This document shows positions 1 to 64,000 of a DNA stretch of 64,000 nt, piece by piece (the stretch's first letter is position 1; every line of letters begins with the position of its first letter). The position numbers were made by a program, and so were the translations under genes. The stretch spans positions 620,001-684,000 of the forward strand of contig NZ_LT900021.1 of assembly GCF_900198835.1 (NCBI RefSeq). The letters run 5' to 3'. This stretch comes from Thermococcus henrietii. GTDB taxonomy: Archaea > Methanobacteriota_B > Thermococci > Thermococcales > Thermococcaceae. Under the pieces are notes generated by a model. The model was not told where the DNA came from and did no database searches. It saw only the letters and a list, made by a program, of their open reading frames with translations.

Positions 1-1706
1 GACTTGAGCTTCTCGCCGGTTATCGCGTTGGCCGGGCAGAAGATTGCGCAGGCGGTGCAGCCCGTGCACTTCTCTGGGATTATGACGTACCTTATGAGGG
101 GCTTGCAGACTTTGGCCGGGCACTTCCCCTCGATGTGCGCTAAATATTCGTCCCTGAAGTAGCGGAGCGTCGTTAGGACGGGGTTCGGTGCCGTCTGCCC
201 GAGACCGCAGAGGGAACCGGCCTTCACCTGGTGGGCGAGCTTCTCGAGCCTCTCAAGGTCCTCCTCGGTGGCCTTGCCCTCGGTGAACCGCTCGAGGATT
301 TCGAACATTCTCTTCGTCCCAACCCTGCAGAAGGTGCACTTACCGCAGGACTCCTTCACCGTGAAGTCGAGGAAGAACTTGGCGACGTCCACCATGCAGG
401 TGTCCTCGTCCATGACGACCATTCCACCGCTCCCCATTATCGCGCCGGTCGCGTTCACGCTCTCGTAGTCAACGGGCGTGTCGAAGAGGCTCTCCGGAAT
501 GCAACCTCCCGAGGGCCCACCGAGCTGAACTGCTTTAATCCTCTTCCCGGTCTTCGTTCCACCGCCTATCTCGTAGAGTATCTCCCTCAGCGTCGTTCCC
601 ATCGGCACCTCGACGTTTCCGCCGTGCTTTATCTTGCCCGACAGCGCGAAGACTTTAGTGCCTTTGCTCTTCTCGGTTCCGAGCGAGGCAAAGGCCTTCC
701 AGCCGTGCCTTATTATCCACGGCACGTTCGCCCACGTTTCGACGTTGTTTATGTTGGTCGGCTTTCCGAAGAGGCCCTTCTGGGCCGGATACGGTGGCCT
801 CGGCCTCGGCATCCCGCGTTTGCCCTCTATCGAGGCTATCAAAGCGGTTTCCTCACCGCAGACGAACGCTCCTGCACCTTCCTTAATCTCGATGTCGAAG
901 GAGAAACCGCTTCCAAGGATGTTCTCACCGAGGAAGCCCCTCTCCTTAGCTTGCTTCAGCGCTATCTTCAGCCTCCTTATGGCCAGCGGATACTCGGCAC
1001 GGACGTAGATGAAGCCCTTCGTAGCTCCAATCGCGTAAGCCCCTATTATCATGCCCTCTATAACGCGGTGGGGGTCGCCCTCAAGAACGTTCCTGTCCAT
1101 GAATGCTCCGGGGTCGCCCTCGTCAGCGTTGCAGATTACGTACTTCTCGTCGCCCTTAGCTTCCCTCGTGAACTTCCACTTCAGGCCGGTCGGGAAGCCT
1201 GCTCCACCCCTTCCGCGAAGCCCGGATTTCATAATGATATCTATGATTTCCTCCGGCTCCATCCTGAGGGCCTTCTTAAGGGCTTCATAACCACCGACGG
1301 CGATGTACTCGTCTATGTTCTCCGGGTCTATGTAGCCGGAATTTTCGAGCACTATCTTCACCTGCTTGGCGAAGTAGCCGTCAATGTCCCACGTCTTTCT
1401 CTCGCCGTTCTCCCACCAGTCGCGCTTGACTATCCACTCCTCGATGGGCTTTCCGTTTACCACGTGCTCCTCTATAATCCTCGGGACCTTCTTCGGGTCG
1501 ACGTGGCCGTAGGTGATAATCTCGTCCTCGGTGATTATGTCAACGAGGGGTTCGCGGTAGCACATGCCGACGCAACCAACTATCTTGAGCTTCACGTCGA
1601 GGTTTCTCCTCTCAAGCTCGGCCTTTATTGCCTCGTAGGTTTCCCTCGCGCCGGCAGCAATCCCGCAGGAGTTCATGCCGACCGCTATGGCCTTTATCTC
1701 AGACAT
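1..1706 (-). CDS. NuoF/HydB-like NADH-binding flavoprotein subunit (3' end off window)
   Basis: FMN- and NAD(P)H-binding iron-sulfur subunit related to complex I NuoF and to the electron-input subunits of soluble hydrogenases and formate dehydrogenases. From the N-terminus I read a thioredoxin-like 2Fe-2S domain (MNSCG, later GCVGMC), an FMN/NADH domain (GLRGRGGAGFPTG, CNADEGDPGAF), an SLBB-like stretch (QLGGPSGGC), the 4Fe-4S motif ESCGKCTFC...LCGLGQ, and a 2x[4Fe-4S] ferredoxin-like tail (CTGCTACAIFCP). The protein is still open at base 1, so the C-terminus is missing. The start at 1706 overlaps the upstream NuoE-like gene by 8 bp, so the two are co-transcribed. The partner catalytic subunit (formate dehydrogenase, hydrogenase or another oxidoreductase) would lie beyond the left edge and cannot be seen. 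Confidence 0.9.
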   Translation of the reverse strand, partial: MSEIKAIAVGMNSCGIAAGARETYEAIKAELERRNLDVKLKIVGCVGMCYREPLVDIITEDEIITYGHVDPKKVPRIIEEHVVNGKPIEEWIVKRDWWENGERKTWDIDGYFAKQVKIVLENSGYIDPENIDEYIAVGGYEALKKALRMEPEEIIDIIMKSGLRGRGGAGFPTGLKWKFTREAKGDEKYVICNADEGDPGAFMDRNVLEGDPHRVIEGMIIGAYAIGATKGFIYVRAEYPLAIRRLKIALKQAKERGFLGENILGSGFSFDIEIKEGAGAFVCGEETALIASIEGKRGMPRPRPPYPAQKGLFGKPTNINNVETWANVPWIIRHGWKAFASLGTEKSKGTKVFALSGKIKHGGNVEVPMGTTLREILYEIGGGTKTGKRIKAVQLGGPSGGCIPESLFDTPVDYESVNATGAIMGSGGMVVMDEDTCMVDVAKFFLDFTVKESCGKCTFCRVGTKRMFEILERFTEGKATEEDLERLEKLAHQVKAGSLCGLGQTAPNPVLTTLRYFRDEYLAHIEGKCPAKVCKPLIRYVIIPEKCTGCTACAIFCPANAITGEKLK

Positions 1707-2163
1707 CGAGCTTTCCCTCCTTGAGTTTCCTTATGAGCTTCCTAACCCTGTCCGGCGTGAGCTTGCCGAACACCTTGTCGTTTATCATGACCACCGGTGC
1801 CAAACTGCAACAGCCGAGGCAGGCCACCCTTTCGAGGGTTATCAGCCCGTCCTCCGTCGTCTGGCCCTCCCCTATGCCTAGCTCCTCAGTTATCGCCTGG
1901 GCAATGGTTACCGCCCCGTTCACGTGGCAGGCCGTTCCGTGGCAGATTTTGACGACGTACTTTCCGAGGGGCTCGAACCTGAACTGCGCGTAGAAGGTCG
2001 CGACGCCGTAGACCCTGCTCAAGGGAATTCCGAGGTAGTCGGCGATTCTCTCAAGGACTTCCCTTGGAAGGTAGCCGAAGCGCTCTTGGGTTCTCTGCAG
2101 AAGGGGGATTAGCGAGCTCGGCTCGGGGGGATACGAGGTCAGGTAATCGACTTCCGCCTCCAT
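1699..2163 (-). CDS. NuoE-like 2Fe-2S thioredoxin-fold subunit
   Basis: 154-residue partner of the NuoF-like protein. It shows the NuoE features: an N-terminal helical region (LIPLLQRTQERFGYLP), VYGVATFYAQFRF, and cysteines of a 2Fe-2S thioredoxin-like domain (CHGTACHV and later CLGCC). The family passes electrons next to the NADH/FMN site. The ATG at 2163 is chosen because GGTGGTG lies 3-4 bases upstream; a GTG further upstream has no such signal. It is the first gene of a leftward operon. A TATA element on the minus strand (ATTTATAAGC, 2201-2210) lies about 40 bases upstream. It diverges from the sulfhydrogenase operon, suggesting shared control and perhaps a shared electron pool. Confidence 0.9.
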   Translation of the reverse strand: MEAEVDYLTSYPPEPSSLIPLLQRTQERFGYLPREVLERIADYLGIPLSRVYGVATFYAQFRFEPLGKYVVKICHGTACHVNGAVTIAQAITEELGIGEGQTTEDGLITLERVACLGCCSLAPVVMINDKVFGKLTPDRVRKLIRKLKEGKLDV

Positions 2164-2200
2164 GAGCACCACCACTTATGGGCGATAGTTGGTTTGCTGT

Positions 2201-2298
2201 GCTTATAAATGTGCATTGAAGTACAAGTTTGTAACAAAAGGTTCCCAACCTTCGGTTTGAAAAATCCTTAAGGGAATCTTTACAAACTTAAAATTATA
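2201..2298. promoter_or_regulatory. Divergent promoter with extended SurR motif
   Basis: The intergenic region between the NuoE-like gene and hyhB. GTTCCCAACCTTCGGTT at 2241-2257 matches GTTn3AACn5GTT exactly; this is the published extended recognition motif of SurR, the redox-switch sulfur regulator of Thermococcales. TATA-like elements lie on either side: minus-strand ATTTATAAGC (2201-2210) for nuoE and TTAAAATTATA (2288-2298) for hyhB. The motif is about 30 bases upstream of the hyhB TATA element, the position expected for activation. Motif and spacing are seen; SurR binding is inferred from the motif. Confidence 0.75.
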
Positions 2299-2320
2299 GC
2301 CCGATAGGGGCGTGGTCGAG

Positions 2321-3325
2321 TTGAGATATGTAAAGCTACCCTCCGGGAACTTTGAGGACTTCTTCAATTCACTGAAGGGGATAGGCCAAATCTACGGGCC
2401 GGTTAAAGAGGGGAAGACCCACCACTTCCGAAGGGTCGAGGAAGCCGGTCAGATGGACCTGAAATACACCAGAACGATGCTCCCGCCCAAGAAGTTCTTC
2501 GTCAGGCCGAGGGAGAGGCTCTTCAGCCTCGAGGACGGCTGGTGGCGGAAGGAAGGGGACGGAAAGCCCTTCGTGCTCTTCGGCGTCCACTCATGCGACG
2601 TTCACGCCCTCAAAATCCTCGACAGGGTTTACCTCTCCGAGCCGGTTGACCCCTACTACGCAGAAAGAAGGAAGAGCGCTTTCATCGTCGGCATAAGCTG
2701 TCTCCCCGACGAGCTGTGCTTCTGCAAGAGCCTCGGAACGCACTTCGCGATGGACGGTTTTGACTTATTCCTCCACGAGCTTCCCGATGGATGGCTCGTC
2801 AGGATAGGGAGCGTGAGGGGACACGAGGTGGTCTGGGAGAACGCGAGGCTCTTCGACGAGGTGAGCGACGAGGACATAGCCAACTTCAAGGCCTTCGAGG
2901 AAAAGCGTGCGGAAGCCTTCAAGAGGGAGCTTCGCTCGGAGGGTCTGGCAGACACGCTCGATTTGGCCTACAACAGCCCGGTCTGGAAGGAGTACGCCGA
3001 GAAGTGCCTCGCCTGCGGGAACTGCAACCTCGTCTGTCCGACGTGCCGTTGCTATGAAGTCTGCGACCGCTGGGTCGATGCCTACAGGGCCGTTCGCGAG
3101 AGGCGCTACGATTCCTGCTTCATGGAGAGCCACGGCCTCGTCGCGGGCGGTCACAACTTCAGGCCCACACGCTTGGACCGCTTCAGGCACCGCTACTACT
3201 GCAAGAGCTACTTCGACCCCTCGGCGGGTTTCAATTGCGTCGGCTGTGGCCGGTGCGACGAGTTCTGTCCGGCCGGTATAGAGCACGTTAAGGTTCTCGA
3301 CGAGATAAGGGGGTCGCTGGAATGA
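2321..3325 (+). CDS. hyhB: Cytosolic NiFe sulfhydrogenase beta (iron-sulfur) subunit
   Basis: Beta subunit of the heterotetrameric cytosolic hydrogenase/sulfhydrogenase, which carries electrons between the NiFe half and the NADPH-binding flavoprotein. Two Cys clusters are visible: CLACGNCNLVCPTC (near residue 229) and CVGCGRCDEFCP (near residue 305), typical of 4Fe-4S dicluster members. At about 334 residues it is shorter than the SHI beta subunit of P. furiosus as I recall it, fitting the SHII type. I chose TTG at 2321 because the resulting MRYVKLP aligns with the family N-terminus; GTG at 2312 is the alternative. First gene of a four-gene operon, overlapping hyhG by 4 bases. Confidence 0.88.
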   Translation: MRYVKLPSGNFEDFFNSLKGIGQIYGPVKEGKTHHFRRVEEAGQMDLKYTRTMLPPKKFFVRPRERLFSLEDGWWRKEGDGKPFVLFGVHSCDVHALKILDRVYLSEPVDPYYAERRKSAFIVGISCLPDELCFCKSLGTHFAMDGFDLFLHELPDGWLVRIGSVRGHEVVWENARLFDEVSDEDIANFKAFEEKRAEAFKRELRSEGLADTLDLAYNSPVWKEYAEKCLACGNCNLVCPTCRCYEVCDRWVDAYRAVRERRYDSCFMESHGLVAGGHNFRPTRLDRFRHRYYCKSYFDPSAGFNCVGCGRCDEFCPAGIEHVKVLDEIRGSLE

Positions 3326-4188
3326 ATCCCTACGAGAGCCATCCGGCGAGAATCCTTGAGGTTAAGGACCTGACCCCGAGAGAGAAGCTCTTTACACTCC
3401 GCTTCCTCGACGAGAAGCTCAACGAGGAGTTCACCTTCAGGCCGGGACAGTTCGTCATAGTGGACGTTCCCGGCTTCGGCGAGTTCCCGATAAGCCTCTG
3501 CTCGTCCCCGACGAGGGGTCCAATCCAGCTCTGCATAAGGAAGGCCGGCAGGATGACGAAGTTCATACACGGAATGAAGGAAGGCTCGGTCGTTGGAATC
3601 CGCGGGCCGTACGGCAACGGCTTCCCGATGGAGGACATGGAGGGCTCGAACCTAATCCTCGTGGCCGGCGGTCTTGGAATGGCGCCCCTGCGCTCAGTTC
3701 TCTGGTACGCCCTCGACACCGGTAAGTACGAGCACGTCTGGCTCTTCTACGGCACGAAGGCCTATGAGGAGGTGCTCTTCCGCGACGAGGTTCTCCACCT
3801 CCTCAAGCACGGGAGTGCGATGAACTGCACCGTCAAGCTCGCCTACGAAATCGAGAGTCCCTCGTGCATCTACCTTGAGCAGGGCTTCTCCGACAGGGTC
3901 TGCAGGGGAGTGGTTACCGACCTCTTCAGGGGCGAGAACTTCGACGTCGAGAACTCCTACGCCCTAATCTGCGGCCCGCCGGTCATGTACCGCTTCGTCA
4001 TAAGGGAGCTCCTCAACAGGAAGCTCTCACCGGGGAGAATCTACATGACCCTCGAGAGGCGCATGCGCTGTGGAGTCGGCAAGTGCGGCCACTGCGTCGT
4101 CGGAACGAGCGTCTCGATGAAGTACATCTGCCAGGACGGCCCGGTTTTCACCTACTGGGACGCCCTCTCGACGAGGGGGTTGATATGA
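3322..4188 (+). CDS. hyhG: Cytosolic NiFe sulfhydrogenase gamma (FAD/NAD(P)-binding) subunit
   Basis: 288-residue ferredoxin-NADP reductase-like subunit that exchanges electrons with NAD(P)H. It has a FAD-binding beta barrel (RPGQFVIVDVPGFGEFPISL), a nucleotide-binding half (LVAGGLGMAPLRS, CGPPVMYRF), and a C-terminal 2Fe-2S site (CGVGKCGHC followed by a Cys about a dozen residues later, near residues 250-270). It starts inside the last codons of hyhB and its stop overlaps the delta-subunit start, so the four subunits are translationally coupled. It resembles the small Nfn subunit at 46.3-47.2 kb, but the hydrogenase context sets the role. Confidence 0.92.
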   Translation: MNPYESHPARILEVKDLTPREKLFTLRFLDEKLNEEFTFRPGQFVIVDVPGFGEFPISLCSSPTRGPIQLCIRKAGRMTKFIHGMKEGSVVGIRGPYGNGFPMEDMEGSNLILVAGGLGMAPLRSVLWYALDTGKYEHVWLFYGTKAYEEVLFRDEVLHLLKHGSAMNCTVKLAYEIESPSCIYLEQGFSDRVCRGVVTDLFRGENFDVENSYALICGPPVMYRFVIRELLNRKLSPGRIYMTLERRMRCGVGKCGHCVVGTSVSMKYICQDGPVFTYWDALSTRGLI

Positions 4189-4913
4189 TGAAGCTCGGCG
4201 TGTTTGAGCTTACCGACTGCGGTGGTTGCGCCCTCAACTTCCTGTTCCTCTACGAGATGCTCTTAGACGTTCTTGAGTTCTACGAGATAGAGGAGTTCCA
4301 CATGGCGACAAGTCTTGAAGGGAGGCACTTCGACGTCGGCCTCGTCACGGGAACGGTCTCAAGCCACCGCGACCTTGAAGTCCTCAGGGAAGCGAGGAAC
4401 CGCTCCGACTACCTCATAGCCCTCGGAACCTGCGCCACCCACGGCTGCCTTCAGGCGAGCGTCGAGCTTCCGCTTAAGGAGAAGCTGAAGGCCGTTTACG
4501 GCGACGAGGGGAATCCGATGAGGGCGCTCGACCCCAAGCCCGTCGTCGAGTACGTTACCGTCGACCTCGCCATACCCGGCTGTCCCTACGACAAGAACGA
4601 GCTCTTCCAGGCGCTTATTGACATAGCGAAGGGCATCGAGCCTGTAAGACCTGATTATCCAGTCTGCCTCGAGTGCAAGCTGAACGAGTACGAGTGCGTT
4701 CTTGTCAAGAAGGGCCTCCCCTGCCTCGGCCCGATAACGCTCGGAGGCTGTAACGCTGCCTGCCCGCGCTCCGGACTCGGCTGTATCGGCTGTCGCGGGC
4801 CCCTGCCAGGTGAGGTGAACCCGGCTGGGGAGTTCGAGGTCCTCAAGGGTCTCGGCTACGACGAGGAGTACATCATGAGGAAGTTCAAGACCTTCGCGAG
4901 GTGGGGGCAATGA
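4185..4913 (+). CDS. hyhS: Cytosolic NiFe sulfhydrogenase delta (small) subunit
   Basis: Small subunit of the NiFe hydrogenase core, which wires the active site through 4Fe-4S clusters. Visible features are the N-terminal DCGGC, GTCATHGC, IPGCPYDK, and a Cys-rich C-terminal third (CLECKLNEYEC, GGCNAACP, CIGCRG), consistent with three clusters. About 242 residues. Two adjacent ATG codons (4185 and 4188) can start it; the first overlaps the hyhG stop. It overlaps the large-subunit start as ATGA at 4910-4913. No Tat signal peptide is present, which fits a cytosolic enzyme. Confidence 0.93.
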   Translation: MMKLGVFELTDCGGCALNFLFLYEMLLDVLEFYEIEEFHMATSLEGRHFDVGLVTGTVSSHRDLEVLREARNRSDYLIALGTCATHGCLQASVELPLKEKLKAVYGDEGNPMRALDPKPVVEYVTVDLAIPGCPYDKNELFQALIDIAKGIEPVRPDYPVCLECKLNEYECVLVKKGLPCLGPITLGGCNAACPRSGLGCIGCRGPLPGEVNPAGEFEVLKGLGYDEEYIMRKFKTFARWGQ

Positions 4914-6154
4914 TAATCGAGACGAGGGAGTTCACCCGCGTCGAGGGGAACGGGAAGGCCGAGATAGTCATCGAGGGGAACGAGGTCAAGGACGTCAGGG
5001 TCAAAATCGTCGAGGGGCCGAGGTTCTTTGAGCTTCTCACCCTCGGAAGGGACTTCTGGGATGTTCCCGACCTTGAAGCGAGGATATGCGCCATCTGCTA
5101 CCTCTCTCACAGCGTCGCTTCCGTTCTGGCTATAGAGAGAGCCCTCGGCGTCGAGGTTCCGGAGAAGACGAGGCTCCTAAGGGAGCTCGGTCTCATAGGG
5201 GAACTCATCGAGAGCCACGCCCTGCATCTGTATCTCCTCGTCGCTCCCGACATCTTCGGCTATCCCGACGCGATAAGGCTCGCGACGAAGCACGGCGAGC
5301 TCGTCAAGGAGGGCATAGCTCTCAAGGCCTTCGGGAACAGGATTAGGGACCTCATCGGCGGGAGGGAAATCCACGGCATAAACGTTAAACCCGGCGGCTT
5401 CGGAAGGTGGCCGGGGCGGGAAGAGCTTGAGGCGATAGAGCGGGAGGCGAAGGCCCTCCTAACGGTGGCGAAGCGCGCGGTGAGGCTCTTCTCGGGGATC
5501 GGGGAGTACGGCGGAAGGGCCGAATTCTTCGTCGCCACCGACGGCTACCTCACCGGCGACTCGCTCATCTCGAACGTCGAGCGGAACTTCCAGTACTTCG
5601 AGCGCATCGAGGAGCGCCCCCTCGTCTACAGCTTCGCGAAGCAGAGCCTCTACAGCGGAAAGCCCTTCCTCGTCGGCTCTCTGGCGAGGCTCCTGCTCAA
5701 GGCTGAGTCGCTGACCCCTACAGCCAAGAGACTCTTCGAGGAGAACCGGGAGAGGCTTGAAGCCGGATGGGTGAGCTACAACAACCTCGCCCAGGCGATA
5801 GAGCTGGTTTACGCCCTCGAAAGGGCGGGGGAAATAGCGAAAACCCTTCTCGACAAAGGCTTTGAGCCCGAGAACGTTCCGGTCGAGGCCGGGGACGGCG
5901 AGGGGATAGGCTACGTGGAGGCCCCGAGGGGAGTCCTCGTGCACCACTACAGAATAGCCGGCGGAAAAATCGAGTACTCCAACATAATAACGCCCACGGC
6001 CTTCAACCACGCGGTGATGGAGGGCGCCCTCCTGTGGGAAGCGAGAGACCTCTACGGGAACGCGCCGGAGGATGAGCTCCTCAGAAGGCTTGAGGAAACC
6101 GTCCGGGCCTTCGACCCCTGCATCTCCTGCTCGGTGCACTTCGTCAGGGGATAA
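4910..6154 (+). CDS. hyhL: Cytosolic NiFe sulfhydrogenase alpha (large, NiFe active-site) subunit
   Basis: Catalytic subunit. The four nickel/iron-binding cysteines are present as RICAIC near residue 61 and DPCISC at the C-terminus. The protein ends DPCISCSVHFVRG, so a maturation endopeptidase would be expected to remove only a short tail after the His. About 414 residues, close to SHII-type large subunits and shorter than I recall for SHI. The ATG at 4910 overlaps the previous stop; an upstream in-frame GTG at 4901 is less likely. Known chemistry of the family is reversible H2 oxidation with NADP(H), plus sulfur reduction in vitro. No maturation protease or hyp genes lie nearby. Confidence 0.94.
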   Translation: MIIETREFTRVEGNGKAEIVIEGNEVKDVRVKIVEGPRFFELLTLGRDFWDVPDLEARICAICYLSHSVASVLAIERALGVEVPEKTRLLRELGLIGELIESHALHLYLLVAPDIFGYPDAIRLATKHGELVKEGIALKAFGNRIRDLIGGREIHGINVKPGGFGRWPGREELEAIEREAKALLTVAKRAVRLFSGIGEYGGRAEFFVATDGYLTGDSLISNVERNFQYFERIEERPLVYSFAKQSLYSGKPFLVGSLARLLLKAESLTPTAKRLFEENRERLEAGWVSYNNLAQAIELVYALERAGEIAKTLLDKGFEPENVPVEAGDGEGIGYVEAPRGVLVHHYRIAGGKIEYSNIITPTAFNHAVMEGALLWEARDLYGNAPEDELLRRLEETVRAFDPCISCSVHFVRG

Positions 6155-6192
6155 GCTTTTCTCCCCTCTTTCCCACTCTCTCCGGTGGGAGC

Positions 6193-6504
6193 ATGGGGCC
6201 CTTCGACTTTCTGAAAAGACGGAAGGGTGAATCTGGAGAGTTCATAGCGTCGAGGAAACCGGTCGCGAAGTTCAGGGTGGGGCAGGTTCTCAACGTCCTC
6301 GGCAGGGAGACGCTGGTTGGAACCGTTGAGGGGATAATCTACCCCGGCTACAAGGTCAAGGGAAAAAACATCGCCCTAATCCGGGAAATCCAGAGGGAGC
6401 GAAAGAGGGTTGACTTCGCGGTTGACGGCGACAGGGTTGCACTGATTCTTGAGGGCAGGACAAACGCTAAAAAAGGCGACGTCCTCGAAATCTACCAGTC
6501 GTGA
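6193..6504 (+). CDS. Small conserved protein with EF-Tu domain 2-like beta barrel
   Basis: 103-residue protein. After a basic N-terminus, residues about 25-100 read as a translation-factor-like beta barrel (VGQVLNVLGRETLVGTVEGIIYPGYKVKG, given here in parts: GTVEGIIYPG, VKGKNIALIREIQ, FAVDGDRVALILEG). This pattern resembles domain 2 of EF-Tu/IF2 proteins, but there is no GTPase domain, so it may bind RNA or a protein partner. RBS GGTGGGAgc precedes the ATG. It sits just after the hydrogenase operon and 10 bases before the TatD-like gene, probably co-transcribed with the latter. The specific function is unknown. Confidence 0.7.
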   Translation: MGPFDFLKRRKGESGEFIASRKPVAKFRVGQVLNVLGRETLVGTVEGIIYPGYKVKGKNIALIREIQRERKRVDFAVDGDRVALILEGRTNAKKGDVLEIYQS

Positions 6505-6514
6505 GGTGGGAGCA

Positions 6515-7360
6515 ATGATAATCCTCGACAATCATTTCCACGTTGACCCCTTCAAGGGCCTCTTCCTCGAGGCGGTGAAGCAGTTCCACAGAGCGGGCGG
6601 GACGCACCTGATGGTCGTCTACAAGACGGCCCACGACTACGGCTTCCCGGGCCTCAAGGCGGAGGACTTCATAAAGGCCATGGACTTCCACATCGAGCTC
6701 GTCGAGAGGATAAACCGCGAGACGCCGGTTAAAGCCTTTGCCGTCGTCGGAGTCCACCCTGCGGAGTTCGTCTATCTGGTCGAGAAAAAGGGCCTTGAAT
6801 ACGCGAGAAACGAGGTCATGAAGGCCCTGGAGTACGCGCAAAAGCTGTGCCTTGAGGGCAAGGCCGTTGCGATAGGCGAGATAGGAAGGCCCCACTACGA
6901 GGTGAGCGAGGAAGTCTGGAACGCCAGCATAGAGCTGATGAAGTACGGCATGAGCCTCGCTAAAGAGGCGGACTGCGCGGTTCAGCTCCACACCGAGAGC
7001 TTCGACGAGGCCAAGTTCAGGGAGCTCGGCGAGTACGTGAAGGAAGTCGGCATAAAGCCCTACAAAGTAGTCAAGCACTTCTCGCCACCTCTGGTGAAAG
7101 TTGCTGAAGAGGTCGGCGTCTTTCCGAGCATAATAGCGAGTAGGAAGAACATAGAGGAGGCAATAAAGCAGGGCAACCGCTTCATGATGGAGACGGACTA
7201 CATAGACGATAAGAGGAGACCCGGGGCAGTTCTCGGCCCGAAGACCGTTCCGAGGAGAACGAAGGCATTCCTCCAGAACGGCCTGTTTACGGAGGAGGAC
7301 GTCTACAAAATCCACATCGAGAACCCGGAGAAGGTCTACGGGGTGGAGATGGGGGAGTAG
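6515..7360 (+). CDS. TatD-like metal-dependent hydrolase
   Basis: 281-residue TIM-barrel hydrolase of the TatD/amidohydrolase group. Metal-ligand motifs are visible: the N-terminal DNHFHVDPF, GVHPAE, GEIGRPHYE, VQLHTES, and METDYIDD near the C-terminus. Family members are metal-dependent nucleases or phosphoesterases; this archaeal branch is uncharacterised as far as I can tell. The ATG at 6515 follows GAGGTGGGAGca, a strong RBS, and is preferred over an upstream in-frame start. It follows the small beta-barrel gene by 10 bases. Confidence 0.85.
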   Translation: MIILDNHFHVDPFKGLFLEAVKQFHRAGGTHLMVVYKTAHDYGFPGLKAEDFIKAMDFHIELVERINRETPVKAFAVVGVHPAEFVYLVEKKGLEYARNEVMKALEYAQKLCLEGKAVAIGEIGRPHYEVSEEVWNASIELMKYGMSLAKEADCAVQLHTESFDEAKFRELGEYVKEVGIKPYKVVKHFSPPLVKVAEEVGVFPSIIASRKNIEEAIKQGNRFMMETDYIDDKRRPGAVLGPKTVPRRTKAFLQNGLFTEEDVYKIHIENPEKVYGVEMGE

Positions 7361-7378
7361 AGCACCTTTCCCCCGCTC

Positions 7379-7882
7379 CTATCCCTTTCCATTCTGGGTT
7401 CTTTCTCCGGCCATCTCAAGTATCTCCTCAAGGATACGTTCAGAGATTCTAAAGCCGTGCTTTTTGAGTTCCTCAATGTACGGAAGAACTTCCTCGATGA
7501 GTCCCTTTCTTTTGGCGAGGAGAATCAACCCCAGGGTTCCAGTTACCCGCAACCCAAAGCCTCTAGCGACTTTTCTCGCGTCCTTGTCATCGAGAACGAC
7601 CAAATCAATCCCATTTTCAAGGGCGAACGCTATCGTCTCCGCCTCTCCATGGTCAATCAGCTCAAGCAGGAACTTGACGACTCTCTGGTTTTCAACTGAA
7701 ACCCTTTTCAGAAAACCCGCGTTTTCGATGTCAATTGCCTCCTCGTGCCCGGTTCCCTCAACGACCGTCTCATGATAGACGGCGTCAGTGACGTAAATCT
7801 CGTCAAAAAGTTCGTTTAATATGTTGAGTAACCCCAGCTTGGCGAGAAAGATGAGGGGAGACGAGTTGATTGCCGCTCTCAT
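7379..7882 (-). CDS. DUF3368-type PIN-like toxin
   Basis: 167-residue PIN-fold protein of the DUF3368 type, likely a ribonuclease toxin. The N-terminus AAINSSPLIFLAKLG is the DUF3368 signature, in which Asn replaces the first acidic residue of classical VapC proteins. Further acidic positions appear in DHGEAETIAFA and VVLDDKDARKVA. It overlaps the UPF0175-like gene immediately upstream by 4 bases, the usual antitoxin-toxin arrangement. Its cellular target cannot be read from the sequence. Confidence 0.85.
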   Translation of the reverse strand: MRAAINSSPLIFLAKLGLLNILNELFDEIYVTDAVYHETVVEGTGHEEAIDIENAGFLKRVSVENQRVVKFLLELIDHGEAETIAFALENGIDLVVLDDKDARKVARGFGLRVTGTLGLILLAKRKGLIEEVLPYIEELKKHGFRISERILEEILEMAGERTQNGKG

Positions 7883-8130
7883 GACAGCTCCTCCAGAACC
7901 CTGAGGTCGTTCTCAAGCTCTTCCTCATCGTAGGGAATTCCCAGACCTTCTTTTGAGAGGAGTTCGATGAACTCCCACTTGCTCAGCCCCGCCAGCCTTC
8001 TCGCCTGCCCGAAGGACAGTATACCCTTCTCATACAGCCTGAGCGCAAGCTCTATCCTGACCCTCTCCTCAACCTCGTCATCGGGTATCTTCACCATTCC
8101 CGGAAGCTCAACGACTATTTTCTTTCCCAT
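7879..8130 (-). CDS. UPF0175-family antitoxin
   Basis: 83-residue UPF0175 protein: MGKKIVVELPGMV, then RIELALRLYEKGILSFGQA and AGLSKWEFIELLSKEGL, the helix-turn-helix-like segment typical of the family. ATG at 8130 is preferred over an upstream start because GGTGGGAga lies directly before it. It is the first gene of the antitoxin-toxin pair and probably autoregulatory, as is usual for such modules. Confidence 0.85.
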   Translation of the reverse strand: MGKKIVVELPGMVKIPDDEVEERVRIELALRLYEKGILSFGQARRLAGLSKWEFIELLSKEGLGIPYDEEELENDLRVLEELS

Positions 8131-8177
8131 TCTCCCACCATTCCAGGTAAAACTCATGGCCCTATTTAACCCCTTCG

Positions 8178-9834
<1,657 letters not shown>

Positions 9835-9854
<20 letters not shown>

Positions 9855-10656
9855 GCTCGACCGCGATTTTCAGCGCTTCTTCCCTCTCAAACCCTTTCCT
9901 CACGAGCGCCTCGACGAGCTTCGCGAGTTTTTCAACGTTGCGCAGGTTCAGCCTGTTCTCGGGGAGGGAAATCAAACTTACCGGAACGTTGAAGCCGAGC
10001 CTCGCCGAGAGTTCGACCGCAAACTCCTCCCTGCTCAGCGGGGGAATCCTCACGAAGGCCGAAAAATCGAGGTTTCGATACCTGCCCGCGTCCTTCGTCT
10101 CGACGATTATCGGCCCGTTCCGCTCCCCGTTCAGGAGCTCCGCAACTGTCTCAACGCCCGGCTCCCGGAGGATTAGCGCGTTCGCTGGAACGAGCTCCGA
10201 CAAATCAACCCCCCTCAGGTTTTCGACGAGCGTATCGACGCCGAGCGAGAGAACTTCCCGCCAGTCAAGGGTTTTTTCCTCTTTTTCCCGCCTTTCCGAG
10301 GTGACCCTTTCGTAGAGGACCTCGCTGACGAGGGTTATCTGGTAGACCTCCTCGATGTCCTCGAGGGTCAGGATTCCGTTGGAGAGTAACTTAAGGCCGA
10401 GCCTCGCGAGGGAAGAGCTGAGCTCCTCCTCGCTCCTCGTCGTTATGGCCTTCTTTCCGGAAACGTCCTCTAAGCCACGGCTCACGAGCCTGTAATCGGT
10501 GGGGAAGAGTCCCTTGGCGTTGAAGAACTCCTCCAGCGTTTCCTTAGCTTTTTCCTCGCTGACGGCGTAGACCTTCACGAACTCGACGTTTCCAGCCCTA
10601 TCAACGCCGATGAAGACCACCGCGTCCCTCCTCTCGGCCGGCGTCAATATGTCCAT
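9835..10656 (-). CDS. Conserved protein of unknown function
   Basis: 273-residue protein, not recognised. The N-terminal third reads like a small alpha/beta domain (DAVVFIGVDRAGNVEFVKVYAVS). The C-terminal half alternates hydrophobic strands and helices (FVRIPPLSREEFAVELSARLGF) and ends in a helical region resembling a UBA-like or three-helix bundle (LVEALVRKGFEREEALKIAVEL). GAGGTGAgccg precedes the ATG. It lies 9 bases downstream of the phosphodiesterase gene, so both are likely one transcript. Confidence 0.7.
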
Positions 10657-10665
10657 CGGCTCACC

Positions 10666-11178
10666 TCATACGCTCATGGCCCCCAACAGCTCACCGGTCT
10701 CGATGTTGAAAATCTCCACAACCCTCTTCCTCGTGTCGAGCAGGGCGACGCTCCTGACGCCGGTTAAATAGCCACAGACCTCGCCGGGATTGACGAGTAT
10801 CGTCCTGCCCACTTCCCTAATCTCGTAGCGGTGGGTGTGGCCCACTATAACCACGTCGTAGAGCTTGCTGTAGGCCAAAGCCTTAACGAGAACCTCGTTC
10901 GTCCCGTGAGTGACCGCTATCTTCATTCCGTCCGCCTTGACCTCGATGAGCTCGTCCTCTATCCCTAACGCCTTCCTCAATCCACTCCTCTCGCCGTCGT
11001 TGTTGCCGAAGACGCCCCTCAGCGGGGCCTTGAGCTTTCCGAGCTCCCGTGCGACGAAAGGGGCGATGTAATCACCCGCGTGGATTACGAGGTCAACGTT
11101 CCTCTCGTTGAGGAACTCGACTGCCTTCCTTATGGCCGGGAGGTTATCGTGGGTATCGCTCATTATTCCAATCAGCAT
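10666..11178 (-). CDS. YfcE/MJ0936-family metallophosphodiesterase
   Basis: 170-residue calcineurin-like phosphoesterase. All dimetal ligands are visible: MSDTHDN (residues 6-12), HAGDY, GNND, THGTN and GHTHR. MJ0936-type enzymes hydrolyse phosphodiesters with Ni2+ or Mn2+ in vitro; the physiological substrate is unsettled. RBS AAGGTGAgcc precedes the ATG. First gene of a leftward pair with the unknown gene at 9835-10656. Confidence 0.92.
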   Translation of the reverse strand: MLIGIMSDTHDNLPAIRKAVEFLNERNVDLVIHAGDYIAPFVARELGKLKAPLRGVFGNNDGERSGLRKALGIEDELIEVKADGMKIAVTHGTNEVLVKALAYSKLYDVVIVGHTHRYEIREVGRTILVNPGEVCGYLTGVRSVALLDTRKRVVEIFNIETGELLGAMSV

Positions 11179-11369
11179 TACGGCTCACCTTAAGGGGACT
11201 GCTCGTCCAAGTTTAAAGGGTTATCGAGGCCAAAAGCGTTCCCCTGCTCATCTGTGCTCATGAATGCATTCGAGTGGAAATCGAACTGGCATAACTCCGC
11301 GCAACACCGTTCTAAGCTGTTCCGACAAGGTTTATTAGCCGAAGACCTTAGGTCGTTCAAGGTGGTGGT

Positions 11370-11864
11370 ATGTTCACCGGCAGGGCGCTCATCGCTGTGA
11401 AGGTGTTAAAGCCCTTCTCGGACTGGAATCAGGGCGACATAGTCCTAATCGAGGACTGGAAGGCGAGGGAACTCTGGGAAGCGGGAGTGGTTGAGATAGT
11501 GGACGAAACCGACAAGGTAATCGGTGAGATAGACAAGGCAATAGCCGGGGAGCGCGAGAGCGAGCCGTTAACGGCACTCCCGGCCGGGCTCTACGAGAGG
11601 GCCGAGTTCTACCTGTATTACCTTGAAAACTACGTCCGCCTCAACCCGAGCGAGAGCGTCGAGACCATAAACGTCAAGCTCACCAAGCTTGCCAACCTCA
11701 AGAAAAAACTCCGCGACTTGAAGATGATACGCTTCAACAAAATCCTCAAAGCGGTCATGCTGAGGCCCAACAGCCTCGAACTCCTCTCGCGCCTCTCGCC
11801 GGAGGAGAGACGGCTCTACCTCCAGATGTCCAAGATAAGGAACGAGTGGCTCGGTGATGCCTGA
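11370..11864 (+). CDS. gins23: DNA replication complex subunit Gins23
   Basis: 164-residue archaeal GINS subunit of the Gins23 type, part of the CMG-like replicative helicase (MCM, GINS, GAN/RecJ). The order is a small beta-rich B domain (AVKVLKPFSDWNQGDIVLIEDW) before the helical A domain (LYERAEFYLYYLENYVR, LKKKLRDLKMIRFNKIL), the arrangement of Gins23. It overlaps the mcm start (TGATG at 11862-11866), so the two helicase parts are translationally coupled. Upstream, AAGGTTTATTAGCC at about 11327-11340 is a good TATA region, and GGTGGTGgt gives the RBS. Confidence 0.9.
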   Translation: MFTGRALIAVKVLKPFSDWNQGDIVLIEDWKARELWEAGVVEIVDETDKVIGEIDKAIAGERESEPLTALPAGLYERAEFYLYYLENYVRLNPSESVETINVKLTKLANLKKKLRDLKMIRFNKILKAVMLRPNSLELLSRLSPEERRLYLQMSKIRNEWLGDA

Positions 11865-14800
11865 TGGACAGGGAGGAGATGATTTCGCGCTTCGCAAAGT
11901 TCCTCCGCGAGTACGTTGACGACGACGGCAACGAGGTCTACATCAACCGCCTTAAGGACCTCCTTACGGTAACACCGAAGCGCTCCTTGGCTATAGACTG
12001 GGCGCATCTCAACTCCTTCGACCCCGAATTAGCGGAAGAGCTCCTCAACAACCCGGAAGAGGCGATAGCGAGCTGTGAGGACGCGATTCAGATTATCCTC
12101 CGCGAGCCTCCGCTCCTCGTTGAGAGGGATTTGAAGGTTCACGCGCGCTTTTACAACCTGCCCCACACGATACTCGTCAAGGAACTGGGGAGCGAGCACA
12201 TAAACAGGCTTATTCAGGTCGAGGGAATCATCACGCGCGTCAGCGAGGTCAAACCCTTCGTCCAGAGAGCCGTTTTCGTCTGCAAGGACTGCGGAAACGA
12301 GATGATTCGCCTCCAGAGGCCCTATGAGAACCTCGTCAAGCCGGCCAAGTGCGACGCCTGTGGTTCAAGAAACGTCGAGCTCGACGTGGAAAAAAGTAGG
12401 TTCATCAACTTCCAGAGCTTCCGCCTTCAGGACAGGCCCGAGAGCCTCAAAGGTGGCCAGATGCCCCGCTTCGTTGATGCCATACTTCTCGATGACCTCG
12501 TCGACACCGCCCTGCCCGGTGACCGTGTTCTCGTGACCGGAATCCTGCGCGTTATCCTCGAGCAGAGGGACAAGAGGCCGATTTTCAAGAAGGTTCTGGA
12601 GGTCAACCACATCGAACAGCTCAGCAAGGAGATTGAGGAGCTTGAGATTTCGCCGGAAGACGAGCAGAAGATTCGCGAGCTGGCGAAGAGAAAGGACATC
12701 GTTGACGCGATAGTGGACTCGATAGCTCCGGCCATCTGGGGCCACAGGATAGTCAAGAAGGGAATCGCTTTGGCCCTCTTCGGCGGTGTGCAGAGGGTTT
12801 TGCCCGATGGAACGAAGTTAAGGGGAGAAAGCCACGTTCTGCTGGTTGGTGACCCGGGTGTGGCAAAGTGCGTTGATTACCACACGAAGGTTCTCTTAGC
12901 CGATGGAAGCCTGAAGGAGATTGGTGAGATAGTTGATGAGGCCATCGAAAAGGCAAAAGCCGAAGGGAAGCTCGGAAGGGTTGACGATGGCTTCTACGCG
13001 CCGATTGACCTCGAACTCTACGCCCTCGACGCGAAAACGCTGAAGGTCAGGAGAGTTAAGGCGAACATCGCCTGGAAGAGAACTGCTCCGGAAAAGATGT
13101 TCAGAATAAAGACAGCGAGCGGAAGGGAGATTCGCGTTACCCCAACCCACCCGTTCTTCACCTTCGAAAACGGCCAGTTCAGGACGAGGAAGGCAGAAGA
13201 GCTGAGGGTTGGGGACTTTATTGCCGTGCCGAGAGTCCTTCCAGTTGAAGGAACGCCCCTTGAGCTTTCAAAAGCCCCCATTGAAAAGCCGAAGACTGCA
13301 AAGGCAAGGCTGAGCCTTCCAGAAATTGCCAACGAAAAATTCTGGTATTTAATCGGATTGCTGGCAGGAGAAGGGTATGCCCAAAACCGGGGCGGTAGTG
13401 CAACTGTGTATTTCACTAACAACGATGAGCAACTGGTGCGGTTTGTTTACGAGTATCTCAAAGATCTGGGTCTCAACCCCACCATTCGCGAGAGCCATAA
13501 AGGCAAGAGCGCGCGGGAGGTCTACGTGAGTAGCGTTGAGTTCTACCGCCTGCTTGAGTGGTTGAGTCTCGCGACAAACTCAAGGGACAAGAAAGTTCCA
13601 CCACAGCTTTTCGAAGCGCGCTTGGAGGATATCCGGGGCTTTCTGAGGGGATACTTCGATGCAGAAGCCACAGTAGATAGAGGGAGGGCTAAAATAACTG
13701 TTGTTTCGGCGTCAAAAGAGCTCCTCAACGGCGTTCAGCACCTCCTCCTTCGCTTTGGGGTAAAGTCACAGCTCCACGAAACAATGGCCCGCGCGACCAA
13801 CGGCAAAATGAATGCCCCAAGAACGTACTATCGGCTTTTCATCACCGGAGAGGATGCCATTAAGTTCAGGGAAACGATTGGGTTTGGCCTACGTTCTAAA
13901 ATGGATATCCTTGAGCGTGTAACCTCCAACGGAAAGACGAACACCAACGTTGACGTCGTTCCGGGCATTGGTTCACTACTGAGGAACCTCCGCACCAAGG
14001 CTGGATTGACTCAAGCTCAGATGGGCATACCACGCTCAACTTATCTTCACTATGAGAGGGAAGACCGTCTTCCAAGCAGGGAGAAGCTCAAGGTTATTGT
14101 TGATGTTCTCAAAGCTAAATTGCCTGAATCCCCCGAGGTTGGCCTTCTGGCGACTCTGGCTGACTCTGACATCTTCTGGGACAGGGTTGTCGAAATTGAA
14201 GAGTACAAACCCGAGCACGAGTGGGTCTACGACCTCCAGATTCCAGAGCACCACAACTTCATAGCCAACGATATCTTCGTCCACAACAGCCAGCTCCTCC
14301 GCTACGTGGCTAATTTGGCGCCGAGGGCTATTTATACGAGCGGTAAGAGCAGTTCGGCCGCAGGCCTCACGGCCGCCGCAGTCAGGGACGAGTTCACGGG
14401 CTCGTGGGTTCTGGAAGCTGGTGTCCTTGTGTTAGCGGACGGCGGGTTCGCCTGCCTGCACCCTGATTCACGGATTCTTGTAGATGGAAAATACCAGAGA
14501 ATCGAAGACCTCTTCGAGCTTGAGAAGTCCTACAAGGCGCTCTCCGATGGCCAAATCGTGGACATTCAGGAGAAGGAGATGGAAGTTACAGCCCTCGACC
14601 TCGGAAGCATGAGGACGAAGACCTCTAAAGCCACGATAATCCGCAGGAAGCCCTGGAAGGGAGAGCTGTTAAAGCTCAAGTTCCGCTCGGGCAACGAGGT
14701 AACCCTAACTCCTGACCACCTCCTCATAGACGGCCAGACCCTTGAGTGGAAGGAGGCGGAAAGGTTTAAGGTTGGCGATATGGTGGTTGCCCCGCTGAAG

Positions 14801-17800
14801 CTTCCACCAGTGGGGAGAAGGGCGTATCTGCTCGATATTTTGCCCTCGGACTGGAAGGTCAAGCTAACCCCTGAAGAAAAGAACGAACTGAAGCGAGAAA
14901 TCCTCAGGAGATTCAAGAGCCTCGCGGAGTTCAACAGGGAGTACGGCGTTTTAAAGGACTTCCTCTCTGGAAAGGGTTCTATCCGCGTCGGGAAGTTCAG
15001 GGAGATACTGCGTGAGCTGGGACTCTACGAGAAGTGGCGGGAGAGGCCTCTAACCTACGGCCCAAACTACCGCAGGGAGCGCCTCAAGGTGGCCTACATA
15101 ACACCGGAGCTTGCGTACTTCCTCGGATTCCTCTACGGCGATGGGTGGATAAAGAGGAACGGCTCTAAGGTTCACGTTCGCATCGTGCAGTCAAAGGTTC
15201 ACAAAGACCAGATTAGGGCAATCAGAAGGGCATTTGAGAGCTTCTACGATGGACCGTTGAGAGAGTACGAGAGAACCACGAGGAGCGAGCTTGCTGGCAA
15301 TGAAATAGAGAGCGACGCGATAACGTTCCATGTTAGCTCGCCACTGCTCGCGTACCTGTACGAGTATCTCACCGAAGACAACCTGAAAAACGCATTCTCT
15401 CTGGACGATGAGGCGCTGAGAGCGTTTATCGCGGGCGCTCTCGATTCGGACGGCTGTGTCTCAGTCAAGAAGAGCAAGAGGGGAAGCGTGGTTCACATAG
15501 AGTTCCTGCTCTCAAACGATTTGGAAAGGGACAAAGCCTTTGCACTGCTCCTCAGGAGGTTTGACGTGTACGCCCGTGTGATTCCAGGGAAAGGCGTGAA
15601 CAGGGTTAGGGTAACTGGAAGGGAGGACGTCATAAACCTCCTCAACGCGGTTAAGGATTACAGCGTTAAGGTCAAGGAGATACCCATCAAAAAGCATCTC
15701 GTCTCGGCGAGGAGCGACAAAGTGCCGGCAGAACACGTTAGGAGAATCGCAAAAGCTATTATCAAGAGCGTTCCTGCCAAAGTACTGCAGGAGAGAGGGC
15801 TCTGGAGTACCGTTTATTCTTACGCCAAGGGCAAGTATCAGCCCAGCAGGATTCAGCTCAGAAAACTCATTGAGAGGCTTAGCGATGTCCTGAGTCCAGA
15901 AATCAAGATTAAGCTCGAAGTTCTTGCCACAAGGGATTATCTCCTTGACGAAATAGTCTCCATCGAGCGCATCCCATACGAGGGCTACGTTTACGACCTC
16001 TACGTGCCCGGCGAGCACAACTTCCTGGCTGAGGGAATCATAGTTCACAACTGCATAGATGAGTTCGACAAGATGAGCGACAGGGACAGGAGCGCGATTC
16101 ACGAAGCGCTGGAACAGCAGAGCTACCACCACGACTTTGAAATACTCCTCGCTGACGGCAGGAAGGTGAAGATAGGTGAGCTGGTGGATTCCCTCATCGA
16201 GGCCAACCGCGATAAGGTGATACTCGGCAGGGACACCGAGATACTGCCCGTTGATGACATAGAGCTCCTCGCGTACGACCTCGAGCGGAAGGAAATCGTG
16301 AAGGTTAAAGCGGATCGCGTGAGCAGGCACAAAGCACCTGACAGGTTCATACGGCTGAGGTTCTCGAACGGCAGGGAGATAACGGTAACCCCAGAGCACC
16401 CAATTATGGTGTGGGAGGACGACGAAATAAGGGAGAAGCCCGCTGAGAAAGTCAAGCCGAGGGACATCGTTCTTGGGGTTGCTCGCTATCCAATTGAACT
16501 TCCTCCCGTTGAGGGAGAAAAGTTTAGAGAACTCACAGACGCAGAGGCCAAAGCGGACTATCTCTACTCTCAGGGAAGGGTTGTGAGGGTGAAGCGCACT
16601 CGTGGAGGGTACGTTGTGGAAGAGATAGAGAAGGCTTTTCCCCGCTCACTAGTTAGACATTTAACCAAGGCTGGCAGAACCCTTGGCGTTGTTCAGCTCC
16701 CCGCGGAAAGGCGGAGGTTTGTCCTTCCGCTAATCAGGGAGAGCTTCATTAGGCCCTACCTGGAGAGGGTTCTGTCGAGGATTGAGGAGTTAAGAACTCT
16801 CTCCGAAAATGACCCATCAAAGGCCGTGGATTTGCTATCTCGCTCAAAAATATACTCTTACACGGGGGTTACGGCTGATAAATTGAAGAAACGCGCCGAA
16901 CTTGGTGACCGCTGGGCAATTTCAGCTATAAAAACGTTAGCCGAGGGCACAATCAGGAAAGCCGAAAACGAACTTGAGAGTTTCCTCAGCTACTGGAACG
17001 GCAACATCAACTTCCTCAGGGTCACGAAGGTTGAAGAAATCCCCAACGACCGCTGGGAGTGGGTCTACGACGTAACCGTTGAGCCGTACCACCTCTTCGT
17101 CTCCCATGGTCTGGTTCTTCACAACACGATAAGCATCTCCAAGGCTGGCATTACAGCTACCCTCAACGCGAGGACGACCGTTATAGCCGCTGCCAACCCG
17201 AAGTTCGGTCGCTTTAACAGGCACAAGTCCCTCCCTGAACAGCTCGACCTCCCGCCGACCCTGCTGAGCCGTTTCGACTTAATCTTCCTCCTGCTCGACG
17301 AACCGGACGAGAAGGTCGACGCGAGCATCGCCGAGCACATCCTCAAGGTTCGCAGGGGGGAGGCAGAGGTTGTTACGCCAAAGATACCCTACGACCTCCT
17401 CAAGAAGTACATAGCCTACGCGAGGAAGAACGTCCACCCGGTTCTGAGCAGGGAAGCCATGGAGGAAATCAAGCGCTACTACGTCAAGATGAGGAAGGGC
17501 CTGAAGAGGGGCGACGAGGAAGGCGTCCAGCCGATTCCGATAACCGCGAGACAGCTTGAGGCCCTCATACGTCTCAGCGAGGCCCACGCGAGAATGAGGC
17601 TGAGCGAGACGGTGACGCGCGAAGATGCGAGAGCTGCCATAGAGCTCATCGAGGCGATGATGAGGACGATAGCCGTCGATGAAGAGGGCAACATAGACGT
17701 CTCAATCCTTGAGATAGGCAAGAGTTCCAAGAAGCTCAACAAGATAGAGAAGCTGGTCGATATAATCAAGAACCTCGAAGGGGAAGGCGATTATGGAGCG

Positions 17801-17935
17801 CCGGCAGAGAAGGTAATCGAGGCCGCAAAGCAGGCCGGGGTCGGCAGTAAGCGCGAGGTCGAGAAGCTCATCGAGGAGCTCAAGGCAGACGGCAGAATCT
17901 ACGAGCCGAGGGCGGGCTTTTACAGGGTGCTCTAA
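11864..17935 (+). CDS. mcm: Replicative DNA helicase MCM precursor with three inteins
   Basis: 2,023-residue precursor. Removal of three inteins leaves about 682 residues, normal for an archaeal MCM. Extein features in order: N-terminal domain with zinc ribbon (CKDCGNE...CDACGSR, near residue 140), Walker A GDPGVAK|S (split by intein 1), Walker B GGFA|CIDEFDKM (split by intein 2), the following EALEQQ|TISISKAG segment (split by intein 3), sensor 1 VIAAANPKFG, arginine finger LLSRFDLIFLL, and a C-terminal winged helix. All three insertions lie in the most conserved ATPase blocks. It is downstream of and overlaps gins23, as in T. kodakarensis, where as I recall the MCM next to Gins23 is the essential paralogue. 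Confidence 0.97.
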   Translation: MDREEMISRFAKFLREYVDDDGNEVYINRLKDLLTVTPKRSLAIDWAHLNSFDPELAEELLNNPEEAIASCEDAIQIILREPPLLVERDLKVHARFYNLPHTILVKELGSEHINRLIQVEGIITRVSEVKPFVQRAVFVCKDCGNEMIRLQRPYENLVKPAKCDACGSRNVELDVEKSRFINFQSFRLQDRPESLKGGQMPRFVDAILLDDLVDTALPGDRVLVTGILRVILEQRDKRPIFKKVLEVNHIEQLSKEIEELEISPEDEQKIRELAKRKDIVDAIVDSIAPAIWGHRIVKKGIALALFGGVQRVLPDGTKLRGESHVLLVGDPGVAKCVDYHTKVLLADGSLKEIGEIVDEAIEKAKAEGKLGRVDDGFYAPIDLELYALDAKTLKVRRVKANIAWKRTAPEKMFRIKTASGREIRVTPTHPFFTFENGQFRTRKAEELRVGDFIAVPRVLPVEGTPLELSKAPIEKPKTAKARLSLPEIANEKFWYLIGLLAGEGYAQNRGGSATVYFTNNDEQLVRFVYEYLKDLGLNPTIRESHKGKSAREVYVSSVEFYRLLEWLSLATNSRDKKVPPQLFEARLEDIRGFLRGYFDAEATVDRGRAKITVVSASKELLNGVQHLLLRFGVKSQLHETMARATNGKMNAPRTYYRLFITGEDAIKFRETIGFGLRSKMDILERVTSNGKTNTNVDVVPGIGSLLRNLRTKAGLTQAQMGIPRSTYLHYEREDRLPSREKLKVIVDVLKAKLPESPEVGLLATLADSDIFWDRVVEIEEYKPEHEWVYDLQIPEHHNFIANDIFVHNSQLLRYVANLAPRAIYTSGKSSSAAGLTAAAVRDEFTGSWVLEAGVLVLADGGFACLHPDSRILVDGKYQRIEDLFELEKSYKALSDGQIVDIQEKEMEVTALDLGSMRTKTSKATIIRRKPWKGELLKLKFRSGNEVTLTPDHLLIDGQTLEWKEAERFKVGDMVVAPLKLPPVGRRAYLLDILPSDWKVKLTPEEKNELKREILRRFKSLAEFNREYGVLKDFLSGKGSIRVGKFREILRELGLYEKWRERPLTYGPNYRRERLKVAYITPELAYFLGFLYGDGWIKRNGSKVHVRIVQSKVHKDQIRAIRRAFESFYDGPLREYERTTRSELAGNEIESDAITFHVSSPLLAYLYEYLTEDNLKNAFSLDDEALRAFIAGALDSDGCVSVKKSKRGSVVHIEFLLSNDLERDKAFALLLRRFDVYARVIPGKGVNRVRVTGREDVINLLNAVKDYSVKVKEIPIKKHLVSARSDKVPAEHVRRIAKAIIKSVPAKVLQERGLWSTVYSYAKGKYQPSRIQLRKLIERLSDVLSPEIKIKLEVLATRDYLLDEIVSIERIPYEGYVYDLYVPGEHNFLAEGIIVHNCIDEFDKMSDRDRSAIHEALEQQSYHHDFEILLADGRKVKIGELVDSLIEANRDKVILGRDTEILPVDDIELLAYDLERKEIVKVKADRVSRHKAPDRFIRLRFSNGREITVTPEHPIMVWEDDEIREKPAEKVKPRDIVLGVARYPIELPPVEGEKFRELTDAEAKADYLYSQGRVVRVKRTRGGYVVEEIEKAFPRSLVRHLTKAGRTLGVVQLPAERRRFVLPLIRESFIRPYLERVLSRIEELRTLSENDPSKAVDLLSRSKIYSYTGVTADKLKKRAELGDRWAISAIKTLAEGTIRKAENELESFLSYWNGNINFLRVTKVEEIPNDRWEWVYDVTVEPYHLFVSHGLVLHNTISISKAGITATLNARTTVIAAANPKFGRFNRHKSLPEQLDLPPTLLSRFDLIFLLLDEPDEKVDASIAEHILKVRRGEAEVVTPKIPYDLLKKYIAYARKNVHPVLSREAMEEIKRYYVKMRKGLKRGDEEGVQPIPITARQLEALIRLSEAHARMRLSETVTREDARAAIELIEAMMRTIAVDEEGNIDVSILEIGKSSKKLNKIEKLVDIIKNLEGEGDYGAPAEKVIEAAKQAGVGSKREVEKLIEELKADGRIYEPRAGFYRVL
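12869..14287 (+). mobile_element. MCM intein 1 (Walker A site) with DOD homing endonuclease and HTH domain
   Basis: 473-residue intein, precursor residues 336-808, starting at Cys and ending His-Asn before Ser809. Splicing blocks are intact: CVDYHTKVLLADG (block A), VTPTHPFF (block B), VYDLQIPEHHNF (block F) and FVHN (block G). Two LAGLIDADG-type motifs are visible, LIGLLAGEG and LRGYFDAEA, each with an acidic catalytic residue. An XRE-like helix-turn-helix (LRTKAGLTQAQMGIPRSTY) lies between the endonuclease and the C-terminal splicing domain. It therefore looks competent for splicing and probably for homing. Confidence 0.93.
14453..16051 (+). mobile_element. MCM intein 2 (Walker B site) with DOD homing endonuclease
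   Basis: 533-residue intein, precursor residues 864-1396, starting Cys and ending His-Asn before Cys1397. Block A is CLHPDSRILVDG, block B VTLTPDHLLID, block F VYDLYVPGEHNF and block G IVHN. LAGLIDADG motifs: FLGFLYGDG and FIAGALDSDG, both with acidic residues. An extra helical segment between block B and the first endonuclease motif (EREILRRFKSLAEFN region) could be a DNA-binding insert. It sits in the Walker B strand, a classic high-conservation target. Confidence 0.93.
16121..17125 (+). mobile_element. MCM intein 3 (EQQ/TISISK site), no LAGLIDADG motif visible
   Basis: 335-residue intein, precursor residues 1420-1754, starting with Ser (less common than Cys) and ending His-Asn before Thr1755. 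Blocks: SYHHDFEILLADGRKV (A), ITVTPEHPIMV (B), VYDVTVEPYHLFVSH (F), LVLHN (G). The region between blocks B and F is longer than a mini-intein needs, but I cannot find either LAGLIDADG motif; it is rich in Arg and charged helices instead. It is either a decayed endonuclease or an unfamiliar insert. Splicing residues look intact, so splicing is expected. Confidence 0.88.
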
Positions 17936-17979
17936 CAAAGGTTATAAAGCGAAGGGGAAACCTATGAGGGGGTGAGAAG

Positions 17980-18408
17980 ATGAGCGAGAGCATTGACTTT
18001 TACGACTTCGAGAAGCTCCTCGATAAGGCTTACGAGGAGTTGCCCGAGAACGTGAAGTCCCACAAGTCCCGTTTCGAGGTCCCGCCGGCGGTCGTCACAA
18101 TAGCCGGTAACAGGACGATAATCGAGAACTTCGTTGACATAGCGGAAGCGATGAACCGCGACCCGAACCATCTCCTGAAGTTCATCCTGCGCGAGGTTGC
18201 TACGGCAGGAACGCTCGAGGGCAGGCGCGTAATCCTGCAGGGACGCTTCACGCCGTACCTGATAGCCAACAAGATGAAGAAGTACCTCAAGGAGTACGTC
18301 ATCTGTCCGGTCTGTGGAAGCCCCGATACCAAGATTATCAAGCGCGGACGCTTCCACTTCCTCAAGTGTGAAGCCTGTGGTGCCGAAACGCCAATCCAGC
18401 ACCTCTGA
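17980..18408 (+). CDS. Translation initiation factor aIF-2 beta
   Basis: 142-residue beta subunit of the archaeal initiation factor aIF2, which brings Met-tRNAi to the ribosome. It has the N-terminal helix that docks on aIF2-gamma ([17 protein letters not shown]), the central alpha/beta domain ([24 protein letters not shown], given within the family core) and a C-terminal zinc ribbon (CPVCGS...CEACGA). GGGGGTGAgaag is the RBS. A TATA-like GGTTATAAAG (about 17940-17949) suggests its own promoter just after mcm. Confidence 0.96.
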
Positions 18409-18530
18409 GGTCTTCCTTCTTTTTTCCCAGCCATTGGACAAATTATCCACTCTTGGATGAATTTCGCTCCTCAAAAACCCTTTTAAACTTTACAAACTAC
18501 AACCCCCAAGAAATCAAGGGGGTTACTCTC

Positions 18531-20099
18531 ATGGGCATGGAGGAGAAGCTCAACGAGCTTTACGAGAGGAGGGAAAAGATTCTCGCCATGGGCGGGGAGA
18601 AGGCCGTCGAGAAACAGCACGCCAAGGGCAAACTCACCGCCCGCGAGAGGATTGAGAAGCTCCTCGACCCCGGAAGCTTCGTGGAAATCGGAATGTTCGT
18701 CAAGCACAGGGGAACTGAGTTCGGCCTCGACAAGAAGGAGCTTCCGGCGGACGGCGTCATCACCGGCTACGGAACCATCGACGGCAGGCTGGTCTTCGTC
18801 TACGCGCAGGATTTCACCGTTATGGGCGGTTCGCTCGGTGAGATGCACGCGATGAAGATAAAGCGTGTCATGGAGCTGGCCCTAGAAGCCGGCGCTCCGG
18901 TTATAGGCCTCAACGACTCCGGAGGAGCGAGGATTCAGGAGGGTGTCGATGCCCTCAAGGGCTACGGTGAGATTTTCAAGATGAACACGATTCTCAGCGG
19001 TGTCGTTCCTCAGATTACCGCGATAATGGGACCATGCGCCGGCGGAGCCGTTTACAGCCCGGCTATCGGTGACTTCATCCTCATGGTGGACAACCCCGCG
19101 AGCTTCATGTTCATCACCGGGCCTCAGGTCGTCAAGGCCGTTACCGGCGTTGAGGTCACACCGGTTCAGCTCGGTGGAGCGATGGTTCACGCGCAGAGGG
19201 CCGGTCAGGCCCACCTCATAGGCAAGAGCGACGAGGAGGTTCTGGCTTTAATAAGGCGTCTCGTGAGCTATCTACCGTCCAACAACATGGAGAAGCCACC
19301 CCGCGTCAAGACGAGCGATTTGCCCTTCAGGAAGAGCGAGAGGCTCTACGAGATTGTCCCGGACGACCCGAACAAGCCCTACGACGTCAGGGAGGTCATC
19401 TACGAGATAGTCGACCGCGATGAGAACGGCAACCCGGACTTCCTTGAAATCCTCCCCTACTTCGCCCCGAACGCCGTGGTTGGCTTCGGAAGGATGAACG
19501 GCCAGACCGTCGGTATAGTCGCCAACAACCCCAAGTACTTCGCCGGCGTCCTTGACATAGACAGCTCAGACAAGATAGCGAGGTTTGTGAGAACCTGCGA
19601 CGCCTTCAACATTCCGATAGTCACGCTCGTGGACGTCCCCGGTTACCTGCCCGGTGTTGACCAGGAGAGCAGGGGAATAATCAGGCACGGCGCGAAGGTT
19701 CTCTACGCCTACGCCGAGGCGACGGTTCCTATGGTTACGGTGATTCTAAGAAAGGCCTACGGCGGAGCCTACCTCGCGATGGGAAGCAAGCACCTCGGAG
19801 CGGACTTCGTCTTCGCCTGGCCGACTGCCGAGATAGCGGTCATGGGTCCGGAGGGAGCGGCGAACATTATATTCAGGAAAGAAATCGCAGCGGCCGAGAA
19901 CCCGGAGGAAGTTAGAGGGCAGAAGATAGCCGAGTACCGCGAGAAGTTCGCCAACCCGTACGTCGCGGCCGCGAGGGGTTACATCGACGACGTCATCGAC
20001 CCAGCCGAGACGAGGGGCAAGGTGATTATGGCGCTTGAGGCCCTTGAGAGCAAGCGCGTCAAGCTCCCGCCGAAGAAGCACGGCAACATACCGCTGTGA
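18531..20099 (+). CDS. mmdA: Methylmalonyl-CoA decarboxylase alpha (carboxyltransferase) subunit
   Basis: 522-residue carboxyltransferase that moves CO2 from methylmalonyl-CoA to biotin. It matches the acyl-CoA carboxylase beta/MmdA family throughout: GKLTARERIEKLLDPGSF, GLNDSGGARIQEGVD, GPCAGGAVYSPA, then the second crotonase half with DVPGYLPGVDQE, GGAYLAMGSK and MGPEGAANI. The ATG at 18531 follows GGGGG with 8-base spacing. A TATA element CTTTTAAACTT lies near 18480. First gene of a four-gene operon whose later genes encode membrane, biotin-carrier and sodium-channel subunits, so decarboxylation is expected to be coupled to sodium export. Confidence 0.95.
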   Translation: MGMEEKLNELYERREKILAMGGEKAVEKQHAKGKLTARERIEKLLDPGSFVEIGMFVKHRGTEFGLDKKELPADGVITGYGTIDGRLVFVYAQDFTVMGGSLGEMHAMKIKRVMELALEAGAPVIGLNDSGGARIQEGVDALKGYGEIFKMNTILSGVVPQITAIMGPCAGGAVYSPAIGDFILMVDNPASFMFITGPQVVKAVTGVEVTPVQLGGAMVHAQRAGQAHLIGKSDEEVLALIRRLVSYLPSNNMEKPPRVKTSDLPFRKSERLYEIVPDDPNKPYDVREVIYEIVDRDENGNPDFLEILPYFAPNAVVGFGRMNGQTVGIVANNPKYFAGVLDIDSSDKIARFVRTCDAFNIPIVTLVDVPGYLPGVDQESRGIIRHGAKVLYAYAEATVPMVTVILRKAYGGAYLAMGSKHLGADFVFAWPTAEIAVMGPEGAANIIFRKEIAAAENPEEVRGQKIAEYREKFANPYVAAARGYIDDVIDPAETRGKVIMALEALESKRVKLPPKKHGNIPL

Positions 20100-20108
20100 G
20101 GTGAAAGC

Positions 20109-20480
20109 ATGAGTCAGCTCACGGAAGGTGGATGGATTACCATCATAGGAATCACCGTTGTCTTTGCCATACTCACTATACTGGCCATTATCCTCTACGC
20201 CATAGGCGCCTTCGAGCGCGGTATGACCGGAAGGGCCAAGAAGGCCGAGGAAAAGGCCGTTGTGGAGACGGAGGAGGAGGTCGAGACCCCGGAAGAGGAA
20301 ATTCCCCCGAGGGATTTGGCAATCATCACAGCCTCAATCCTCGCCTACCTCGCGAAGAAGGCCGAGGTTGCCAGGCCGTTGCCCTTTAAGAGGAAGGTTT
20401 CCGACGCGTGGCGCCTCTACGGTTTACAGAGCGGTATGAATGAGGTTGAGAACTTCAACTACGAGATGAGGAAGTGGTGA
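20109..20480 (+). CDS. OadG-like membrane subunit of sodium-pumping decarboxylase
   Basis: 123-residue protein with one N-terminal membrane helix (about residues 10-33, ITIIGITVVFAILTILAII), a charged, Glu-rich linker and a C-terminal cytosolic part. This matches the OadG/MmdD small subunit that anchors and stabilises the decarboxylase complex. Nine bases separate it from mmdA, and GAGGTGAaagc is the RBS. The C-terminus overlaps the possible upstream starts of the biotin carrier gene. Confidence 0.85.
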   Translation: MSQLTEGGWITIIGITVVFAILTILAIILYAIGAFERGMTGRAKKAEEKAVVETEEEVETPEEEIPPRDLAIITASILAYLAKKAEVARPLPFKRKVSDAWRLYGLQSGMNEVENFNYEMRKW

Positions 20481-20482
20481 AG

Positions 20483-20935
20483 ATGAAGGTTAAGGTCATC
20501 ATCGATGGAAGGGAGTACGAGGTTGAGGTTGAAGAGCTCGCCGGCGGGAAGTTCAAGGTCAGCTTCGAGGGCAAGAGCTACGAGGTCAAGGCCGAAGGCC
20601 TTGGAATAGCGCTCCCGAGCGTCCCTGAAACTACCAGTGCTCCGGTTCCTGCTCCGGCCCCTGCTTCCCATTCAGTTCCTGCCCCTGCCCCTGCTCCTTC
20701 GTCGGCTCCCGCGAGTGCTTCGCCCAACACAGTCACTGCCCCAATGCCCGGGAAAATCCTGAGGGTCCTCGTGAGCGAGGGTCAGCAAGTCAAAACCGGC
20801 CAGGGTTTGGTTGTTCTTGAGGCTATGAAGATGGAGAATGAGATTCCCGCTCCGAAAGACGGTATTGTGAAGAAACTCTACGTGAAGGAAGGCGACACCG
20901 TCAACACCGGCGACCCACTGGTTGAGCTCGGGTGA
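20483..20935 (+). CDS. Biotin carrier (biotinyl) subunit of methylmalonyl-CoA decarboxylase
   Basis: 150-residue carrier. An N-terminal small domain (VKVIIDGREYEVEVEEL) is followed by a flexible Pro/Ala/Ser linker (about residues 55-85) and a C-terminal biotinyl domain with the biotin acceptor lysine in EAMKMENEI. It shuttles carboxybiotin between MmdA and the membrane beta subunit. The start is ambiguous: ATG 20483 gives the family-like N-terminus, while GTG 20474 or 20477 would overlap the preceding stop. Confidence 0.93.
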   Translation: MKVKVIIDGREYEVEVEELAGGKFKVSFEGKSYEVKAEGLGIALPSVPETTSAPVPAPAPASHSVPAPAPAPSSAPASASPNTVTAPMPGKILRVLVSEGQQVKTGQGLVVLEAMKMENEIPAPKDGIVKKLYVKEGDTVNTGDPLVELG

Positions 20936-20941
20936 TGGAGC

Positions 20942-22081
20942 ATGACGAGCTTCGTGGACTTCCTGAGCACAATGGGCCTGCTCCACCTCACGGTAGGGAA
21001 CATCATCATGATTGCAGTGGGCCTGACGCTGGTCTACCTCGCGATACGCTACGAGATGGAACCGCTGTTGCTTTTGCCCATAGGTATCACGGCGGTTCTC
21101 GTTAACCTTCCCCTCAACGGAATCGCGAACTGTCCGACCGTTGGGCCCCTCTGCAGTCACCCTGGCCTGTTTGACATAATCTACCACTACCTCATCAAGA
21201 CGGAGATAGTGCCGCTCCTCATATTCTTCGGTCTTGGGGCGATGACTGACTTCGGGCCGCTCATAGCCGACCCAAAGACCGCTCTCCTCGGCGCGGCGGC
21301 GCAGGTTGGCGTCTTCGTTGCCATGCTTACCGCTCTCGCGCTGGGATTCAACATCCATGAGGCCGCTTCAATAGGAATCATCGGCGGTGCGGACGGACCG
21401 ACAACGATATACCTCACCACAAAGCTCGCGCCCCAGATACTCGCCGCGACCGCGGTAGCAGCCTACAGTTACATGAGCCTCGTTCCGTTGATTCAGCCGC
21501 CCATCATAAAGGCGCTAACAACGCCGGAGGAGAGGCGCATAAGGATGGAGCAGTTGAGACCCGTTTCAAAGCGCGAGAAAATCCTCTTCCCGATAGTCAC
21601 AATGATAGTCATCGGCCTGCTCGTCCCCAGCGCGGCACCGCTGATAGGAATGCTCATGATGGGCAACCTCTTCCGCGAGAGCGGCGTCGTTCCAAGGCTT
21701 ACAAAGGCGGCACAGGAGGAGCTCATGAACATCGTGACGATATTCCTCGGGCTCGGTGTCGGCTCAACCATGAGGGCCCAGAGCTTCCTCACGCCCCAGA
21801 CTCTGGAGATACTGGGACTCGGCATCGTCGCCTTCGCCAGCGCAACCGCTGGAGGAGTGCTCTTCGGAAAGCTCATGAGCAAGCTCTCAGGCGGCAAGAT
21901 AAACCCGATGATAGGCGCCGCGGGAGTTTCGGCGGTGCCTATGAGCGCGCGCGTCGTGCAGAGACTGGCCAGTGAGGAGGACCCGGGCAACTTCATCCTC
22001 ATGCACGCCATGGGTCCGAACGTCGCCGGTGTTATTGGAACCGCCGTTGTCGCGGGTGTTTTCCTCGCGCTCCTCGGCTGA
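20942..22081 (+). CDS. Sodium-translocating decarboxylase beta subunit
   Basis: 379-residue polytopic membrane protein that decarboxylates carboxybiotin and exports Na+. The family hallmark [17 protein letters not shown], with the functional Asp, is present near residue 143, followed by [13 protein letters not shown] and the C-terminal [16 protein letters not shown] and [15 protein letters not shown]. About nine to eleven membrane segments. It lies 6 bases after the biotin carrier gene and ends the operon. No separate epimerase or mutase gene is in this cluster. Confidence 0.95.
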
Positions 22082-22151
22082 CGTTCCGTCCATTTTCTTT
22101 TCTAAAACCTTAAATAGGGGGGCACCGTCTTAGGTTAAGCGGTGGTAGAAC

Positions 22152-22994
22152 ATGAGGGTAAAGACCCTGATGACAAAGGACCCAGTGGTAATTCAGTTGC
22201 CGGCGACAAGGGAGTACGCCCTCGAGCTCTTCAGGAAATACAACGTTCGCTCGTTTCCGGTCGTTAACAGGGAAGGCAAGCTCGTCGGGATAATCAGCAT
22301 TAAGAACGTCCTCATAAACCCGGACGAGGACCAGCTGGCAATGCTCGTGAAGCGGGACGTTCCAATTGTCAAGGCCAACGACGACCTCAAGAAGGCAGTT
22401 AGGAGAATGCTCGAGACCGACTACCGGCGCGTCGTTGTCGTTGATGACGAGGAGAAGCCAATAGGAATCCTGACCGTTGGCGACATCGTTAGACGCTACC
22501 TGGCCAAGAACGAGAAGCTGAAGGACATAACGATTGAGCCATACTATCAGAAGTACGTCAGTGCGGTGTGGCGTGGGACTCCTCTCAAGGCGGCCTTGAA
22601 GGCTTTACTCCTGTGCAACGCGATGGCGATTCCGGTTATAGATGACGACGGAAACCTGATAGGAATGGTTGATGAGACCGACCTGCTCAAGGACAGTGAG
22701 GTAGTCAGGGTTATGAAGCAGACGGCCCTTTCGGCCTCAAGCGAGGAGGACTGGATTCTTGAGAGCAATCCGACGCTTCTCTTTGAGAAGGCCGAGCTCC
22801 AGCTTCCAAAGAAGCCCGTTGAGGATATAATGAACCCCAACGTCGTCGTGGCAACGCCTCACATGAGCGTCTACGAGGTCGCCCAGAAGATGGTTGAGTA
22901 CCACATAGAACAGTTGCCAGTCATCAAAGGGGAAGGAGAGCTCGTCGGCATAGTTAGGGACATGGACATAATCAAGGTAATCCTCAACAAGTGA
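22152..22994 (+). CDS. Protein with four CBS domains
   Basis: 280-residue protein made of four CBS motifs in two Bateman pairs: each repeat begins with a TPVxxxxx-like strand (TKDPVVIQLP, VPIVKANDDLKKA, SAVWRGTPLKAALKA, NPNVVVATPHMSV) and ends with VGIISIKNVL/IGILTVGDIV/IGMVDETDLL/VGIVRDMDII. CBS pairs bind adenosyl nucleotides and act as energy sensors. There is no fused catalytic domain, so the partner is unknown. A TATA element (CTTAAATAGG, about 22110) and GGTGGTAgaac RBS give it its own promoter. Confidence 0.92.
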   Translation: MRVKTLMTKDPVVIQLPATREYALELFRKYNVRSFPVVNREGKLVGIISIKNVLINPDEDQLAMLVKRDVPIVKANDDLKKAVRRMLETDYRRVVVVDDEEKPIGILTVGDIVRRYLAKNEKLKDITIEPYYQKYVSAVWRGTPLKAALKALLLCNAMAIPVIDDDGNLIGMVDETDLLKDSEVVRVMKQTALSASSEEDWILESNPTLLFEKAELQLPKKPVEDIMNPNVVVATPHMSVYEVAQKMVEYHIEQLPVIKGEGELVGIVRDMDIIKVILNK

Positions 22995-23030
22995 TTTAAG
23001 CCCTTCCCCCTTTTCTATTCCGGTGATGGG

Positions 23031-24032
23031 ATGGCGGTGAAGGTTCAGCTCTTTGGCTTCGGCAACGTTGGCAGAGCCGTTGCGCGGGTTCTGGTTCAGA
23101 AGGAGCGCTTCTTCCAGGAGAGATACGGTTTATCCTTCAGGGTCGTCAGCATCTCCGACACGAGCGGAACCGTGTGGCTTCCCGAGGGAATCGATTTGAG
23201 CGAGGCCCTTCTCGTCAAGGAGAACTTTGGAAAGCTCAGTAACTGGACGAACGACTACGAGGTCTACAACTTCTCGCCGGCCGAGGCGGTGAGGGAGATT
23301 GAGGCCGACGTGGTTATTGACGTGACCAACGATGGAAACGCCCACGAGTGGCACCTTGAGGCACTGAGGGACGGGAAGGCCGTCATTACGAGCAACAAGC
23401 CACCGCTGGCGTTCCACTACGCGGAGCTAATCAAAGAAGCTGAGCGGAGAGGCCTGCCGTACCTCTTCGAGGCGACGGTTATGGCGGGGACGCCAATCAT
23501 CGGGCTCCTCCGCGAGAACCTGCTCGGCGACACGGTAAGGAGAATAAAGGCCGTCCTGAACGCGACGACGACGTTCATACTCTCCAGGATGGAGCAGGGA
23601 ATTGACTTCGAGAAGGCAGTGAAGCAGGCGCAGGAGCTTGGTATAGCTGAGAGGGACCCGAGCGGAGACGTCCTCGGAATTGACGCCGGCTACAAGGCGA
23701 CTATACTCCACTGCGTTGCCTTCGGGCCGATTACCTTCGACGAGATTGCCGTCAAGGGCATCGCGGAGGTTACGGTTGACGAGGTTAAGAGGGCCCTCGC
23801 AAAGGGAAAGAGGATTAGGCTCGTCGCGACAATCGAGGAGAAGAGCGTTAAGGTCGCCCCGGAAGATGTTTCAGGCCCGCTCGCGGTTTCAAGCAACGAG
23901 AACGTTGCCCTAATCGAGACCGACCTTCTGGGGGAGCTTCTCGTTAAGGGGGCCGGCGCCGGGCTGAAGGAGACGGCGAGCGGGGTCGTGAGCGACCTCG
24001 TGAAGGCATCGCTGAAACTCAGGGCAGGGTGA
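23031..24032 (+). CDS. hom: Homoserine dehydrogenase
   Basis: 333-residue NAD(P)-dependent homoserine dehydrogenase of the threonine/methionine pathway. The Rossmann motif GFGNVGRAVARVL is at residues 9-21, DVTNDGNAHEW and ITSNKPPLA follow, and the catalytic region ERDPSGDVLGIDAGYKATIL carries the conserved Asp and Lys. It has no fused aspartokinase or ACT domain. GGTGATGgg is the RBS. It ends about 48 bases before a convergent gene. Confidence 0.93.
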   Translation: MAVKVQLFGFGNVGRAVARVLVQKERFFQERYGLSFRVVSISDTSGTVWLPEGIDLSEALLVKENFGKLSNWTNDYEVYNFSPAEAVREIEADVVIDVTNDGNAHEWHLEALRDGKAVITSNKPPLAFHYAELIKEAERRGLPYLFEATVMAGTPIIGLLRENLLGDTVRRIKAVLNATTTFILSRMEQGIDFEKAVKQAQELGIAERDPSGDVLGIDAGYKATILHCVAFGPITFDEIAVKGIAEVTVDEVKRALAKGKRIRLVATIEEKSVKVAPEDVSGPLAVSSNENVALIETDLLGELLVKGAGAGLKETASGVVSDLVKASLKLRAG

Positions 24033-24080
24033 TTTCCAGAGGCGTTCGTTTTTGACGTGGGTTTTCCACTCCATTCCCCT

Positions 24081-24485
24081 TTAGGGCAGTCTGTACTTCT
24101 TCCCTTCCACCTCAACAATCAGGACGGTTCCGAACCAAGCGGGATTGTGGTAGAACTTAACAGGGACTCCGCACACGGGGGTTTCAACGGGTTCTTCCAC
24201 CCAAATCTCCCGAGAGGTGTACTTATCCTTCAGAATTATGACCTTCTTCAGGCCATCGTGGGCCGAAATCTCACAGACCCTTCCGTCCTTCTCTATCCTT
24301 AAAACCGGTGTTCCCCACACGGCTTGCCCTATAAGCGGTCCTATTACAAAGCTTCCTATGAGGGCATAGAAAGCAACGGAGGGAATTTCGAGGAAGAGAA
24401 GGAATACTAAGAGGACAAGCCCTACCACGACTCCAAGGACTGACGCCATGAGCTCCTTTCGCCGGGTCTTTTTAACGGTTACCAT
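24081..24485 (-). CDS. Small membrane protein of unknown function
   Basis: 134-residue protein with two predicted membrane helices near the N-terminus (about residues 13-31 LMASVLGVVVGLVLLVFLL and 36-55 VAFYALIGSFVIGPLIG) and a soluble beta-rich C-terminal half. The order suggests a short hairpin anchor. No recognised family. It converges with homoserine dehydrogenase and diverges from the ASCH gene. Confidence 0.65.
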   Translation of the reverse strand: MVTVKKTRRKELMASVLGVVVGLVLLVFLLFLEIPSVAFYALIGSFVIGPLIGQAVWGTPVLRIEKDGRVCEISAHDGLKKVIILKDKYTSREIWVEEPVETPVCGVPVKFYHNPAWFGTVLIVEVEGKKYRLP

Positions 24486-24575
24486 CGAAATCCCTACTAA
24501 AATTCAACCTTGGGAAGTTAAAAGCTTTGCCCAAACCTTTTTATTCCCTCCATCGAGGGTTCGCCAGGTGAAAGC

Positions 24576-25100
24576 ATGGAGCACGTCATAGCGCTCCACC
24601 AGGTTTACGCCGAGCTGATATTCAGGGGCCTCAAAACGGTCGAGGTCAGGAAGAGGAAGGCCTTCGATGAGGGTGACCTGGTGTTCCTCTACATAGCGCG
24701 CGGTAATCCCTACGAGCTGAGGGACACGCTGAGGAGGCTCAACCTTCACGAGGAGCAGGCGCTGACTCAGAGGGGGACAATCGCTGGAGGCTTCGAGGTC
24801 GGCGAGGTGATAAAGGCCGACCTCGAGACCCTCTGGGAGATGGCGAAGGATACGAGCGGTTTAACCCTTGTCCACGGCGAGAACGGGAAGAACTGGCTGG
24901 CCAGCTACATCAAGGACTACGGCTACGTTTTCACAATCGAAAGGCCGTTTCTCTTCAAGGAACCGATGAGCAGGGAGGAGATGAAGGAGCGCTACGGAAT
25001 CCACGTCGAGGGTATAATTCACCTCTCAAGGAAGACGAGGAAGCCCTGGGTAAGGGCCCTGATTGAGGATTTGCTCGCGAGGGACTACTTCTACCTCTGA
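24576..25100 (+). CDS. ASCH-domain protein
   Basis: 174-residue protein with an ASCH fold (a PUA-related RNA-binding or nuclease-like domain): IALHQVYAELIFRGLKTVEVRKRK at the N-terminus contains the G-x-K-x-x-E/V-x-R signature, followed by VFLYIARGNPYEL and IAGGFEVGEVIKAD. ASCH proteins are proposed to bind RNA or to act on modified nucleosides. Well-formed TATA (CTTTTTATTCC) and GGTGAaagc RBS precede the ATG. The tail (RKTRKPWVRALIEDLLARDYF) is basic. Confidence 0.82.
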   Translation: MEHVIALHQVYAELIFRGLKTVEVRKRKAFDEGDLVFLYIARGNPYELRDTLRRLNLHEEQALTQRGTIAGGFEVGEVIKADLETLWEMAKDTSGLTLVHGENGKNWLASYIKDYGYVFTIERPFLFKEPMSREEMKERYGIHVEGIIHLSRKTRKPWVRALIEDLLARDYFYL

Positions 25101-25187
25101 GTGTTTTAGGCCCCCCTAACGCCCCTGCAAACGTTTTTAAGCCCTTTCTCCTTAGTCTCTGATTACCAAAGTGTGGGTGTGTTCTGC

Positions 25188-26132
25188 ATGAAGTTTGGGA
25201 TTAGGTACGCCTTGGCATTCCTTCTCGTGGGACTCGTTCTCGCGGGAAGCGGGTGTATGAGCTCTGGAACGGGCAGTTCGACTCCGTCCGCGACCGATAC
25301 CTTCTCCGAGAAAAGTTCCGAGAAAACTCCGACCGAGACAACCAAAGACGTCAAGCTCAACGCCGACCTGCCCGTCACGCTCAAGTTCGACACGATGAGG
25401 GTCGTTGTATCGGACGTTGACGAGCCCCTCATCGAGGTCATAACGAGCGAAACCGGGAGCACCGACGCGGTCGTGGTCGTCCCGGAGGACTCATACGAGG
25501 TTCTCGAAACCGACGACGGCTACGTCGTTAAAATAGACTACTCAGACGGCTACTACGTCAACATTGACTACTCCTACAGCGACGATGAACCCCTCAAGAC
25601 GTTCTATTACCTTGAAACCGACGATGACTATCTCGTCGTCAAATCGCGCGACTATTTTGGCGCGGTTGACGACACTGACCTGGGTGGCGACATCGAAAAT
25701 GCAGTGGAGATGGCCAAGAGCGCGGGCAACCTTGGCGAGTACACCCTCATGGTGGCCGAGCCCAACGGTAAGCACATGACCTTCAATCCGGACAGCGATG
25801 ACGTTGACATCCTCACGGGCAACATTTACATGGCCGATGAGGACGTCGCGAAGGTAGGCAAGCCCTACGTTTTCATTCAAATCGTTGACAACGGTGATTC
25901 GCTCGACGTGAGCGACGTCACCAAGGGCGTCGCCGGAGACATGGCCTTTGGAATGCCTTTTATACTTGAATACTCCAACTACGTGAACGGCGACGACGTC
26001 TTCAGCGTCATCGCGGTAAGCATGGACGACTATAAGAAACTCGCGAACGGGGAAGCTGAACTCAACTTCGACGGAAGAAACGTGGAGGTAAATGGAATCG
26101 AGGACAAGGTCTTCGTCCTCATTTCTCACTGA
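25188..26132 (+). CDS. Putative secreted lipoprotein
   Basis: About 314 residues. The N-terminus is a signal peptide (KFGIRYALAFLLVGLVLAGSGC) with a lipobox-like Cys near residue 23, followed by a Ser/Thr-rich spacer, then an acidic beta-rich domain with many Asp and Tyr residues (TDDGYVVKIDYSDGYYV). High Asp content suggests cation binding at the cell surface, but no domain is recognised. ATG at 25188 is preferred to the GTG at 25173 because it makes a normal signal peptide. It overlaps the convergent ZPR1-like gene by 14 bases. Confidence 0.78.
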   Translation: MKFGIRYALAFLLVGLVLAGSGCMSSGTGSSTPSATDTFSEKSSEKTPTETTKDVKLNADLPVTLKFDTMRVVVSDVDEPLIEVITSETGSTDAVVVVPEDSYEVLETDDGYVVKIDYSDGYYVNIDYSYSDDEPLKTFYYLETDDDYLVVKSRDYFGAVDDTDLGGDIENAVEMAKSAGNLGEYTLMVAEPNGKHMTFNPDSDDVDILTGNIYMADEDVAKVGKPYVFIQIVDNGDSLDVSDVTKGVAGDMAFGMPFILEYSNYVNGDDVFSVIAVSMDDYKKLANGEAELNFDGRNVEVNGIEDKVFVLISH

Positions 26133-26844
26133 GCTCCTTCCCCTCTTTTTTGGTTTCTTCTGGGTTTTTACCGCCCTCCTTGGCCTCTTCTTGCCCCTCA
26201 AGCTCCTCCGGGTTAACTATCTGGTACGGTCCGAGGCTCAGCTTCTGGATTTCCTCCTCTGTTAAAAGCCTGCTCCTGACCTTCTCGCCTATGAGCGCAC
26301 TGTTGCCGAGGGGGTCGGCTATCTTTACCGTCAGAGGTTTCTTCCCTTCCTTGACGTCCTCGATGTACTGGAGTATCTCGTCGGCCTTCTTTACCGCTTC
26401 TTCGTCGCCCTCCTGCTTCCTGAACTCCCTCGCCATTAGCAGGGTTTCACGAACCCTCTCAAGAACGCCCTCAACGTTCGTGATGAAGCCTTCAGATGCC
26501 GGCCCCGGTTCAATCTTGACGCCTATCTCCTCCAGCTCTATGGTTCCACTCTTGCTCCTGACGACGCGCGTGAAGAGGTCCTTCTCGTTCTCGACCTTAA
26601 CCGTGTAGAGCTTCGGTGGTCTGTCCTCGAGTATCATGACGTCCGCGTTTCTATAACCACACTTCTCGCAGATTATCGTGCTCTCCATGACCTTGCCGAA
26701 GTAGGGAATCTCGTGAATGTGCTGAATGGCCTTGAGCGTTCCCTTTCCACCGCAGATGGGACAGTCACCGAGGCTTACGACCTGAACCTCACCGAGCTCG
26801 GGGTCAACCTTCACCCTTTCACTCCTCTTTTCCTCCTTACTCAT
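26119..26844 (-). CDS. ZPR1-like zinc finger protein
   Basis: About 241 residues with one ZPR1-type zinc finger: CPICGGKGTL, then HIHEIPYFGKVMEST, then CEKCGYRNADV, the spacing characteristic of ZPR1. The archaeal proteins have a single zinc finger module followed by the beta domain (IELEEIGVKIEPGPASEGFITNVEG spans the family signature). Eukaryotic ZPR1 assists eEF1A folding; the archaeal role is inferred only. A Lys/Glu-rich tail ends the protein. The ATG at 26844 has GGTG 6 bases upstream. Confidence 0.88.
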   Translation of the reverse strand: MSKEEKRSERVKVDPELGEVQVVSLGDCPICGGKGTLKAIQHIHEIPYFGKVMESTIICEKCGYRNADVMILEDRPPKLYTVKVENEKDLFTRVVRSKSGTIELEEIGVKIEPGPASEGFITNVEGVLERVRETLLMAREFRKQEGDEEAVKKADEILQYIEDVKEGKKPLTVKIADPLGNSALIGEKVRSRLLTEEEIQKLSLGPYQIVNPEELEGQEEAKEGGKNPEETKKEGKELSEK

Positions 26845-26907
26845 GAGCATCACCGAGAAGAGAACCGAGGTGGTGTTTATAAAGACGAGGTTTGAAAAAG
26901 GAAAGCC

Positions 26908-27303
26908 TCACTTGACAATCTTTATGTCGTTCGGCAGGAGGATAAGCTTAACCTCGGTCTTGCATATCTTGGCCGCCTGCCCTCCGAGCGCTCCAACCAT
27001 ACCCTTGAGCTGCTCCGCGACCTTTTCTAGGACATCCGGTCTCTTTTCAAGCGGTGTCAGGTCAACTATAACGATGTTACCCTCGTGGAGCTCGTTGGAA
27101 ATTCTCTCTAGGTCGGAGTAGCTGGTCACGGTTATCTTCTTCAAGTAGCGAACCTGGGGCTTAACGAGCTCCTTAGCAAGAACATCCTCCTCAATCGGTA
27201 CGACATCGATGTCATGCCTGGGAGCGACTTCCTTCTTAACGCTCGCGGGAGGCTTCATTTTAGGCTTGCTTTCCTTCTTTTTGAGGCTGTCGAACAATCC
27301 CAT
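26908..27303 (-). CDS. sepF: Cell division protein SepF
   Basis: 131-residue archaeal SepF (DUF552). It has an amphipathic N-terminus (MGLFDSLKKKE) for membrane contact, a variable linker, and the C-terminal SepF core (VTSYSDLERISNELHEGNIVIVDLTPL, followed by LKGMVGALGGQAAKI). SepF anchors FtsZ to the membrane in archaea. It lies between the ZPR1-like gene and the exosome cluster on the same strand. RBS GGGGGGAaccct precedes the ATG. Confidence 0.9.
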   Translation of the reverse strand: MGLFDSLKKKESKPKMKPPASVKKEVAPRHDIDVVPIEEDVLAKELVKPQVRYLKKITVTSYSDLERISNELHEGNIVIVDLTPLEKRPDVLEKVAEQLKGMVGALGGQAAKICKTEVKLILLPNDIKIVK

Positions 27304-27354
27304 GAGGGTTCCCCCCGGTTAATCGTAAAGCCGTTTAGTTTTATGCCTTTTCCT

Positions 27355-27636
27355 TTATAGCTCTTTCCCAAACTCCTTGGGGTTTTCCCCGCGGAGCTCG
27401 AAGAGCCCGAGAAGAGAGAGTGCAAAGGCAACTATCCCGGACACAATAACTAGGAGATTAGACGTCTTCCATCCCTTGTTGTTGGCTATGTACAGCCCCC
27501 AAACCAAGAGGGCTAGTCCCCACATGGCGGTGGTAAGGAGTAAATCTTTCTTTCTCTCTTCCCGTAGGAGAAGGTAAAGGGTCCTAACGGCGAAGCCCGC
27601 GAATATTATTGCGGCGATGATGTTCATCACGTCCAT
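27355..27636 (-). CDS. Small membrane protein of unknown function
   Basis: About 93 residues with three hydrophobic segments (NIIAAIIFAGFAVRTLYLLL, LLTTAMWGLALLVWGLYIA, LLVIVSGIVAFALSLLGLF). It is last in line after rrp42, 27 bases downstream of it on the same strand, so it is probably on the tail of the exosome transcript. The start could also be the ATG or ATA-preceded Met at 27645. No family is recognised. Confidence 0.68.
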   Translation of the reverse strand: MDVMNIIAAIIFAGFAVRTLYLLLREERKKDLLLTTAMWGLALLVWGLYIANNKGWKTSNLLVIVSGIVAFALSLLGLFELRGENPKEFGKEL

Positions 27637-27662
27637 ATTTATCACCGAAAAGATGGAAAGGG

Positions 27663-28481
27663 TCAGGCCTTCTCAACGGCCTCGAGGACGATTTTTCTAA
27701 GTTCCTCGGCCTTCTTGAAGGCCGTGTCGACGGCGTACATGACTTCCTCGAGCTTGAAGCTTCCTCCCTCGCCCTTTTGGGCGGCCGAGATGTGGCCGTT
27801 CTCGTCGGTGGTTATAGTAATCCTGCCGTCCATGACGCGCTCCTCGTCGAGGTTCGGGTCTACTACCATCGTGCTACCGATTTTCGCGAAGGTGACTGGT
27901 ATCGGGACGCTCTTAACAGGCAGGGGCTCGTACTCGTCGAGTATCTTTACCTCCCCGCTCTCCTCATCGTACTCAATCTTCGGAATCTTGGTGCTCATGA
28001 GGGCCGCTATTGCACCTATTCCGCTCGCGTCGAGCAGGTTGCCGTCGTGGTCGAGGACGTGGACGTCGATGAAGATAACCCTGACGAGCTTGCCGGGAAC
28101 GATGACGAGCTTCTCGAGCTCAACGGCCCCGCTCTCCCTTATCCCCCTGTCCACAACACGGGCGAGCTCGATGGCGTTCTCGTCCGGCGGACCGGGCTCG
28201 AAGGTCGGCGAGGCAAGGGGAACGAGCTCGACGTTGGTTGTCATGACGCCCTTCTCCGGCAAATCCGGGAACGGCTCGCCGAGGTCAACCTTTATTCCGA
28301 CGAGGACCTGCGTGTTTCCAAGCCTGACCCAGGCCGAACCCTCTGCCTTCTCTATGACGTTGACCTTGACCTCGAGGTCGCGGTAGTCCTCGAAGCCCCT
28401 TCCGTCAATCCTCTTGCCCTCCCTGAGGAGGTTTATGATGTGGTCGCGCATTATGCTAGCCATGACTTCCATCTCACTCAT
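27663..28481 (-). CDS. rrp42: Exosome complex RNase PH-like subunit Rrp42
   Basis: 272-residue non-catalytic RNase PH-fold subunit that alternates with Rrp41 in the hexameric ring of the archaeal exosome. Family segments are seen: [23 protein letters not shown] near the N-terminus (given within limits), [28 protein letters not shown] and [18 protein letters not shown]. It overlaps rrp41 by 8 bases at its start. It follows the classic archaeal superoperon order psmA-SBDS-rrp4-rrp41-rrp42. Confidence 0.96.
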
Positions 28482-29223
28482 TGCCCGCCACCTCCTGCGC
28501 TATGCGGAGGTATTTTTCTTTGAGCGCTTCCCTCTGCTTCTGGTAAACCGCCTTGGCTCCCTTTATCGCGAGTTTTACGGCCTCTATGAACTCCTCCCTC
28601 GTTAGGTAGCCGTCCATCTGAAGGAGCGTTATGTCGTTCTTGAGGGGCATTATGGCAACGGGAACGTCCGCCTCACCGTAGTTGTCCTCGTCCTTGTTGA
28701 GGTCGAGAACGATTTCGCCGTCAATCTTTCCGGCGGCGCACGCTGCCACGAGGTCCCTCATCGGTATTCCGGCGTCCGCGAGGGCGAGTGAAGCGGCCGT
28801 TATTCCGGCAACCCTCGTTCCTGCATCTGCCTGTAGGACCTCTATGAAGACGTCTATCGCCGTTCTCGGGAACATTTCAAGGATTAGGGCCGGTTCAAGC
28901 GCGCCCCTTATGACCTTGCTTATCTCGACGCTCCTCCTGTCCGGTCCGGGCTTTTTCCTTTCCTCGACGCTGAATGGTGCCATGTTGTAGCGGACGCGCA
29001 GAATTGCCCTGTCCGGCCTCTGGAGGTGCTTGGGGTGAATCTCCCTCGGGCCGTAGACAGCGGCCATTATCTTGTTCTTGCCCCACTCGACGTAGGCCGA
29101 GCCGTCGGCGTTTTTGAGGACGCCAACCTCCATTTTAATGGGCCTAAGCTCGTACTTCTTCCTGCCGTCAACCCTTCTACCGTTCTCGTCGATGAGCTTT
29201 AAACCCTCAGGCCTGCCCATCAT
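28474..29223 (-). CDS. rrp41: Exosome complex catalytic RNase PH-like subunit Rrp41
   Basis: 249-residue phosphorolytic subunit of the exosome, degrading RNA 3' to 5' and able to add tails. Family motifs: [56 protein letters not shown], and the catalytic-loop segment [23 protein letters not shown]. Three consecutive ATG codons follow GGTGAga; I chose 29223, which gives the MMGRPEG start used in relatives. It overlaps rrp4 by 17 bases. Confidence 0.96.
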
Positions 29224-29980
29224 CATTCTCACCTTCCTTCTCCTCAAGCTGGGGGATTTCCTCAATAACTCCCTGCTCCTTGAGTTCCCTGAGCCTCGAA
29301 AGCAGGTACTCCTTGACCCTGTCTGTCAGTCCCTGCGTGTGGCTCTCGCGGTCGACCTTGAGTATGGCCTCTATCGCGAGCTTCTCGAGCTCATCGTTCT
29401 TTCCGCTCACCCAGACCCAGCCGTTCTGGCCCACTATGATTCTCGTTCTGGTGAGCTTCTTAATCATGTTAATCATCGAACCGCCCTTGCCTATGAGCCT
29501 CGGCACCTTGGAAGGCGTTATCGTGACGAGCTGTCCGCCCCTGAGCGGGCCGCCCTTGAAGGGCATACCCTTCGTTGTGAGGTCAATCTGGTTTATCTCG
29601 TTGAAGGCCTTCACCTTGGCGTAGATTATGTCGCCTATGTCGTAAATCTTCCGCAGGTCGGTCTTGAGCAGGTCTATGCGCTCCTCAACCGCGTCCTGAA
29701 CGCGTAAATTGGCCTGGTACGGTGCCCCTATGTCAACGGTCCAGTTGGAGAACTTGACGTCCACTATCTTTCCGAGGACGTTGTCCCCAACCTCTGGGAT
29801 GTAGGGCCCTTCGAGCGGAATGACCCTTATGAGGTCCCCCCTTATCTCGACAAGTCCTATCACCGTTGAGTAAATCCTGTTGCCTTCCCTGAAGGTTCCC
29901 CTTCCGTTCTTAAACGGCCCCTGGGCGAGCAACGTCCCAGGGACGACCAGTTCCCTTGGTTTTACAAAAATCCGCCTCAT
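29207..29980 (-). CDS. rrp4: Exosome RNA-binding cap subunit Rrp4
   Basis: 257-residue cap protein with an N-terminal domain ([12 protein letters not shown]), an S1 domain ([23 protein letters not shown]) and a KH domain ([21 protein letters not shown], containing the GKGG loop). The Rrp4 cap guides RNA into the Rrp41/42 ring. A Glu-rich tail follows. It overlaps the SBDS gene by 4 bases and the rrp41 start by 17 bases, so the set is translationally coupled. Confidence 0.95.
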
Positions 29981-30687
29981 AGTCCCTTCCTCTCTACAAG
30001 TTTAGTAAGAGCGGTGCCCTTCGTCAGGGCGTTAAGCTTCTCATAAAACTCCTCCTCGATTCCTCCGGGAATCTCGATGAGGAACATCCACGAGCCGTCA
30101 CTGGCCCACTCCTCGCGTTTTATCGTTCCGAACTTTCTAACCTCGCCGTAGGCCTTCCCAACGTAGTCGCTCGGTATCTTCACCGCTATGACCTTGACCT
30201 CGAGCTTTATCGGGAGCAACGGTCTAATCGCCTTGATAACCTTCGGAACCTGTGCCTCCGCGTCCTTGAAGAGGTCAACGTGAACCCCTGCCTCTTCCAT
30301 TGCCTTCAGGATTCTGTCTACCGGGTGCGGATAGCCGGTCCTCGGGTCAACCGCGTGCCTGTGGATTATCGTCGCTATGTAGCGCTTCTTCTCCTCGAGC
30401 ATCTGCCTCCTCTGCTCCGCGGTGAGCTGAACCTCGCCCTTCTGGAGGATTATTTTAGCGACTTCGTAGGGGTCGCTGGTTCCGAAGATTTTCTCCATCT
30501 CGTGCTCGCTGGCCTTGTCGCCCTTGTGCGCGTCCTTGAAAACGTAGGGAGTGGCGAGGATTTCTTCTATGGGAACCTCCTTGCCCTCCTTGAAGTCCCT
30601 CGCGAGGTAGGGGTCAACGAGTATCTCGAAGGTCTCGCCGTGCGTCTTCAGACGGGCGATTACCGCTTTGTCAACGCTAATCGGCAT
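29977..30687 (-). CDS. Ribosome maturation protein SBDS (Sdo1 homologue)
   Basis: 236-residue archaeal SBDS protein, three-domain family involved in late 60S/50S subunit maturation with EF-2-like GTPases. Hallmarks: [22 protein letters not shown] at the N-terminus, [22 protein letters not shown], and [23 protein letters not shown]. Located between psmA and rrp4, its conserved place in archaea. GAGGTGGcgggcg gives the RBS. Confidence 0.96.
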
Positions 30688-30698
30688 CGCCCGCCACC

Positions 30699-31481
30699 TC
30701 AGTAGTTCTGGTCGAGTTCCGAATAGTCCTCGGCCTTCTCCTCAACCTCTTCCTCTTTAATCTCCTCAAGGACCTCGTTGAGGTACTTCTCAAGCTCCTC
30801 CCTCGGGAGCTTCTTCCAGCGCTTGTCCTCGGTGGTAATGTATGCAACCTCTATCGAGTCCGCGGTTGGCTCTTCAAGGGTCTTTGAGAGTGCCAGTATG
30901 GCGAGTTTTATTGCCCCGTCCCTGTCGAGGTTCTCGTCGTAGTGCTCCTCGAAGATGGCCATCGCCACGTTCCTTCCGCTTCCTATAGCGACGGCCTTCC
31001 ACTCGAAGTAGGCACCGCTCGGGTCGGTCTCGTAGAGTTCCGGTTTTTCGTTAACGCCCGCCATGAGCAAAGCGGCACCGAAGGGCCTCACACCGCCGTA
31101 CTGGGTGTGGGCCTGTTTGAGGTCGCAGATTTTCTTCACCAGAACGGTGAGCGGAACGGGTTCGCCGTAGGTGAGGCGGTAAATCTGGGCCTCCAGCCTG
31201 GCCCTGTCAACGAGAACCCTTGCGTCAGCGATGATACCGCTCGGAGCGGCCGCTATGTGGTCGTCAATCTGGAAAATCTTCTCGTAGCTCCTCGGCTCAA
31301 TGAGCCTGCTCGTGATTCTCTTCTCAACGGCCAAAACGACTCCGTCCTTCCACTTAACTCCTACAGCCGTTGCGCCTCTTTTTACAGCTTCCCTCGCGTA
31401 GTTTACCTGAAACAGCCTTCCGTCCGGGCTGAAAACGGTTATCGCCCGGTCGTAGCCAGCCTGCGGTGGTACAAACGCCAT
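30699..31481 (-). CDS. psmA: Proteasome alpha subunit
   Basis: 260-residue 20S proteasome alpha subunit. The N-terminal alpha-type signature [21 protein letters not shown] is at residues 9-29 and [16 protein letters not shown] follows; there is no N-terminal catalytic Thr, as expected for alpha. The C-terminus ends LDQNY, a variant of the HbYX-docking context where regulatory ATPases act on alpha pockets. First gene of the exosome superoperon, with GGGGTGAtgtaga as RBS. Confidence 0.96.
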
Positions 31482-31542
31482 TCTACATCACCCCTGTTTC
31501 TCACTCCTTTTCGATAGTTGCCGGGTTTTCTATTAAGCTTTT

Positions 31543-31761
31543 CTATCCTCCCCGGAAGGCTATAATCGCCATCTTTCTCGCGGTTCTCTTCGCCATCTCG
31601 AGCGGTATAAAGGCCAGCGCGAAGACGAGGGCTCCGACGTAGATGGACGCCGTCCCGATGGGCTTGAATATCAGCAACGCAAAGCCGAGCAGGAGCAACA
31701 GTAGCCCGGCAGAGAGGAATTTTTTGTGGAGTTTCTGGAGCGATTCAAGCGACTCCTCCAT
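31543..31761 (-). CDS. Small two-helix membrane protein
   Basis: 72-residue protein with two hydrophobic helices (FLSAGLLLLLLGFALLIF and ASIYVGALVFALAFIPL) and a basic C-terminus. ATG at 31761 follows GGTGGTGgc closely. It diverges from the HIT gene over 54 bases. Function unknown. Confidence 0.65.
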   Translation of the reverse strand: MEESLESLQKLHKKFLSAGLLLLLLGFALLIFKPIGTASIYVGALVFALAFIPLEMAKRTARKMAIIAFRGG

Positions 31762-31815
31762 GCCACCACCGGGAGCTTTTTTAGGTGGGAGGATTTTAAG
31801 CCTTTGGTGTTGCCG

Positions 31816-32283
31816 ATGGAGTGCCCCTTCTGCAGACCGCCGAGGGAACAACTCCTCTACGAGGATAGCCTAATAAGAATCCTGTTCGACGCTTATCCTG
31901 CCAGCAGGGGACACCTCCTCGTCGTTCCGAGGAGGCACGTCGAGCGCTGGGAAGATTTGACGGGAGAAGAGAAGCTCGCCCTGATACGGGGCATGGAGTT
32001 GGCGATGGAAGTCCTGAGGGAGACGTTGAAGCCAGACGCCTTCAACGTCGGCATGAACCTCGGAAAGGAAGCCGGGCAAACGGTCCCGCACCTGCACCTC
32101 CACGTAATCCCGCGCTGGGAGGGGGACAGCAGAAACCCGAGGGGAGGCGTCAGAAAGGCCGTCCTCGATTTGGAGGACGAGAACTTAAGTTTGAAGGAGC
32201 GGTGGGTGAAGAACCGTCTGAACGAGGAAGAGATGAAGGCCCTCCGCGAGGCCTTCAGTAAACGTGGCTCTCGCTCTCCCTGA
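31816..32283 (+). CDS. HIT-family nucleotide hydrolase
   Basis: 155-residue histidine triad protein. The triad TVPHLHLHVIPRW is present near residues 92-104 (H-x-H-x-H), preceded by CPFCRPPREQ (a partial zinc site) and DAYPASRGHLLVVPRRHV. HIT enzymes hydrolyse dinucleotide polyphosphates or AMP-conjugates. Start at ATG 31816 gives the usual MECPFC beginning; GGTGttgccg is the RBS. Its 3' end overlaps the convergent 32255-32542 gene by 29 bases. Confidence 0.92.
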   Translation: MECPFCRPPREQLLYEDSLIRILFDAYPASRGHLLVVPRRHVERWEDLTGEEKLALIRGMELAMEVLRETLKPDAFNVGMNLGKEAGQTVPHLHLHVIPRWEGDSRNPRGGVRKAVLDLEDENLSLKERWVKNRLNEEEMKALREAFSKRGSRSP

Positions 32284-32542
32284 GGAGTTCGAGGGTCTTC
32301 AGGAGTCTCTCAACTTCTTTCCTCGGGTAATGCTCCTCGACGTCGCTCTCCGGGTCGAGCCTCTCCAGCTCGGCCTTGAGCTTTTCCAGGTCCTTCAAAT
32401 CCTCCTGAATCTCAATCGCCCGCTGGGCGAACTCGTAGCTCGTCATCGGGCTCTCAAAAACCCTCTGCTGGTTGACGACGAGGGCAATCCTAAGGTGGCC
32501 TATCGTTTCCTCCAAAAGCTCGAGAAGTTCCTTGACCTTCAT
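32255..32542 (-). CDS. Small coiled-coil protein of unknown function
   Basis: 95-residue, strongly helical, Glu/Leu/Lys-rich protein (LLELLEETIGHLRIAL, DLEKLKAELERL, EVERLLKTLELL) that probably forms a coiled coil. No recognised domain. It converges on, and overlaps, the HIT gene. Confidence 0.6.
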   Translation of the reverse strand: MKVKELLELLEETIGHLRIALVVNQQRVFESPMTSYEFAQRAIEIQEDLKDLEKLKAELERLDPESDVEEHYPRKEVERLLKTLELLRESESHVY

Positions 32543-32602
32543 GGTCTATCCTCGACCCGAGGGTATTTAAGGGGTTCGGAGAAACACTTAACGGTGCCGA
32601 AA

Positions 32603-32854
32603 ATGGACGGTGCAACGTTTATGGAGCGCTACGGCTACGGAATCCTGCTGGCCGTGGCGGTGATAGTCATCGTCGTGGTTCTCGCATCGGTCTTCGCGCT
32701 GATTACCGGAGTGGTGGCGGAGTTCGGAACGGCCTTCGCGGTCATCGTTCTGGTTGGTGTCCTGCTCTACGTCCTGATGAGTCGCAGAAAGGCCGTTGAC
32801 GTGAACGCCGAGGAGAGGCGCAAGATTTACGAACGGGGCGAAAAACCCCTCTGA
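32603..32854 (+). CDS. Small membrane protein of unknown function
   Basis: 83-residue protein with two closely spaced hydrophobic segments (GILLAVAVIVIVVVLASVFALI and FGTAFAVIVLVGVLLYVLM) and a basic, charged tail. GGTGccgaa precedes the ATG. Stand-alone gene between divergent and same-strand neighbours; no family recognised. Confidence 0.62.
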   Translation: MDGATFMERYGYGILLAVAVIVIVVVLASVFALITGVVAEFGTAFAVIVLVGVLLYVLMSRRKAVDVNAEERRKIYERGEKPL

Positions 32855-32936
32855 GCTTTGAAATTTTTTCGGTTATCTTCCTCGAGGATTGAAGGCAGAG
32901 TTTTAACCTCCCGGCCCAACCCACTACGGTGGTGAC

Positions 32937-34844
32937 ATGGAGGCGGTTAAGGCTTACCCTTCTGATTCGGCCGATGTAAAAGGCGAAAGGCGAGAGAAGA
33001 AGCTTCTCATGGGAAACGAGGCGATAGCCTACGGCGCCCTCGAAAGCGGTGTCGTTTTCGCCACAGGCTACCCCGGGACGCCATCAACCGAAGTCATCGA
33101 GACGATAGCGAGGCTCAAGCCTGAAGTCTTCGCCGAGTGGGCGCCCAACGAGAAGGTCGCGCTGGAGGAGGCCGCGGGGGTGGCCTACACGGGCTTGAGG
33201 GCTCTCGTGACAATGAAGTGCGTCGGTTTGAACGTGGCAGCGGACCCGCTTATGAGCCTCGCCTATTCAGGCGTCGAAGGCGGTCTCGTAATCCTCGTGG
33301 CGGACGACCCGGGACCACATACAAGCCAGACGGAGCAGGACGACCGCTACTACGGCAAGCTCTCGCTTCTGCCGGTCCTTGAGCCTGCCGACCCGCAGGA
33401 GGCCCACGACCTGATTAAGTACGCCTACGAGCTGAGCGAGAAGTACAAGGTCCCGGTCATCTTCAGGACAACAACCAGGGTTAACCACACGACCGCCGAT
33501 GTGGAGGTCGGGGAGTTCATCGAACTCGACAGGAAGCCCGTCTTCAAGAAGGACATCGAGCGCTATGTTAGAGCCAGCATGGAAGGCAACAGGAAGAGGC
33601 ACAGGTGGCTCAACGAGACCCTGGCGAAGATAGAGGAAGAGTTCAACTCGATGCCCTTCAACTGGGTCGAGGGGAGCGGTAGAATTGGAATAATCGTCGA
33701 GGGCGCGCCCTACAACTACGTGAAGGAGGTTCTTCCGAAAATTGGGGAGGACCTCAAGGTCCTCAAGCTCTCAACGCCCCACCCGCTCCCGAGGAAGCTC
33801 GTCGTTGATTTCCTCAAAACCGTTGATTTCGCGATTGTAATCGAGGACGGCGCGCCGTTCCTCGAGGAGGAGGTCAAGATAGTCGCTTACGAGGCTGGCT
33901 TGAATGTTCCAATCTACGGCAAGAGAACCGGGCATCTGCCCCTTGAGGGCGAGCTCACACCGAGCCTCGTCAGAAACGCCCTCCTCAGGCTAATTGGTGA
34001 AAGCGAAGAAACCTACGAGAAGCCGGAGGAGGTAAAGCTCGCCGAAAGCCTCGCCCCGAAGAGACCGCCGGTAATGTGCCCCGGCTGTCCGCACAGGGGA
34101 AGCTACAGGGCCGCTTTAGATGCCCTCCGCGACCTCAAGCTCGGCCGCTACTCGGTCCCCATTCACGGCGACATAGGCTGTTACGCCCTATCGCTCCTCC
34201 CGCCGCTCGAGGCCATCTGGACCGAGTACGTCATGGGCGCGAGCATAAGCCTTGCCAACGGCCAGAGCGTGGCAATGAACAAGAAGATAATCGCGACAAT
34301 CGGTGACTCGACGTTCTTCCACAACGGAATTCAGCCGCTGGTAGATGCCGTCTACAAGAACCTGAACGTTCTGGTGATGATACTCGACAACAGGACGACG
34401 GCGATGACCGGCCACCAGCCGCACCCGGGAACCGGCGGTAGCGAAACCGGCAGGAAGTTCAACGAGATTGACATCGAGGCTTTGGTTAAGGCGCTTGGCG
34501 TCAAGTACGTCAAAACCGTTGACCCCTACGACCTCAAGGCCACGAGGGAGGCCATAAAGGAGGCCATGCAGGTGGAAGGGCCAGCCGTCATAATAGCGAA
34601 GCGCGAGTGCGTCATTCCCGTCATAAGGCGCGGTGAGATAGGCGAGATACCGCTCGTCGTCGAGGACAAGTGCACCGGCTGCAAGGCGTGCATACTCCTG
34701 ACCGGCTGTCCGGCGCTCGTCTACGACCCGGAGACCAACAAGGTGCGCATAGACAGCCTGCTCTGTACGGGCTGTGGCGTCTGCAACCAGACGTGCCCGT
34801 TCGACGCCATAAAGTTCCCGAGCGAGCTGGAGAAGGGGGCTTAG
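32937..34844 (+). CDS. iorA: Indolepyruvate:ferredoxin oxidoreductase alpha subunit
   Basis: 635-residue IorA, oxidising aryl-pyruvates from aromatic amino acid fermentation to acyl-CoA with ferredoxin reduction. N-terminal pyrimidine-like domain (GYPGTPSTEVIE, EWAPNEKVALEEAAG), TPP-binding half (HGDIGCYALSLLPP, GDSTFFHNGIQPL) and a C-terminal 2x[4Fe-4S] region (CTGCKACILLTGCP, CTGCGVCNQTCP) with the C-x2-C-x2-C-x4-C variant typical for this enzyme. GGTGGTGac is the RBS. The beta subunit gene (iorB), normally adjacent, is not seen; downstream is a convergent DUF4152 gene. Confidence 0.95.
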   Translation: MEAVKAYPSDSADVKGERREKKLLMGNEAIAYGALESGVVFATGYPGTPSTEVIETIARLKPEVFAEWAPNEKVALEEAAGVAYTGLRALVTMKCVGLNVAADPLMSLAYSGVEGGLVILVADDPGPHTSQTEQDDRYYGKLSLLPVLEPADPQEAHDLIKYAYELSEKYKVPVIFRTTTRVNHTTADVEVGEFIELDRKPVFKKDIERYVRASMEGNRKRHRWLNETLAKIEEEFNSMPFNWVEGSGRIGIIVEGAPYNYVKEVLPKIGEDLKVLKLSTPHPLPRKLVVDFLKTVDFAIVIEDGAPFLEEEVKIVAYEAGLNVPIYGKRTGHLPLEGELTPSLVRNALLRLIGESEETYEKPEEVKLAESLAPKRPPVMCPGCPHRGSYRAALDALRDLKLGRYSVPIHGDIGCYALSLLPPLEAIWTEYVMGASISLANGQSVAMNKKIIATIGDSTFFHNGIQPLVDAVYKNLNVLVMILDNRTTAMTGHQPHPGTGGSETGRKFNEIDIEALVKALGVKYVKTVDPYDLKATREAIKEAMQVEGPAVIIAKRECVIPVIRRGEIGEIPLVVEDKCTGCKACILLTGCPALVYDPETNKVRIDSLLCTGCGVCNQTCPFDAIKFPSELEKGA

Positions 34845-34849
34845 CCCCC

Positions 34850-35533
34850 TTACTCTCTCCAAACCTCCAGAACCATGAAGCGCCTGACGAGCGGATTCGG
34901 GTAGAGTTCCCAGCCGATTCCCTCTGTCTCCGCTTCAATTTCCCCGAAGAGACCGCCCTCGCGCGGGTCGAGGCTCTCACCGTAGATTTTTCCGGGCCTT
35001 ATTTCGACTTTCATGTAGCGCGGGAGGCCGACGATGGCTTTCCCCTCCTTCCTCGCGTACTCGATGGCCCACTTTGCCGTGTACAGGCCGGCGTAGATTT
35101 CCGCTACTCTGACCGGGACGCTCGACTTGCCGATGGCGATTATCTCTATCCCCGTCTCCTCCCAGAACTTCTTGGCTAAGGGCTGGAGGTCCTTCGCGAG
35201 GTCTTTCCATACCTCCTTTCCGCGGTCGGTTATCGTTAAGGCGTCAATGGTCGGCTCGTCGAGCTTTCTCACCTCTATCCCGCCGATTGTCGAGTCAAGG
35301 TGAATGACGTCCGGTTTGACCTCCCTTGCAAGCTCAACCGCGAGGAACGCCTCGTCCCTGATGGCCTGCCTTCCGCTCATGTCGTAGTCGAAGGGGTTGG
35401 CGTACTTCACCCTGCTGAGCGTCGCGGTTCTGTAGGGCTTCTCAACCAGCACTGCAGCAGTTGCAATGAGTCCTATCGGCTCGTAGTCCTCGGTTAGTAG
35501 GGCCCCACCCGTGTCGGCTGAAACAATCCTCAT
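34850..35533 (-). CDS. DUF4152-family protein
   Basis: About 227 residues, begins MRIVSADTGGALL, and reads as the DUF4152 family known from Thermococcales (an RNase H-like fold is suggested by the N-terminal strands and conserved Asp residues in SADTGG and HLDSTIGGIEV). No demonstrated function. GGTGGTtgcc precedes the ATG at 35533. It converges with iorA and diverges from the next gene. Confidence 0.75.
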   Translation of the reverse strand: MRIVSADTGGALLTEDYEPIGLIATAAVLVEKPYRTATLSRVKYANPFDYDMSGRQAIRDEAFLAVELAREVKPDVIHLDSTIGGIEVRKLDEPTIDALTITDRGKEVWKDLAKDLQPLAKKFWEETGIEIIAIGKSSVPVRVAEIYAGLYTAKWAIEYARKEGKAIVGLPRYMKVEIRPGKIYGESLDPREGGLFGEIEAETEGIGWELYPNPLVRRFMVLEVWRE

Positions 35534-35597
35534 GGCAACCACCGTTAACGACCAATTACCGATATACCCTCAGGTCCAAATACCTATGGTGAGACCG

Positions 35598-35972
35598 ATG
35601 GATAGGACAGTTTATGAAGCTTTGGGGAAGTACGTTGACAGCTTATCAAACTCCCTGTACCTGGGCACGAGCCGGGGGACGGTTTACCTCGAGGACGAGC
35701 CTGTAACCCCGGAGGATGTAAGGCTCTCGCTCTTCTTCTCGGGAAAATCAATAGAGATAAGCTCCCTGTGGGGCAGGGAAAATCATGGGGCGCTCTATTT
35801 AAGGGGCTCTCCCAAGGTTCGCTTCCGCTCCGGAAGGATTGAGCTGCTCTTTCTCACGAGAAAGGGTCATGTCCTCGTCCGGCTCAGGGCAGGCAGGGGC
35901 TTTGCCAAGGTCCTCGCGAACACTGCCTCCCAGTGTAGCGGGGGCATTGGCTCGCTCTGGGTCAGAGGCTGA
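35598..35972 (+). CDS. Conserved protein of unknown function
   Basis: About 124 residues. The start at ATG 35598 follows GGTGAgaccg. The sequence alternates beta strands (SLYLGTSRGTVYLED, KVRFRSGRIELLFLTRKGHVLVRLRAG parts) and basic residues, suggesting a small beta-rich domain. No family recognised. Its stop is 6 bases from the end of a convergent gene. Confidence 0.6.
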   Translation: MDRTVYEALGKYVDSLSNSLYLGTSRGTVYLEDEPVTPEDVRLSLFFSGKSIEISSLWGRENHGALYLRGSPKVRFRSGRIELLFLTRKGHVLVRLRAGRGFAKVLANTASQCSGGIGSLWVRG

Positions 35973-35978
35973 GTCTCG

Positions 35979-36296
35979 TCACCGCTCGGAACTCGGCAAA
36001 CTCATCATCCCCTTCAGTTCTTTCAGCTCTTCCCTTAAAGCTCTTGCCGTTTCTTCGCTTCCCGTGAGGGAGGAATACTTTCTCAGGGCCTCCTCGAGCT
36101 CTGGCCATTTTCCGAGGAAACCGCTGAGCCTCTCGGCCGGAACGAGCATGCCAGTTTCCCTGTAAACCACCAGCGCGCCGAGCGTTTTCAGAGCGTCGAG
36201 AAGGGCCTCGAAGGCCTCGCCGTACCTGCCCTCGTCCATCAGTCTCTCGCCTTTCTCAAGGCATGAGCTGAACCTCTCAACCAGCGCCTCCTCCAT
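35979..36296 (-). CDS. Small helical protein of unknown function
   Basis: 105-residue helical protein (ERFSSCLEKGERLMDEGRYGEAFEALLDAL resembles one TPR-like hairpin, given only in part). GGTGGTcgt gives an RBS for the ATG at 36296. Divergent from the AI-2E-type gene. No specific function. Confidence 0.58.
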   Translation of the reverse strand: MEEALVERFSSCLEKGERLMDEGRYGEAFEALLDALKTLGALVVYRETGMLVPAERLSGFLGKWPELEEALRKYSSLTGSEETARALREELKELKGMMSLPSSER

Positions 36297-36342
36297 ACGA
36301 CCACCGGCGGGTTTTTATAGTCGGGGCTAATAAACCCTTGGG

Positions 36343-37380
36343 ATGAAGGCCGAGGAACTCGTCTGGGGCGCGGTCGTAGCAATAATCCTCTACGTAACCT
36401 GGAGGGTAGTCAATCCACTCGTAACTCCCATATTCTTTGGCTTTGTCTTGGCCTACGCCTCATATCCACTTCAGCGCAGGCTCTCTGTAAAGCTCGGAAA
36501 GAAGCGCTCCGCCCTCGTGATAAGCCTTTCAATGCTCGTCTTCGGTGGGGCACTGACGCTGGAACTCCTCCTCGTCTCGGTTCAGGTCCTCATGTCATTC
36601 TACGAGGGCATCGTGAACGTCTTCAACTGGCTCCTGACCCTTCCTCTTCCTCTGGATGTCCTCAACTTCCTCCAGCACTTTCAGGACCAGGCCGTCCCCA
36701 AGATAGCCGATTACCTCTCACGGCAGGCGTTCTCCCTGCCTTCCTACCTCCTCCAGCTCTTCGTGTTCTTTTTCACCTACTACTACGCCCTCGCCTACGG
36801 GGAGGAAATCCGGGCCCAGATATACGCTCTCCTGCCGGATAAGAACCGCGAACTCGGCGAGGAAATCTTACGGAGCGTGAACAAAACCCTCTCTGCCCTC
36901 GTTAGAGCATGGCTCCTCCTCAACGTGGCCAAGGGAATCCTGATGACAATCGGCTTCATAGTCTTCCGCGTCTCAGACCTCTACACGGCCATAGTCGCCG
37001 GTTTCCTGACGTTCGCCTTTTCCTTCGTCCCCCTCTTCGAGGGCTGGATGATTTGGCTCGCGGCGGCGATATACTTTGCGGTCAAAGGCGCTTATCTACA
37101 CGCCCTTGGAATAGCGCTCTACGGCTTCTTCCTCGTCTCCCCGATGCCCGACTACACGATAAGGCCCATGCTTGTGGCGAGAGACGCGAAGCTCGACGAG
37201 ACCCTCGTGTTCATCGGAATGATTGGCGGAACCTGGGCGATGGGGCTGAAGGGTCTCATAATAGGGCCAATCGTTTTAAACCTGCTCCTCGTCCTCCTGA
37301 AAGAGTGGAAAAGGTTCACAGAATCTTCACGCCGACTCTCTCAAGCTCCTCAAGAGCTTTCTTCTCGTCCTCCGGGTTGA
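36343..37380 (+). CDS. AI-2E (PerM) family membrane transporter
   Basis: 345-residue polytopic protein of the AI-2E/PerM family: N-terminal helices (PLVTPIFFGFVLAYASYP), a central soluble-like segment with repeated long helices, and the conserved C-terminal half (GFLTFAFSFVPLFEGWMIW, GLKGLIIGPIVLNLLLVLL). Families of this type export autoinducer-2 or exchange Na+/H+; the substrate here is unknown. The stop overlaps the convergent nicotinamidase by 65 bases, an unusually long overlap for this genome. Confidence 0.85.
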   Translation: MKAEELVWGAVVAIILYVTWRVVNPLVTPIFFGFVLAYASYPLQRRLSVKLGKKRSALVISLSMLVFGGALTLELLLVSVQVLMSFYEGIVNVFNWLLTLPLPLDVLNFLQHFQDQAVPKIADYLSRQAFSLPSYLLQLFVFFFTYYYALAYGEEIRAQIYALLPDKNRELGEEILRSVNKTLSALVRAWLLLNVAKGILMTIGFIVFRVSDLYTAIVAGFLTFAFSFVPLFEGWMIWLAAAIYFAVKGAYLHALGIALYGFFLVSPMPDYTIRPMLVARDAKLDETLVFIGMIGGTWAMGLKGLIIGPIVLNLLLVLLKEWKRFTESSRRLSQAPQELSSRPPG

Positions 37381-37852
37381 TGCCCTTGACCGCGTCGCTC
37401 AGAAGGTAGACCTCGAAGCCGTGCTTCACGGCGTCCAAAGCCGTCGCCCTGACGCAGTACTCCGTCGCAACACCGCAGACGTAAACCCTCTTAACGCCCT
37501 TCTCCCTGAGTATTTCTGCCAAGTTCGTCCCCTCGAAGCCGGAGTAGGCTTCCTTGTCTGGCTCGGTGGCCTTGGAGATTATCACCGCGTCCTCTGGCAA
37601 CTCGACGACGAACTCCGCCCCCTCAGTTCCCTGAACGCAGTGCTTCGGCCACGGCCCTCCCTGTTCCTTGAAGCTGATGTGGTTTTCCGGGTGCCAGTCG
37701 CGCGTCGCCACTATCAGCGCTCCCTTTTCCTTGAACTTTCTGATGTACTCGTTGACCTTCGGAATTATCTTGTCGCCGTCGGGAACCGGCAACGCTCCAC
37801 CGGGCATGAAATCCCTCTGCATGTCCACAACGATGAGAGCCTCCTCGGGCAT
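37316..37852 (-). CDS. Nicotinamidase (isochorismatase family)
   Basis: 178-residue cysteine hydrolase converting nicotinamide to nicotinate in NAD salvage. The catalytic Asp is in VVDMQRDFMPGGAL, the metal-binding residues in ATRDWHPENH, and the nucleophile Cys in VYVCGVATEYCVRATA. The ATG at 37852 has GGTG 6 bases upstream and gives the N-terminus MPEEALIVVDMQ shared with the P. horikoshii enzyme. It overlaps the end of the AI-2E gene. Confidence 0.93.
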   Translation of the reverse strand: MPEEALIVVDMQRDFMPGGALPVPDGDKIIPKVNEYIRKFKEKGALIVATRDWHPENHISFKEQGGPWPKHCVQGTEGAEFVVELPEDAVIISKATEPDKEAYSGFEGTNLAEILREKGVKRVYVCGVATEYCVRATALDAVKHGFEVYLLSDAVKGINPEDEKKALEELERVGVKIL

Positions 37853-37898
37853 GGGCGTCACCACTTACAGAATCGAGGTGGAGGTTAATAAGAGTTAA

Positions 37899-38303
37899 TC
37901 AGACGTCAATCCTGTCCCTGAATTTTGACATGTCAACGCCCTTCTCAAGGCCGAAGAGGTAAGCCAGAATCCGCTCGTCCAGGTCGCCGTAGCGCTCGCG
38001 CAGTGCCTTTATCCCCTCCATTACCTCAAGCTCCGTCCAGCCAAGGGCCCTCGCTATGTGGACGACCATCTCCCCGAGCAGGTTTTCCGGCTTCTCTGCC
38101 TCCTTAAGGGCCTCAATCCTCGCGTGGAGCTTTCCCTCGCGCTCCTCCAGGAGACCCTCCTTAATCCACTCCTCAATCACCGCCTTTGCCTCACTTACCG
38201 AGAAGCGTCTGAGCCGGAAGCTCAGGATTCCGACCAGCTCGCTCCTCGTGAACTCGGTTGAGCCATTGACCTGGACTGCTTCCTTGAGCGGGTGCATAGG
38301 CAT
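37899..38303 (-). CDS. DUF2240-family protein
   Basis: About 134 residues. The segment HPLKEAVQVNGSTEFTRSEL and the winged-helix-like SEAKAVIEEWIKEGLLEEREGKL match the archaeal DUF2240 pattern, which I take to be a small DNA- or RNA-binding protein. The start is uncertain between ATG 38303 and 38297; no strong RBS is seen, and a TATA-like TTTATC about 27 bases upstream of 38303 suggests a leaderless transcript. Confidence 0.72.
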   Translation of the reverse strand: MPMHPLKEAVQVNGSTEFTRSELVGILSFRLRRFSVSEAKAVIEEWIKEGLLEEREGKLHARIEALKEAEKPENLLGEMVVHIARALGWTELEVMEGIKALRERYGDLDERILAYLFGLEKGVDMSKFRDRIDV

Positions 38304-38348
38304 CAAGCTTTTTAGGGCTCTCGGATAGATAAACTTTTGGTGTGGGAA

Positions 38349-38735
38349 ATGGAGCAGAGGACGCACAGGCTTACCTCTGAGAGGCTCGTCGGAAGGCCGC
38401 TGAAAATCGAGCCCGGGAAAGCTGAGGTCGAGCTTTTAACTACTGAGGAGATGGCGGTTGACGAGTACGGCCTCGTTCACGGCGGCTTTACCTTTGGACT
38501 GGCAGACTACGCGGCTATGCTCGCAGTGAACGAGCCCACCGTTGTCCTCGGAAAGGCCGAGGTGAAGTTCTTGAAACCTGTTAAGGCCGGTGAGAGGCTG
38601 ATGGCCAAGGCAGAGGTAATCGAAGACCTTGGACGTAAAAAGCTGGTCAAAGCAGAGGTCTCCAACGAGAAGAACGAGAGGGTCTTTGAGGGAACGTTCC
38701 ACTGCTACGTCCTTGAAAGGCACGTGCTTGAATAG
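38349..38735 (+). CDS. PaaI-like hotdog thioesterase
   Basis: About 128 residues with the hotdog pattern of PaaI/FlK thioesterases: EYGLVHGGFTFGLADYAAMLA contains the HGG-x-x-F motif, followed by strands VVLGKAEVKFLKPVKAGERLMAKAEV. The enzyme likely hydrolyses an acyl-CoA; substrate unknown. ATG at 38349 follows GGTGTGGGaa. It overlaps the convergent TrmB-like gene by 31 bases. Confidence 0.82.
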   Translation: MEQRTHRLTSERLVGRPLKIEPGKAEVELLTTEEMAVDEYGLVHGGFTFGLADYAAMLAVNEPTVVLGKAEVKFLKPVKAGERLMAKAEVIEDLGRKKLVKAEVSNEKNERVFEGTFHCYVLERHVLE

Positions 38736-39520
38736 CCGTCCAGCTTCCTGAGGTAGTACTCCACGACCTCCCTCTGGATTACGGGGATGAAGGGTATCTT
38801 CACGAGGATGCCCTTGATTCCGCCTTCCTCGTAGACGAGGAGAGACTCCCGGGAGTCCCTGACGAAGAGGCCCTTCACGACGTAGCGCTCCCCTGTGGAG
38901 AAGAGGGCCCTCGCAACCGCCTCCATGAAGTCCCTTGGCTCGCCTTCAAGGACCTTTGAGAGGGGGAGATAGTAGACTTCGCCAAGCTCCTCAAGTCTGC
39001 TCTCACGGAAGGCCTTCCTCGTGAGTATGAGGATTTTTGGAGTTATTCCTTTCTCCTTCGCCCTCTCAAAGGCCCTCCTGAACTTCAAGACGAGGGCAGG
39101 TTCCATAAACGTCGCCACGAACTCTTCTTCGGTTTCTCCAGCGAGCTCCTCGGCGCGGCTCCTAACGCTCCACTCACCCTGGAGGTACCACACGGGGAGC
39201 CACTCCTCCTGCCTCTCCTTCTGGTGGCTCTTGAGCATTATTATCGCCTCCTCCGCCGAGCGAATGTAGTCGTCCCTGAGCGACGCTATCACCTTCTCGG
39301 GCTCAACCGCCCTGAAGTACGCCGGACTGCCCTCGCTGACCTCAACGAAGCCCCTCTCGTGGAGCCTCTTCAGGACGTCGTAGACCCTGGGCCTCGGGAC
39401 GCCGCTCTCTTTGGCTATCTCGCTCGCCTTCGCGGGCCCGGTGATGACGAGGGCCGCGTAGACCCTCGCCTCGTACTCCTTCAGGCCAAGCCTCATCAGC
39501 CTCTCAACGAGCTCCTCCAT
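38705..39520 (-). CDS. TrmB-family transcriptional regulator
   Basis: 271-residue regulator. The N-terminal winged helix-turn-helix (LGLKEYEARVYAALVITGPAKASEIAKESG, then PRPRVYDVLKRLHERGFVEV) is the TrmB type; the C-terminal 150 residues form a TrmB-like effector domain (EEEFVATFMEPALVLKFRRAFERAKEKG region). It is transcribed away from the ABC exporter genes, with a perfect palindrome between them, so it probably represses that operon and itself. Ligand unknown; sugar-type ligands are typical of TrmB but multidrug control is also possible. Confidence 0.85.
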   Translation of the reverse strand: MEELVERLMRLGLKEYEARVYAALVITGPAKASEIAKESGVPRPRVYDVLKRLHERGFVEVSEGSPAYFRAVEPEKVIASLRDDYIRSAEEAIIMLKSHQKERQEEWLPVWYLQGEWSVRSRAEELAGETEEEFVATFMEPALVLKFRRAFERAKEKGITPKILILTRKAFRESRLEELGEVYYLPLSKVLEGEPRDFMEAVARALFSTGERYVVKGLFVRDSRESLLVYEEGGIKGILVKIPFIPVIQREVVEYYLRKLDGYSSTCLSRT

Positions 39521-39538
39521 GGGACCACCCTTTAAAAT

Positions 39539-39570
39539 TTGTAACTCTTTCAGTTACAACATCCTTATAT
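39539..39570. promoter_or_regulatory. Palindromic operator and promoter between TrmB-like regulator and ABC genes
   Basis: TTGTAACT at 39539-39546, a 5-base spacer, and AGTTACAA at 39552-39559 form a perfect 8-8 inverted repeat. Immediately after it, CTTATATCC (39562-39570) is the rightward TATA element for the ABC operon, and AT-rich TTTAAAATTT (39531-39540) abuts it on the other side. A dimer bound here would cover the BRE/TATA of the ABC promoter. Palindrome is seen; regulator identity is inferred from position. Confidence 0.8.
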
Positions 39571-39602
39571 CCCTTTTCCCGGAAGTGAACTCGGTGGTGG
39601 CG

Positions 39603-40322
39603 ATGCCCGCCCTCGTTGTTAAGGAGCTCAGAAAGAGCTACGGGGACTTTGAGGCCGTCAGGGGGCTCTCCTTCGAGGTTGAAAGGGGAGAGATATTCGG
39701 TCTCATCGGACCGAACGGGGCAGGGAAGACGACAACGATAAAGACAATAGTCGGACTTCTGAAGCCGGATTCCGGCGAAATTGAACTTTTAGGCAGGAAA
39801 ATGCCGAACAAAGAAGTTTTGGCCAGGGTCGGCTACATGCCGCAGGAGCTGGCCCTCTACCTGAACCTCACCGTCGAGGAGAACCTGTGGTTCTACTCCC
39901 GCCTCTACGGTCTCCCCCGAGAGGAGTTCGAGAGAAGGAAGGAGGAGGTGCTGAGGTTCGTGGGGCTTGAGAAGTTCCGGGACAGGCTCGTTGCCGAGCT
40001 CAGCGGCGGGATGCAGAGGAGGGCCTCCCTCGCCTGTGCGCTGGTGCACGAACCCGAGTTTCTAATCCTCGATGAACCCACCGTGGGGGTCGACCCGGGG
40101 CTGAGGGCAAGCTTCTGGAGGTACTTCCGCGAGCTGACCGATGGCGGCGCTTCAATCCTTATAACGACGCACTACATGGACGAGGCCGTAAACTGCGACC
40201 GCGTTGCGATTGTGATTGCCGGAAGGGTCCTCGTCACGGCGACTCCTGAGGAGATTATGGCTGAGACCGGCTCGGCAACGCTCGAAGAGGCCGTTCTAAA
40301 GCTCACGGGGGTGAAAGGATGA
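39603..40322 (+). CDS. ABC-2 transporter ATP-binding protein
   Basis: 239-residue ABC ATPase: Walker A GPNGAGKTTT, Q-loop YMPQELALY, signature LSGGMQRRASLACAL, Walker B FLILDEPTVGVDP and switch His in TTHYMDEA. The CcmA/drug-exporter type subfamily matches the downstream permease, which it overlaps by 4 bases. ATG at 39603 follows GGTGGTGgcg. Confidence 0.94.
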   Translation: MPALVVKELRKSYGDFEAVRGLSFEVERGEIFGLIGPNGAGKTTTIKTIVGLLKPDSGEIELLGRKMPNKEVLARVGYMPQELALYLNLTVEENLWFYSRLYGLPREEFERRKEEVLRFVGLEKFRDRLVAELSGGMQRRASLACALVHEPEFLILDEPTVGVDPGLRASFWRYFRELTDGGASILITTHYMDEAVNCDRVAIVIAGRVLVTATPEEIMAETGSATLEEAVLKLTGVKG

Positions 40323-41377
40323 ACTCGGGAAGGGTTTTGGCCGTGGCGAGGAGGAGCCTGCTGGAGCTGAGGCACGATAAGAGGCTCCTGAGCTACGCCC
40401 TAATCACGCCGATTGTCCTCATGGTGCTCTTCGGCTTGGCCTTCGGCGGCCACGTCCACGACGTTAAGGTGGTCGTCGTCAACGACGACGGAAGCTTCGG
40501 CTCCGAGTTCATTGGGAACCTCAACGCGAGCACGTTCTCTGTTTCGAGGGCGGAAACCTTGGGGGATGCCCTGAAAGAGCTGAGAGAGGGGAAGTGCTGG
40601 GCCGTCATCTACTTCCCGGAGAATCCCGGGGAAATCAGGGTCTACCTCGACAGGAGCAACACTTACATAGCCGACGCCGTCGTTTCGGGCATCAACGCTG
40701 CGCTCATGAGAACCCTCGAGGAGAACGGCCTCAGACTGCCGGTCAGGGTCAGCTACAATGCCGTGTACGGAAGGAACGCCAAGTTCATGGACACGTTCCT
40801 GCCGGGCGTCATGTCGCTCGCGGTGTTCCTAATCTCGACGGTGCTCTCAATCCTGTCCTTCATAGGTGAGAGGAACCTCGGAACGCTCGACAGGGCCCTG
40901 GCGAGCCCATTGAGTGAGGGAGAGGTGGTCCTCGGCTACTCGATAGCATCGGGCGTGATAGGGACAATCCAGGCGGCGATAATGCTCGCCATAGCGGTCT
41001 TCGGCTTCGGAGTGAACGTTGAGGGGAGCCTCTTCTTGGCCTTCGCCCTCGTGGCGCTCCTGGCAATCGTCGGCGTCAACCTCGGGATACTCCTCTCCAA
41101 CCTCGCCCGGAACGAGGCGCAGGCGGTCCAGTTCGTCCCGATGATAGTCGTCCCCACGTTTCTGCTGTCGGGCATCTTCTGGCCGGTGGAGGCCATACCA
41201 AAGTACCTCCGGCCCTTCTCCTATCTGCTCCCCCCGACGTACGCGGTGGATTCCCTCAGGTCGGTCATGATTCGCGGCTGGGGGCTCGATAGGATATGGG
41301 GTGACGTGGCCGTTCTTCTCGGCTTTGGGGTTCTCTTCCTCGGCCTGGCGGTGCTCAACATGAAGCGCCGCCGCTGA
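40319..41377 (+). CDS. ABC-2 type permease
   Basis: 352-residue permease with one N-terminal helix, a large extracytoplasmic loop (about residues 45-165, containing VVVNDDGSFGSEFIGNLN), and five C-terminal helices ending in the family segment PMIVVPTFLLSGIFWPVEAIP. This matches ABC-2/YhfE-type drug or lipid exporters. Translationally coupled to the ATPase; the pair would form a homodimeric permease complex. Substrate unknown. Confidence 0.92.
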   Translation: MNSGRVLAVARRSLLELRHDKRLLSYALITPIVLMVLFGLAFGGHVHDVKVVVVNDDGSFGSEFIGNLNASTFSVSRAETLGDALKELREGKCWAVIYFPENPGEIRVYLDRSNTYIADAVVSGINAALMRTLEENGLRLPVRVSYNAVYGRNAKFMDTFLPGVMSLAVFLISTVLSILSFIGERNLGTLDRALASPLSEGEVVLGYSIASGVIGTIQAAIMLAIAVFGFGVNVEGSLFLAFALVALLAIVGVNLGILLSNLARNEAQAVQFVPMIVVPTFLLSGIFWPVEAIPKYLRPFSYLLPPTYAVDSLRSVMIRGWGLDRIWGDVAVLLGFGVLFLGLAVLNMKRRR

Positions 41378-41384
41378 GCCAAAA

Positions 41385-41428
41385 TTTTTTATACCCAAAT
41401 ATCGCATCTCGATATCGGTGTTCGATAT
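41385..41428 (+). promoter_or_regulatory. PadR promoter with palindromic operator
   Basis: TTTTTTATACC (about 41385-41394) is the TATA element. ATATCG (41399-41404) and CGATAT (41410-41415) form a perfect inverted repeat with a 5-base spacer, and a third CGATAT half-site lies at 41423-41428, overlapping the ATG of the PadR gene. The layout between TATA and start codon is that of an autorepressor operator. Confidence 0.78.
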
Positions 41429-41714
41429 GAAGTACCGCGACTTCCTAACGCTCCACGTCCTCCACCACGCGAGGGAAGGTGTCACAGGCAGTTTTATGAT
41501 GGAAGAACTTGGGAGACACGGCTACAAACTCAGTCCGGGCACGATTTATCCCCTCCTCCACGAGCTCGAGCGGAAGGGCCTCCTCACGAGCAGGGAAGAG
41601 GTTCGGAACGGGAGGAGAGTTAGGGTCTACACGATAACGGAAAGGGGCCTTAGGGCCCTTGAAGAGGGGAAAGAGAAGCTGAGGGAGCTCTGTGAGGAAC
41701 TCCTGGGGGAGTGA
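41427..41714 (+). CDS. PadR-family transcriptional regulator
   Basis: 95-residue PadR winged-helix protein: FLTLHVLHHAREGVTGSFMMEELGRHGYKLSPGTIYPLLHELERKGLL spans the family domain (key parts GTIYPLLHELERKGLL), and VYTITERGLRALEEG follows. PadR proteins are dimeric repressors that often control drug-efflux genes. ATG at 41427; its stop is 2 bases before the MFS start, so both form an operon controlled by the operator just upstream. Confidence 0.92.
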   Translation: MKYRDFLTLHVLHHAREGVTGSFMMEELGRHGYKLSPGTIYPLLHELERKGLLTSREEVRNGRRVRVYTITERGLRALEEGKEKLRELCEELLGE

Positions 41715-41716
41715 AC

Positions 41717-42883
41717 ATGGAGAAGGAGCGGAAGGTCTTCGGAATCAGCTGGAACGTCTTTCTCCTCGGAATCGTCAGCTTCCTCAACGACATGAGCAGT
41801 GAGATGATAGCGCCGATAGTTCCGGCTTACCTGACCGAGGTTCTCAAAGTCGGGAAGCTCGCGGGCGGTTCGATAATGGGCCTCATCGAGAGCGCGAGTT
41901 CGCTCTTCAAGGTGGTTTTCGGCTACTTCAGCGACCGTTTTAGGAAGCGCAAGGCCTTCGTGTTCACAGGTTACGCGCTCTCGACGCTCTCCAAGGGTCT
42001 TCTCGCCTTCTCCCGCGGCTGGCTCGACTTCCTCACGTTGAGACTTCTAGACAGAACCGGGAAGGGAATACGAACGGCTCCGCGCGACGCGCTCATTGCC
42101 GAATCGAGCAACGGAAAAACTGGAAAATCCTTCGGCTTCCACAGGATGATGGACACCCTTGGGGCTGTCGCGGGTCCCCTCGTGGCGGTTCTGCTAATCG
42201 GGCTCCTCTCCTACCTGCCGAGGGAAACCCTCTACCGGAGGATTTTCCTCCTCTCCGCCGTCCCGGGCCTTCTCTCGCTCCTCATAATAGCGCTCTTCGT
42301 CAAGGACAGGGGCGGGGAAGTTAAGAGGAAGATAGCCGCTATTTCGTCGCTGAGGAGCCGTTCCCTTCAGCTCTTCCTTGCGGTTGTCGCCGTAGGAACC
42401 CTCGGCAGGTACAGCTACGCCTTCACCCTCTGGAAGGCCGAGGAGCTTGGCTACACGGTTCTTCAGGGCTCTGCCTTCTACGCGCTCTTCAACCTCATCT
42501 ACGCCCTCTCAGCTTATCCGATAGGCGTTTACTCGGACAGGGTGAGCAAGAAGGCCCTAATCGGCGTTGGCTTCCTCCTCTCGGCCCTCGCAAGCCTGTG
42601 CTTTGCCTTCGCGAGGGACTTGACACTTTTGCTCCTCGCCTTCGTCGTCTACGGCCTCTACATGGCGGTGATTGACACGGTTCCGAGGGCGTACATGGCT
42701 GAGCTGGCAGGGGAGGGCGAGAAGGGGACGGTTATAGGTGCCTACCACACTGTGGTTGGAGTGTTCGCCTTCCCGGCCTCGCTGATTGCCGGCTACCTCT
42801 GGAGCGCCTATTCATTAACCTACAGCTTCCTCTTCGCTTCCGCTATGGCCTTCCTGGCCTTCGTCCTGCTCCAGTTTGATTGA
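41717..42883 (+). CDS. MFS transporter
   Basis: About 388-residue major facilitator with twelve predicted helices. MFS landmarks: GYFSDRFRKRKAFVF (loop 2-3), RLLDRTGKGIRTAPRDALIAE, and YPIGVYSDRVSKKALIGVG in the second half. The RTGKGIRTAPRDALI signature is that of a drug-resistance-like MFS subgroup common in archaea. ATG at 41717, 2 bases after the PadR stop. Expected to be induced when PadR binds its ligand. Confidence 0.9.
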   Translation: MEKERKVFGISWNVFLLGIVSFLNDMSSEMIAPIVPAYLTEVLKVGKLAGGSIMGLIESASSLFKVVFGYFSDRFRKRKAFVFTGYALSTLSKGLLAFSRGWLDFLTLRLLDRTGKGIRTAPRDALIAESSNGKTGKSFGFHRMMDTLGAVAGPLVAVLLIGLLSYLPRETLYRRIFLLSAVPGLLSLLIIALFVKDRGGEVKRKIAAISSLRSRSLQLFLAVVAVGTLGRYSYAFTLWKAEELGYTVLQGSAFYALFNLIYALSAYPIGVYSDRVSKKALIGVGFLLSALASLCFAFARDLTLLLLAFVVYGLYMAVIDTVPRAYMAELAGEGEKGTVIGAYHTVVGVFAFPASLIAGYLWSAYSLTYSFLFASAMAFLAFVLLQFD

Positions 42884-42971
42884 CGTTCTGCCAATTTTTT
42901 CTGTTCTTTTTTGTTCATTCCCCGTCAAAAAGACTAAAAACTGTGGGGGTCTACTCGGCACGGTGGTGGGA

Positions 42972-43958
42972 GTGAGGATTCTAATAATCGGCACCGGCGG
43001 GACGATAGCGAGCGCGAAGACCGAGAAGGGTTACAAAGCCACGCTGAGCGTCGGCGAGATACTGGAGATGGCCGGGATAGAGGGCGACGGCGTTGAGATA
43101 GAGGCGAAGGACATACTCAACCTCGACAGCACGCTGATTCAGCCCGAGGACTGGATAACGATTGGAAAGGCCGTTTTTGAGACCCTGAACGACTACGATG
43201 GAATCGTCATAACCCACGGAACGGATACCCTCGCCTACACTTCTTCGGCCCTGAGCTTCATGCTGAGGAACGTCCCGATTCCGGTAGTCCTGACCGGCTC
43301 GATGCTCCCCATAACTGAACCCAACAGCGACGCGCCGAGGAACCTGAAAACGGCCTTAACCTTCGCGATGAAGGGCTTTCCTGGGATATACGTCGCTTTC
43401 ATGGACAAGATAATGCTCGGCACGCGCGTTTCGAAGGTGCACTCCCTCGGCCTCAACGCCTTCCAGAGCATAAACTATCCAGACATTGCTTACATCAAGG
43501 GTGAGGAGGTCGTTGTACGGCACAGACCCGAGCTTTCCGCCGGAGAGCCGTCCTTCGACCCGAGGATAGACCCGAACGTCGTCCACGTACGCTTAACTCC
43601 AGGCCTTTCCCCGGAGGTCTTTCTCGCGGTTGCGGAGAGGGTTCACGGCATAGTTCTCGAAGGCTACGGCGCCGGGGGAATCCCCTACCGCGGGCGGAAC
43701 CTCCTCGAGGCCGTCTCAAGGGTCGCCCGCGAAAAACCCGTGGTCATGACGACACAGGCCCTCTACGGTGGCGTTGACCTGACGCGCTACGAAGTTGGCA
43801 GAAGGGCCCTCGAGGCCGGCGTTATTCCCGCCGGAGACATGACGAAAGAAGCAACGCTCGTCAAGCTCATGTACGCCCTCGGCAGGACGGGGGAGGTTGA
43901 AGAAGTGAGAAGGATAATGGAGAAAAACCTCGCCGGGGAGCTCAGCTCAGCTTTTTGA
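42972..43958 (+). CDS. L-asparaginase, type I
   Basis: 328-residue asparaginase hydrolysing Asn to Asp. The first catalytic Thr is in GTGGTIASAKT near the N-terminus, the second in THGTDTLAYT, and the Lys/Asp support residues in TGSMLPITEPNSDAPRNL. The GTG start at 42972 follows GGTGGTGGGa and gives the 328-residue length known for the T. kodakarensis enzyme. It overlaps a small convergent gene by 17 bases. Confidence 0.95.
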   Translation: MRILIIGTGGTIASAKTEKGYKATLSVGEILEMAGIEGDGVEIEAKDILNLDSTLIQPEDWITIGKAVFETLNDYDGIVITHGTDTLAYTSSALSFMLRNVPIPVVLTGSMLPITEPNSDAPRNLKTALTFAMKGFPGIYVAFMDKIMLGTRVSKVHSLGLNAFQSINYPDIAYIKGEEVVVRHRPELSAGEPSFDPRIDPNVVHVRLTPGLSPEVFLAVAERVHGIVLEGYGAGGIPYRGRNLLEAVSRVAREKPVVMTTQALYGGVDLTRYEVGRRALEAGVIPAGDMTKEATLVKLMYALGRTGEVEEVRRIMEKNLAGELSSAF

Positions 43959-44154
43959 GCTCCTCGTCGCCTATTATGAGCGGTCTCTCGGCCTCTATGA
44001 CGTAGCTCAGCTTCCACTCAACCTCTCCCCTGTTCATGAGCTCGGCGTAGCGCTTTGCCTTCTCCTCAGCCTCTTCAAGTGAAGAAGCCTCGACTATTCT
44101 CCTCACGTACCACTTTCTGTCTCCAAATCTGAGCTTGAACTCGGCCATGAACAT
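43942..44154 (-). CDS. Small protein of unknown function
   Basis: About 70 residues: FKLRFGDRKWYVRRIVEASSLEEAEEKAKRYAELM reads like a beta strand plus an amphipathic helix (key part SLEEAEEKAKRYAELM), a pattern seen in small archaeal conserved proteins. Start ATG at 44154 has GGTG 6 bases upstream. No family recognised. Confidence 0.55.
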   Translation of the reverse strand: MFMAEFKLRFGDRKWYVRRIVEASSLEEAEEKAKRYAELMNRGEVEWKLSYVIEAERPLIIGDEELKKLS

Positions 44155-44194
44155 GGGCATCACCGTAGGGGTTTGGTGAGGCGGTATAAAAAAT

Positions 44195-44458
44195 CTAAGG
44201 TTCAGCAGCCAGATACTTCCCGTCCCGTTCAAATGCCTCGAAGACCTTTCCTCCTTCTTTCGTTTTCAGCTCGACTAGGACCTTTTTGGGAACCTGTTCG
44301 ACATCAACCTCAACCCTCTGATTGCTCAGTACTTGAATGAACGCATCGCCGAGTCTCTCAAATTCGAAAACAAGGTTTCCGTCTTCCCATTTAGTACTGC
44401 GGAAGTTCACTCCGCCCATTCTAAAAGTTACCTCAAGAACTACCTTCAAAGCTTTCAC
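44195..44458 (-). CDS. Small protein of unknown function
   Basis: 87-residue protein starting with GTG at 44458; strand-rich with two basic patches (VELKTKEGGKVFEAFERDGKY). No RBS close to the start; TATTTATCC lies about 12-20 bases upstream. No family recognised. Confidence 0.5.
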   Translation of the reverse strand: MKALKVVLEVTFRMGGVNFRSTKWEDGNLVFEFERLGDAFIQVLSNQRVEVDVEQVPKKVLVELKTKEGGKVFEAFERDGKYLAAEP

Positions 44459-44529
44459 CAGGATAAATAGTGGAGGGGGGTTAAAAGGGTTTCCTCAACA
44501 ATGCGGTACTGGCCGTTACATTTTTCTTT

Positions 44530-44576
<47 letters not shown>

Positions 44577-44649
44577 AGTAAAGCACTAGCCTTAAGATGC
44601 TTTCAGCAATTGCCGAAAGGCTTATAACCCATTACGGGTAGTAACGTTC

Positions 44650-45381
44650 ATGCTGGAGAAAGAGAAGGAAGCGCTCGCAAAGCGTATTGCAGGTGAGATA
44701 ACACTCTCTTCTGACCCCGGAAAGACTATGCGGAAGTGGCGTGAAATCTTTGGAATAAGCCAAACTGAGCTGGCCGAGCATCTAGGGGTTTCCTCCTCGG
44801 TTATCAGCGACTATGAAGGAGGGAGAAGGAAGAGCCCCGGTGCCTCTACGATACGGAAGTTCGTTGAGGCCCTCTTGGAGATAGACGAAAAGCGCGGCGG
44901 GAACGTCATCAAGGCATTCAGCAAAACGATAGAGGGTGAGCTTCCCACTAGTGCAATCCTCGACATAAGGGAGTTTGCAATTCCAGTAAAGATTTCGGAC
45001 GTCGTCGAGGCCGTTCGGGGAGAGGTCGTTGCCAATCCACATCTCCTCGACAGACGCATCTACGGCTACACCGTCGTTGACAGCATAAGAGCCATCCTCG
45101 AGATGAGCAGTGAGGAGTTCCTCAAGCTCTACGGCTGGACCACGGAGAGGGCCCTCGTTTTCACGAAGGTAACTACCGGGAGAAGCCCTATGATAGCCGT
45201 TCGCGTTCAGGGGTTGAAGCCGGCTGTGATAATCCTCCACGGCGTCGAGAGACTTGATGAGCTGGCGGTCAAGCTTGCGGAGCGCGAAGGTGTTCCCCTC
45301 GTTGTGTCAAAGGCATCGGGAGAAACCGAACTTATAAACTCCCTCAGAAAACTTGTTGAAAAAACGGAAAAGGAATTTTAA
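44650..45381 (+). CDS. XRE-family HTH transcriptional regulator with C-terminal sensor-like domain
   Basis: 243-residue archaeal transcriptional regulator. HTH: MRKWREIFGISQTELAEHLGVSSSVISDYEGGRR (residues about 27-60, key parts ISQTELAEHLGVSSSVISDYE). The C-terminal half (VYDVVEAVRGEVVANPHLLDRRIYGYT region, ALVFTKVTTGRSPMIAVRVQGLKP) is conserved in the COG1709-like group but unassigned. GGCTTATAACC (about 44619-44629) is the TATA element. It converges with the phosphopantothenate synthetase gene with a 4-base overlap. Confidence 0.82.
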   Translation: MLEKEKEALAKRIAGEITLSSDPGKTMRKWREIFGISQTELAEHLGVSSSVISDYEGGRRKSPGASTIRKFVEALLEIDEKRGGNVIKAFSKTIEGELPTSAILDIREFAIPVKISDVVEAVRGEVVANPHLLDRRIYGYTVVDSIRAILEMSSEEFLKLYGWTTERALVFTKVTTGRSPMIAVRVQGLKPAVIILHGVERLDELAVKLAEREGVPLVVSKASGETELINSLRKLVEKTEKEF

Positions 45382-46160
45382 ATCTCCTTCTTCCTCCATA
45401 CTCCCCCTTCCGCGAGCTCGGTTAGCCTGTTCCTTATGTGCACCAGAACGTCGCTCAGCGTTTTCCCGTTGTCGTAGGACTTCACTATTCTTTCAAGCTC
45501 TTCCCTCGGAAGGTCCTTCATCTCGTTCGCCAGCTCTATCATCCTCGGGTACGCTCTAACGATGTTGTCGACTATCGTTACGTCCGCCATCCTTGCGCTC
45601 CTTGAGAGGGGGTTCAGGTCAACGGTAACAACGAACTTGCCCATCCTCACGAGCGCCTCCGTCCTGTCGCCGTCCTCGAGCGGGACGAGAACCACGTCTG
45701 CCCTCCAGATGCCGTTTTCATCGACCTTTCCGCGCTCGTGCTCAAGGCCCGGAATCCTCTTCGTCGGGTTTATCCCGAGTATTTCCATCTCAGGGTCGTA
45801 CTTCCGGAGCTCTCGCTCTATGGCTCTAACGCGCTCCTCAGTCCGGTAGAAGAGGTTTATCTCGAGCCTCGCGTTGAGGGCCTTCGCCAGCTCAATCGTC
45901 TCCTTTGGAACGAGCGCCGCGACGTTGCCGTTCACCGAGATTACGGGCCACTCTGCAAGCAGGAACTTGGCAACCGCCACTCTCATCGCCCTTTCCGCCG
46001 GCTCTATCGTCTTCTCCCCGATGAGGTAGTCAAAGGCCTCCCCGCGTCCGTGGGCGATTAGACCTGCTTTGGCAGTCATTCCCTTCTCCATACCCTCGAT
46101 GATTTTCTCGCGGTAGTACAGGCTCCAGTAGCGTGGGTGACTCTTGGGAATCTTAACCAT
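45378..46160 (-). CDS. 4-phosphopantoate-beta-alanine ligase (phosphopantothenate synthetase)
   Basis: 260-residue archaeal enzyme of coenzyme A synthesis, condensing phosphopantoate and beta-alanine with ATP; known in T. kodakarensis. Family text: IPKSHPRYWSLYYREKI, GLIAHGRGEAFDYLIGEKT, ISVNGNVAALVPKE and VDLNPLSRSARMADVTIVDN. ATG at 46160 follows GGTGGTtgg. Divergent from the NfnS/NfnL operon across a 190-base intergenic region. Confidence 0.92.
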   Translation of the reverse strand: MVKIPKSHPRYWSLYYREKIIEGMEKGMTAKAGLIAHGRGEAFDYLIGEKTIEPAERAMRVAVAKFLLAEWPVISVNGNVAALVPKETIELAKALNARLEINLFYRTEERVRAIERELRKYDPEMEILGINPTKRIPGLEHERGKVDENGIWRADVVLVPLEDGDRTEALVRMGKFVVTVDLNPLSRSARMADVTIVDNIVRAYPRMIELANEMKDLPREELERIVKSYDNGKTLSDVLVHIRNRLTELAEGGVWRKKEI

Positions 46161-46285
46161 TCCAACCACCGGAGGCCTTTCTCCCAAGCCCTAATAAACC
46201 TGTCCCAACTGGCCCCACAGAAAAAGCCGGCTCGTCCCTCCTTTTGGCCGGAAAAGGGTTCTAAACCTTTGGTTCAAGAAAACCG

Positions 46286-46345
46286 TATAAACCCTTGGTT
46301 CAGAACGTTTGGTGAACAAAAGTGTTCCCGTGAACGGGGGTGTTC
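46286..46345 (+). promoter_or_regulatory. NfnSL promoter with SurR-like site and tandem GTGAACnnnnGTGTTC repeats
   Basis: TATAAA at 46286-46291 is the core promoter. GTTCAGAAC at 46298-46306 matches the SurR GTTn3AAC core, just downstream of the TATA element, a position usually linked to repression. Two tandem 16-base copies of GTGAACnnnnGTGTTC follow (46312-46327 and 46330-46345, 18-base period), reaching the RBS. All motifs are seen; the regulator assignment is inferred. Confidence 0.7.
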
Positions 46346-46348
46346 ATC

Positions 46349-47200
46349 TTGGGGTACCGGATTACCGCGAAGGAGGACCTGAGTCCGATAGACTATTTCG
46401 TCGAAGTGGAGGCCCCGCACGTTGCCAAGGCCTGGAAACCGGGCCAGTTCGTCGTGTTCATCCTCCACGAGAAGGGCGAAAGGGTTCCGATGTCCGTCTA
46501 CAAGGCGGAGGACGGAAAGGTTGGAATGTTCATAAGGAAGCTCGGAAAGACAAGCTTACAGCTCTACCACGAGTATAAGCCCGGAGACGAGCTCTGGAGC
46601 TTTGTCGGGCCCCTTGGAAAGCCGATTAAGGTCAAGAACTACGGCAGGGTGGCCTTTGTTTCAGATGCGGTCTGCGGTCAGGCCGAGAACTACGCGACGC
46701 TCAAGGCGATGCGCGAGGCAGGTAACTACACGATTTCCGTCCAGACCTTTGAGGACAGGGAGAACGTTTACCCGATGCGCTTCCTCGCGAGGGAGGTGGC
46801 GGACGAGTACTACCTGACGACCCTTGACGGTTCCGTCGGAATAAAGGGCCACTACCTCGACGTCGTGAAGGAGCTCATCGAGAAGGACAAGGTCGACATC
46901 ATCTTCGCCGGCGGAAAGCTGGGTTCGCTCGCTAAACTTGCAGAGCTCACGAGGCCCTACGGAATCCCCACCTACGCGACGGTGAGGCAGATTATGGTGG
47001 ACGGAACCGGTATGTGCGGTTCGTGCAGGGTCCTCTACGACGGGGAAGTAAAGTTCGCCTGCAGGGACGGGCCGGTCTTCGACGCCCACAAGATTGACTG
47101 GGAGGACGCGATTAGGAGGAACGCGGAGCGCTTTGCAGAGCAGGAGAGGCTCGCCAAGGAGCGCTACCTCGAGTACCTCCGCGCCAAGGGGGTGATTTGA
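46349..47200 (+). CDS. NADH-dependent ferredoxin:NADP oxidoreductase small subunit (SudB/NfnS)
   Basis: About 283-residue FAD-binding subunit of the electron-bifurcating NfnSL complex (formerly sulfide dehydrogenase SudB). FAD domain with KPGQFVVFILHEKGERVPMSVYKA, NAD-binding half IIFAGGKLGSLAKLAEL, and C-terminal 2Fe-2S Cys in GTGMCGSCRV plus FACRDGP. The start is unusual: TTG at 46349 with GGGGGTG 6 bases upstream is preferred, GTG at 46340 is an alternative. Adjacent (0 bases) to the large subunit gene. Confidence 0.9.
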   Translation: MGYRITAKEDLSPIDYFVEVEAPHVAKAWKPGQFVVFILHEKGERVPMSVYKAEDGKVGMFIRKLGKTSLQLYHEYKPGDELWSFVGPLGKPIKVKNYGRVAFVSDAVCGQAENYATLKAMREAGNYTISVQTFEDRENVYPMRFLAREVADEYYLTTLDGSVGIKGHYLDVVKELIEKDKVDIIFAGGKLGSLAKLAELTRPYGIPTYATVRQIMVDGTGMCGSCRVLYDGEVKFACRDGPVFDAHKIDWEDAIRRNAERFAEQERLAKERYLEYLRAKGVI

Positions 47201-48616
<1,416 letters not shown>

Positions 48617-48624
48617 CTTCTCCT

Positions 48625-49089
48625 TCACCATTCCCTTTTTCTTGAGCCGAAGAAGAGGCCCTTTTTGAGGTAGTCCATGAACTCACTGTTTATGAAGATT
48701 TTAGCGAACTCTAACGTCTCCTCGGGGGAGAGCCACTCTATGTCCTCGGGGACCCCTTCAACCCAGAGGTACACGAGCTCGTTCTCCTTCCTCGCTATGA
48801 GCAGGGTGAAGATTTTAACGCCGAGCTCCTGCGCGAGCTTGACCTCCCTTCCAACGAGGGACGTGAACTTCCCGAGGGGGGCTACCGCTACGAGGTACTC
48901 GGCTTCCTTAACCCTGTCGCTCGTGTCCCTCATGCCGTACTTAGAGGGCACGAGGATGTTGTTGGAGTTCAGCTTCTCCTCAATGATTTCGAGGATTGCC
49001 TTCTCTGTTTTTGTGTGGTAGAGGAAGGTGGGCTCCGTCAGGTAAACGAAGGGCCCGTAGGTTTTCTTCCTCCTCAAAAAGCCCAGCAT
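48625..49089 (-). CDS. Conserved protein, possible deoxyribosyltransferase/TIR-like fold
   Basis: 154-residue protein. The order (VYLTEPTFLYHTKTEKAILEII, then VKEAEYLVAVAPLGKFTSLVGREVKLAQELGVKIFTLLI in pieces) resembles Rossmann-like nucleoside deoxyribosyltransferase/SLOG proteins, but no catalytic motif is certain. ATG at 49089 has GAGGTGGtcc as RBS. It stands at the left border of the AT-rich island with GC-rich core codon use. Confidence 0.6.
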   Translation of the reverse strand: MLGFLRRKKTYGPFVYLTEPTFLYHTKTEKAILEIIEEKLNSNNILVPSKYGMRDTSDRVKEAEYLVAVAPLGKFTSLVGREVKLAQELGVKIFTLLIARKENELVYLWVEGVPEDIEWLSPEETLEFAKIFINSEFMDYLKKGLFFGSRKREW

Positions 49090-49381
49090 TGGACCACCTC
49101 GGGTGGGGATAATGTCATCATCTCGACATCAGGAGGGATGACACTCCTCATCGGTTCGCAAGTCAAATCTCCCCTCTCAAGCCTCCTTTCGGCCAAAGGG
49201 GCATTTTCCAGGGAGTGGGTATCATCGGTTAAAGTGGGCCTGTCATCCCACCTCCTTCAAAATTGCTCTAGAAGGAGAGGTTAAAAGGTTTTAGATTTCA
49301 AGATATAACCGCTGTTGAGTGATAGAATTAGATCATCGGTCAATACAAAGGGGCTTTCCGGTAGGTACCAATGAATAATCT
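49090..49381. other. Intergenic region at island border with inverted and direct repeats
   Basis: No convincing gene or tRNA. GGGATGACA (49135-49143) and TGTCATCCC (49241-49249) are exact inverted repeats 98 bases apart, and TCATCGGTT occurs twice (49148-49156, 49222-49230). Composition shifts from GC-rich to AT-rich around 49,280. The repeats could form a structured leader of the minus-strand gene or mark a rearrangement point. Confidence 0.4.
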
Positions 49382-51253
49382 TCAAAGGACTTTCACTTTC
49401 AGTGAATACACTATTGCAAGGGCTTTTTTAATACTATTTAGTGCCTTTCTTTCAATTTTCTTATCAAGCCTCATACATTCCTGAACTGCATCCAACGGCT
49501 CGTTGAATATAATGTTAATCCTCTTATTGATATCCATAAACATATTGCTGAATATTAGAATGAAGAGTCCCTTAAGATGAGATCTGCCGAGGCCTCCTGG
49601 AGGTTCTCCGATTGACCAATATATAGCAGTAGGAGTTAGGCCAGCGTTTTTTGCAGCCTCTAATATTGCTATCCAGTCCTCCACTTCTTTTCGGTTATAA
49701 AAGAGAACTACTCTACCCTCTGGGGTTAATGCTGAAGAAATGTTCTTGAAAACATGTTCCATGGATTCTGTATATGCCTCTCTATCTCTGGGAATTTCGG
49801 ATTTTTCTACTTCAGTTAAGTCATCTAATGTTTCATAATCAAAAGATCCTTGAGAAATTTCGTCAAAGAGTCTGAGAGCTCCATAATGAATTAAAGATAG
49901 GGAAGCATAGCTTCTTACTGTGTCCATGTAGGGGGGATCTACTATTGAAATATTAATTTTTACTGGAGGGATGAAATTCTCTGAGTTTCCTTTTGATATT
50001 TTTACCTCAGTTTCTGGTTGTATCTTCATGTTCCCAACAGAGATTTTAACTGCTCGCCTAAGGGAAGAGGGTATCCCGTTTCTAGAAAGAGGCCGGAGAG
50101 TACCAGGAATCCTTGCAATGGGATTTGTTTCAACAGTGTATTCGGGTACCCAATATGTTTTCATTGCTGCTGCAGGAACAGGCTCACCGATTGGAGAGTG
50201 CCATTTAGCAACTAGATTTGAGGTTTTTGCACTTTCACTTAGAGCAATAGAGAATATAACTTTCAGAGAAGAGGGAAGCTCACGAGTTGCCTTTGAATAT
50301 GCTACAAATGTTGCGAGCTGTCGTGGCGTATACAGACTAGAAAAGGACCCTATACCTTCGCGGATTAACCGTTTGCCTTCAAGGAGCCCCTTAAGATCTA
50401 TCTTGTCTAAAACTGATCTCGCTTCATTAGCGAATTCTCTTGATTTTTCGTGGCTATCTATGAGCCACTCCTCGATGTTCTCAACTGTTACAAACTTTTT
50501 CTTCCACCGATTCCCACGTTTTTCTCTAACTTCTGCTCCCCAAATCTTTAGTTTTTTGTGTTTATCTCCCGAGTTTCTATCTAGATCCAAGTCTAGATAT
50601 GGCCCTTTCAACTTGAACTCAGGATTATAAGTTACTTTAAATTCTGAGTTACAGTGAGGACAAACAGCTGTTTTTTCATTGACTGAAGACTCAAATATAT
50701 GCCCACAGATGGGACAACGTAAAATTTTGATCTCTCTGTTGTTCTCTTGATAACGGCTTACCCATGAAGGGATCCTTCCGCGCGTAACAAACACGTATGA
50801 GATTATTAGGCCATTATAAGTCCAGCTCCATCCCAATAATTTTTCAGTATCCTCCAAAACAGATAATGCAGTTTTTTCTAGGTCCCGAAAGTTTCTCTGC
50901 AAAAGATTAATTGTCGCCTGGGCTATTCTAACCGCTACTGGGTTGATATCTACACCATAAGCATTATACCCCATTATAGCAGCTTCACTAAGGCCTGTAC
51001 CTCCACCCATAAAAGGCTCATAAAATGTCTTCCCAGAAGCTAATGGCCTTAATGACATTGGGTTTTCAAGAGCTTGATAGATTTGTGTTTCATTCTTTGA
51101 TATATAAGCAGCCAACATGCCCCTATAAAGGAGTGCAAATCTCCTTGACCACCATCTATGAAGACTATGGTGTGGTAGTCTTCTTGCTTTCTCTATTAAT
51201 GCCTTTTTTGAGATCTCTGATATTATCTCTGGTTTTAGGTTATCTATTAACAT
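49382..51253 (-). CDS. DUF1156-type adenine-specific DNA methylase with zinc ribbon
   Basis: 623-residue putative N6-adenine DNA methyltransferase. The N-terminal HHSLHRWWSRRFALLYRGML (near residues 28-47) matches the DUF1156 opening (LHxWWARRP). Methylase motif I is YEPFMGGGTGLSEAA (78-92) and motif IV DPPY (439-442). Between them is an inserted zinc ribbon (Cys 180, 183, 198, 201). Last gene of a four-gene AT-rich operon, 60 bases after the 414-residue gene. It should modify host DNA in a defence or restriction-like system; target sequence unknown. Confidence 0.85.
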   Translation of the reverse strand: MLIDNLKPEIISEISKKALIEKARRLPHHSLHRWWSRRFALLYRGMLAAYISKNETQIYQALENPMSLRPLASGKTFYEPFMGGGTGLSEAAIMGYNAYGVDINPVAVRIAQATINLLQRNFRDLEKTALSVLEDTEKLLGWSWTYNGLIISYVFVTRGRIPSWVSRYQENNREIKILRCPICGHIFESSVNEKTAVCPHCNSEFKVTYNPEFKLKGPYLDLDLDRNSGDKHKKLKIWGAEVREKRGNRWKKKFVTVENIEEWLIDSHEKSREFANEARSVLDKIDLKGLLEGKRLIREGIGSFSSLYTPRQLATFVAYSKATRELPSSLKVIFSIALSESAKTSNLVAKWHSPIGEPVPAAAMKTYWVPEYTVETNPIARIPGTLRPLSRNGIPSSLRRAVKISVGNMKIQPETEVKISKGNSENFIPPVKINISIVDPPYMDTVRSYASLSLIHYGALRLFDEISQGSFDYETLDDLTEVEKSEIPRDREAYTESMEHVFKNISSALTPEGRVVLFYNRKEVEDWIAILEAAKNAGLTPTAIYWSIGEPPGGLGRSHLKGLFILIFSNMFMDINKRINIIFNEPLDAVQECMRLDKKIERKALNSIKKALAIVYSLKVKVL

Positions 51254-51313
51254 TTATAGTCCCTCATTTTAAGCAAATTAACAAGCCCAATAAAAACATG
51301 ACGCTGCATTATT

Positions 51314-52558
51314 TTATACCATTCTCCATACTCCAAAGTCGTTCATAATACTGAGGAGACTTACATTTAGAGTTCTTTCAAGTTCATATCCTGTAGTTAT
51401 GCTTACTGGTAAAGGCCTTGTACATGTCCAGGGACATTTGGGGTCAGCACCCTCCATTTCAAAAATTAAGACCTGCATTGGGTTTCGTAAGTAGAGCTTA
51501 TTATTATCAATAACGATAACCTCTAGCTGGTCGAGATATTTTTCTAGTATTTTCGAGTTCAACGAATTTTTAGCATCAAACTTAACCGCTAGTTTTTCAA
51601 GTGTCCACCGAAGACTTTGTTGAAATTCTTTAAACCTATTCAGATTATCCTCGATGAATCTCAAACGGACAGAATTAATCCTCCGTACTGTATGGTTCCC
51701 AAAATTAGCAAGATAATATATCTCTGGATGAAAAGCTCCATTGACAATAGGCATTATGAATCCATTTCCTTGCTTTAGATTAGTGCTAAGTTCTTTTGAG
51801 ATGGAAACAACAAAACCGATAAAATAATCAATAGTGGGTTCACTAAGGTTCAATTCAGATATCCCTTCAATTTTAGGCAAAAATGTTTTGAATGGCCCAA
51901 AAAACATAGTTTTTCTTCCATCAGTCCCAATTATTGACGATAGAGCCCAGCTACCCTCCAACGGTATGTCTAATATCTTTGTAATGCCCTCTCTATGAGA
52001 TGGCTTTACTAAAAGAATTCCCGAAAATGGTGTTAAATATACTATATCACCATAATTGTTAATTAAAGAAACTACTGCAAAAGGATTAGGATGAATAGAA
52101 GCAGAGATGTACCTCTTGTGCTTTTCCCAGAGTATTAATGGCTTAGCTTTCATTGTAGCATAGTACATTGCAAAAGGCAAATACGAACTTCTCTTGAACT
52201 CAGATGCTGCATTCACAAGGTTATATGTCATAAAATTCCCAGGTAACATCTTATGATGTCCTTTCCATATCTGAATTTTCTGAATGTAAGTAGGACCAAA
52301 TGCTGGTTGAAAATTCTCAACTGAAAATCTGAGACCTCGAGTTATGAATGGGCCAATAATTGAAATAGGAAATACATGATATCTAGAAAAGAGCTCTCTA
52401 AACATCCTGGGATTTGGATCTAGGTATTTTAGGGTATGAAATACTTGGAAATCATAAATAAACGGGGTAGATAGGAGATGTACATCTCGATTGAAAGTCT
52501 CGTCCAGTTTTTTGTCAGTAGTTTCTATGAGGCTCCAGAGCCTCTGTGTAAAATTCAT
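51314..52558 (-). CDS. Unknown 414-residue protein of the DISARM-like operon
   Basis: I do not recognise this family. It is soluble, strand-rich in the middle (SASIHPNPFAVVSLINNYGDIVYLTPFSG pieces), with no signal peptide, membrane helix, NTPase or nuclease motif. A single CPWTC pair near the C-terminus could bind metal only in a dimer. It starts 4 bases inside the DUF1998/PLD gene and is followed after 60 bases by the methylase, so it is part of the same transcript. A specificity, capping or effector role is inference from operon position. Confidence 0.75.
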   Translation of the reverse strand: MNFTQRLWSLIETTDKKLDETFNRDVHLLSTPFIYDFQVFHTLKYLDPNPRMFRELFSRYHVFPISIIGPFITRGLRFSVENFQPAFGPTYIQKIQIWKGHHKMLPGNFMTYNLVNAASEFKRSSYLPFAMYYATMKAKPLILWEKHKRYISASIHPNPFAVVSLINNYGDIVYLTPFSGILLVKPSHREGITKILDIPLEGSWALSSIIGTDGRKTMFFGPFKTFLPKIEGISELNLSEPTIDYFIGFVVSISKELSTNLKQGNGFIMPIVNGAFHPEIYYLANFGNHTVRRINSVRLRFIEDNLNRFKEFQQSLRWTLEKLAVKFDAKNSLNSKILEKYLDQLEVIVIDNNKLYLRNPMQVLIFEMEGADPKCPWTCTRPLPVSITTGYELERTLNVSLLSIMNDFGVWRMV

Positions 52559-55335
52559 ATAGTTAACCTCCGTAGTGAGAAACTGTTATAACTTTCTGAT
52601 CGAAGATTAAGATTCGTACTTGTGTTGATCACTAAAGTGTCATCTACAATGTAGGCTTTTCTGTGAACTTTGTTTCGAAGTATTACTTTAATCCCCGTAC
52701 GTTCAAGATCTTCTAGAAAGTTGCGGTTCTCTTTAGTGTTTAATAGTTCAATTGTTATGTCAACTCCGGCAGATTTTAGATTTTTTAGAAATTTGACTCC
52801 TTCCTCATCAATAAATGGAGACAAGGCTACGAGTTTTCTCTTAGTCAGTTGACCTATCAGTGTTTTGAGTACTACATTTCCCGGTCCTTGGAATTCCCTT
52901 TTTTTAGCAACTATATCTAAAAACACTTTAACAAGTAATTTTGAGGTTATAAATGGCTGTCCGATTCCATGCTGGCATCCTTTTGTGAGCATGACGCAAG
53001 AAGTACATCCATCAATGCAGTAGTTAGGGATGGCTATTGTCAAAAGGTCATCAAAGCTATGCCATAGTAGGTCCCTATTGGGGGATGTCTGGATGAAACT
53101 TTCAAATATGCCAGACAACAATAAATGAACACTAAACGTGTGGAGATCCAGGATTAATCCATTATCAACGTATTCCTCATAAAGGTTTTTAAGCTTCTCT
53201 ATGACTTTTTTCTTCTCGGAATCGTTTATGGGGCCTTTGTTTGATTCAAGATAATCTTTTATGTCTTTCTCATGCTCGGAAAATAGGGAAACAGTATCTT
53301 CGAGAAACTTTTCGATGAATTTATCTGGTGTTCCCCAGTTTTCTAATGCTGAAACGATATCAATAGCACCTATTGGGCTATTTTCTGCAACAAGGATTAG
53401 GGCTCTCTTTTTATCAACTTTATACATGTAAAGAAGTTCACTTAATTCTACCTGAAGCTCCTTAGAAACATATGCCATAAATAAATGAGCTAATGTGTGA
53501 AGTAGTGTCTCCTGGGCCCACTTAATAAATTCAAGGGCTGTATTTGTGGGGCTCTTCCAAGCATGAATTAGGTCCCTTCTAAGATTCTCCCTGAATTCTT
53601 GATAATCCTTCAAAAGCTTGTCTTGACTCTGCTCTGCTATGTCATAAAGGTTAAATCCTCTATCACCTTTTGTGTAAAAGTAATACTTTGAAATTAAAAC
53701 ATCAGAAATTCTAGCTTTAGGACCTCCTTTCCATAATTCAAATTCCATGTCCAGCCCTAGTTGGTCCTTGTTTGCGTTCTCATCCATTATAGAAAGTATT
53801 ATCATATTCAGTAAATCCACCGGAATCTCAAATCCGATAACGTTAGTTTCTGGAAGGATCCTACCCACTGGCTTTTCAAATTCGATATTAACTGGAAAGT
53901 GGCTATAAGGCATTGTGAATTGAACTGCTGTATAGAGTTCTTGCACATTCACCCTTCTTTGAACAATGGGAGAGATTAGTCCAACTTTCGTGCTATTAGG
54001 AATTCCTATGAATTCACGCTCGATTTTAGGAAATACCTTAGGATGTATTCTTCTGTTCCAGCTCCAGCTTTTGCCATTACAACTTTTTCCAAGAGGACAT
54101 TCCTTTTTGAAGGGACACTGTATATCCCAGGGATTAGTCGAAAACCCGAATCCTCTAGTACAGTACCAGATATATGAGAGGTTAGTTGGATCATAAGAAG
54201 ATCTGTTTCTTTTTTGAAGAGTTTGTCGATATTGAGATTTTATCTGCTGAGGAGTTTTTCCATTTTCCAGGGATAGTTTAAGTTTATCTGAGCCGTATCT
54301 TAATACGATCTTCCTTTGTCTATTTTTACTTGGTATCTCTAGTACAACTTCTACAAAGCCTTTTTTTGTCCTCAGAGTGTTTATAGGCTCAATATTTTTG
54401 ATTGATATATATTTCCCACTAGGAGAGACCTCGGAAGTTCCTTTGATTATATAGTTGTCGCCTCTTGGCTTTACCCATTTGATATATCCGTTTTTTGGTT
54501 TGATAAACCAGATATAAGAGCCAAATATATCTCTGAACACTTTATCCTGAGTGTCGGGTACTAGTATTGGCCTAAACGGAGGATACCTGAAAAAGAGACT
54601 CTGAATATTAGTTTCATGCTCTTCCTCTTTATTTGGTAAGTCAATGTTTATTAGCTCCGAAACTGGTTGAGCAGTGATACTTTCAAGCCCTGAAAAAATG
54701 TTAAGTATGTCTGTTACCCATACTCCCCCCGTATCATAAAGGCGATCTGCAATAGTAATAGCTCTATCACTATAGTGCTCTAATTCTTGCGTATCAACGG
54801 CTAAAAGAGCCTGATTGTAAATATTGAACAGCCCATCATGCATTTTTAAAAGTTTTTCTCTCTCCTCTCTAACTATTTTTAAATATGGGTTTAGCTCTTT
54901 TAGTGTCGCTGTTATCAACTTTGTCTTGTCATGAAATCTAGCATTAAGCTTGTATCTTCTGAGAGTTGCACCTAATGTAGTGATTTTTGTTTGTAAATTG
55001 TTTACAAGGGTATTTATACCATCTACAATATTCCCCAGTATTTGCATAATCTGGCTGTCCATGAGATTAAGGATCCCGTCGATATCGTTTACGAATTCAA
55101 CACTCTCCAATGCATTGGCAAGTTCATCTACACTAGATATCAAACTAGATGGGAGTTCCACATCCCTAGGTTTATTTTCTAAGAGATTCTTTAGCTCGGG
55201 AAGTTCACTTTGGAGTTCTTTTATTATCCGATACATCTCATACGGAAGTTCGTTTAGTTTCCTAAGATCTTCAATTTTTTCGCTTTCGATAATTGAGGCA
55301 ACCTCATCGATAAGATTTACAATTTCCTCTTTCAT
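52555..55335 (-). CDS. DUF1998-like protein fused to phospholipase-D-like domain (DrmB-DrmC-like)
   Basis: 926 residues. Residues 1-240 are long helices. Residues 392-419 hold four Cys (392, 407, 413, 419), probably zinc. Residues 605-790 show a DUF1998-like layout: LLHTLAHLFM (611-620), ENSPIGAIDIVSALE (651-665), and a late Cys group (773, 777, 780, 787). Residues about 837-926 form a phospholipase-D-like domain with one HKD-type motif, His891-x-Lys893-x4-Asp898. DISARM systems usually encode these as separate DrmB and DrmC; here they appear fused. Overlaps helicase and 414-residue genes by 4 bases each. Confidence 0.8.
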   Translation of the reverse strand: MKEEIVNLIDEVASIIESEKIEDLRKLNELPYEMYRIIKELQSELPELKNLLENKPRDVELPSSLISSVDELANALESVEFVNDIDGILNLMDSQIMQILGNIVDGINTLVNNLQTKITTLGATLRRYKLNARFHDKTKLITATLKELNPYLKIVREEREKLLKMHDGLFNIYNQALLAVDTQELEHYSDRAITIADRLYDTGGVWVTDILNIFSGLESITAQPVSELINIDLPNKEEEHETNIQSLFFRYPPFRPILVPDTQDKVFRDIFGSYIWFIKPKNGYIKWVKPRGDNYIIKGTSEVSPSGKYISIKNIEPINTLRTKKGFVEVVLEIPSKNRQRKIVLRYGSDKLKLSLENGKTPQQIKSQYRQTLQKRNRSSYDPTNLSYIWYCTRGFGFSTNPWDIQCPFKKECPLGKSCNGKSWSWNRRIHPKVFPKIEREFIGIPNSTKVGLISPIVQRRVNVQELYTAVQFTMPYSHFPVNIEFEKPVGRILPETNVIGFEIPVDLLNMIILSIMDENANKDQLGLDMEFELWKGGPKARISDVLISKYYFYTKGDRGFNLYDIAEQSQDKLLKDYQEFRENLRRDLIHAWKSPTNTALEFIKWAQETLLHTLAHLFMAYVSKELQVELSELLYMYKVDKKRALILVAENSPIGAIDIVSALENWGTPDKFIEKFLEDTVSLFSEHEKDIKDYLESNKGPINDSEKKKVIEKLKNLYEEYVDNGLILDLHTFSVHLLLSGIFESFIQTSPNRDLLWHSFDDLLTIAIPNYCIDGCTSCVMLTKGCQHGIGQPFITSKLLVKVFLDIVAKKREFQGPGNVVLKTLIGQLTKRKLVALSPFIDEEGVKFLKNLKSAGVDITIELLNTKENRNFLEDLERTGIKVILRNKVHRKAYIVDDTLVINTSTNLNLRSESYNSFSLRRLTI

Positions 55336-57629
55336 TCTTCCAACCCCCTAATATAATCTGAAAGATCCCGCAAAAAGCTAACAAGTTCCTCATTTCTTTG
55401 AATCGGGGATCCAGAAGAATGAGTGGGCTTATTGTGTAGGGCCATAGCAACAACTCCCCTGGTCATCCAATATCTTTCTTCAACTTGAGGATTATTCTTG
55501 GAAACTATTAGTCCCTTCTCTCCAGGCTGCTGTATTGGATTTAGTTTTTCCCAGAGCATAGGATCATGGAGGAAGAAAGATTCGGTGGGTATCTTTTTAG
55601 TTAGAATTATGCCAAGGACTGTTCTCATGGATTCTTCAGAACGTCCTCCTCTACCTATCCTCTGCCGTAAGGATATTGGAGAGTCAATGCCCGCGTTGAG
55701 TATGAAGGATACACTAGAATAGTCCACTCCAAGCTCTAAGCTAGAAGTTGTAAACGCCACTGCTGGTCTGCTTCCACTTTTGAGACCTTTTATAACCTTC
55801 TCTCTGGTTCTAGCATCAAGTTCGCTGTGCATTTCGGATACTCTATCCAGCAAATCCTCTATTGGTTTGTTTTGAAGACGGTTACGTAGTCCTAATAGTA
55901 GTCTTGGGTTTTGGACATAGTTGGCGTATGAATATGCTGCATCCTTTGGGATCATAGCCTTATTAGTATCATAGAGTCTATCCTTAGGCTCCCTAAGAGA
56001 AATATTCTCTCTAAACCCAGCCATAGCAGATCTTATTTCACTTATGTTCTCAATGAAAATTAAGGATTTTGGATGATATTCTTTCTTTTGTATTTCATAG
56101 ACATAGTTAATGAATGCCATATAAACTGCCCATAGTTGAGCGTATGTAGACCAAGAATATTTAGGCATTATATCATAGACTCCCATTATAACAAGGCGTC
56201 TTCCAGAAAAGAATATACCTTTTTCTTCTAATTTCTTGCGATATTCTGTGAAGTCTATATGCTCTGGACGTCTCTCTGATATCTTCTCACCAAAATCTTT
56301 TGGATTCGGAACAGTGGCAGAGGACATTATAACTTCAAAATTATCTTTATTTTCGCTTATTTTCCGCATTGTCCTTAGTAAGATGGAAACTAACGCCCCA
56401 CTAAGACCAGTATATTCGTGAGTCTCATCTATGATCACTAAACCTGTTTTTGTGAAATATTTAGCATTTATGTCATTCTTATTGTTATCAAGTATTCTTC
56501 TTTCCAAGGTCCACATATTGGTTATTAGCAGATCAGGATTTCTATGCCCCATTTCTTCTCTTGTTGGGATTATAAAATCAAAGACTTCATTATTCCCCTC
56601 AGTCCCAACCAGAACTCTCCCACCTTTAACTCTATAAACTAATTTCTCTTTATTTCCAAGTTCGATGCCCCTAAAGGGAAATGAAAATTCTTCGGGAGGA
56701 CGTTCCCCAGTAGCCTTTTGATACAGAGCTCTAAGCCCAGAACGTTTGTCTGTGACGTTTTTAGGAGTCTCCCCGTCTCGTATCCCTATTGTTATCGCCT
56801 CAAGTCCATATTCTTTAAGAATCTTGTTAAGAGTATACACCATCGAGATAGCCCGTCCGGCTTGATCAATTGCTAGTGCCTTTCTAGGGTATACTAGTAT
56901 AGCATTTTCATATTGGCCGGAAGTTTTTGCCTTGAGGATCCTAGCTAAGGCATACAAGAGAAATATTTCAGTTTTTCCTGAACCTGTTGGAGCAGTTATT
57001 ATGGTGGCCCACTCATAAGAGGGCTTTTTAAGCAAAAGCTCAGTAAGAGCAATAGCCTGAAATGCGTCTAATCCCCCATTAGTGAAGTGTTTCTGCAAAA
57101 ATTCAAGATAAATATCTGCTCCATTGTTAGTTCCCTCAAAAAAGTGATTTATCGCTTTATGAAGGCCTTTCAATATCTCAATCAGATGTGGAGGGCAATA
57201 ACAATTAGGCTTTATAATACGATCCTTTGTTGAGGGGATAGGAAACTCGTAAAGGGCTAGTCTTGGACTCACAATATAGGGATGTCCATCTGGACTAGTT
57301 CGCAGAAAAGCGCTTCTAACAGCAACATCCATATGAAGTGTTCTATATTCATTTCCCTTAACATGAACTCGGACTAGAAACCCTTTATTTTCCAAATTTT
57401 GAATACACCTATTTGCTAAATCCTTAGAGAATCCCTTGTCTATAAGAAGTCTTGTTAATTCTTCTTTGGTACTCCCAATTAACGGAGATTCAGGTTTTAA
57501 CACACCGGTCGTGTACTCCTGTTTTGGGCCCGGGGAGATGTCAACTAATTTTTTAAAATCATACTTAACGAGAATATGGTAACACTCAACCAGTACATTT
57601 TTGTCTGCCAACTTCACTAGACTCACCAT
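55332..57629 (-). CDS. Superfamily 2 helicase (DrmA-like)
   Basis: 765-residue helicase. An N-terminal winged-helix-like region (LIDKGFSKDLANRCIQNLENKGFLV parts) precedes the core: Walker A APTGSGKT (213-220), VYPRKALAIDQAGRA (Ia), DETH box (401-404), SSATVPNP (motif III, 436-443) and the C-terminal motifs TSSLELGVDYSSV and QRIGRGGR (656-663). First gene of the operon. ATG 57629 or GTG 57617 (with GGTGA upstream) can start it. In DISARM the helicase DrmA partners with DrmB, which matches the neighbour here. Confidence 0.88.
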   Translation of the reverse strand: MVSLVKLADKNVLVECYHILVKYDFKKLVDISPGPKQEYTTGVLKPESPLIGSTKEELTRLLIDKGFSKDLANRCIQNLENKGFLVRVHVKGNEYRTLHMDVAVRSAFLRTSPDGHPYIVSPRLALYEFPIPSTKDRIIKPNCYCPPHLIEILKGLHKAINHFFEGTNNGADIYLEFLQKHFTNGGLDAFQAIALTELLLKKPSYEWATIITAPTGSGKTEIFLLYALARILKAKTSGQYENAILVYPRKALAIDQAGRAISMVYTLNKILKEYGLEAITIGIRDGETPKNVTDKRSGLRALYQKATGERPPEEFSFPFRGIELGNKEKLVYRVKGGRVLVGTEGNNEVFDFIIPTREEMGHRNPDLLITNMWTLERRILDNNKNDINAKYFTKTGLVIIDETHEYTGLSGALVSILLRTMRKISENKDNFEVIMSSATVPNPKDFGEKISERRPEHIDFTEYRKKLEEKGIFFSGRRLVIMGVYDIMPKYSWSTYAQLWAVYMAFINYVYEIQKKEYHPKSLIFIENISEIRSAMAGFRENISLREPKDRLYDTNKAMIPKDAAYSYANYVQNPRLLLGLRNRLQNKPIEDLLDRVSEMHSELDARTREKVIKGLKSGSRPAVAFTTSSLELGVDYSSVSFILNAGIDSPISLRQRIGRGGRSEESMRTVLGIILTKKIPTESFFLHDPMLWEKLNPIQQPGEKGLIVSKNNPQVEERYWMTRGVVAMALHNKPTHSSGSPIQRNEELVSFLRDLSDYIRGLEE

Positions 57630-57842
57630 ATTTATTAGAGGCTAGTTTAGCTATTAAATATTTTCCTCCTATTATTAAGTAATTTGGAGGGCTGGAAGCA
57701 GCAATTAATAAACCTTCTAGTATCACTCAGCTTATGCTATAACCCCTAGGGTGATAAACCCCAGCTAGTAGGGTGGTACTGTCAAGGATCTAGAATACAT
57801 GAACACATTAACCTAGGGGTCTGCATAGAGCGGTATACCCTT
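57630..57842. other. AT-rich intergenic region with inverted repeat
   Basis: No gene seen. ACCCCTAGG (57742-57750) and CCTAGGGGT (57812-57820) are exact inverted repeats about 70 bases apart, around CCTAGG palindromes. The region separates the helicase operon from the 57843-58322 gene, both on the minus strand. It should hold the operon promoter (AT-rich stretch 57640-57680) and perhaps a terminator for the upstream gene. Confidence 0.4.
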
Positions 57843-58322
57843 CTAAGTTTTCCTGATTTTTGACTGATCTATCTCAGCCATAGCTGCCAAGATCTCAAAG
57901 CTCAGCTGATTTCTTTCCTGTTCATCAAACAGATGAGCATTGCTTAACAAAATATCCATAGCTGCACCTGGGAAACCGCTCTTAATAAGATGCTGGATAA
58001 TTTTAGCAATAGTATCTTTTAAAAGCTTGGACAATATCTTGTCATTAATTTCCCTAGTAGCTTCTTCAAAGATATGTTCTATGCCAATGCTTGATTCCTC
58101 GGATTTACTCTTAATCCTCGCCTTTTTGAAGTTTCTAAGGAGATCCAGAACAAGAGCCCTGTGTTTCTCACTCAAAGCATCTAGGAGGACCAATCCAGTG
58201 AGTATAACATCAGAGTACGAGTAAGAGATTTTGCTTATATCTGATAGCTTTTTCTTTTCAGCATGAAGAATTTTATAGGCGTCTTTTGTGATCCTAATGG
58301 TTTTTGTATTATCGTCCTTCAC
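57843..58322 (-). CDS. Ribbon-helix-helix-like protein of unknown function
   Basis: 159-residue protein starting with GTG at 58322 after GGGGGAGttcaa. Residues about 6-20 (TKTIRITKDAYKILHAEKK) resemble the opening strand and first helix of a ribbon-helix-helix DNA-binding domain; the rest is helical (ALVLDLLRNFKKARI, IIQHLIKSGFPGAAMDILL). Genes like this are common in archaeal plasmids and viruses. Target unknown; it could regulate the neighbouring helicase operon. Confidence 0.65.
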   Translation of the reverse strand: MKDDNTKTIRITKDAYKILHAEKKKLSDISKISYSYSDVILTGLVLLDALSEKHRALVLDLLRNFKKARIKSKSEESSIGIEHIFEEATREINDKILSKLLKDTIAKIIQHLIKSGFPGAAMDILLSNAHLFDEQERNQLSFEILAAMAEIDQSKIRKT

Positions 58323-58533
58323 TTGAACTCCCCCAGAAGCATCCTGAATCAGAGATTATAAAAACATTATCTCTACAGAATAAACCAAGCAACGGTGTCA
58401 ATCAAAGTTATATCCCCCTGCAACTTTCTTGGTATTACTAATTAACTCACTTAAGGAGCTATATTCGTTTGCTAATTTTCAATTTCTGTAATAACAATCT
58501 CGGTATGAATAATTTTATTAAATTCTCACTTAG

Positions 58534-58743
58534 CTATATCTTCTGACAAAAAGGCAAAGCTACCAGTCCAAAAGCAACAGCAATAATATTATGAATAAAT
58601 CCACCAACTTTCCCAGCAGTAGCAACCTCAACCCCTCAATACCCGATTAAAGATAGTTGTGTTGTTATTAAAGAACTCTCAGAGCTTTTCTGGAAATTTG
58701 GAGCAGTTATACCAGCAATAACTATTAGAATAAATCCCTACAA
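58534..58743 (-). pseudogene. Possible remnant of a small membrane protein
   Basis: Two adjacent same-frame open segments on the minus strand, about 34 and 33 codons, separated by one TGA (58636-58638). They read GFILIVIAGITAPNF in the first and GGFIHNIIAVAFGLVALPF in the second, both membrane-like. No start codon or RBS is convincing. It may be a decayed viral or plasmid gene, or chance in AT-rich sequence. Confidence 0.25.
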
Positions 58744-58793
58744 GATTTAACATCTGAGATTTGAGACAAATTGAGACTTCTTTTCTGTTCATT

Positions 58794-58858
58794 AATACCC
58801 GTTAATGGGTATTTTCGTGACGGATACACCATGCCTCTACACAAGGGTATTCCGTCAC
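58794..58858. repeat. Two inverted-repeat structures
   Basis: AATACCC (58794-58800), loop GTTAAT, GGGTATT (58807-58813) is a perfect 7-pair hairpin. Right after it, GTGACGGATAC (58817-58827) pairs with GTATTCCGTCAC (58847-58858), with one extra base and a 19-base loop. GGGTATT also recurs directly at 58845-58851. They could be a terminator, operator or recombination site; none can be assigned. Confidence 0.45.
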
Positions 58859-58946
58859 TATATTCTTATATTCTCCAAGCCTCTGAGAAAGTTGTGTGGG
58901 TTGATGGTCTATATTCATGGCCTCCTAAATAGATGGGTGATGTAAC

Positions 58947-59186
58947 ATGAATGACGTTCTTCATAATCTCAATGAGATACTGAGGAAAGTTATCCAGATT
59001 GAGAAAGACGTAGAAGAGCTGAAAATCATGGTCCTGAAGATGATTGCTGATAATCTTCCTGAGGAAGAAATTGATGAGGAAACGTTGGGCCGATTGAAGG
59101 CTGAGCTGAAAAATTTGAAGCCAGATAATGTCTCTGGCTTGAGCGTTGAGGAATTTATTGAACTGCTCGAAAAAGATAAAGAGTGA
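58947..59186 (+). CDS. Small acidic coiled-coil protein of unknown function
   Basis: 79 residues: helical, acidic and heptad-like (LNEILRKVIQIEKDVEELKIMVLKMI in parts), with a short C-terminal domain SGLSVEEFIELLEKDKE. RBS GGGTGAtgtaac precedes the ATG. The shape resembles small antitoxin or coiled-coil proteins of archaeal plasmids, but no toxin partner is identified; the next gene is a DNA-binding protein on the same strand. Confidence 0.6.
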   Translation: MNDVLHNLNEILRKVIQIEKDVEELKIMVLKMIADNLPEEEIDEETLGRLKAELKNLKPDNVSGLSVEEFIELLEKDKE

Positions 59187-59194
59187 AGGCATAT

Positions 59195-59375
59195 TTATTC
59201 ACATGTTGTCGTGAATATTCTTTTGTTTTTTGGTTTTCCTGCGTATGGGCCAGCCTATTCAGTGCAGAACCACACTTATTCACATTGAAATGTGAATAAG
59301 CATGACTTTGCCCTAATCACTTTAGGGGAAATATTTACAAAGTAATGAGTATATTATACTATGAGGTGTGAATAA
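59195..59375 (+). promoter_or_regulatory. TTATTCACA operator boxes and promoter of the 59375 gene
   Basis: The box TTATTCACA and its complement TGTGAATAA occur repeatedly: 59195-59203 (followed by GTGAATA at 59211-59217), a perfect 11-pair palindrome CTTATTCACAT/ATGTGAATAAG at 59275-59285 and 59290-59300 with loop TGAA, and TGTGAATAA at 59367-59375 touching the start codon. TATATTATAC (about 59350-59359) is the TATA element. The layout suggests autorepression by the gene product. Confidence 0.7.
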
Positions 59376-59731
59376 TGCCAAGACGTCCAAAATATCCCTC
59401 GGAAGTCAAGGTGGCAATACCCAAAGAAATAACAGTTCTGTATGAAACGCCGATTCTGGAGATCCTATTAACCAAAAACGAAGCTGAGATGGCGGAGAGG
59501 ATTATTAATCACATAAAGACAAACGGAAGGCTGTGGCCTGATGAGTGGAAAGTCATAATCCCCACTAAATCTTCAAGGGACATCCAGCTCTACTATCGTA
59601 CATTGAAGAAATTGGTCAGTTTAGGCTTGATCGGCCGAGGTAAGGAGGGTAGCTTCATATTAAGCGGAGAGCTCACCAGAAAGCTAACGGTAATGATTGA
59701 AAAGGTGAATGCGTTAACAGGCGGGATGTAA
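59375..59731 (+). CDS. Winged-helix DNA-binding protein
   Basis: 118 residues. A basic N-terminus (MPRRPKYPSEVKVAIPKE) leads into a helical winged-helix-like domain: EMAERIINHIKTNGRLWPDEW, then SRDIQLYYRTLKKLVSLGLIGRG and a wing GSFILSGEL. It probably binds the TTATTCACA boxes around its own start. GAGGTGtgaata overlaps the RBS with an operator box. Typical of plasmid or virus regulators. Confidence 0.72.
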   Translation: MPRRPKYPSEVKVAIPKEITVLYETPILEILLTKNEAEMAERIINHIKTNGRLWPDEWKVIIPTKSSRDIQLYYRTLKKLVSLGLIGRGKEGSFILSGELTRKLTVMIEKVNALTGGM

Positions 59732-59757
59732 GTCATCAACGTTGGGATTTCTCAGAG

Positions 59758-61527
59758 TTATACTCCGAATATTTTGTAGTAATCCAAGTCGCTAAAGTAG
59801 GATTTCAGAGTCTCATCAAGTAGAAGGTACCTTTTTTCTTTCTTTTTCCCAACTTTGAATTCCTCAACTTTTACTAATCCTATATCTGTTAAAAATTCCA
59901 GATATCTTGTTATAGTTTTCTTAGACAGTTTCTTCAGGCCTCTTCTCTTTCCGAGAAACTTTGTGAACTCAAATAGTAGCTCACTTGTGCTCCATCCAAT
60001 CCCTGTCGCCCAGAGGATTATGCTCATCTTTTCAATGTCTTCCTGACTATAAAATGACTCTGGGGCAATCTGTTTTAATATACTAACCGAGCACTCCAAA
60101 AACTTTGGATCCACATATAAAAAATTGTCCTCTTTTTCGGTTGAGGCTACTGAAAGATCTTCATATAGCCTAAGCCAGTAGTAGTTTGGTCTCTTACCTT
60201 TTGTGGCAGAGATATATCCAAGCCTTTCCAGCTTTTTTAATCTTCTCCTTATTGTAGATTCGCTTTTAGATAAAATCTTAGCTAATATTGGGACTTTAAT
60301 GAAAGTACGCTCAGCGGTTATCTTGAGTATCTGGTAATCTAACTTGTCTAATTCTGCTAGGTGTTGTCCATAGGATGCTAAATAGGTTGCAGATTCCGTG
60401 CCCCATAGATACCCTAAAAATTCTTTATCCACCAATAGCTTCTGAGTTAGGTACCTGTAGTCTTCAACCGGATCCCACCTAGGGGATATTCTCATAAAGG
60501 CCATGATAGCGCCCAGGATTCCAGATGCTATGTTAAGCCTCTCCCGGAGGGCATCTAGCTTTTTCAGAACTAAATTAGGATGTAGTTCGTTTCTTGAAAT
60601 TTCTACTTTGTCTCTAACTATTACTTCCAGTTTAGGATCTCTGTGGGGATACAATTTTGAGGTGTACAACTTTAATCTGAACTCATGACCTTTCCAAATT
60701 ATATCAACAACGTTACCATGCTCATCTAGACTGTTAACGTCTCCCTTGCTGATAACATGCTGACATATCCCATTTCTTTCTCTCAATTCATTTAAGAGCC
60801 TGTTCATCTTTAAGAGATTGTCTACAGTTCTACCATCTTTATCTATAGTGTATCTGGGAAACCTCACGTAGAGTTCAGGAGTTAATAATTTGATTCTTTT
60901 AAGTCTGTAAGTATAATCTATAGGTCTGTTTGGAAGGTCTCTAATAGCGTTAAGGACGTCAAAGGGATAATAAGTATCATAGCGATCAATTCTCATTGTC
61001 GATTTTATATATCCCGCTCTCGTATATGTGGTGTTTATTGTGTTCTTGTATATGAGCCCCACGGTTACTGTCCATTGAGGACGTTCCTTCAATGGATCCT
61101 GGTCATTTTTGAAACCTTTTATGATGACTGGAAGTATTCCGATCGAGTCTTTCATCCAGTTTGACTTATAGACTGAGGTTGGAGGAGCCTCCAAAACAAT
61201 CTGGAGCTCTCCCGTCTTTGGTTTCTTTAGGAATAGATAGTACTTTTTCCCGTTTTTTCTTGTCTCACCTATGTATCTCCACTGCTCTATTTCTCTTATC
61301 TTATCCCGGCTATTTATCACATTCCGAACTAGAGCCTTGATTAGATGCCGGCTTAGGAATTCCAAGACGTCATATATGTATGTGCTAGAGTATGAGAAAT
61401 ATACTACAAAATGGTGCCTAACGGCGGAATAATGAGACTGTAATCCAAAATGAGAGCTGTTGATTGATGATATTTTGTTGTATTCATTAGCAGGGATAAA
61501 ATTTATAGTATCCTCTAACCTAGTCAT
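59758..61527 (-). CDS. Large winged-helix protein, possible plasmid/virus replication or regulatory protein
   Basis: 589 residues. N-terminal 350 residues are a mixed alpha/beta region with no motif I can name. A winged helix lies near residues 395-450 (ILAKILSKSESTIRRRLKKLERLGYISATKGKRPNYYWLRL in pieces), and a second HTH-like unit near residues 540-580 (LSKKTITRYLEFLTDIGLVKV). I looked for an HUH relaxase motif, AEP primase motif or Walker A and found none. Position behind a 41-residue ribbon-helix-helix gene resembles replication modules of archaeal plasmids. Function inferred only weakly. Confidence 0.7.
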   Translation of the reverse strand: MTRLEDTINFIPANEYNKISSINSSHFGLQSHYSAVRHHFVVYFSYSSTYIYDVLEFLSRHLIKALVRNVINSRDKIREIEQWRYIGETRKNGKKYYLFLKKPKTGELQIVLEAPPTSVYKSNWMKDSIGILPVIIKGFKNDQDPLKERPQWTVTVGLIYKNTINTTYTRAGYIKSTMRIDRYDTYYPFDVLNAIRDLPNRPIDYTYRLKRIKLLTPELYVRFPRYTIDKDGRTVDNLLKMNRLLNELRERNGICQHVISKGDVNSLDEHGNVVDIIWKGHEFRLKLYTSKLYPHRDPKLEVIVRDKVEISRNELHPNLVLKKLDALRERLNIASGILGAIMAFMRISPRWDPVEDYRYLTQKLLVDKEFLGYLWGTESATYLASYGQHLAELDKLDYQILKITAERTFIKVPILAKILSKSESTIRRRLKKLERLGYISATKGKRPNYYWLRLYEDLSVASTEKEDNFLYVDPKFLECSVSILKQIAPESFYSQEDIEKMSIILWATGIGWSTSELLFEFTKFLGKRRGLKKLSKKTITRYLEFLTDIGLVKVEEFKVGKKKEKRYLLLDETLKSYFSDLDYYKIFGV

Positions 61528-61613
61528 TCTCGGGTATCCCCCTTTTAGTCAGCGGAGCCGGCTATCTAAGAGTTTCAATCTTCTTTTATTTTCACAGCTA
61601 TATTCTTCTCAAT

Positions 61614-61739
61614 CTACATCCTGAGAGCCTCGGTGACTGCAATCCCTAATGCTCCCTTCTTTGATCCGTATCTCCTTCCAACTGCGAGCCTAAATTCCTC
61701 ATCCAGCTCGTCTGGGATCAGAACGTGCAGTTGCCTCAT
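61614..61739 (-). CDS. 41-residue ribbon-helix-helix (CopG-like) protein
   Basis: Short gene found by reading the minus strand: it starts RQLHVLIPDELDEEFRLAV after Met, continues GRRYGSKKGALGIAVTEALRM and stops with TAG. The N-terminal strand plus two helices match ribbon-helix-helix repressors of the CopG type. GAGGTGAgatagta upstream is a good RBS. It lies about 87 bases upstream of the 589-residue gene on the same strand, so probably one transcript, and an operator-like GTGTACAC (61772-61779) is just upstream. Confidence 0.75.
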   Translation of the reverse strand: MRQLHVLIPDELDEEFRLAVGRRYGSKKGALGIAVTEALRM

Positions 61740-62055
61740 TACTATCTCACCTCGTTCAAGTTCTCATGGTAGTGTACACAAGTTTTTATGTAATTATGTA
61801 GACTTACAACTTTATAAAGATTTAGGAACGAGAAGGCGTCTTTTATGCTCTTATACTATATAAAGTTTTCAATTCAGATTCTGGCCACTTTAAGATCTTT
61901 TTATCTCGTAAACGTTTGTTTGCTCCTTTTTGTATATCTCACGACAAGAAAAGGTGGTGGTTAAAAGTGAGACCCAATAATTATTTAATTAATTAGAGCA
62001 TAGAAATTATGCAGATCAATTACTCATGGATATAAAACAACTGGGGTGGCAGATA
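61740..62055. promoter_or_regulatory. Divergent AT-rich intergenic region
   Basis: No gene. GTGTACAC (61772-61779) is a perfect palindrome upstream of the ribbon-helix-helix gene, followed by TTTTTATGTAATTATGT-like AT-rich sequence and ACTTTATAAAG (about 61809-61819), a TATA candidate. AATAATTATTTAATTAATTAG at about 61975-61995 marks the rightward promoter area. Divergent control of 61614-61739 and 62056-62970 is likely. Confidence 0.45.
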
Positions 62056-62970
62056 ATGAAAAGGGAGGAAATTAAAGAAATTATTGGGGTGCTTTACGGA
62101 CTCATGGAGCCGGGAGAATTGAAACTGAAATGCATTAAGGTGACTCCTGGAATAAACGCTCTCCTGGATATTTTAGCTTCAGGATGGTACCCTAAGGACC
62201 CAGCCCAAGAACAGATAGTTTATACCCTTGAAGATCTGCTGGTCCTAGGGCATATCCTTAATTTAATTGAAACCCCGGAAGAGCTGAAGATTGCACTCGA
62301 AGAGATTTTAGAGCATAAAGAAGCAAGAAAGAACTGGATTCACCGGCTGAACAAATACAGGAAAGATAAGAGGCGGGACAAGATTCTCCAAAGATATGAA
62401 AATGTGCTTAACACAATCCTATCTAGGTGGAGAATTGACATTAAGGTTCCATGGACTAAAGTGCCTATTCCCGCTGTGGTCTTTGTTGACGCTTTGAGAA
62501 CACTGAACAAGGATTCCCGGACTGTAAAGAAAAGTCTGCTGGAATTTGAGTCTCTGGGATTAATCAAAATTAAAGCCTGCACATCACTCAACTTGGACTC
62601 GTGTACCGATCTATCAACGCTGGCTAGGAAACTTACTGAAACATTTCACAGAACCCGCAATACGAAGAAAGCTGAAGAGGAGATATCTCGCATATTGATA
62701 GACACGGGGCTTTCTGAAGTTTCTCCTTCATTATTGGCCAAAACCTTGGACATCCTCAAAGAAAAGGACCGGCCTCTGGAGGAAAAATACCAGCTTCTTC
62801 TCGATGAAATGGTAACTGCCATCTCAACGTCGAGGATCTACTCTCCCACTATAATAATAGAGCTCCTCATACTTCCGCTCCAAACTACTGAAAAAGCCTT
62901 AGATGAAGCCACGATCAAAGAGATTATTGGGGATATTTACCGCTCTAAGAATGTCCCACCTGAAGAGTGA
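62056..62970 (+). CDS. Helical protein of unknown function
   Basis: About 304 residues, almost all helical. A middle segment (KVPIPAVVFVDALRTLNKDSRTVKKSLLEFESLGLIKIKACT, key part RTVKKSLLEFESLGLIKI) resembles a winged-helix recognition unit. The ATG at 62056 has GGGGTGG 6 bases upstream; the in-frame ATG at 62026 is possible but lacks an RBS. Last gene of the AT-rich island. I cannot assign a function; DNA binding or replication regulation is plausible. Confidence 0.65.
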   Translation: MKREEIKEIIGVLYGLMEPGELKLKCIKVTPGINALLDILASGWYPKDPAQEQIVYTLEDLLVLGHILNLIETPEELKIALEEILEHKEARKNWIHRLNKYRKDKRRDKILQRYENVLNTILSRWRIDIKVPWTKVPIPAVVFVDALRTLNKDSRTVKKSLLEFESLGLIKIKACTSLNLDSCTDLSTLARKLTETFHRTRNTKKAEEEISRILIDTGLSEVSPSLLAKTLDILKEKDRPLEEKYQLLLDEMVTAISTSRIYSPTIIIELLILPLQTTEKALDEATIKEIIGDIYRSKNVPPEE

Positions 62971-63016
62971 TAACTTTTTATTTTTCCTGCTCCTTAATGG
63001 GGGCGGTGGATGTTAA

Positions 63017-64000
63017 GTGGACTTGGTTAGGAAATACAAGCTCTTTTATGCCCTCATGAACGTTGGATTCGTAGGAAACATTCTCATCATCTATTACCTA
63101 ACCAAAGGCTTCAACTACGCCCAAATAGGAATCGCAACAGCAGTAATGACCGCCGGATACGTCCTCTTCGAAGTCCCAACCGGAGTAGTAGCCGACAAAA
63201 TCAGCCGAAAACTAAGCGTCCTCATCGGACTAACCATTCACGCCCTCGGCCTCCTCGTCCTAATCCTCCTAAACAACTTCCCCCTCCTCATATTATACTC
63301 AATCCTCACCGTCCTCGGCGGAACATTCGCAAGCGGAAGCCTCCAAGCATGGTTATACGACAACCTCAAACACCTCGGCAGAGAAAAAGAATTCAGGAAA
63401 CTCATGAAAGAAATCAAAACCATCACAATCCCCCTCTCAGCCACAACCGTCATAATCGGCGGATTCCTCGCCCAATACTACGGCTTCACCCTCCCCTTAG
63501 CCCTAACACTCCTCGCTGAGATAATAACCATTGTAGTGGCCTACACGATTCCGGAGTATGAGTTCCAGAAGCCCGAACGCTCCTACCTCAAACACACCTT
63601 TGAAGCTTCCAAAAAACTCCTTCGGCCAGAACTCCTCTGGCTCATAATTCTCTCAATCACCGTCTCAATGCAGGTAAACCAGTTCAGAAAGTTCTTCGAA
63701 CCTTATCTCGGAGACATACTCGCCAGGAGGTTAAATACAACCCTTATTGGAACGCTCGGAATCCTCGGAGTGGTTGAAGCCATCGTCAAAGTCGTTCCGA
63801 GGCTTATAGGAATCCGCCTCAGAGACGAATGGAGCGTCAAAGCCTACTCCCTCGCTCCGGTTGTTATCCCGCTCTTAACGGCCCTCTCCGTGATTTACCA
63901 GAACCCGCTCTGGATTGTCGCCTTGGGAATCGTGGTTACAATAGTTAATACCGCCTTCGGCTTCAACGTCTCGATTGAACTCCAGCATCGGATACCGAGC
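63017..64000 (+). CDS. MFS transporter (3' end off window)
   Basis: At least 328 residues of an MFS transporter. Early helices GFVGNILIIYYLTKGFNYAQIGIA and VLFEVPTGVVADKISRKLSVLIG (the family loop 2-3 D-x-x-S/G-R-K motif), then SGSLQAWLYDNLKHLGREKEF, typical of archaeal MFS of the LmrP/DHA-like type. GTG 63017 follows GGGCGGTGG; TTG at 63023 is an alternative. GC-rich codon use marks the return to core genome. The open frame reaches the last base. Confidence 0.85.
   Translation, partial: MDLVRKYKLFYALMNVGFVGNILIIYYLTKGFNYAQIGIATAVMTAGYVLFEVPTGVVADKISRKLSVLIGLTIHALGLLVLILLNNFPLLILYSILTVLGGTFASGSLQAWLYDNLKHLGREKEFRKLMKEIKTITIPLSATTVIIGGFLAQYYGFTLPLALTLLAEIITIVVAYTIPEYEFQKPERSYLKHTFEASKKLLRPELLWLIILSITVSMQVNQFRKFFEPYLGDILARRLNTTLIGTLGILGVVEAIVKVVPRLIGIRLRDEWSVKAYSLAPVVIPLLTALSVIYQNPLWIVALGIVVTIVNTAFGFNVSIELQHRIPS

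Follow-up and report, generated by a model that had tools for sequence, protein, structure and literature searches.

Organization of the nfnSL locus

The DNA analyzed here (the window) is a stretch of 64,000 nucleotides from the genome of Thermococcus henrietii, which was searched as one contig of 2,155,760 bases. Within it lie the nfnSL genes. NfnS matches NF004862 (sulfide/dihydroorotate dehydrogenase-like FAD/NAD-binding protein) and has a PF10418 Fe-S domain, and a phosphopantothenate synthetase gene (NF041123) is divergent from nfnSL. Adjoining the latter gene, nfnSL is likely to be of the FNOR2 type, whose gene order we take to be TK1684-1686. In T. kodakarensis, the relevant text of PMC12016516 assigns FNOR1 to TK1325-1326 and FNOR2 to TK1684-1685. 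Reading from 46258 to 46351, the nfnSL promoter presents a long SurR motif on the plus strand, BRE and TATA elements, a long SurR motif on the minus strand overlapping the TATA box, four TGnnCA boxes, a Shine-Dalgarno sequence inside the last boxes and the start codon TTG at 46349:

46258..46274, plus strand: upstream SurR site (uSBS), GTTCTAAACCTTTGGTT, an exact GTTn3AACn5GTT long motif
directly before 46286..46291, plus strand: BRE-like CAAGAAAACCG, predicted from the sequence
46286..46291, plus strand: predicted TATA box TATAAA, kept in the listed orthologs
46290..46306, minus strand: downstream SurR site (dSBS), GTTCTGAACCAAGGGTT on the minus strand, an exact long motif
46313..46318, plus strand: putative operator box 1, TGAACA, at the transcription start expected from TATA spacing
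46323..46328, plus strand: putative operator box 2, TGTTCC, differing from TGnnCA at one letter
46331..46336, plus strand: putative operator box 3, TGAACG
46336..46342, plus strand: predicted Shine-Dalgarno GGGGGTG, from the sequence and the listed orthologs
46341..46346, plus strand: putative operator box 4, TGTTCA, predicted by symmetry; overlaps the end of the Shine-Dalgarno sequence
46349..47200, plus strand: nfnS, stop codon included, probable start TTG 46349
47201..48616, plus strand: nfnL (TIGR01316 gltA, NADPH-dependent glutamate synthase family, 770 bits)

The promoter elements reach upstream to 46258, past the interval that had been singled out in a sequence-only reading of the window. 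From the spacing to the TATA box, transcription is expected to start around 46313. The start codon of nfnS is probably TTG 46349 and not GTG 46340, with which the longest open reading frame begins, because the orthologs carry ATG, GTG or TTG at the former position or one codon on.

SurR sites in the nfnSL promoter

A SurR-like core, GTTCAGAAC, had been proposed to lie just after the TATA element. This core is present at 46298-46306, TATAAA being at 46286-46291; taken as a bare 9-mer it is unremarkable (one match in the 64-kb window versus 0.58 expected). The label was correct and, if anything, understated, as the promoter carries a pair of long SurR motifs, the first ahead of the TATA box and the second overlapping it. 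The 17-base form searched, GTTn3AACn5GTT, is the long SurR motif as defined in a passage of PMC12162507. Five matches to this motif, GTTNNNAACNNNNNGTT, were found in the 64-kb window versus 0.37 expected, a number reached by none of 100 shuffles. Two are at the nfnSL promoter, and three, mutually overlapping, are at 2227-2257. The latter precede a hydrogenase beta subunit paralog (match starting at 2321), which is likely to be a SurR target.

Conservation was followed in 61 nfnS orthologs, of which 48 belong to the genus and 13 to other genera of its family; genomes in which the best nfnS match was a distant paralog were excluded. The uSBS is unbroken in 59 of the 61. The dSBS, which includes GTTCAGAAC and overlaps the 3′ end of the TATA box, occurs in long form and reverse orientation in 38, and at least two short GTTn3AAC cores are found in 46 of the 61 promoters. 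A SurR ortholog is encoded in the T. henrietii genome beside pdo; it matches the solved PF0095 protein (1.1e-89) and has cysteines C24 and C27 (residues counted by eye), and the region between its gene and pdo holds a long SurR motif. Hence, both features looked for in a SurR regulon, the gene itself with its CxxC at 24/27 and a promoter motif conserved beyond chance, were found.

The FNOR1 and FNOR2 promoters of T. kodakarensis belong to the same operon type and likewise have SurR motifs. SurR sites reportedly lie both upstream and downstream of the TATA box at the two FNOR operons. At the FNOR2 promoter, reduced SurR is described as binding the SurR sites and activating (PMC12401011, in a passage citing Hidese 2017). 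Because this control has been published for T. kodakarensis FNOR2, we count the SurR half of the finding as known biology.

A four-box array in the nfnS leader

The sequence-only reading had also noted tandem repeats running into the ribosome binding site. In the entire 2.16-Mb genome the repeated 16-mer, GTGAACNNNNGTGTTC, has just two occurrences, 46312-46327 and 46330-46345, both in front of nfnS and offset by 18 bases. The last GTG, at 46340, belongs to the Shine-Dalgarno sequence GGGGGTG (46336-46342). To follow the repeats across species, nfnS leaders were aligned without gaps (61 orthologs, 59 used, 48 unique). Their conservation, which had been proposed as a check and whose absence would have counted against the idea, was borne out in a more general form than the one written: the conserved words are TGnnCA boxes and not GTGAAC/GTGTTC. 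Together the boxes form a 34-bp array, TGnnCA-N4-TGnnCA-N2-TGnnCA-N4-TGnnCA (46313-46346), whose successive boxes begin 10, 8 and 10 bp from one another and are separated by spacers of 4-2-4. It begins at the expected transcription start and runs to the Shine-Dalgarno sequence. The two 16-mers with their 18-base period are the halves of this array, since a box 4 at +28 completes the four-box symmetry.

The copy in the window is itself imperfect in box 2. A three-box pattern is matched with at most one mismatch by 46 of the 61 leaders, from which the pattern was itself derived, and 7 of the 61 show three or more mismatches. In two leaders (L135 and L148, from genomes G022 and G066) the array is degenerate or lost with the upstream SurR motif retained; these are possible natural losses. 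An exact palindrome, GTGAACANNNNTGTTCAC, present in 8 of 61 genomes and at nfnS only, had suggested a site particular to one gene, an idea that was dropped when the loosened TGnnCA form exposed a shared gene set.

Recurrence of the array at other genes

The three-box pattern learned from the nfnS leaders, TGNNCANNNNTGNNCANNTGNNCR, was searched in the 61 genomes. It gave 76 exact matches, distributed over 44 genomes, versus 7 for the reversed pattern. Twenty-nine of the matches are nfnS itself. Among the remaining 47, 40 were assigned by hand and 7 were left over, some of these inside genes. Assignment relied on fetched sequence or coordinates, save that the G048 ABC permease and the second of two copies alike (L201 and its counterpart) were placed by site likeness only; genes were named through NCBIfam and Pfam for one representative per main class and by eye for the others. 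The two largest groups outside nfnS are glyA (serine hydroxymethyltransferase), with 10 matches, and xfn, with 9. They are followed by fdhA (formate dehydrogenase alpha), with six entries that correspond to five places, and by a TRAP-TAXI receptor, with 3. Two matches each fall at gcvPA (glycine dehydrogenase subunit 1), HydB (the beta subunit of NADPH-hydrogenase I), an amino-acid permease and an ABC permease. Single matches lie at an OPT transporter and between a transporter and a glycosidase. At L201 and at G028:C1:602352-602375 the same array sequence is found in two genomes (2 matches); in the copy fetched, no gene is evident downstream.

A YR-centred form of the pattern had 8 matches with at most one mismatch in the T. 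henrietii genome versus none for its reverse; they include nfn, xfn, glyA, an aminotransferase and an ABC permease. Seven further genomes yielded 45 matches versus 5 reversed, totals in which some near-symmetric sites enter twice, once per strand. The xfn promoter of T. henrietii (L222, G000:C1:2121841-2121864) has the same layout as that of nfnSL, with SurR motifs and an array running into the Shine-Dalgarno sequence. From its distribution, the array looks like an operator shared with genes of glycine/serine, amino-acid and formate metabolism and with hydrogenase.

The pattern was then scored in individual promoters, taking the best match between -200 and +25 of the start and, for glyA, the aminotransferase and HydB, the 30 best-matching of the 61 genomes. 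Among these, the glyA promoters had the array in 17/30 cases at one mismatch or less and 21/30 at two or less, the aminotransferase promoters in 20/30 and 29/30, and the HydB promoters in 12/28 and 21/28, two having been dropped for short upstream sequence. In dinucleotide shuffles, each set produced 0 to 0.1 matches at one mismatch or less and 0.3 to 0.75 at two or less; at 1 mismatch, the reversed control matched 6 of 30 glyA and 2 of 30 aminotransferase promoters. The hydrogenase I promoter of T. henrietii (L324) has 3 mismatches. For xfn, in 40 chosen genomes plus T. henrietii, 37 of 41 promoters matched at one mismatch or less and all 41 at two or less, versus 0/41 for the reversed pattern at two or less, and the position of the array is fixed relative to the start, at -36 or -39. 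Random 225-bp windows matched in 1 of 2941 cases at one mismatch or less and in 83 of 2941 at two or less. These counts are to be read with the knowledge that nfn and xfn are paralogs and that genomes of one genus are non-independent.

The fourth box

A fourth box was sought at +28 because the second repeat of the window and a formate dehydrogenase promoter (L169) hinted at symmetry. With three of its four letters required, 97 of the 138 distinct instances, drawn from seven gene classes, carry it. By distinct sequences, it is present in all xfn (32/32) and aminotransferase (17/17) promoters, in 31/53 for nfn, 4/5 for formate dehydrogenase and 1/2 for glycine dehydrogenase, and is weak at glyA (7/17) and HydB (5/12). 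Between +23 and +34, boxes at any other downstream offset are few, the most frequent being those at +30 in 13/53 nfn and at +31 in 7/32 xfn sequences. Box-like words also occur upstream in the xfn set, whose members are closely alike (-14 in 21/32, -12 in 17/32). At nfn and xfn, box 4 coincides with the Shine-Dalgarno sequence and its spacer, so that translation could maintain it there.

Nature of the array

One way to account for the array would be for SurR to act alone, with the GTTC and GAAC words serving as further weak half-sites. The window copy is rich in these words, and SurR sites adjoin it. However, what the array keeps is TGnnCA with variable inner letters and a 10/8/10 spacing, a design that is not based on GTTn3AAC, and a profile averaged over classes (glyA, aminotransferase and gcvPA included, along with one spurious xfn row) is unlike the SurR motif. 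We regard this explanation as improbable.

The sequence-only reading had envisaged two layers of control, at transcription and perhaps at translation. The number two stands; the translational layer lacks support. An RNA element would require the repeats to pair in the mRNA leader so as to hide or expose the Shine-Dalgarno sequence. The 37-nt leader of the window does fold at -11.8 kcal/mol (z -2.48, with 5 of 200 shuffles as good), and covariation links leader columns 14 and 23, which are paired in 37 of the 48 unique leaders, the strongest signal of all column pairs tested. Against this, a 55-nt leader of the window has a z of -0.02, and the adjoining column pair 15-22 is paired in 20 of 48 leaders, barely above the 16 expected. 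The 61 leaders have a median z of -0.52 at 37°C, and their median MFE at 85°C is 0.0 kcal/mol; z falls below -2 in 4 of 61 at 37°C and in 6 of 61 at 85°C. Moreover, at glyA and gcvPA the array lies upstream of the apparent TATA box, hence outside any mRNA. As the leaders are predicted to be unfolded at 85°C, RNA-level control is unsupported, and the hairpin model, unstable at that temperature and at odds with arrays upstream of the TATA box of other genes, was rejected as very improbable. The covariation of columns 14 and 23 may reflect dyad symmetry.

The array could also represent nothing but conserved core-promoter or initiator sequence combined with the surroundings of the Shine-Dalgarno sequence, and serve no dedicated regulator. 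It does span, at nfn and xfn, the interval between the expected start site and the Shine-Dalgarno sequence, which box 4 overlaps. Its rarity (8 occurrences at one mismatch or less in 2.16 Mb), its enrichment at a coherent gene set and its location upstream of the TATA box at glyA and gcvPA speak against such an origin, to which we give very little credence. Least probable of all is an operator of the Tar (TK0271) type: this aromatic amino acid regulator of Thermococcales resembles the array in its TGnnCA half-sites (TGGACA-N8-TGTCCA) and in having activation sites upstream of the TATA box, but its operator consists of two boxes separated by N8 instead of four with 4-2-4 spacers, its genes sit in aro operons and its targets, as named in the text of PMC6737238 dealing with it, are a different set (aro, trp and tyr-phe). 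Most likely, the second layer of control is the operator of another transcription factor, shared with other operons.

Two probable superimposed inputs at the nfnSL promoter

Taken together, the arrangement of motifs makes it probable, in our judgment, that two inputs are superimposed at the nfnSL promoter, one from SurR and one from a second putative regulator acting on the four-box array. SurR would bind the two long motifs, the upstream one in an activating position and the downstream one, overlapping the TATA box, in a repressing position. The second regulator would bind the 34-bp array, where the bound protein would block RNA polymerase. Repression is thus predicted at nfn, xfn, hydrogenase I, formate dehydrogenase and the aminotransferase, where the array occupies the leader or the vicinity of the start codon. 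Activation is predicted at glyA and glycine dehydrogenase, where by-eye reading places it just upstream of the TATA box, because archaeal activators bind there. The motifs and their places, their conservation, the common gene set and the symmetry of the four boxes are observed; TATA boxes outside nfn were assigned by eye, and we infer the sign of regulation, the binding of a protein and the effector. SurR would report the sulfur/redox state and the second factor probably amino-acid or reductant status.

Accounts of electron flow in Thermococcales are usually framed in terms of SurR. If correct, the present proposal would add a second master input tying carbon/nitrogen status to redox balance, and the defined 34-bp site would be usable as bait for its binding protein. 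We know of no four-box operator described at the T. kodakarensis FNOR promoters, and a search of the open-licence PMC literature found no description of this operator or of its gene set.

Candidate regulators

An XRE-type HTH regulator (HTH_3) is encoded close to nfnSL, at 44650-45381 of the window, convergent with the phosphopantothenate synthetase gene; nothing was found tying it to the array. Regulators of the Lrp/FFRP family in Thermococcales (CopR, FL11, LrpA) act on amino-acid and central metabolism and bind as multimers to spaced sites. The T. henrietii genome has 11 Lrp-domain matches. No array within 2 mismatches was seen upstream of these genes, a weak result as several gene starts were misplaced and the loci unoriented, and it is on this footing that the family was set aside. 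The motifs that we take to be those of FL11, TGAAAnnnTTTCA, and of FL10/LrpA (GTTCGA-type) do not fit the array. Nor, by reading, does the CopR operator, which lies upstream of the BRE and whose motif is given as TTNNCAWWWTGNNAA in a passage of PMC7830388.

The leading candidate, still unproven, is an ACT-domain regulator of the TrpY family. The TRP box of Methanothermobacter TrpY, TGTACA, is one TGnnCA word; the boxes of the array keep the general form TGnnCA. Unlike its Methanothermobacter counterpart, the Thermococcus homolog does not regulate trp according to the portion of PMC6737238 that concerns it: there, T. kodakarensis TrpY (TK1227), at high concentration, made no distinction in binding between the trp promoter and a control, and a strain deleted for it grows more slowly, trp not being its target. 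In genome G011, a gene of this family was identified by its match to NF053754 (196.9 bits versus a cut-off of 180); the C-terminal stretch of the protein is ACT-like, with an ACT domain match just under cut-off. Around this gene, in G011 only, no array with one mismatch or less was found in the surrounding 60 kb, and a lone TGnnCA word lies upstream; its own promoter thus lacks autoregulatory boxes of the TrpY type.

We tentatively imagine, as a possibility that we hold to be rather doubtful, that the TrpY-family ACT protein is a global amino-acid sensor which, on four-box arrays and jointly with SurR, would balance NADPH/ferredoxin metabolism against amino-acid catabolism. The NADPH/ferredoxin set would comprise nfn, xfn, hydrogenase I and formate dehydrogenase, and the other side glycine/serine and amino-acid catabolism; the protein would activate from upstream of the TATA box and repress from the leader. 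Were this so, it could provide a function for the T. kodakarensis protein, whose deletion slows growth in the work cited above (PMC6737238, same portion). The G011 gene (L389, 15309-15806, minus strand) is directly upstream of what, read by eye, appears to be a membrane-bound sulfane reductase (mbs) operon, and GTTn3AAC cores lie between the two.
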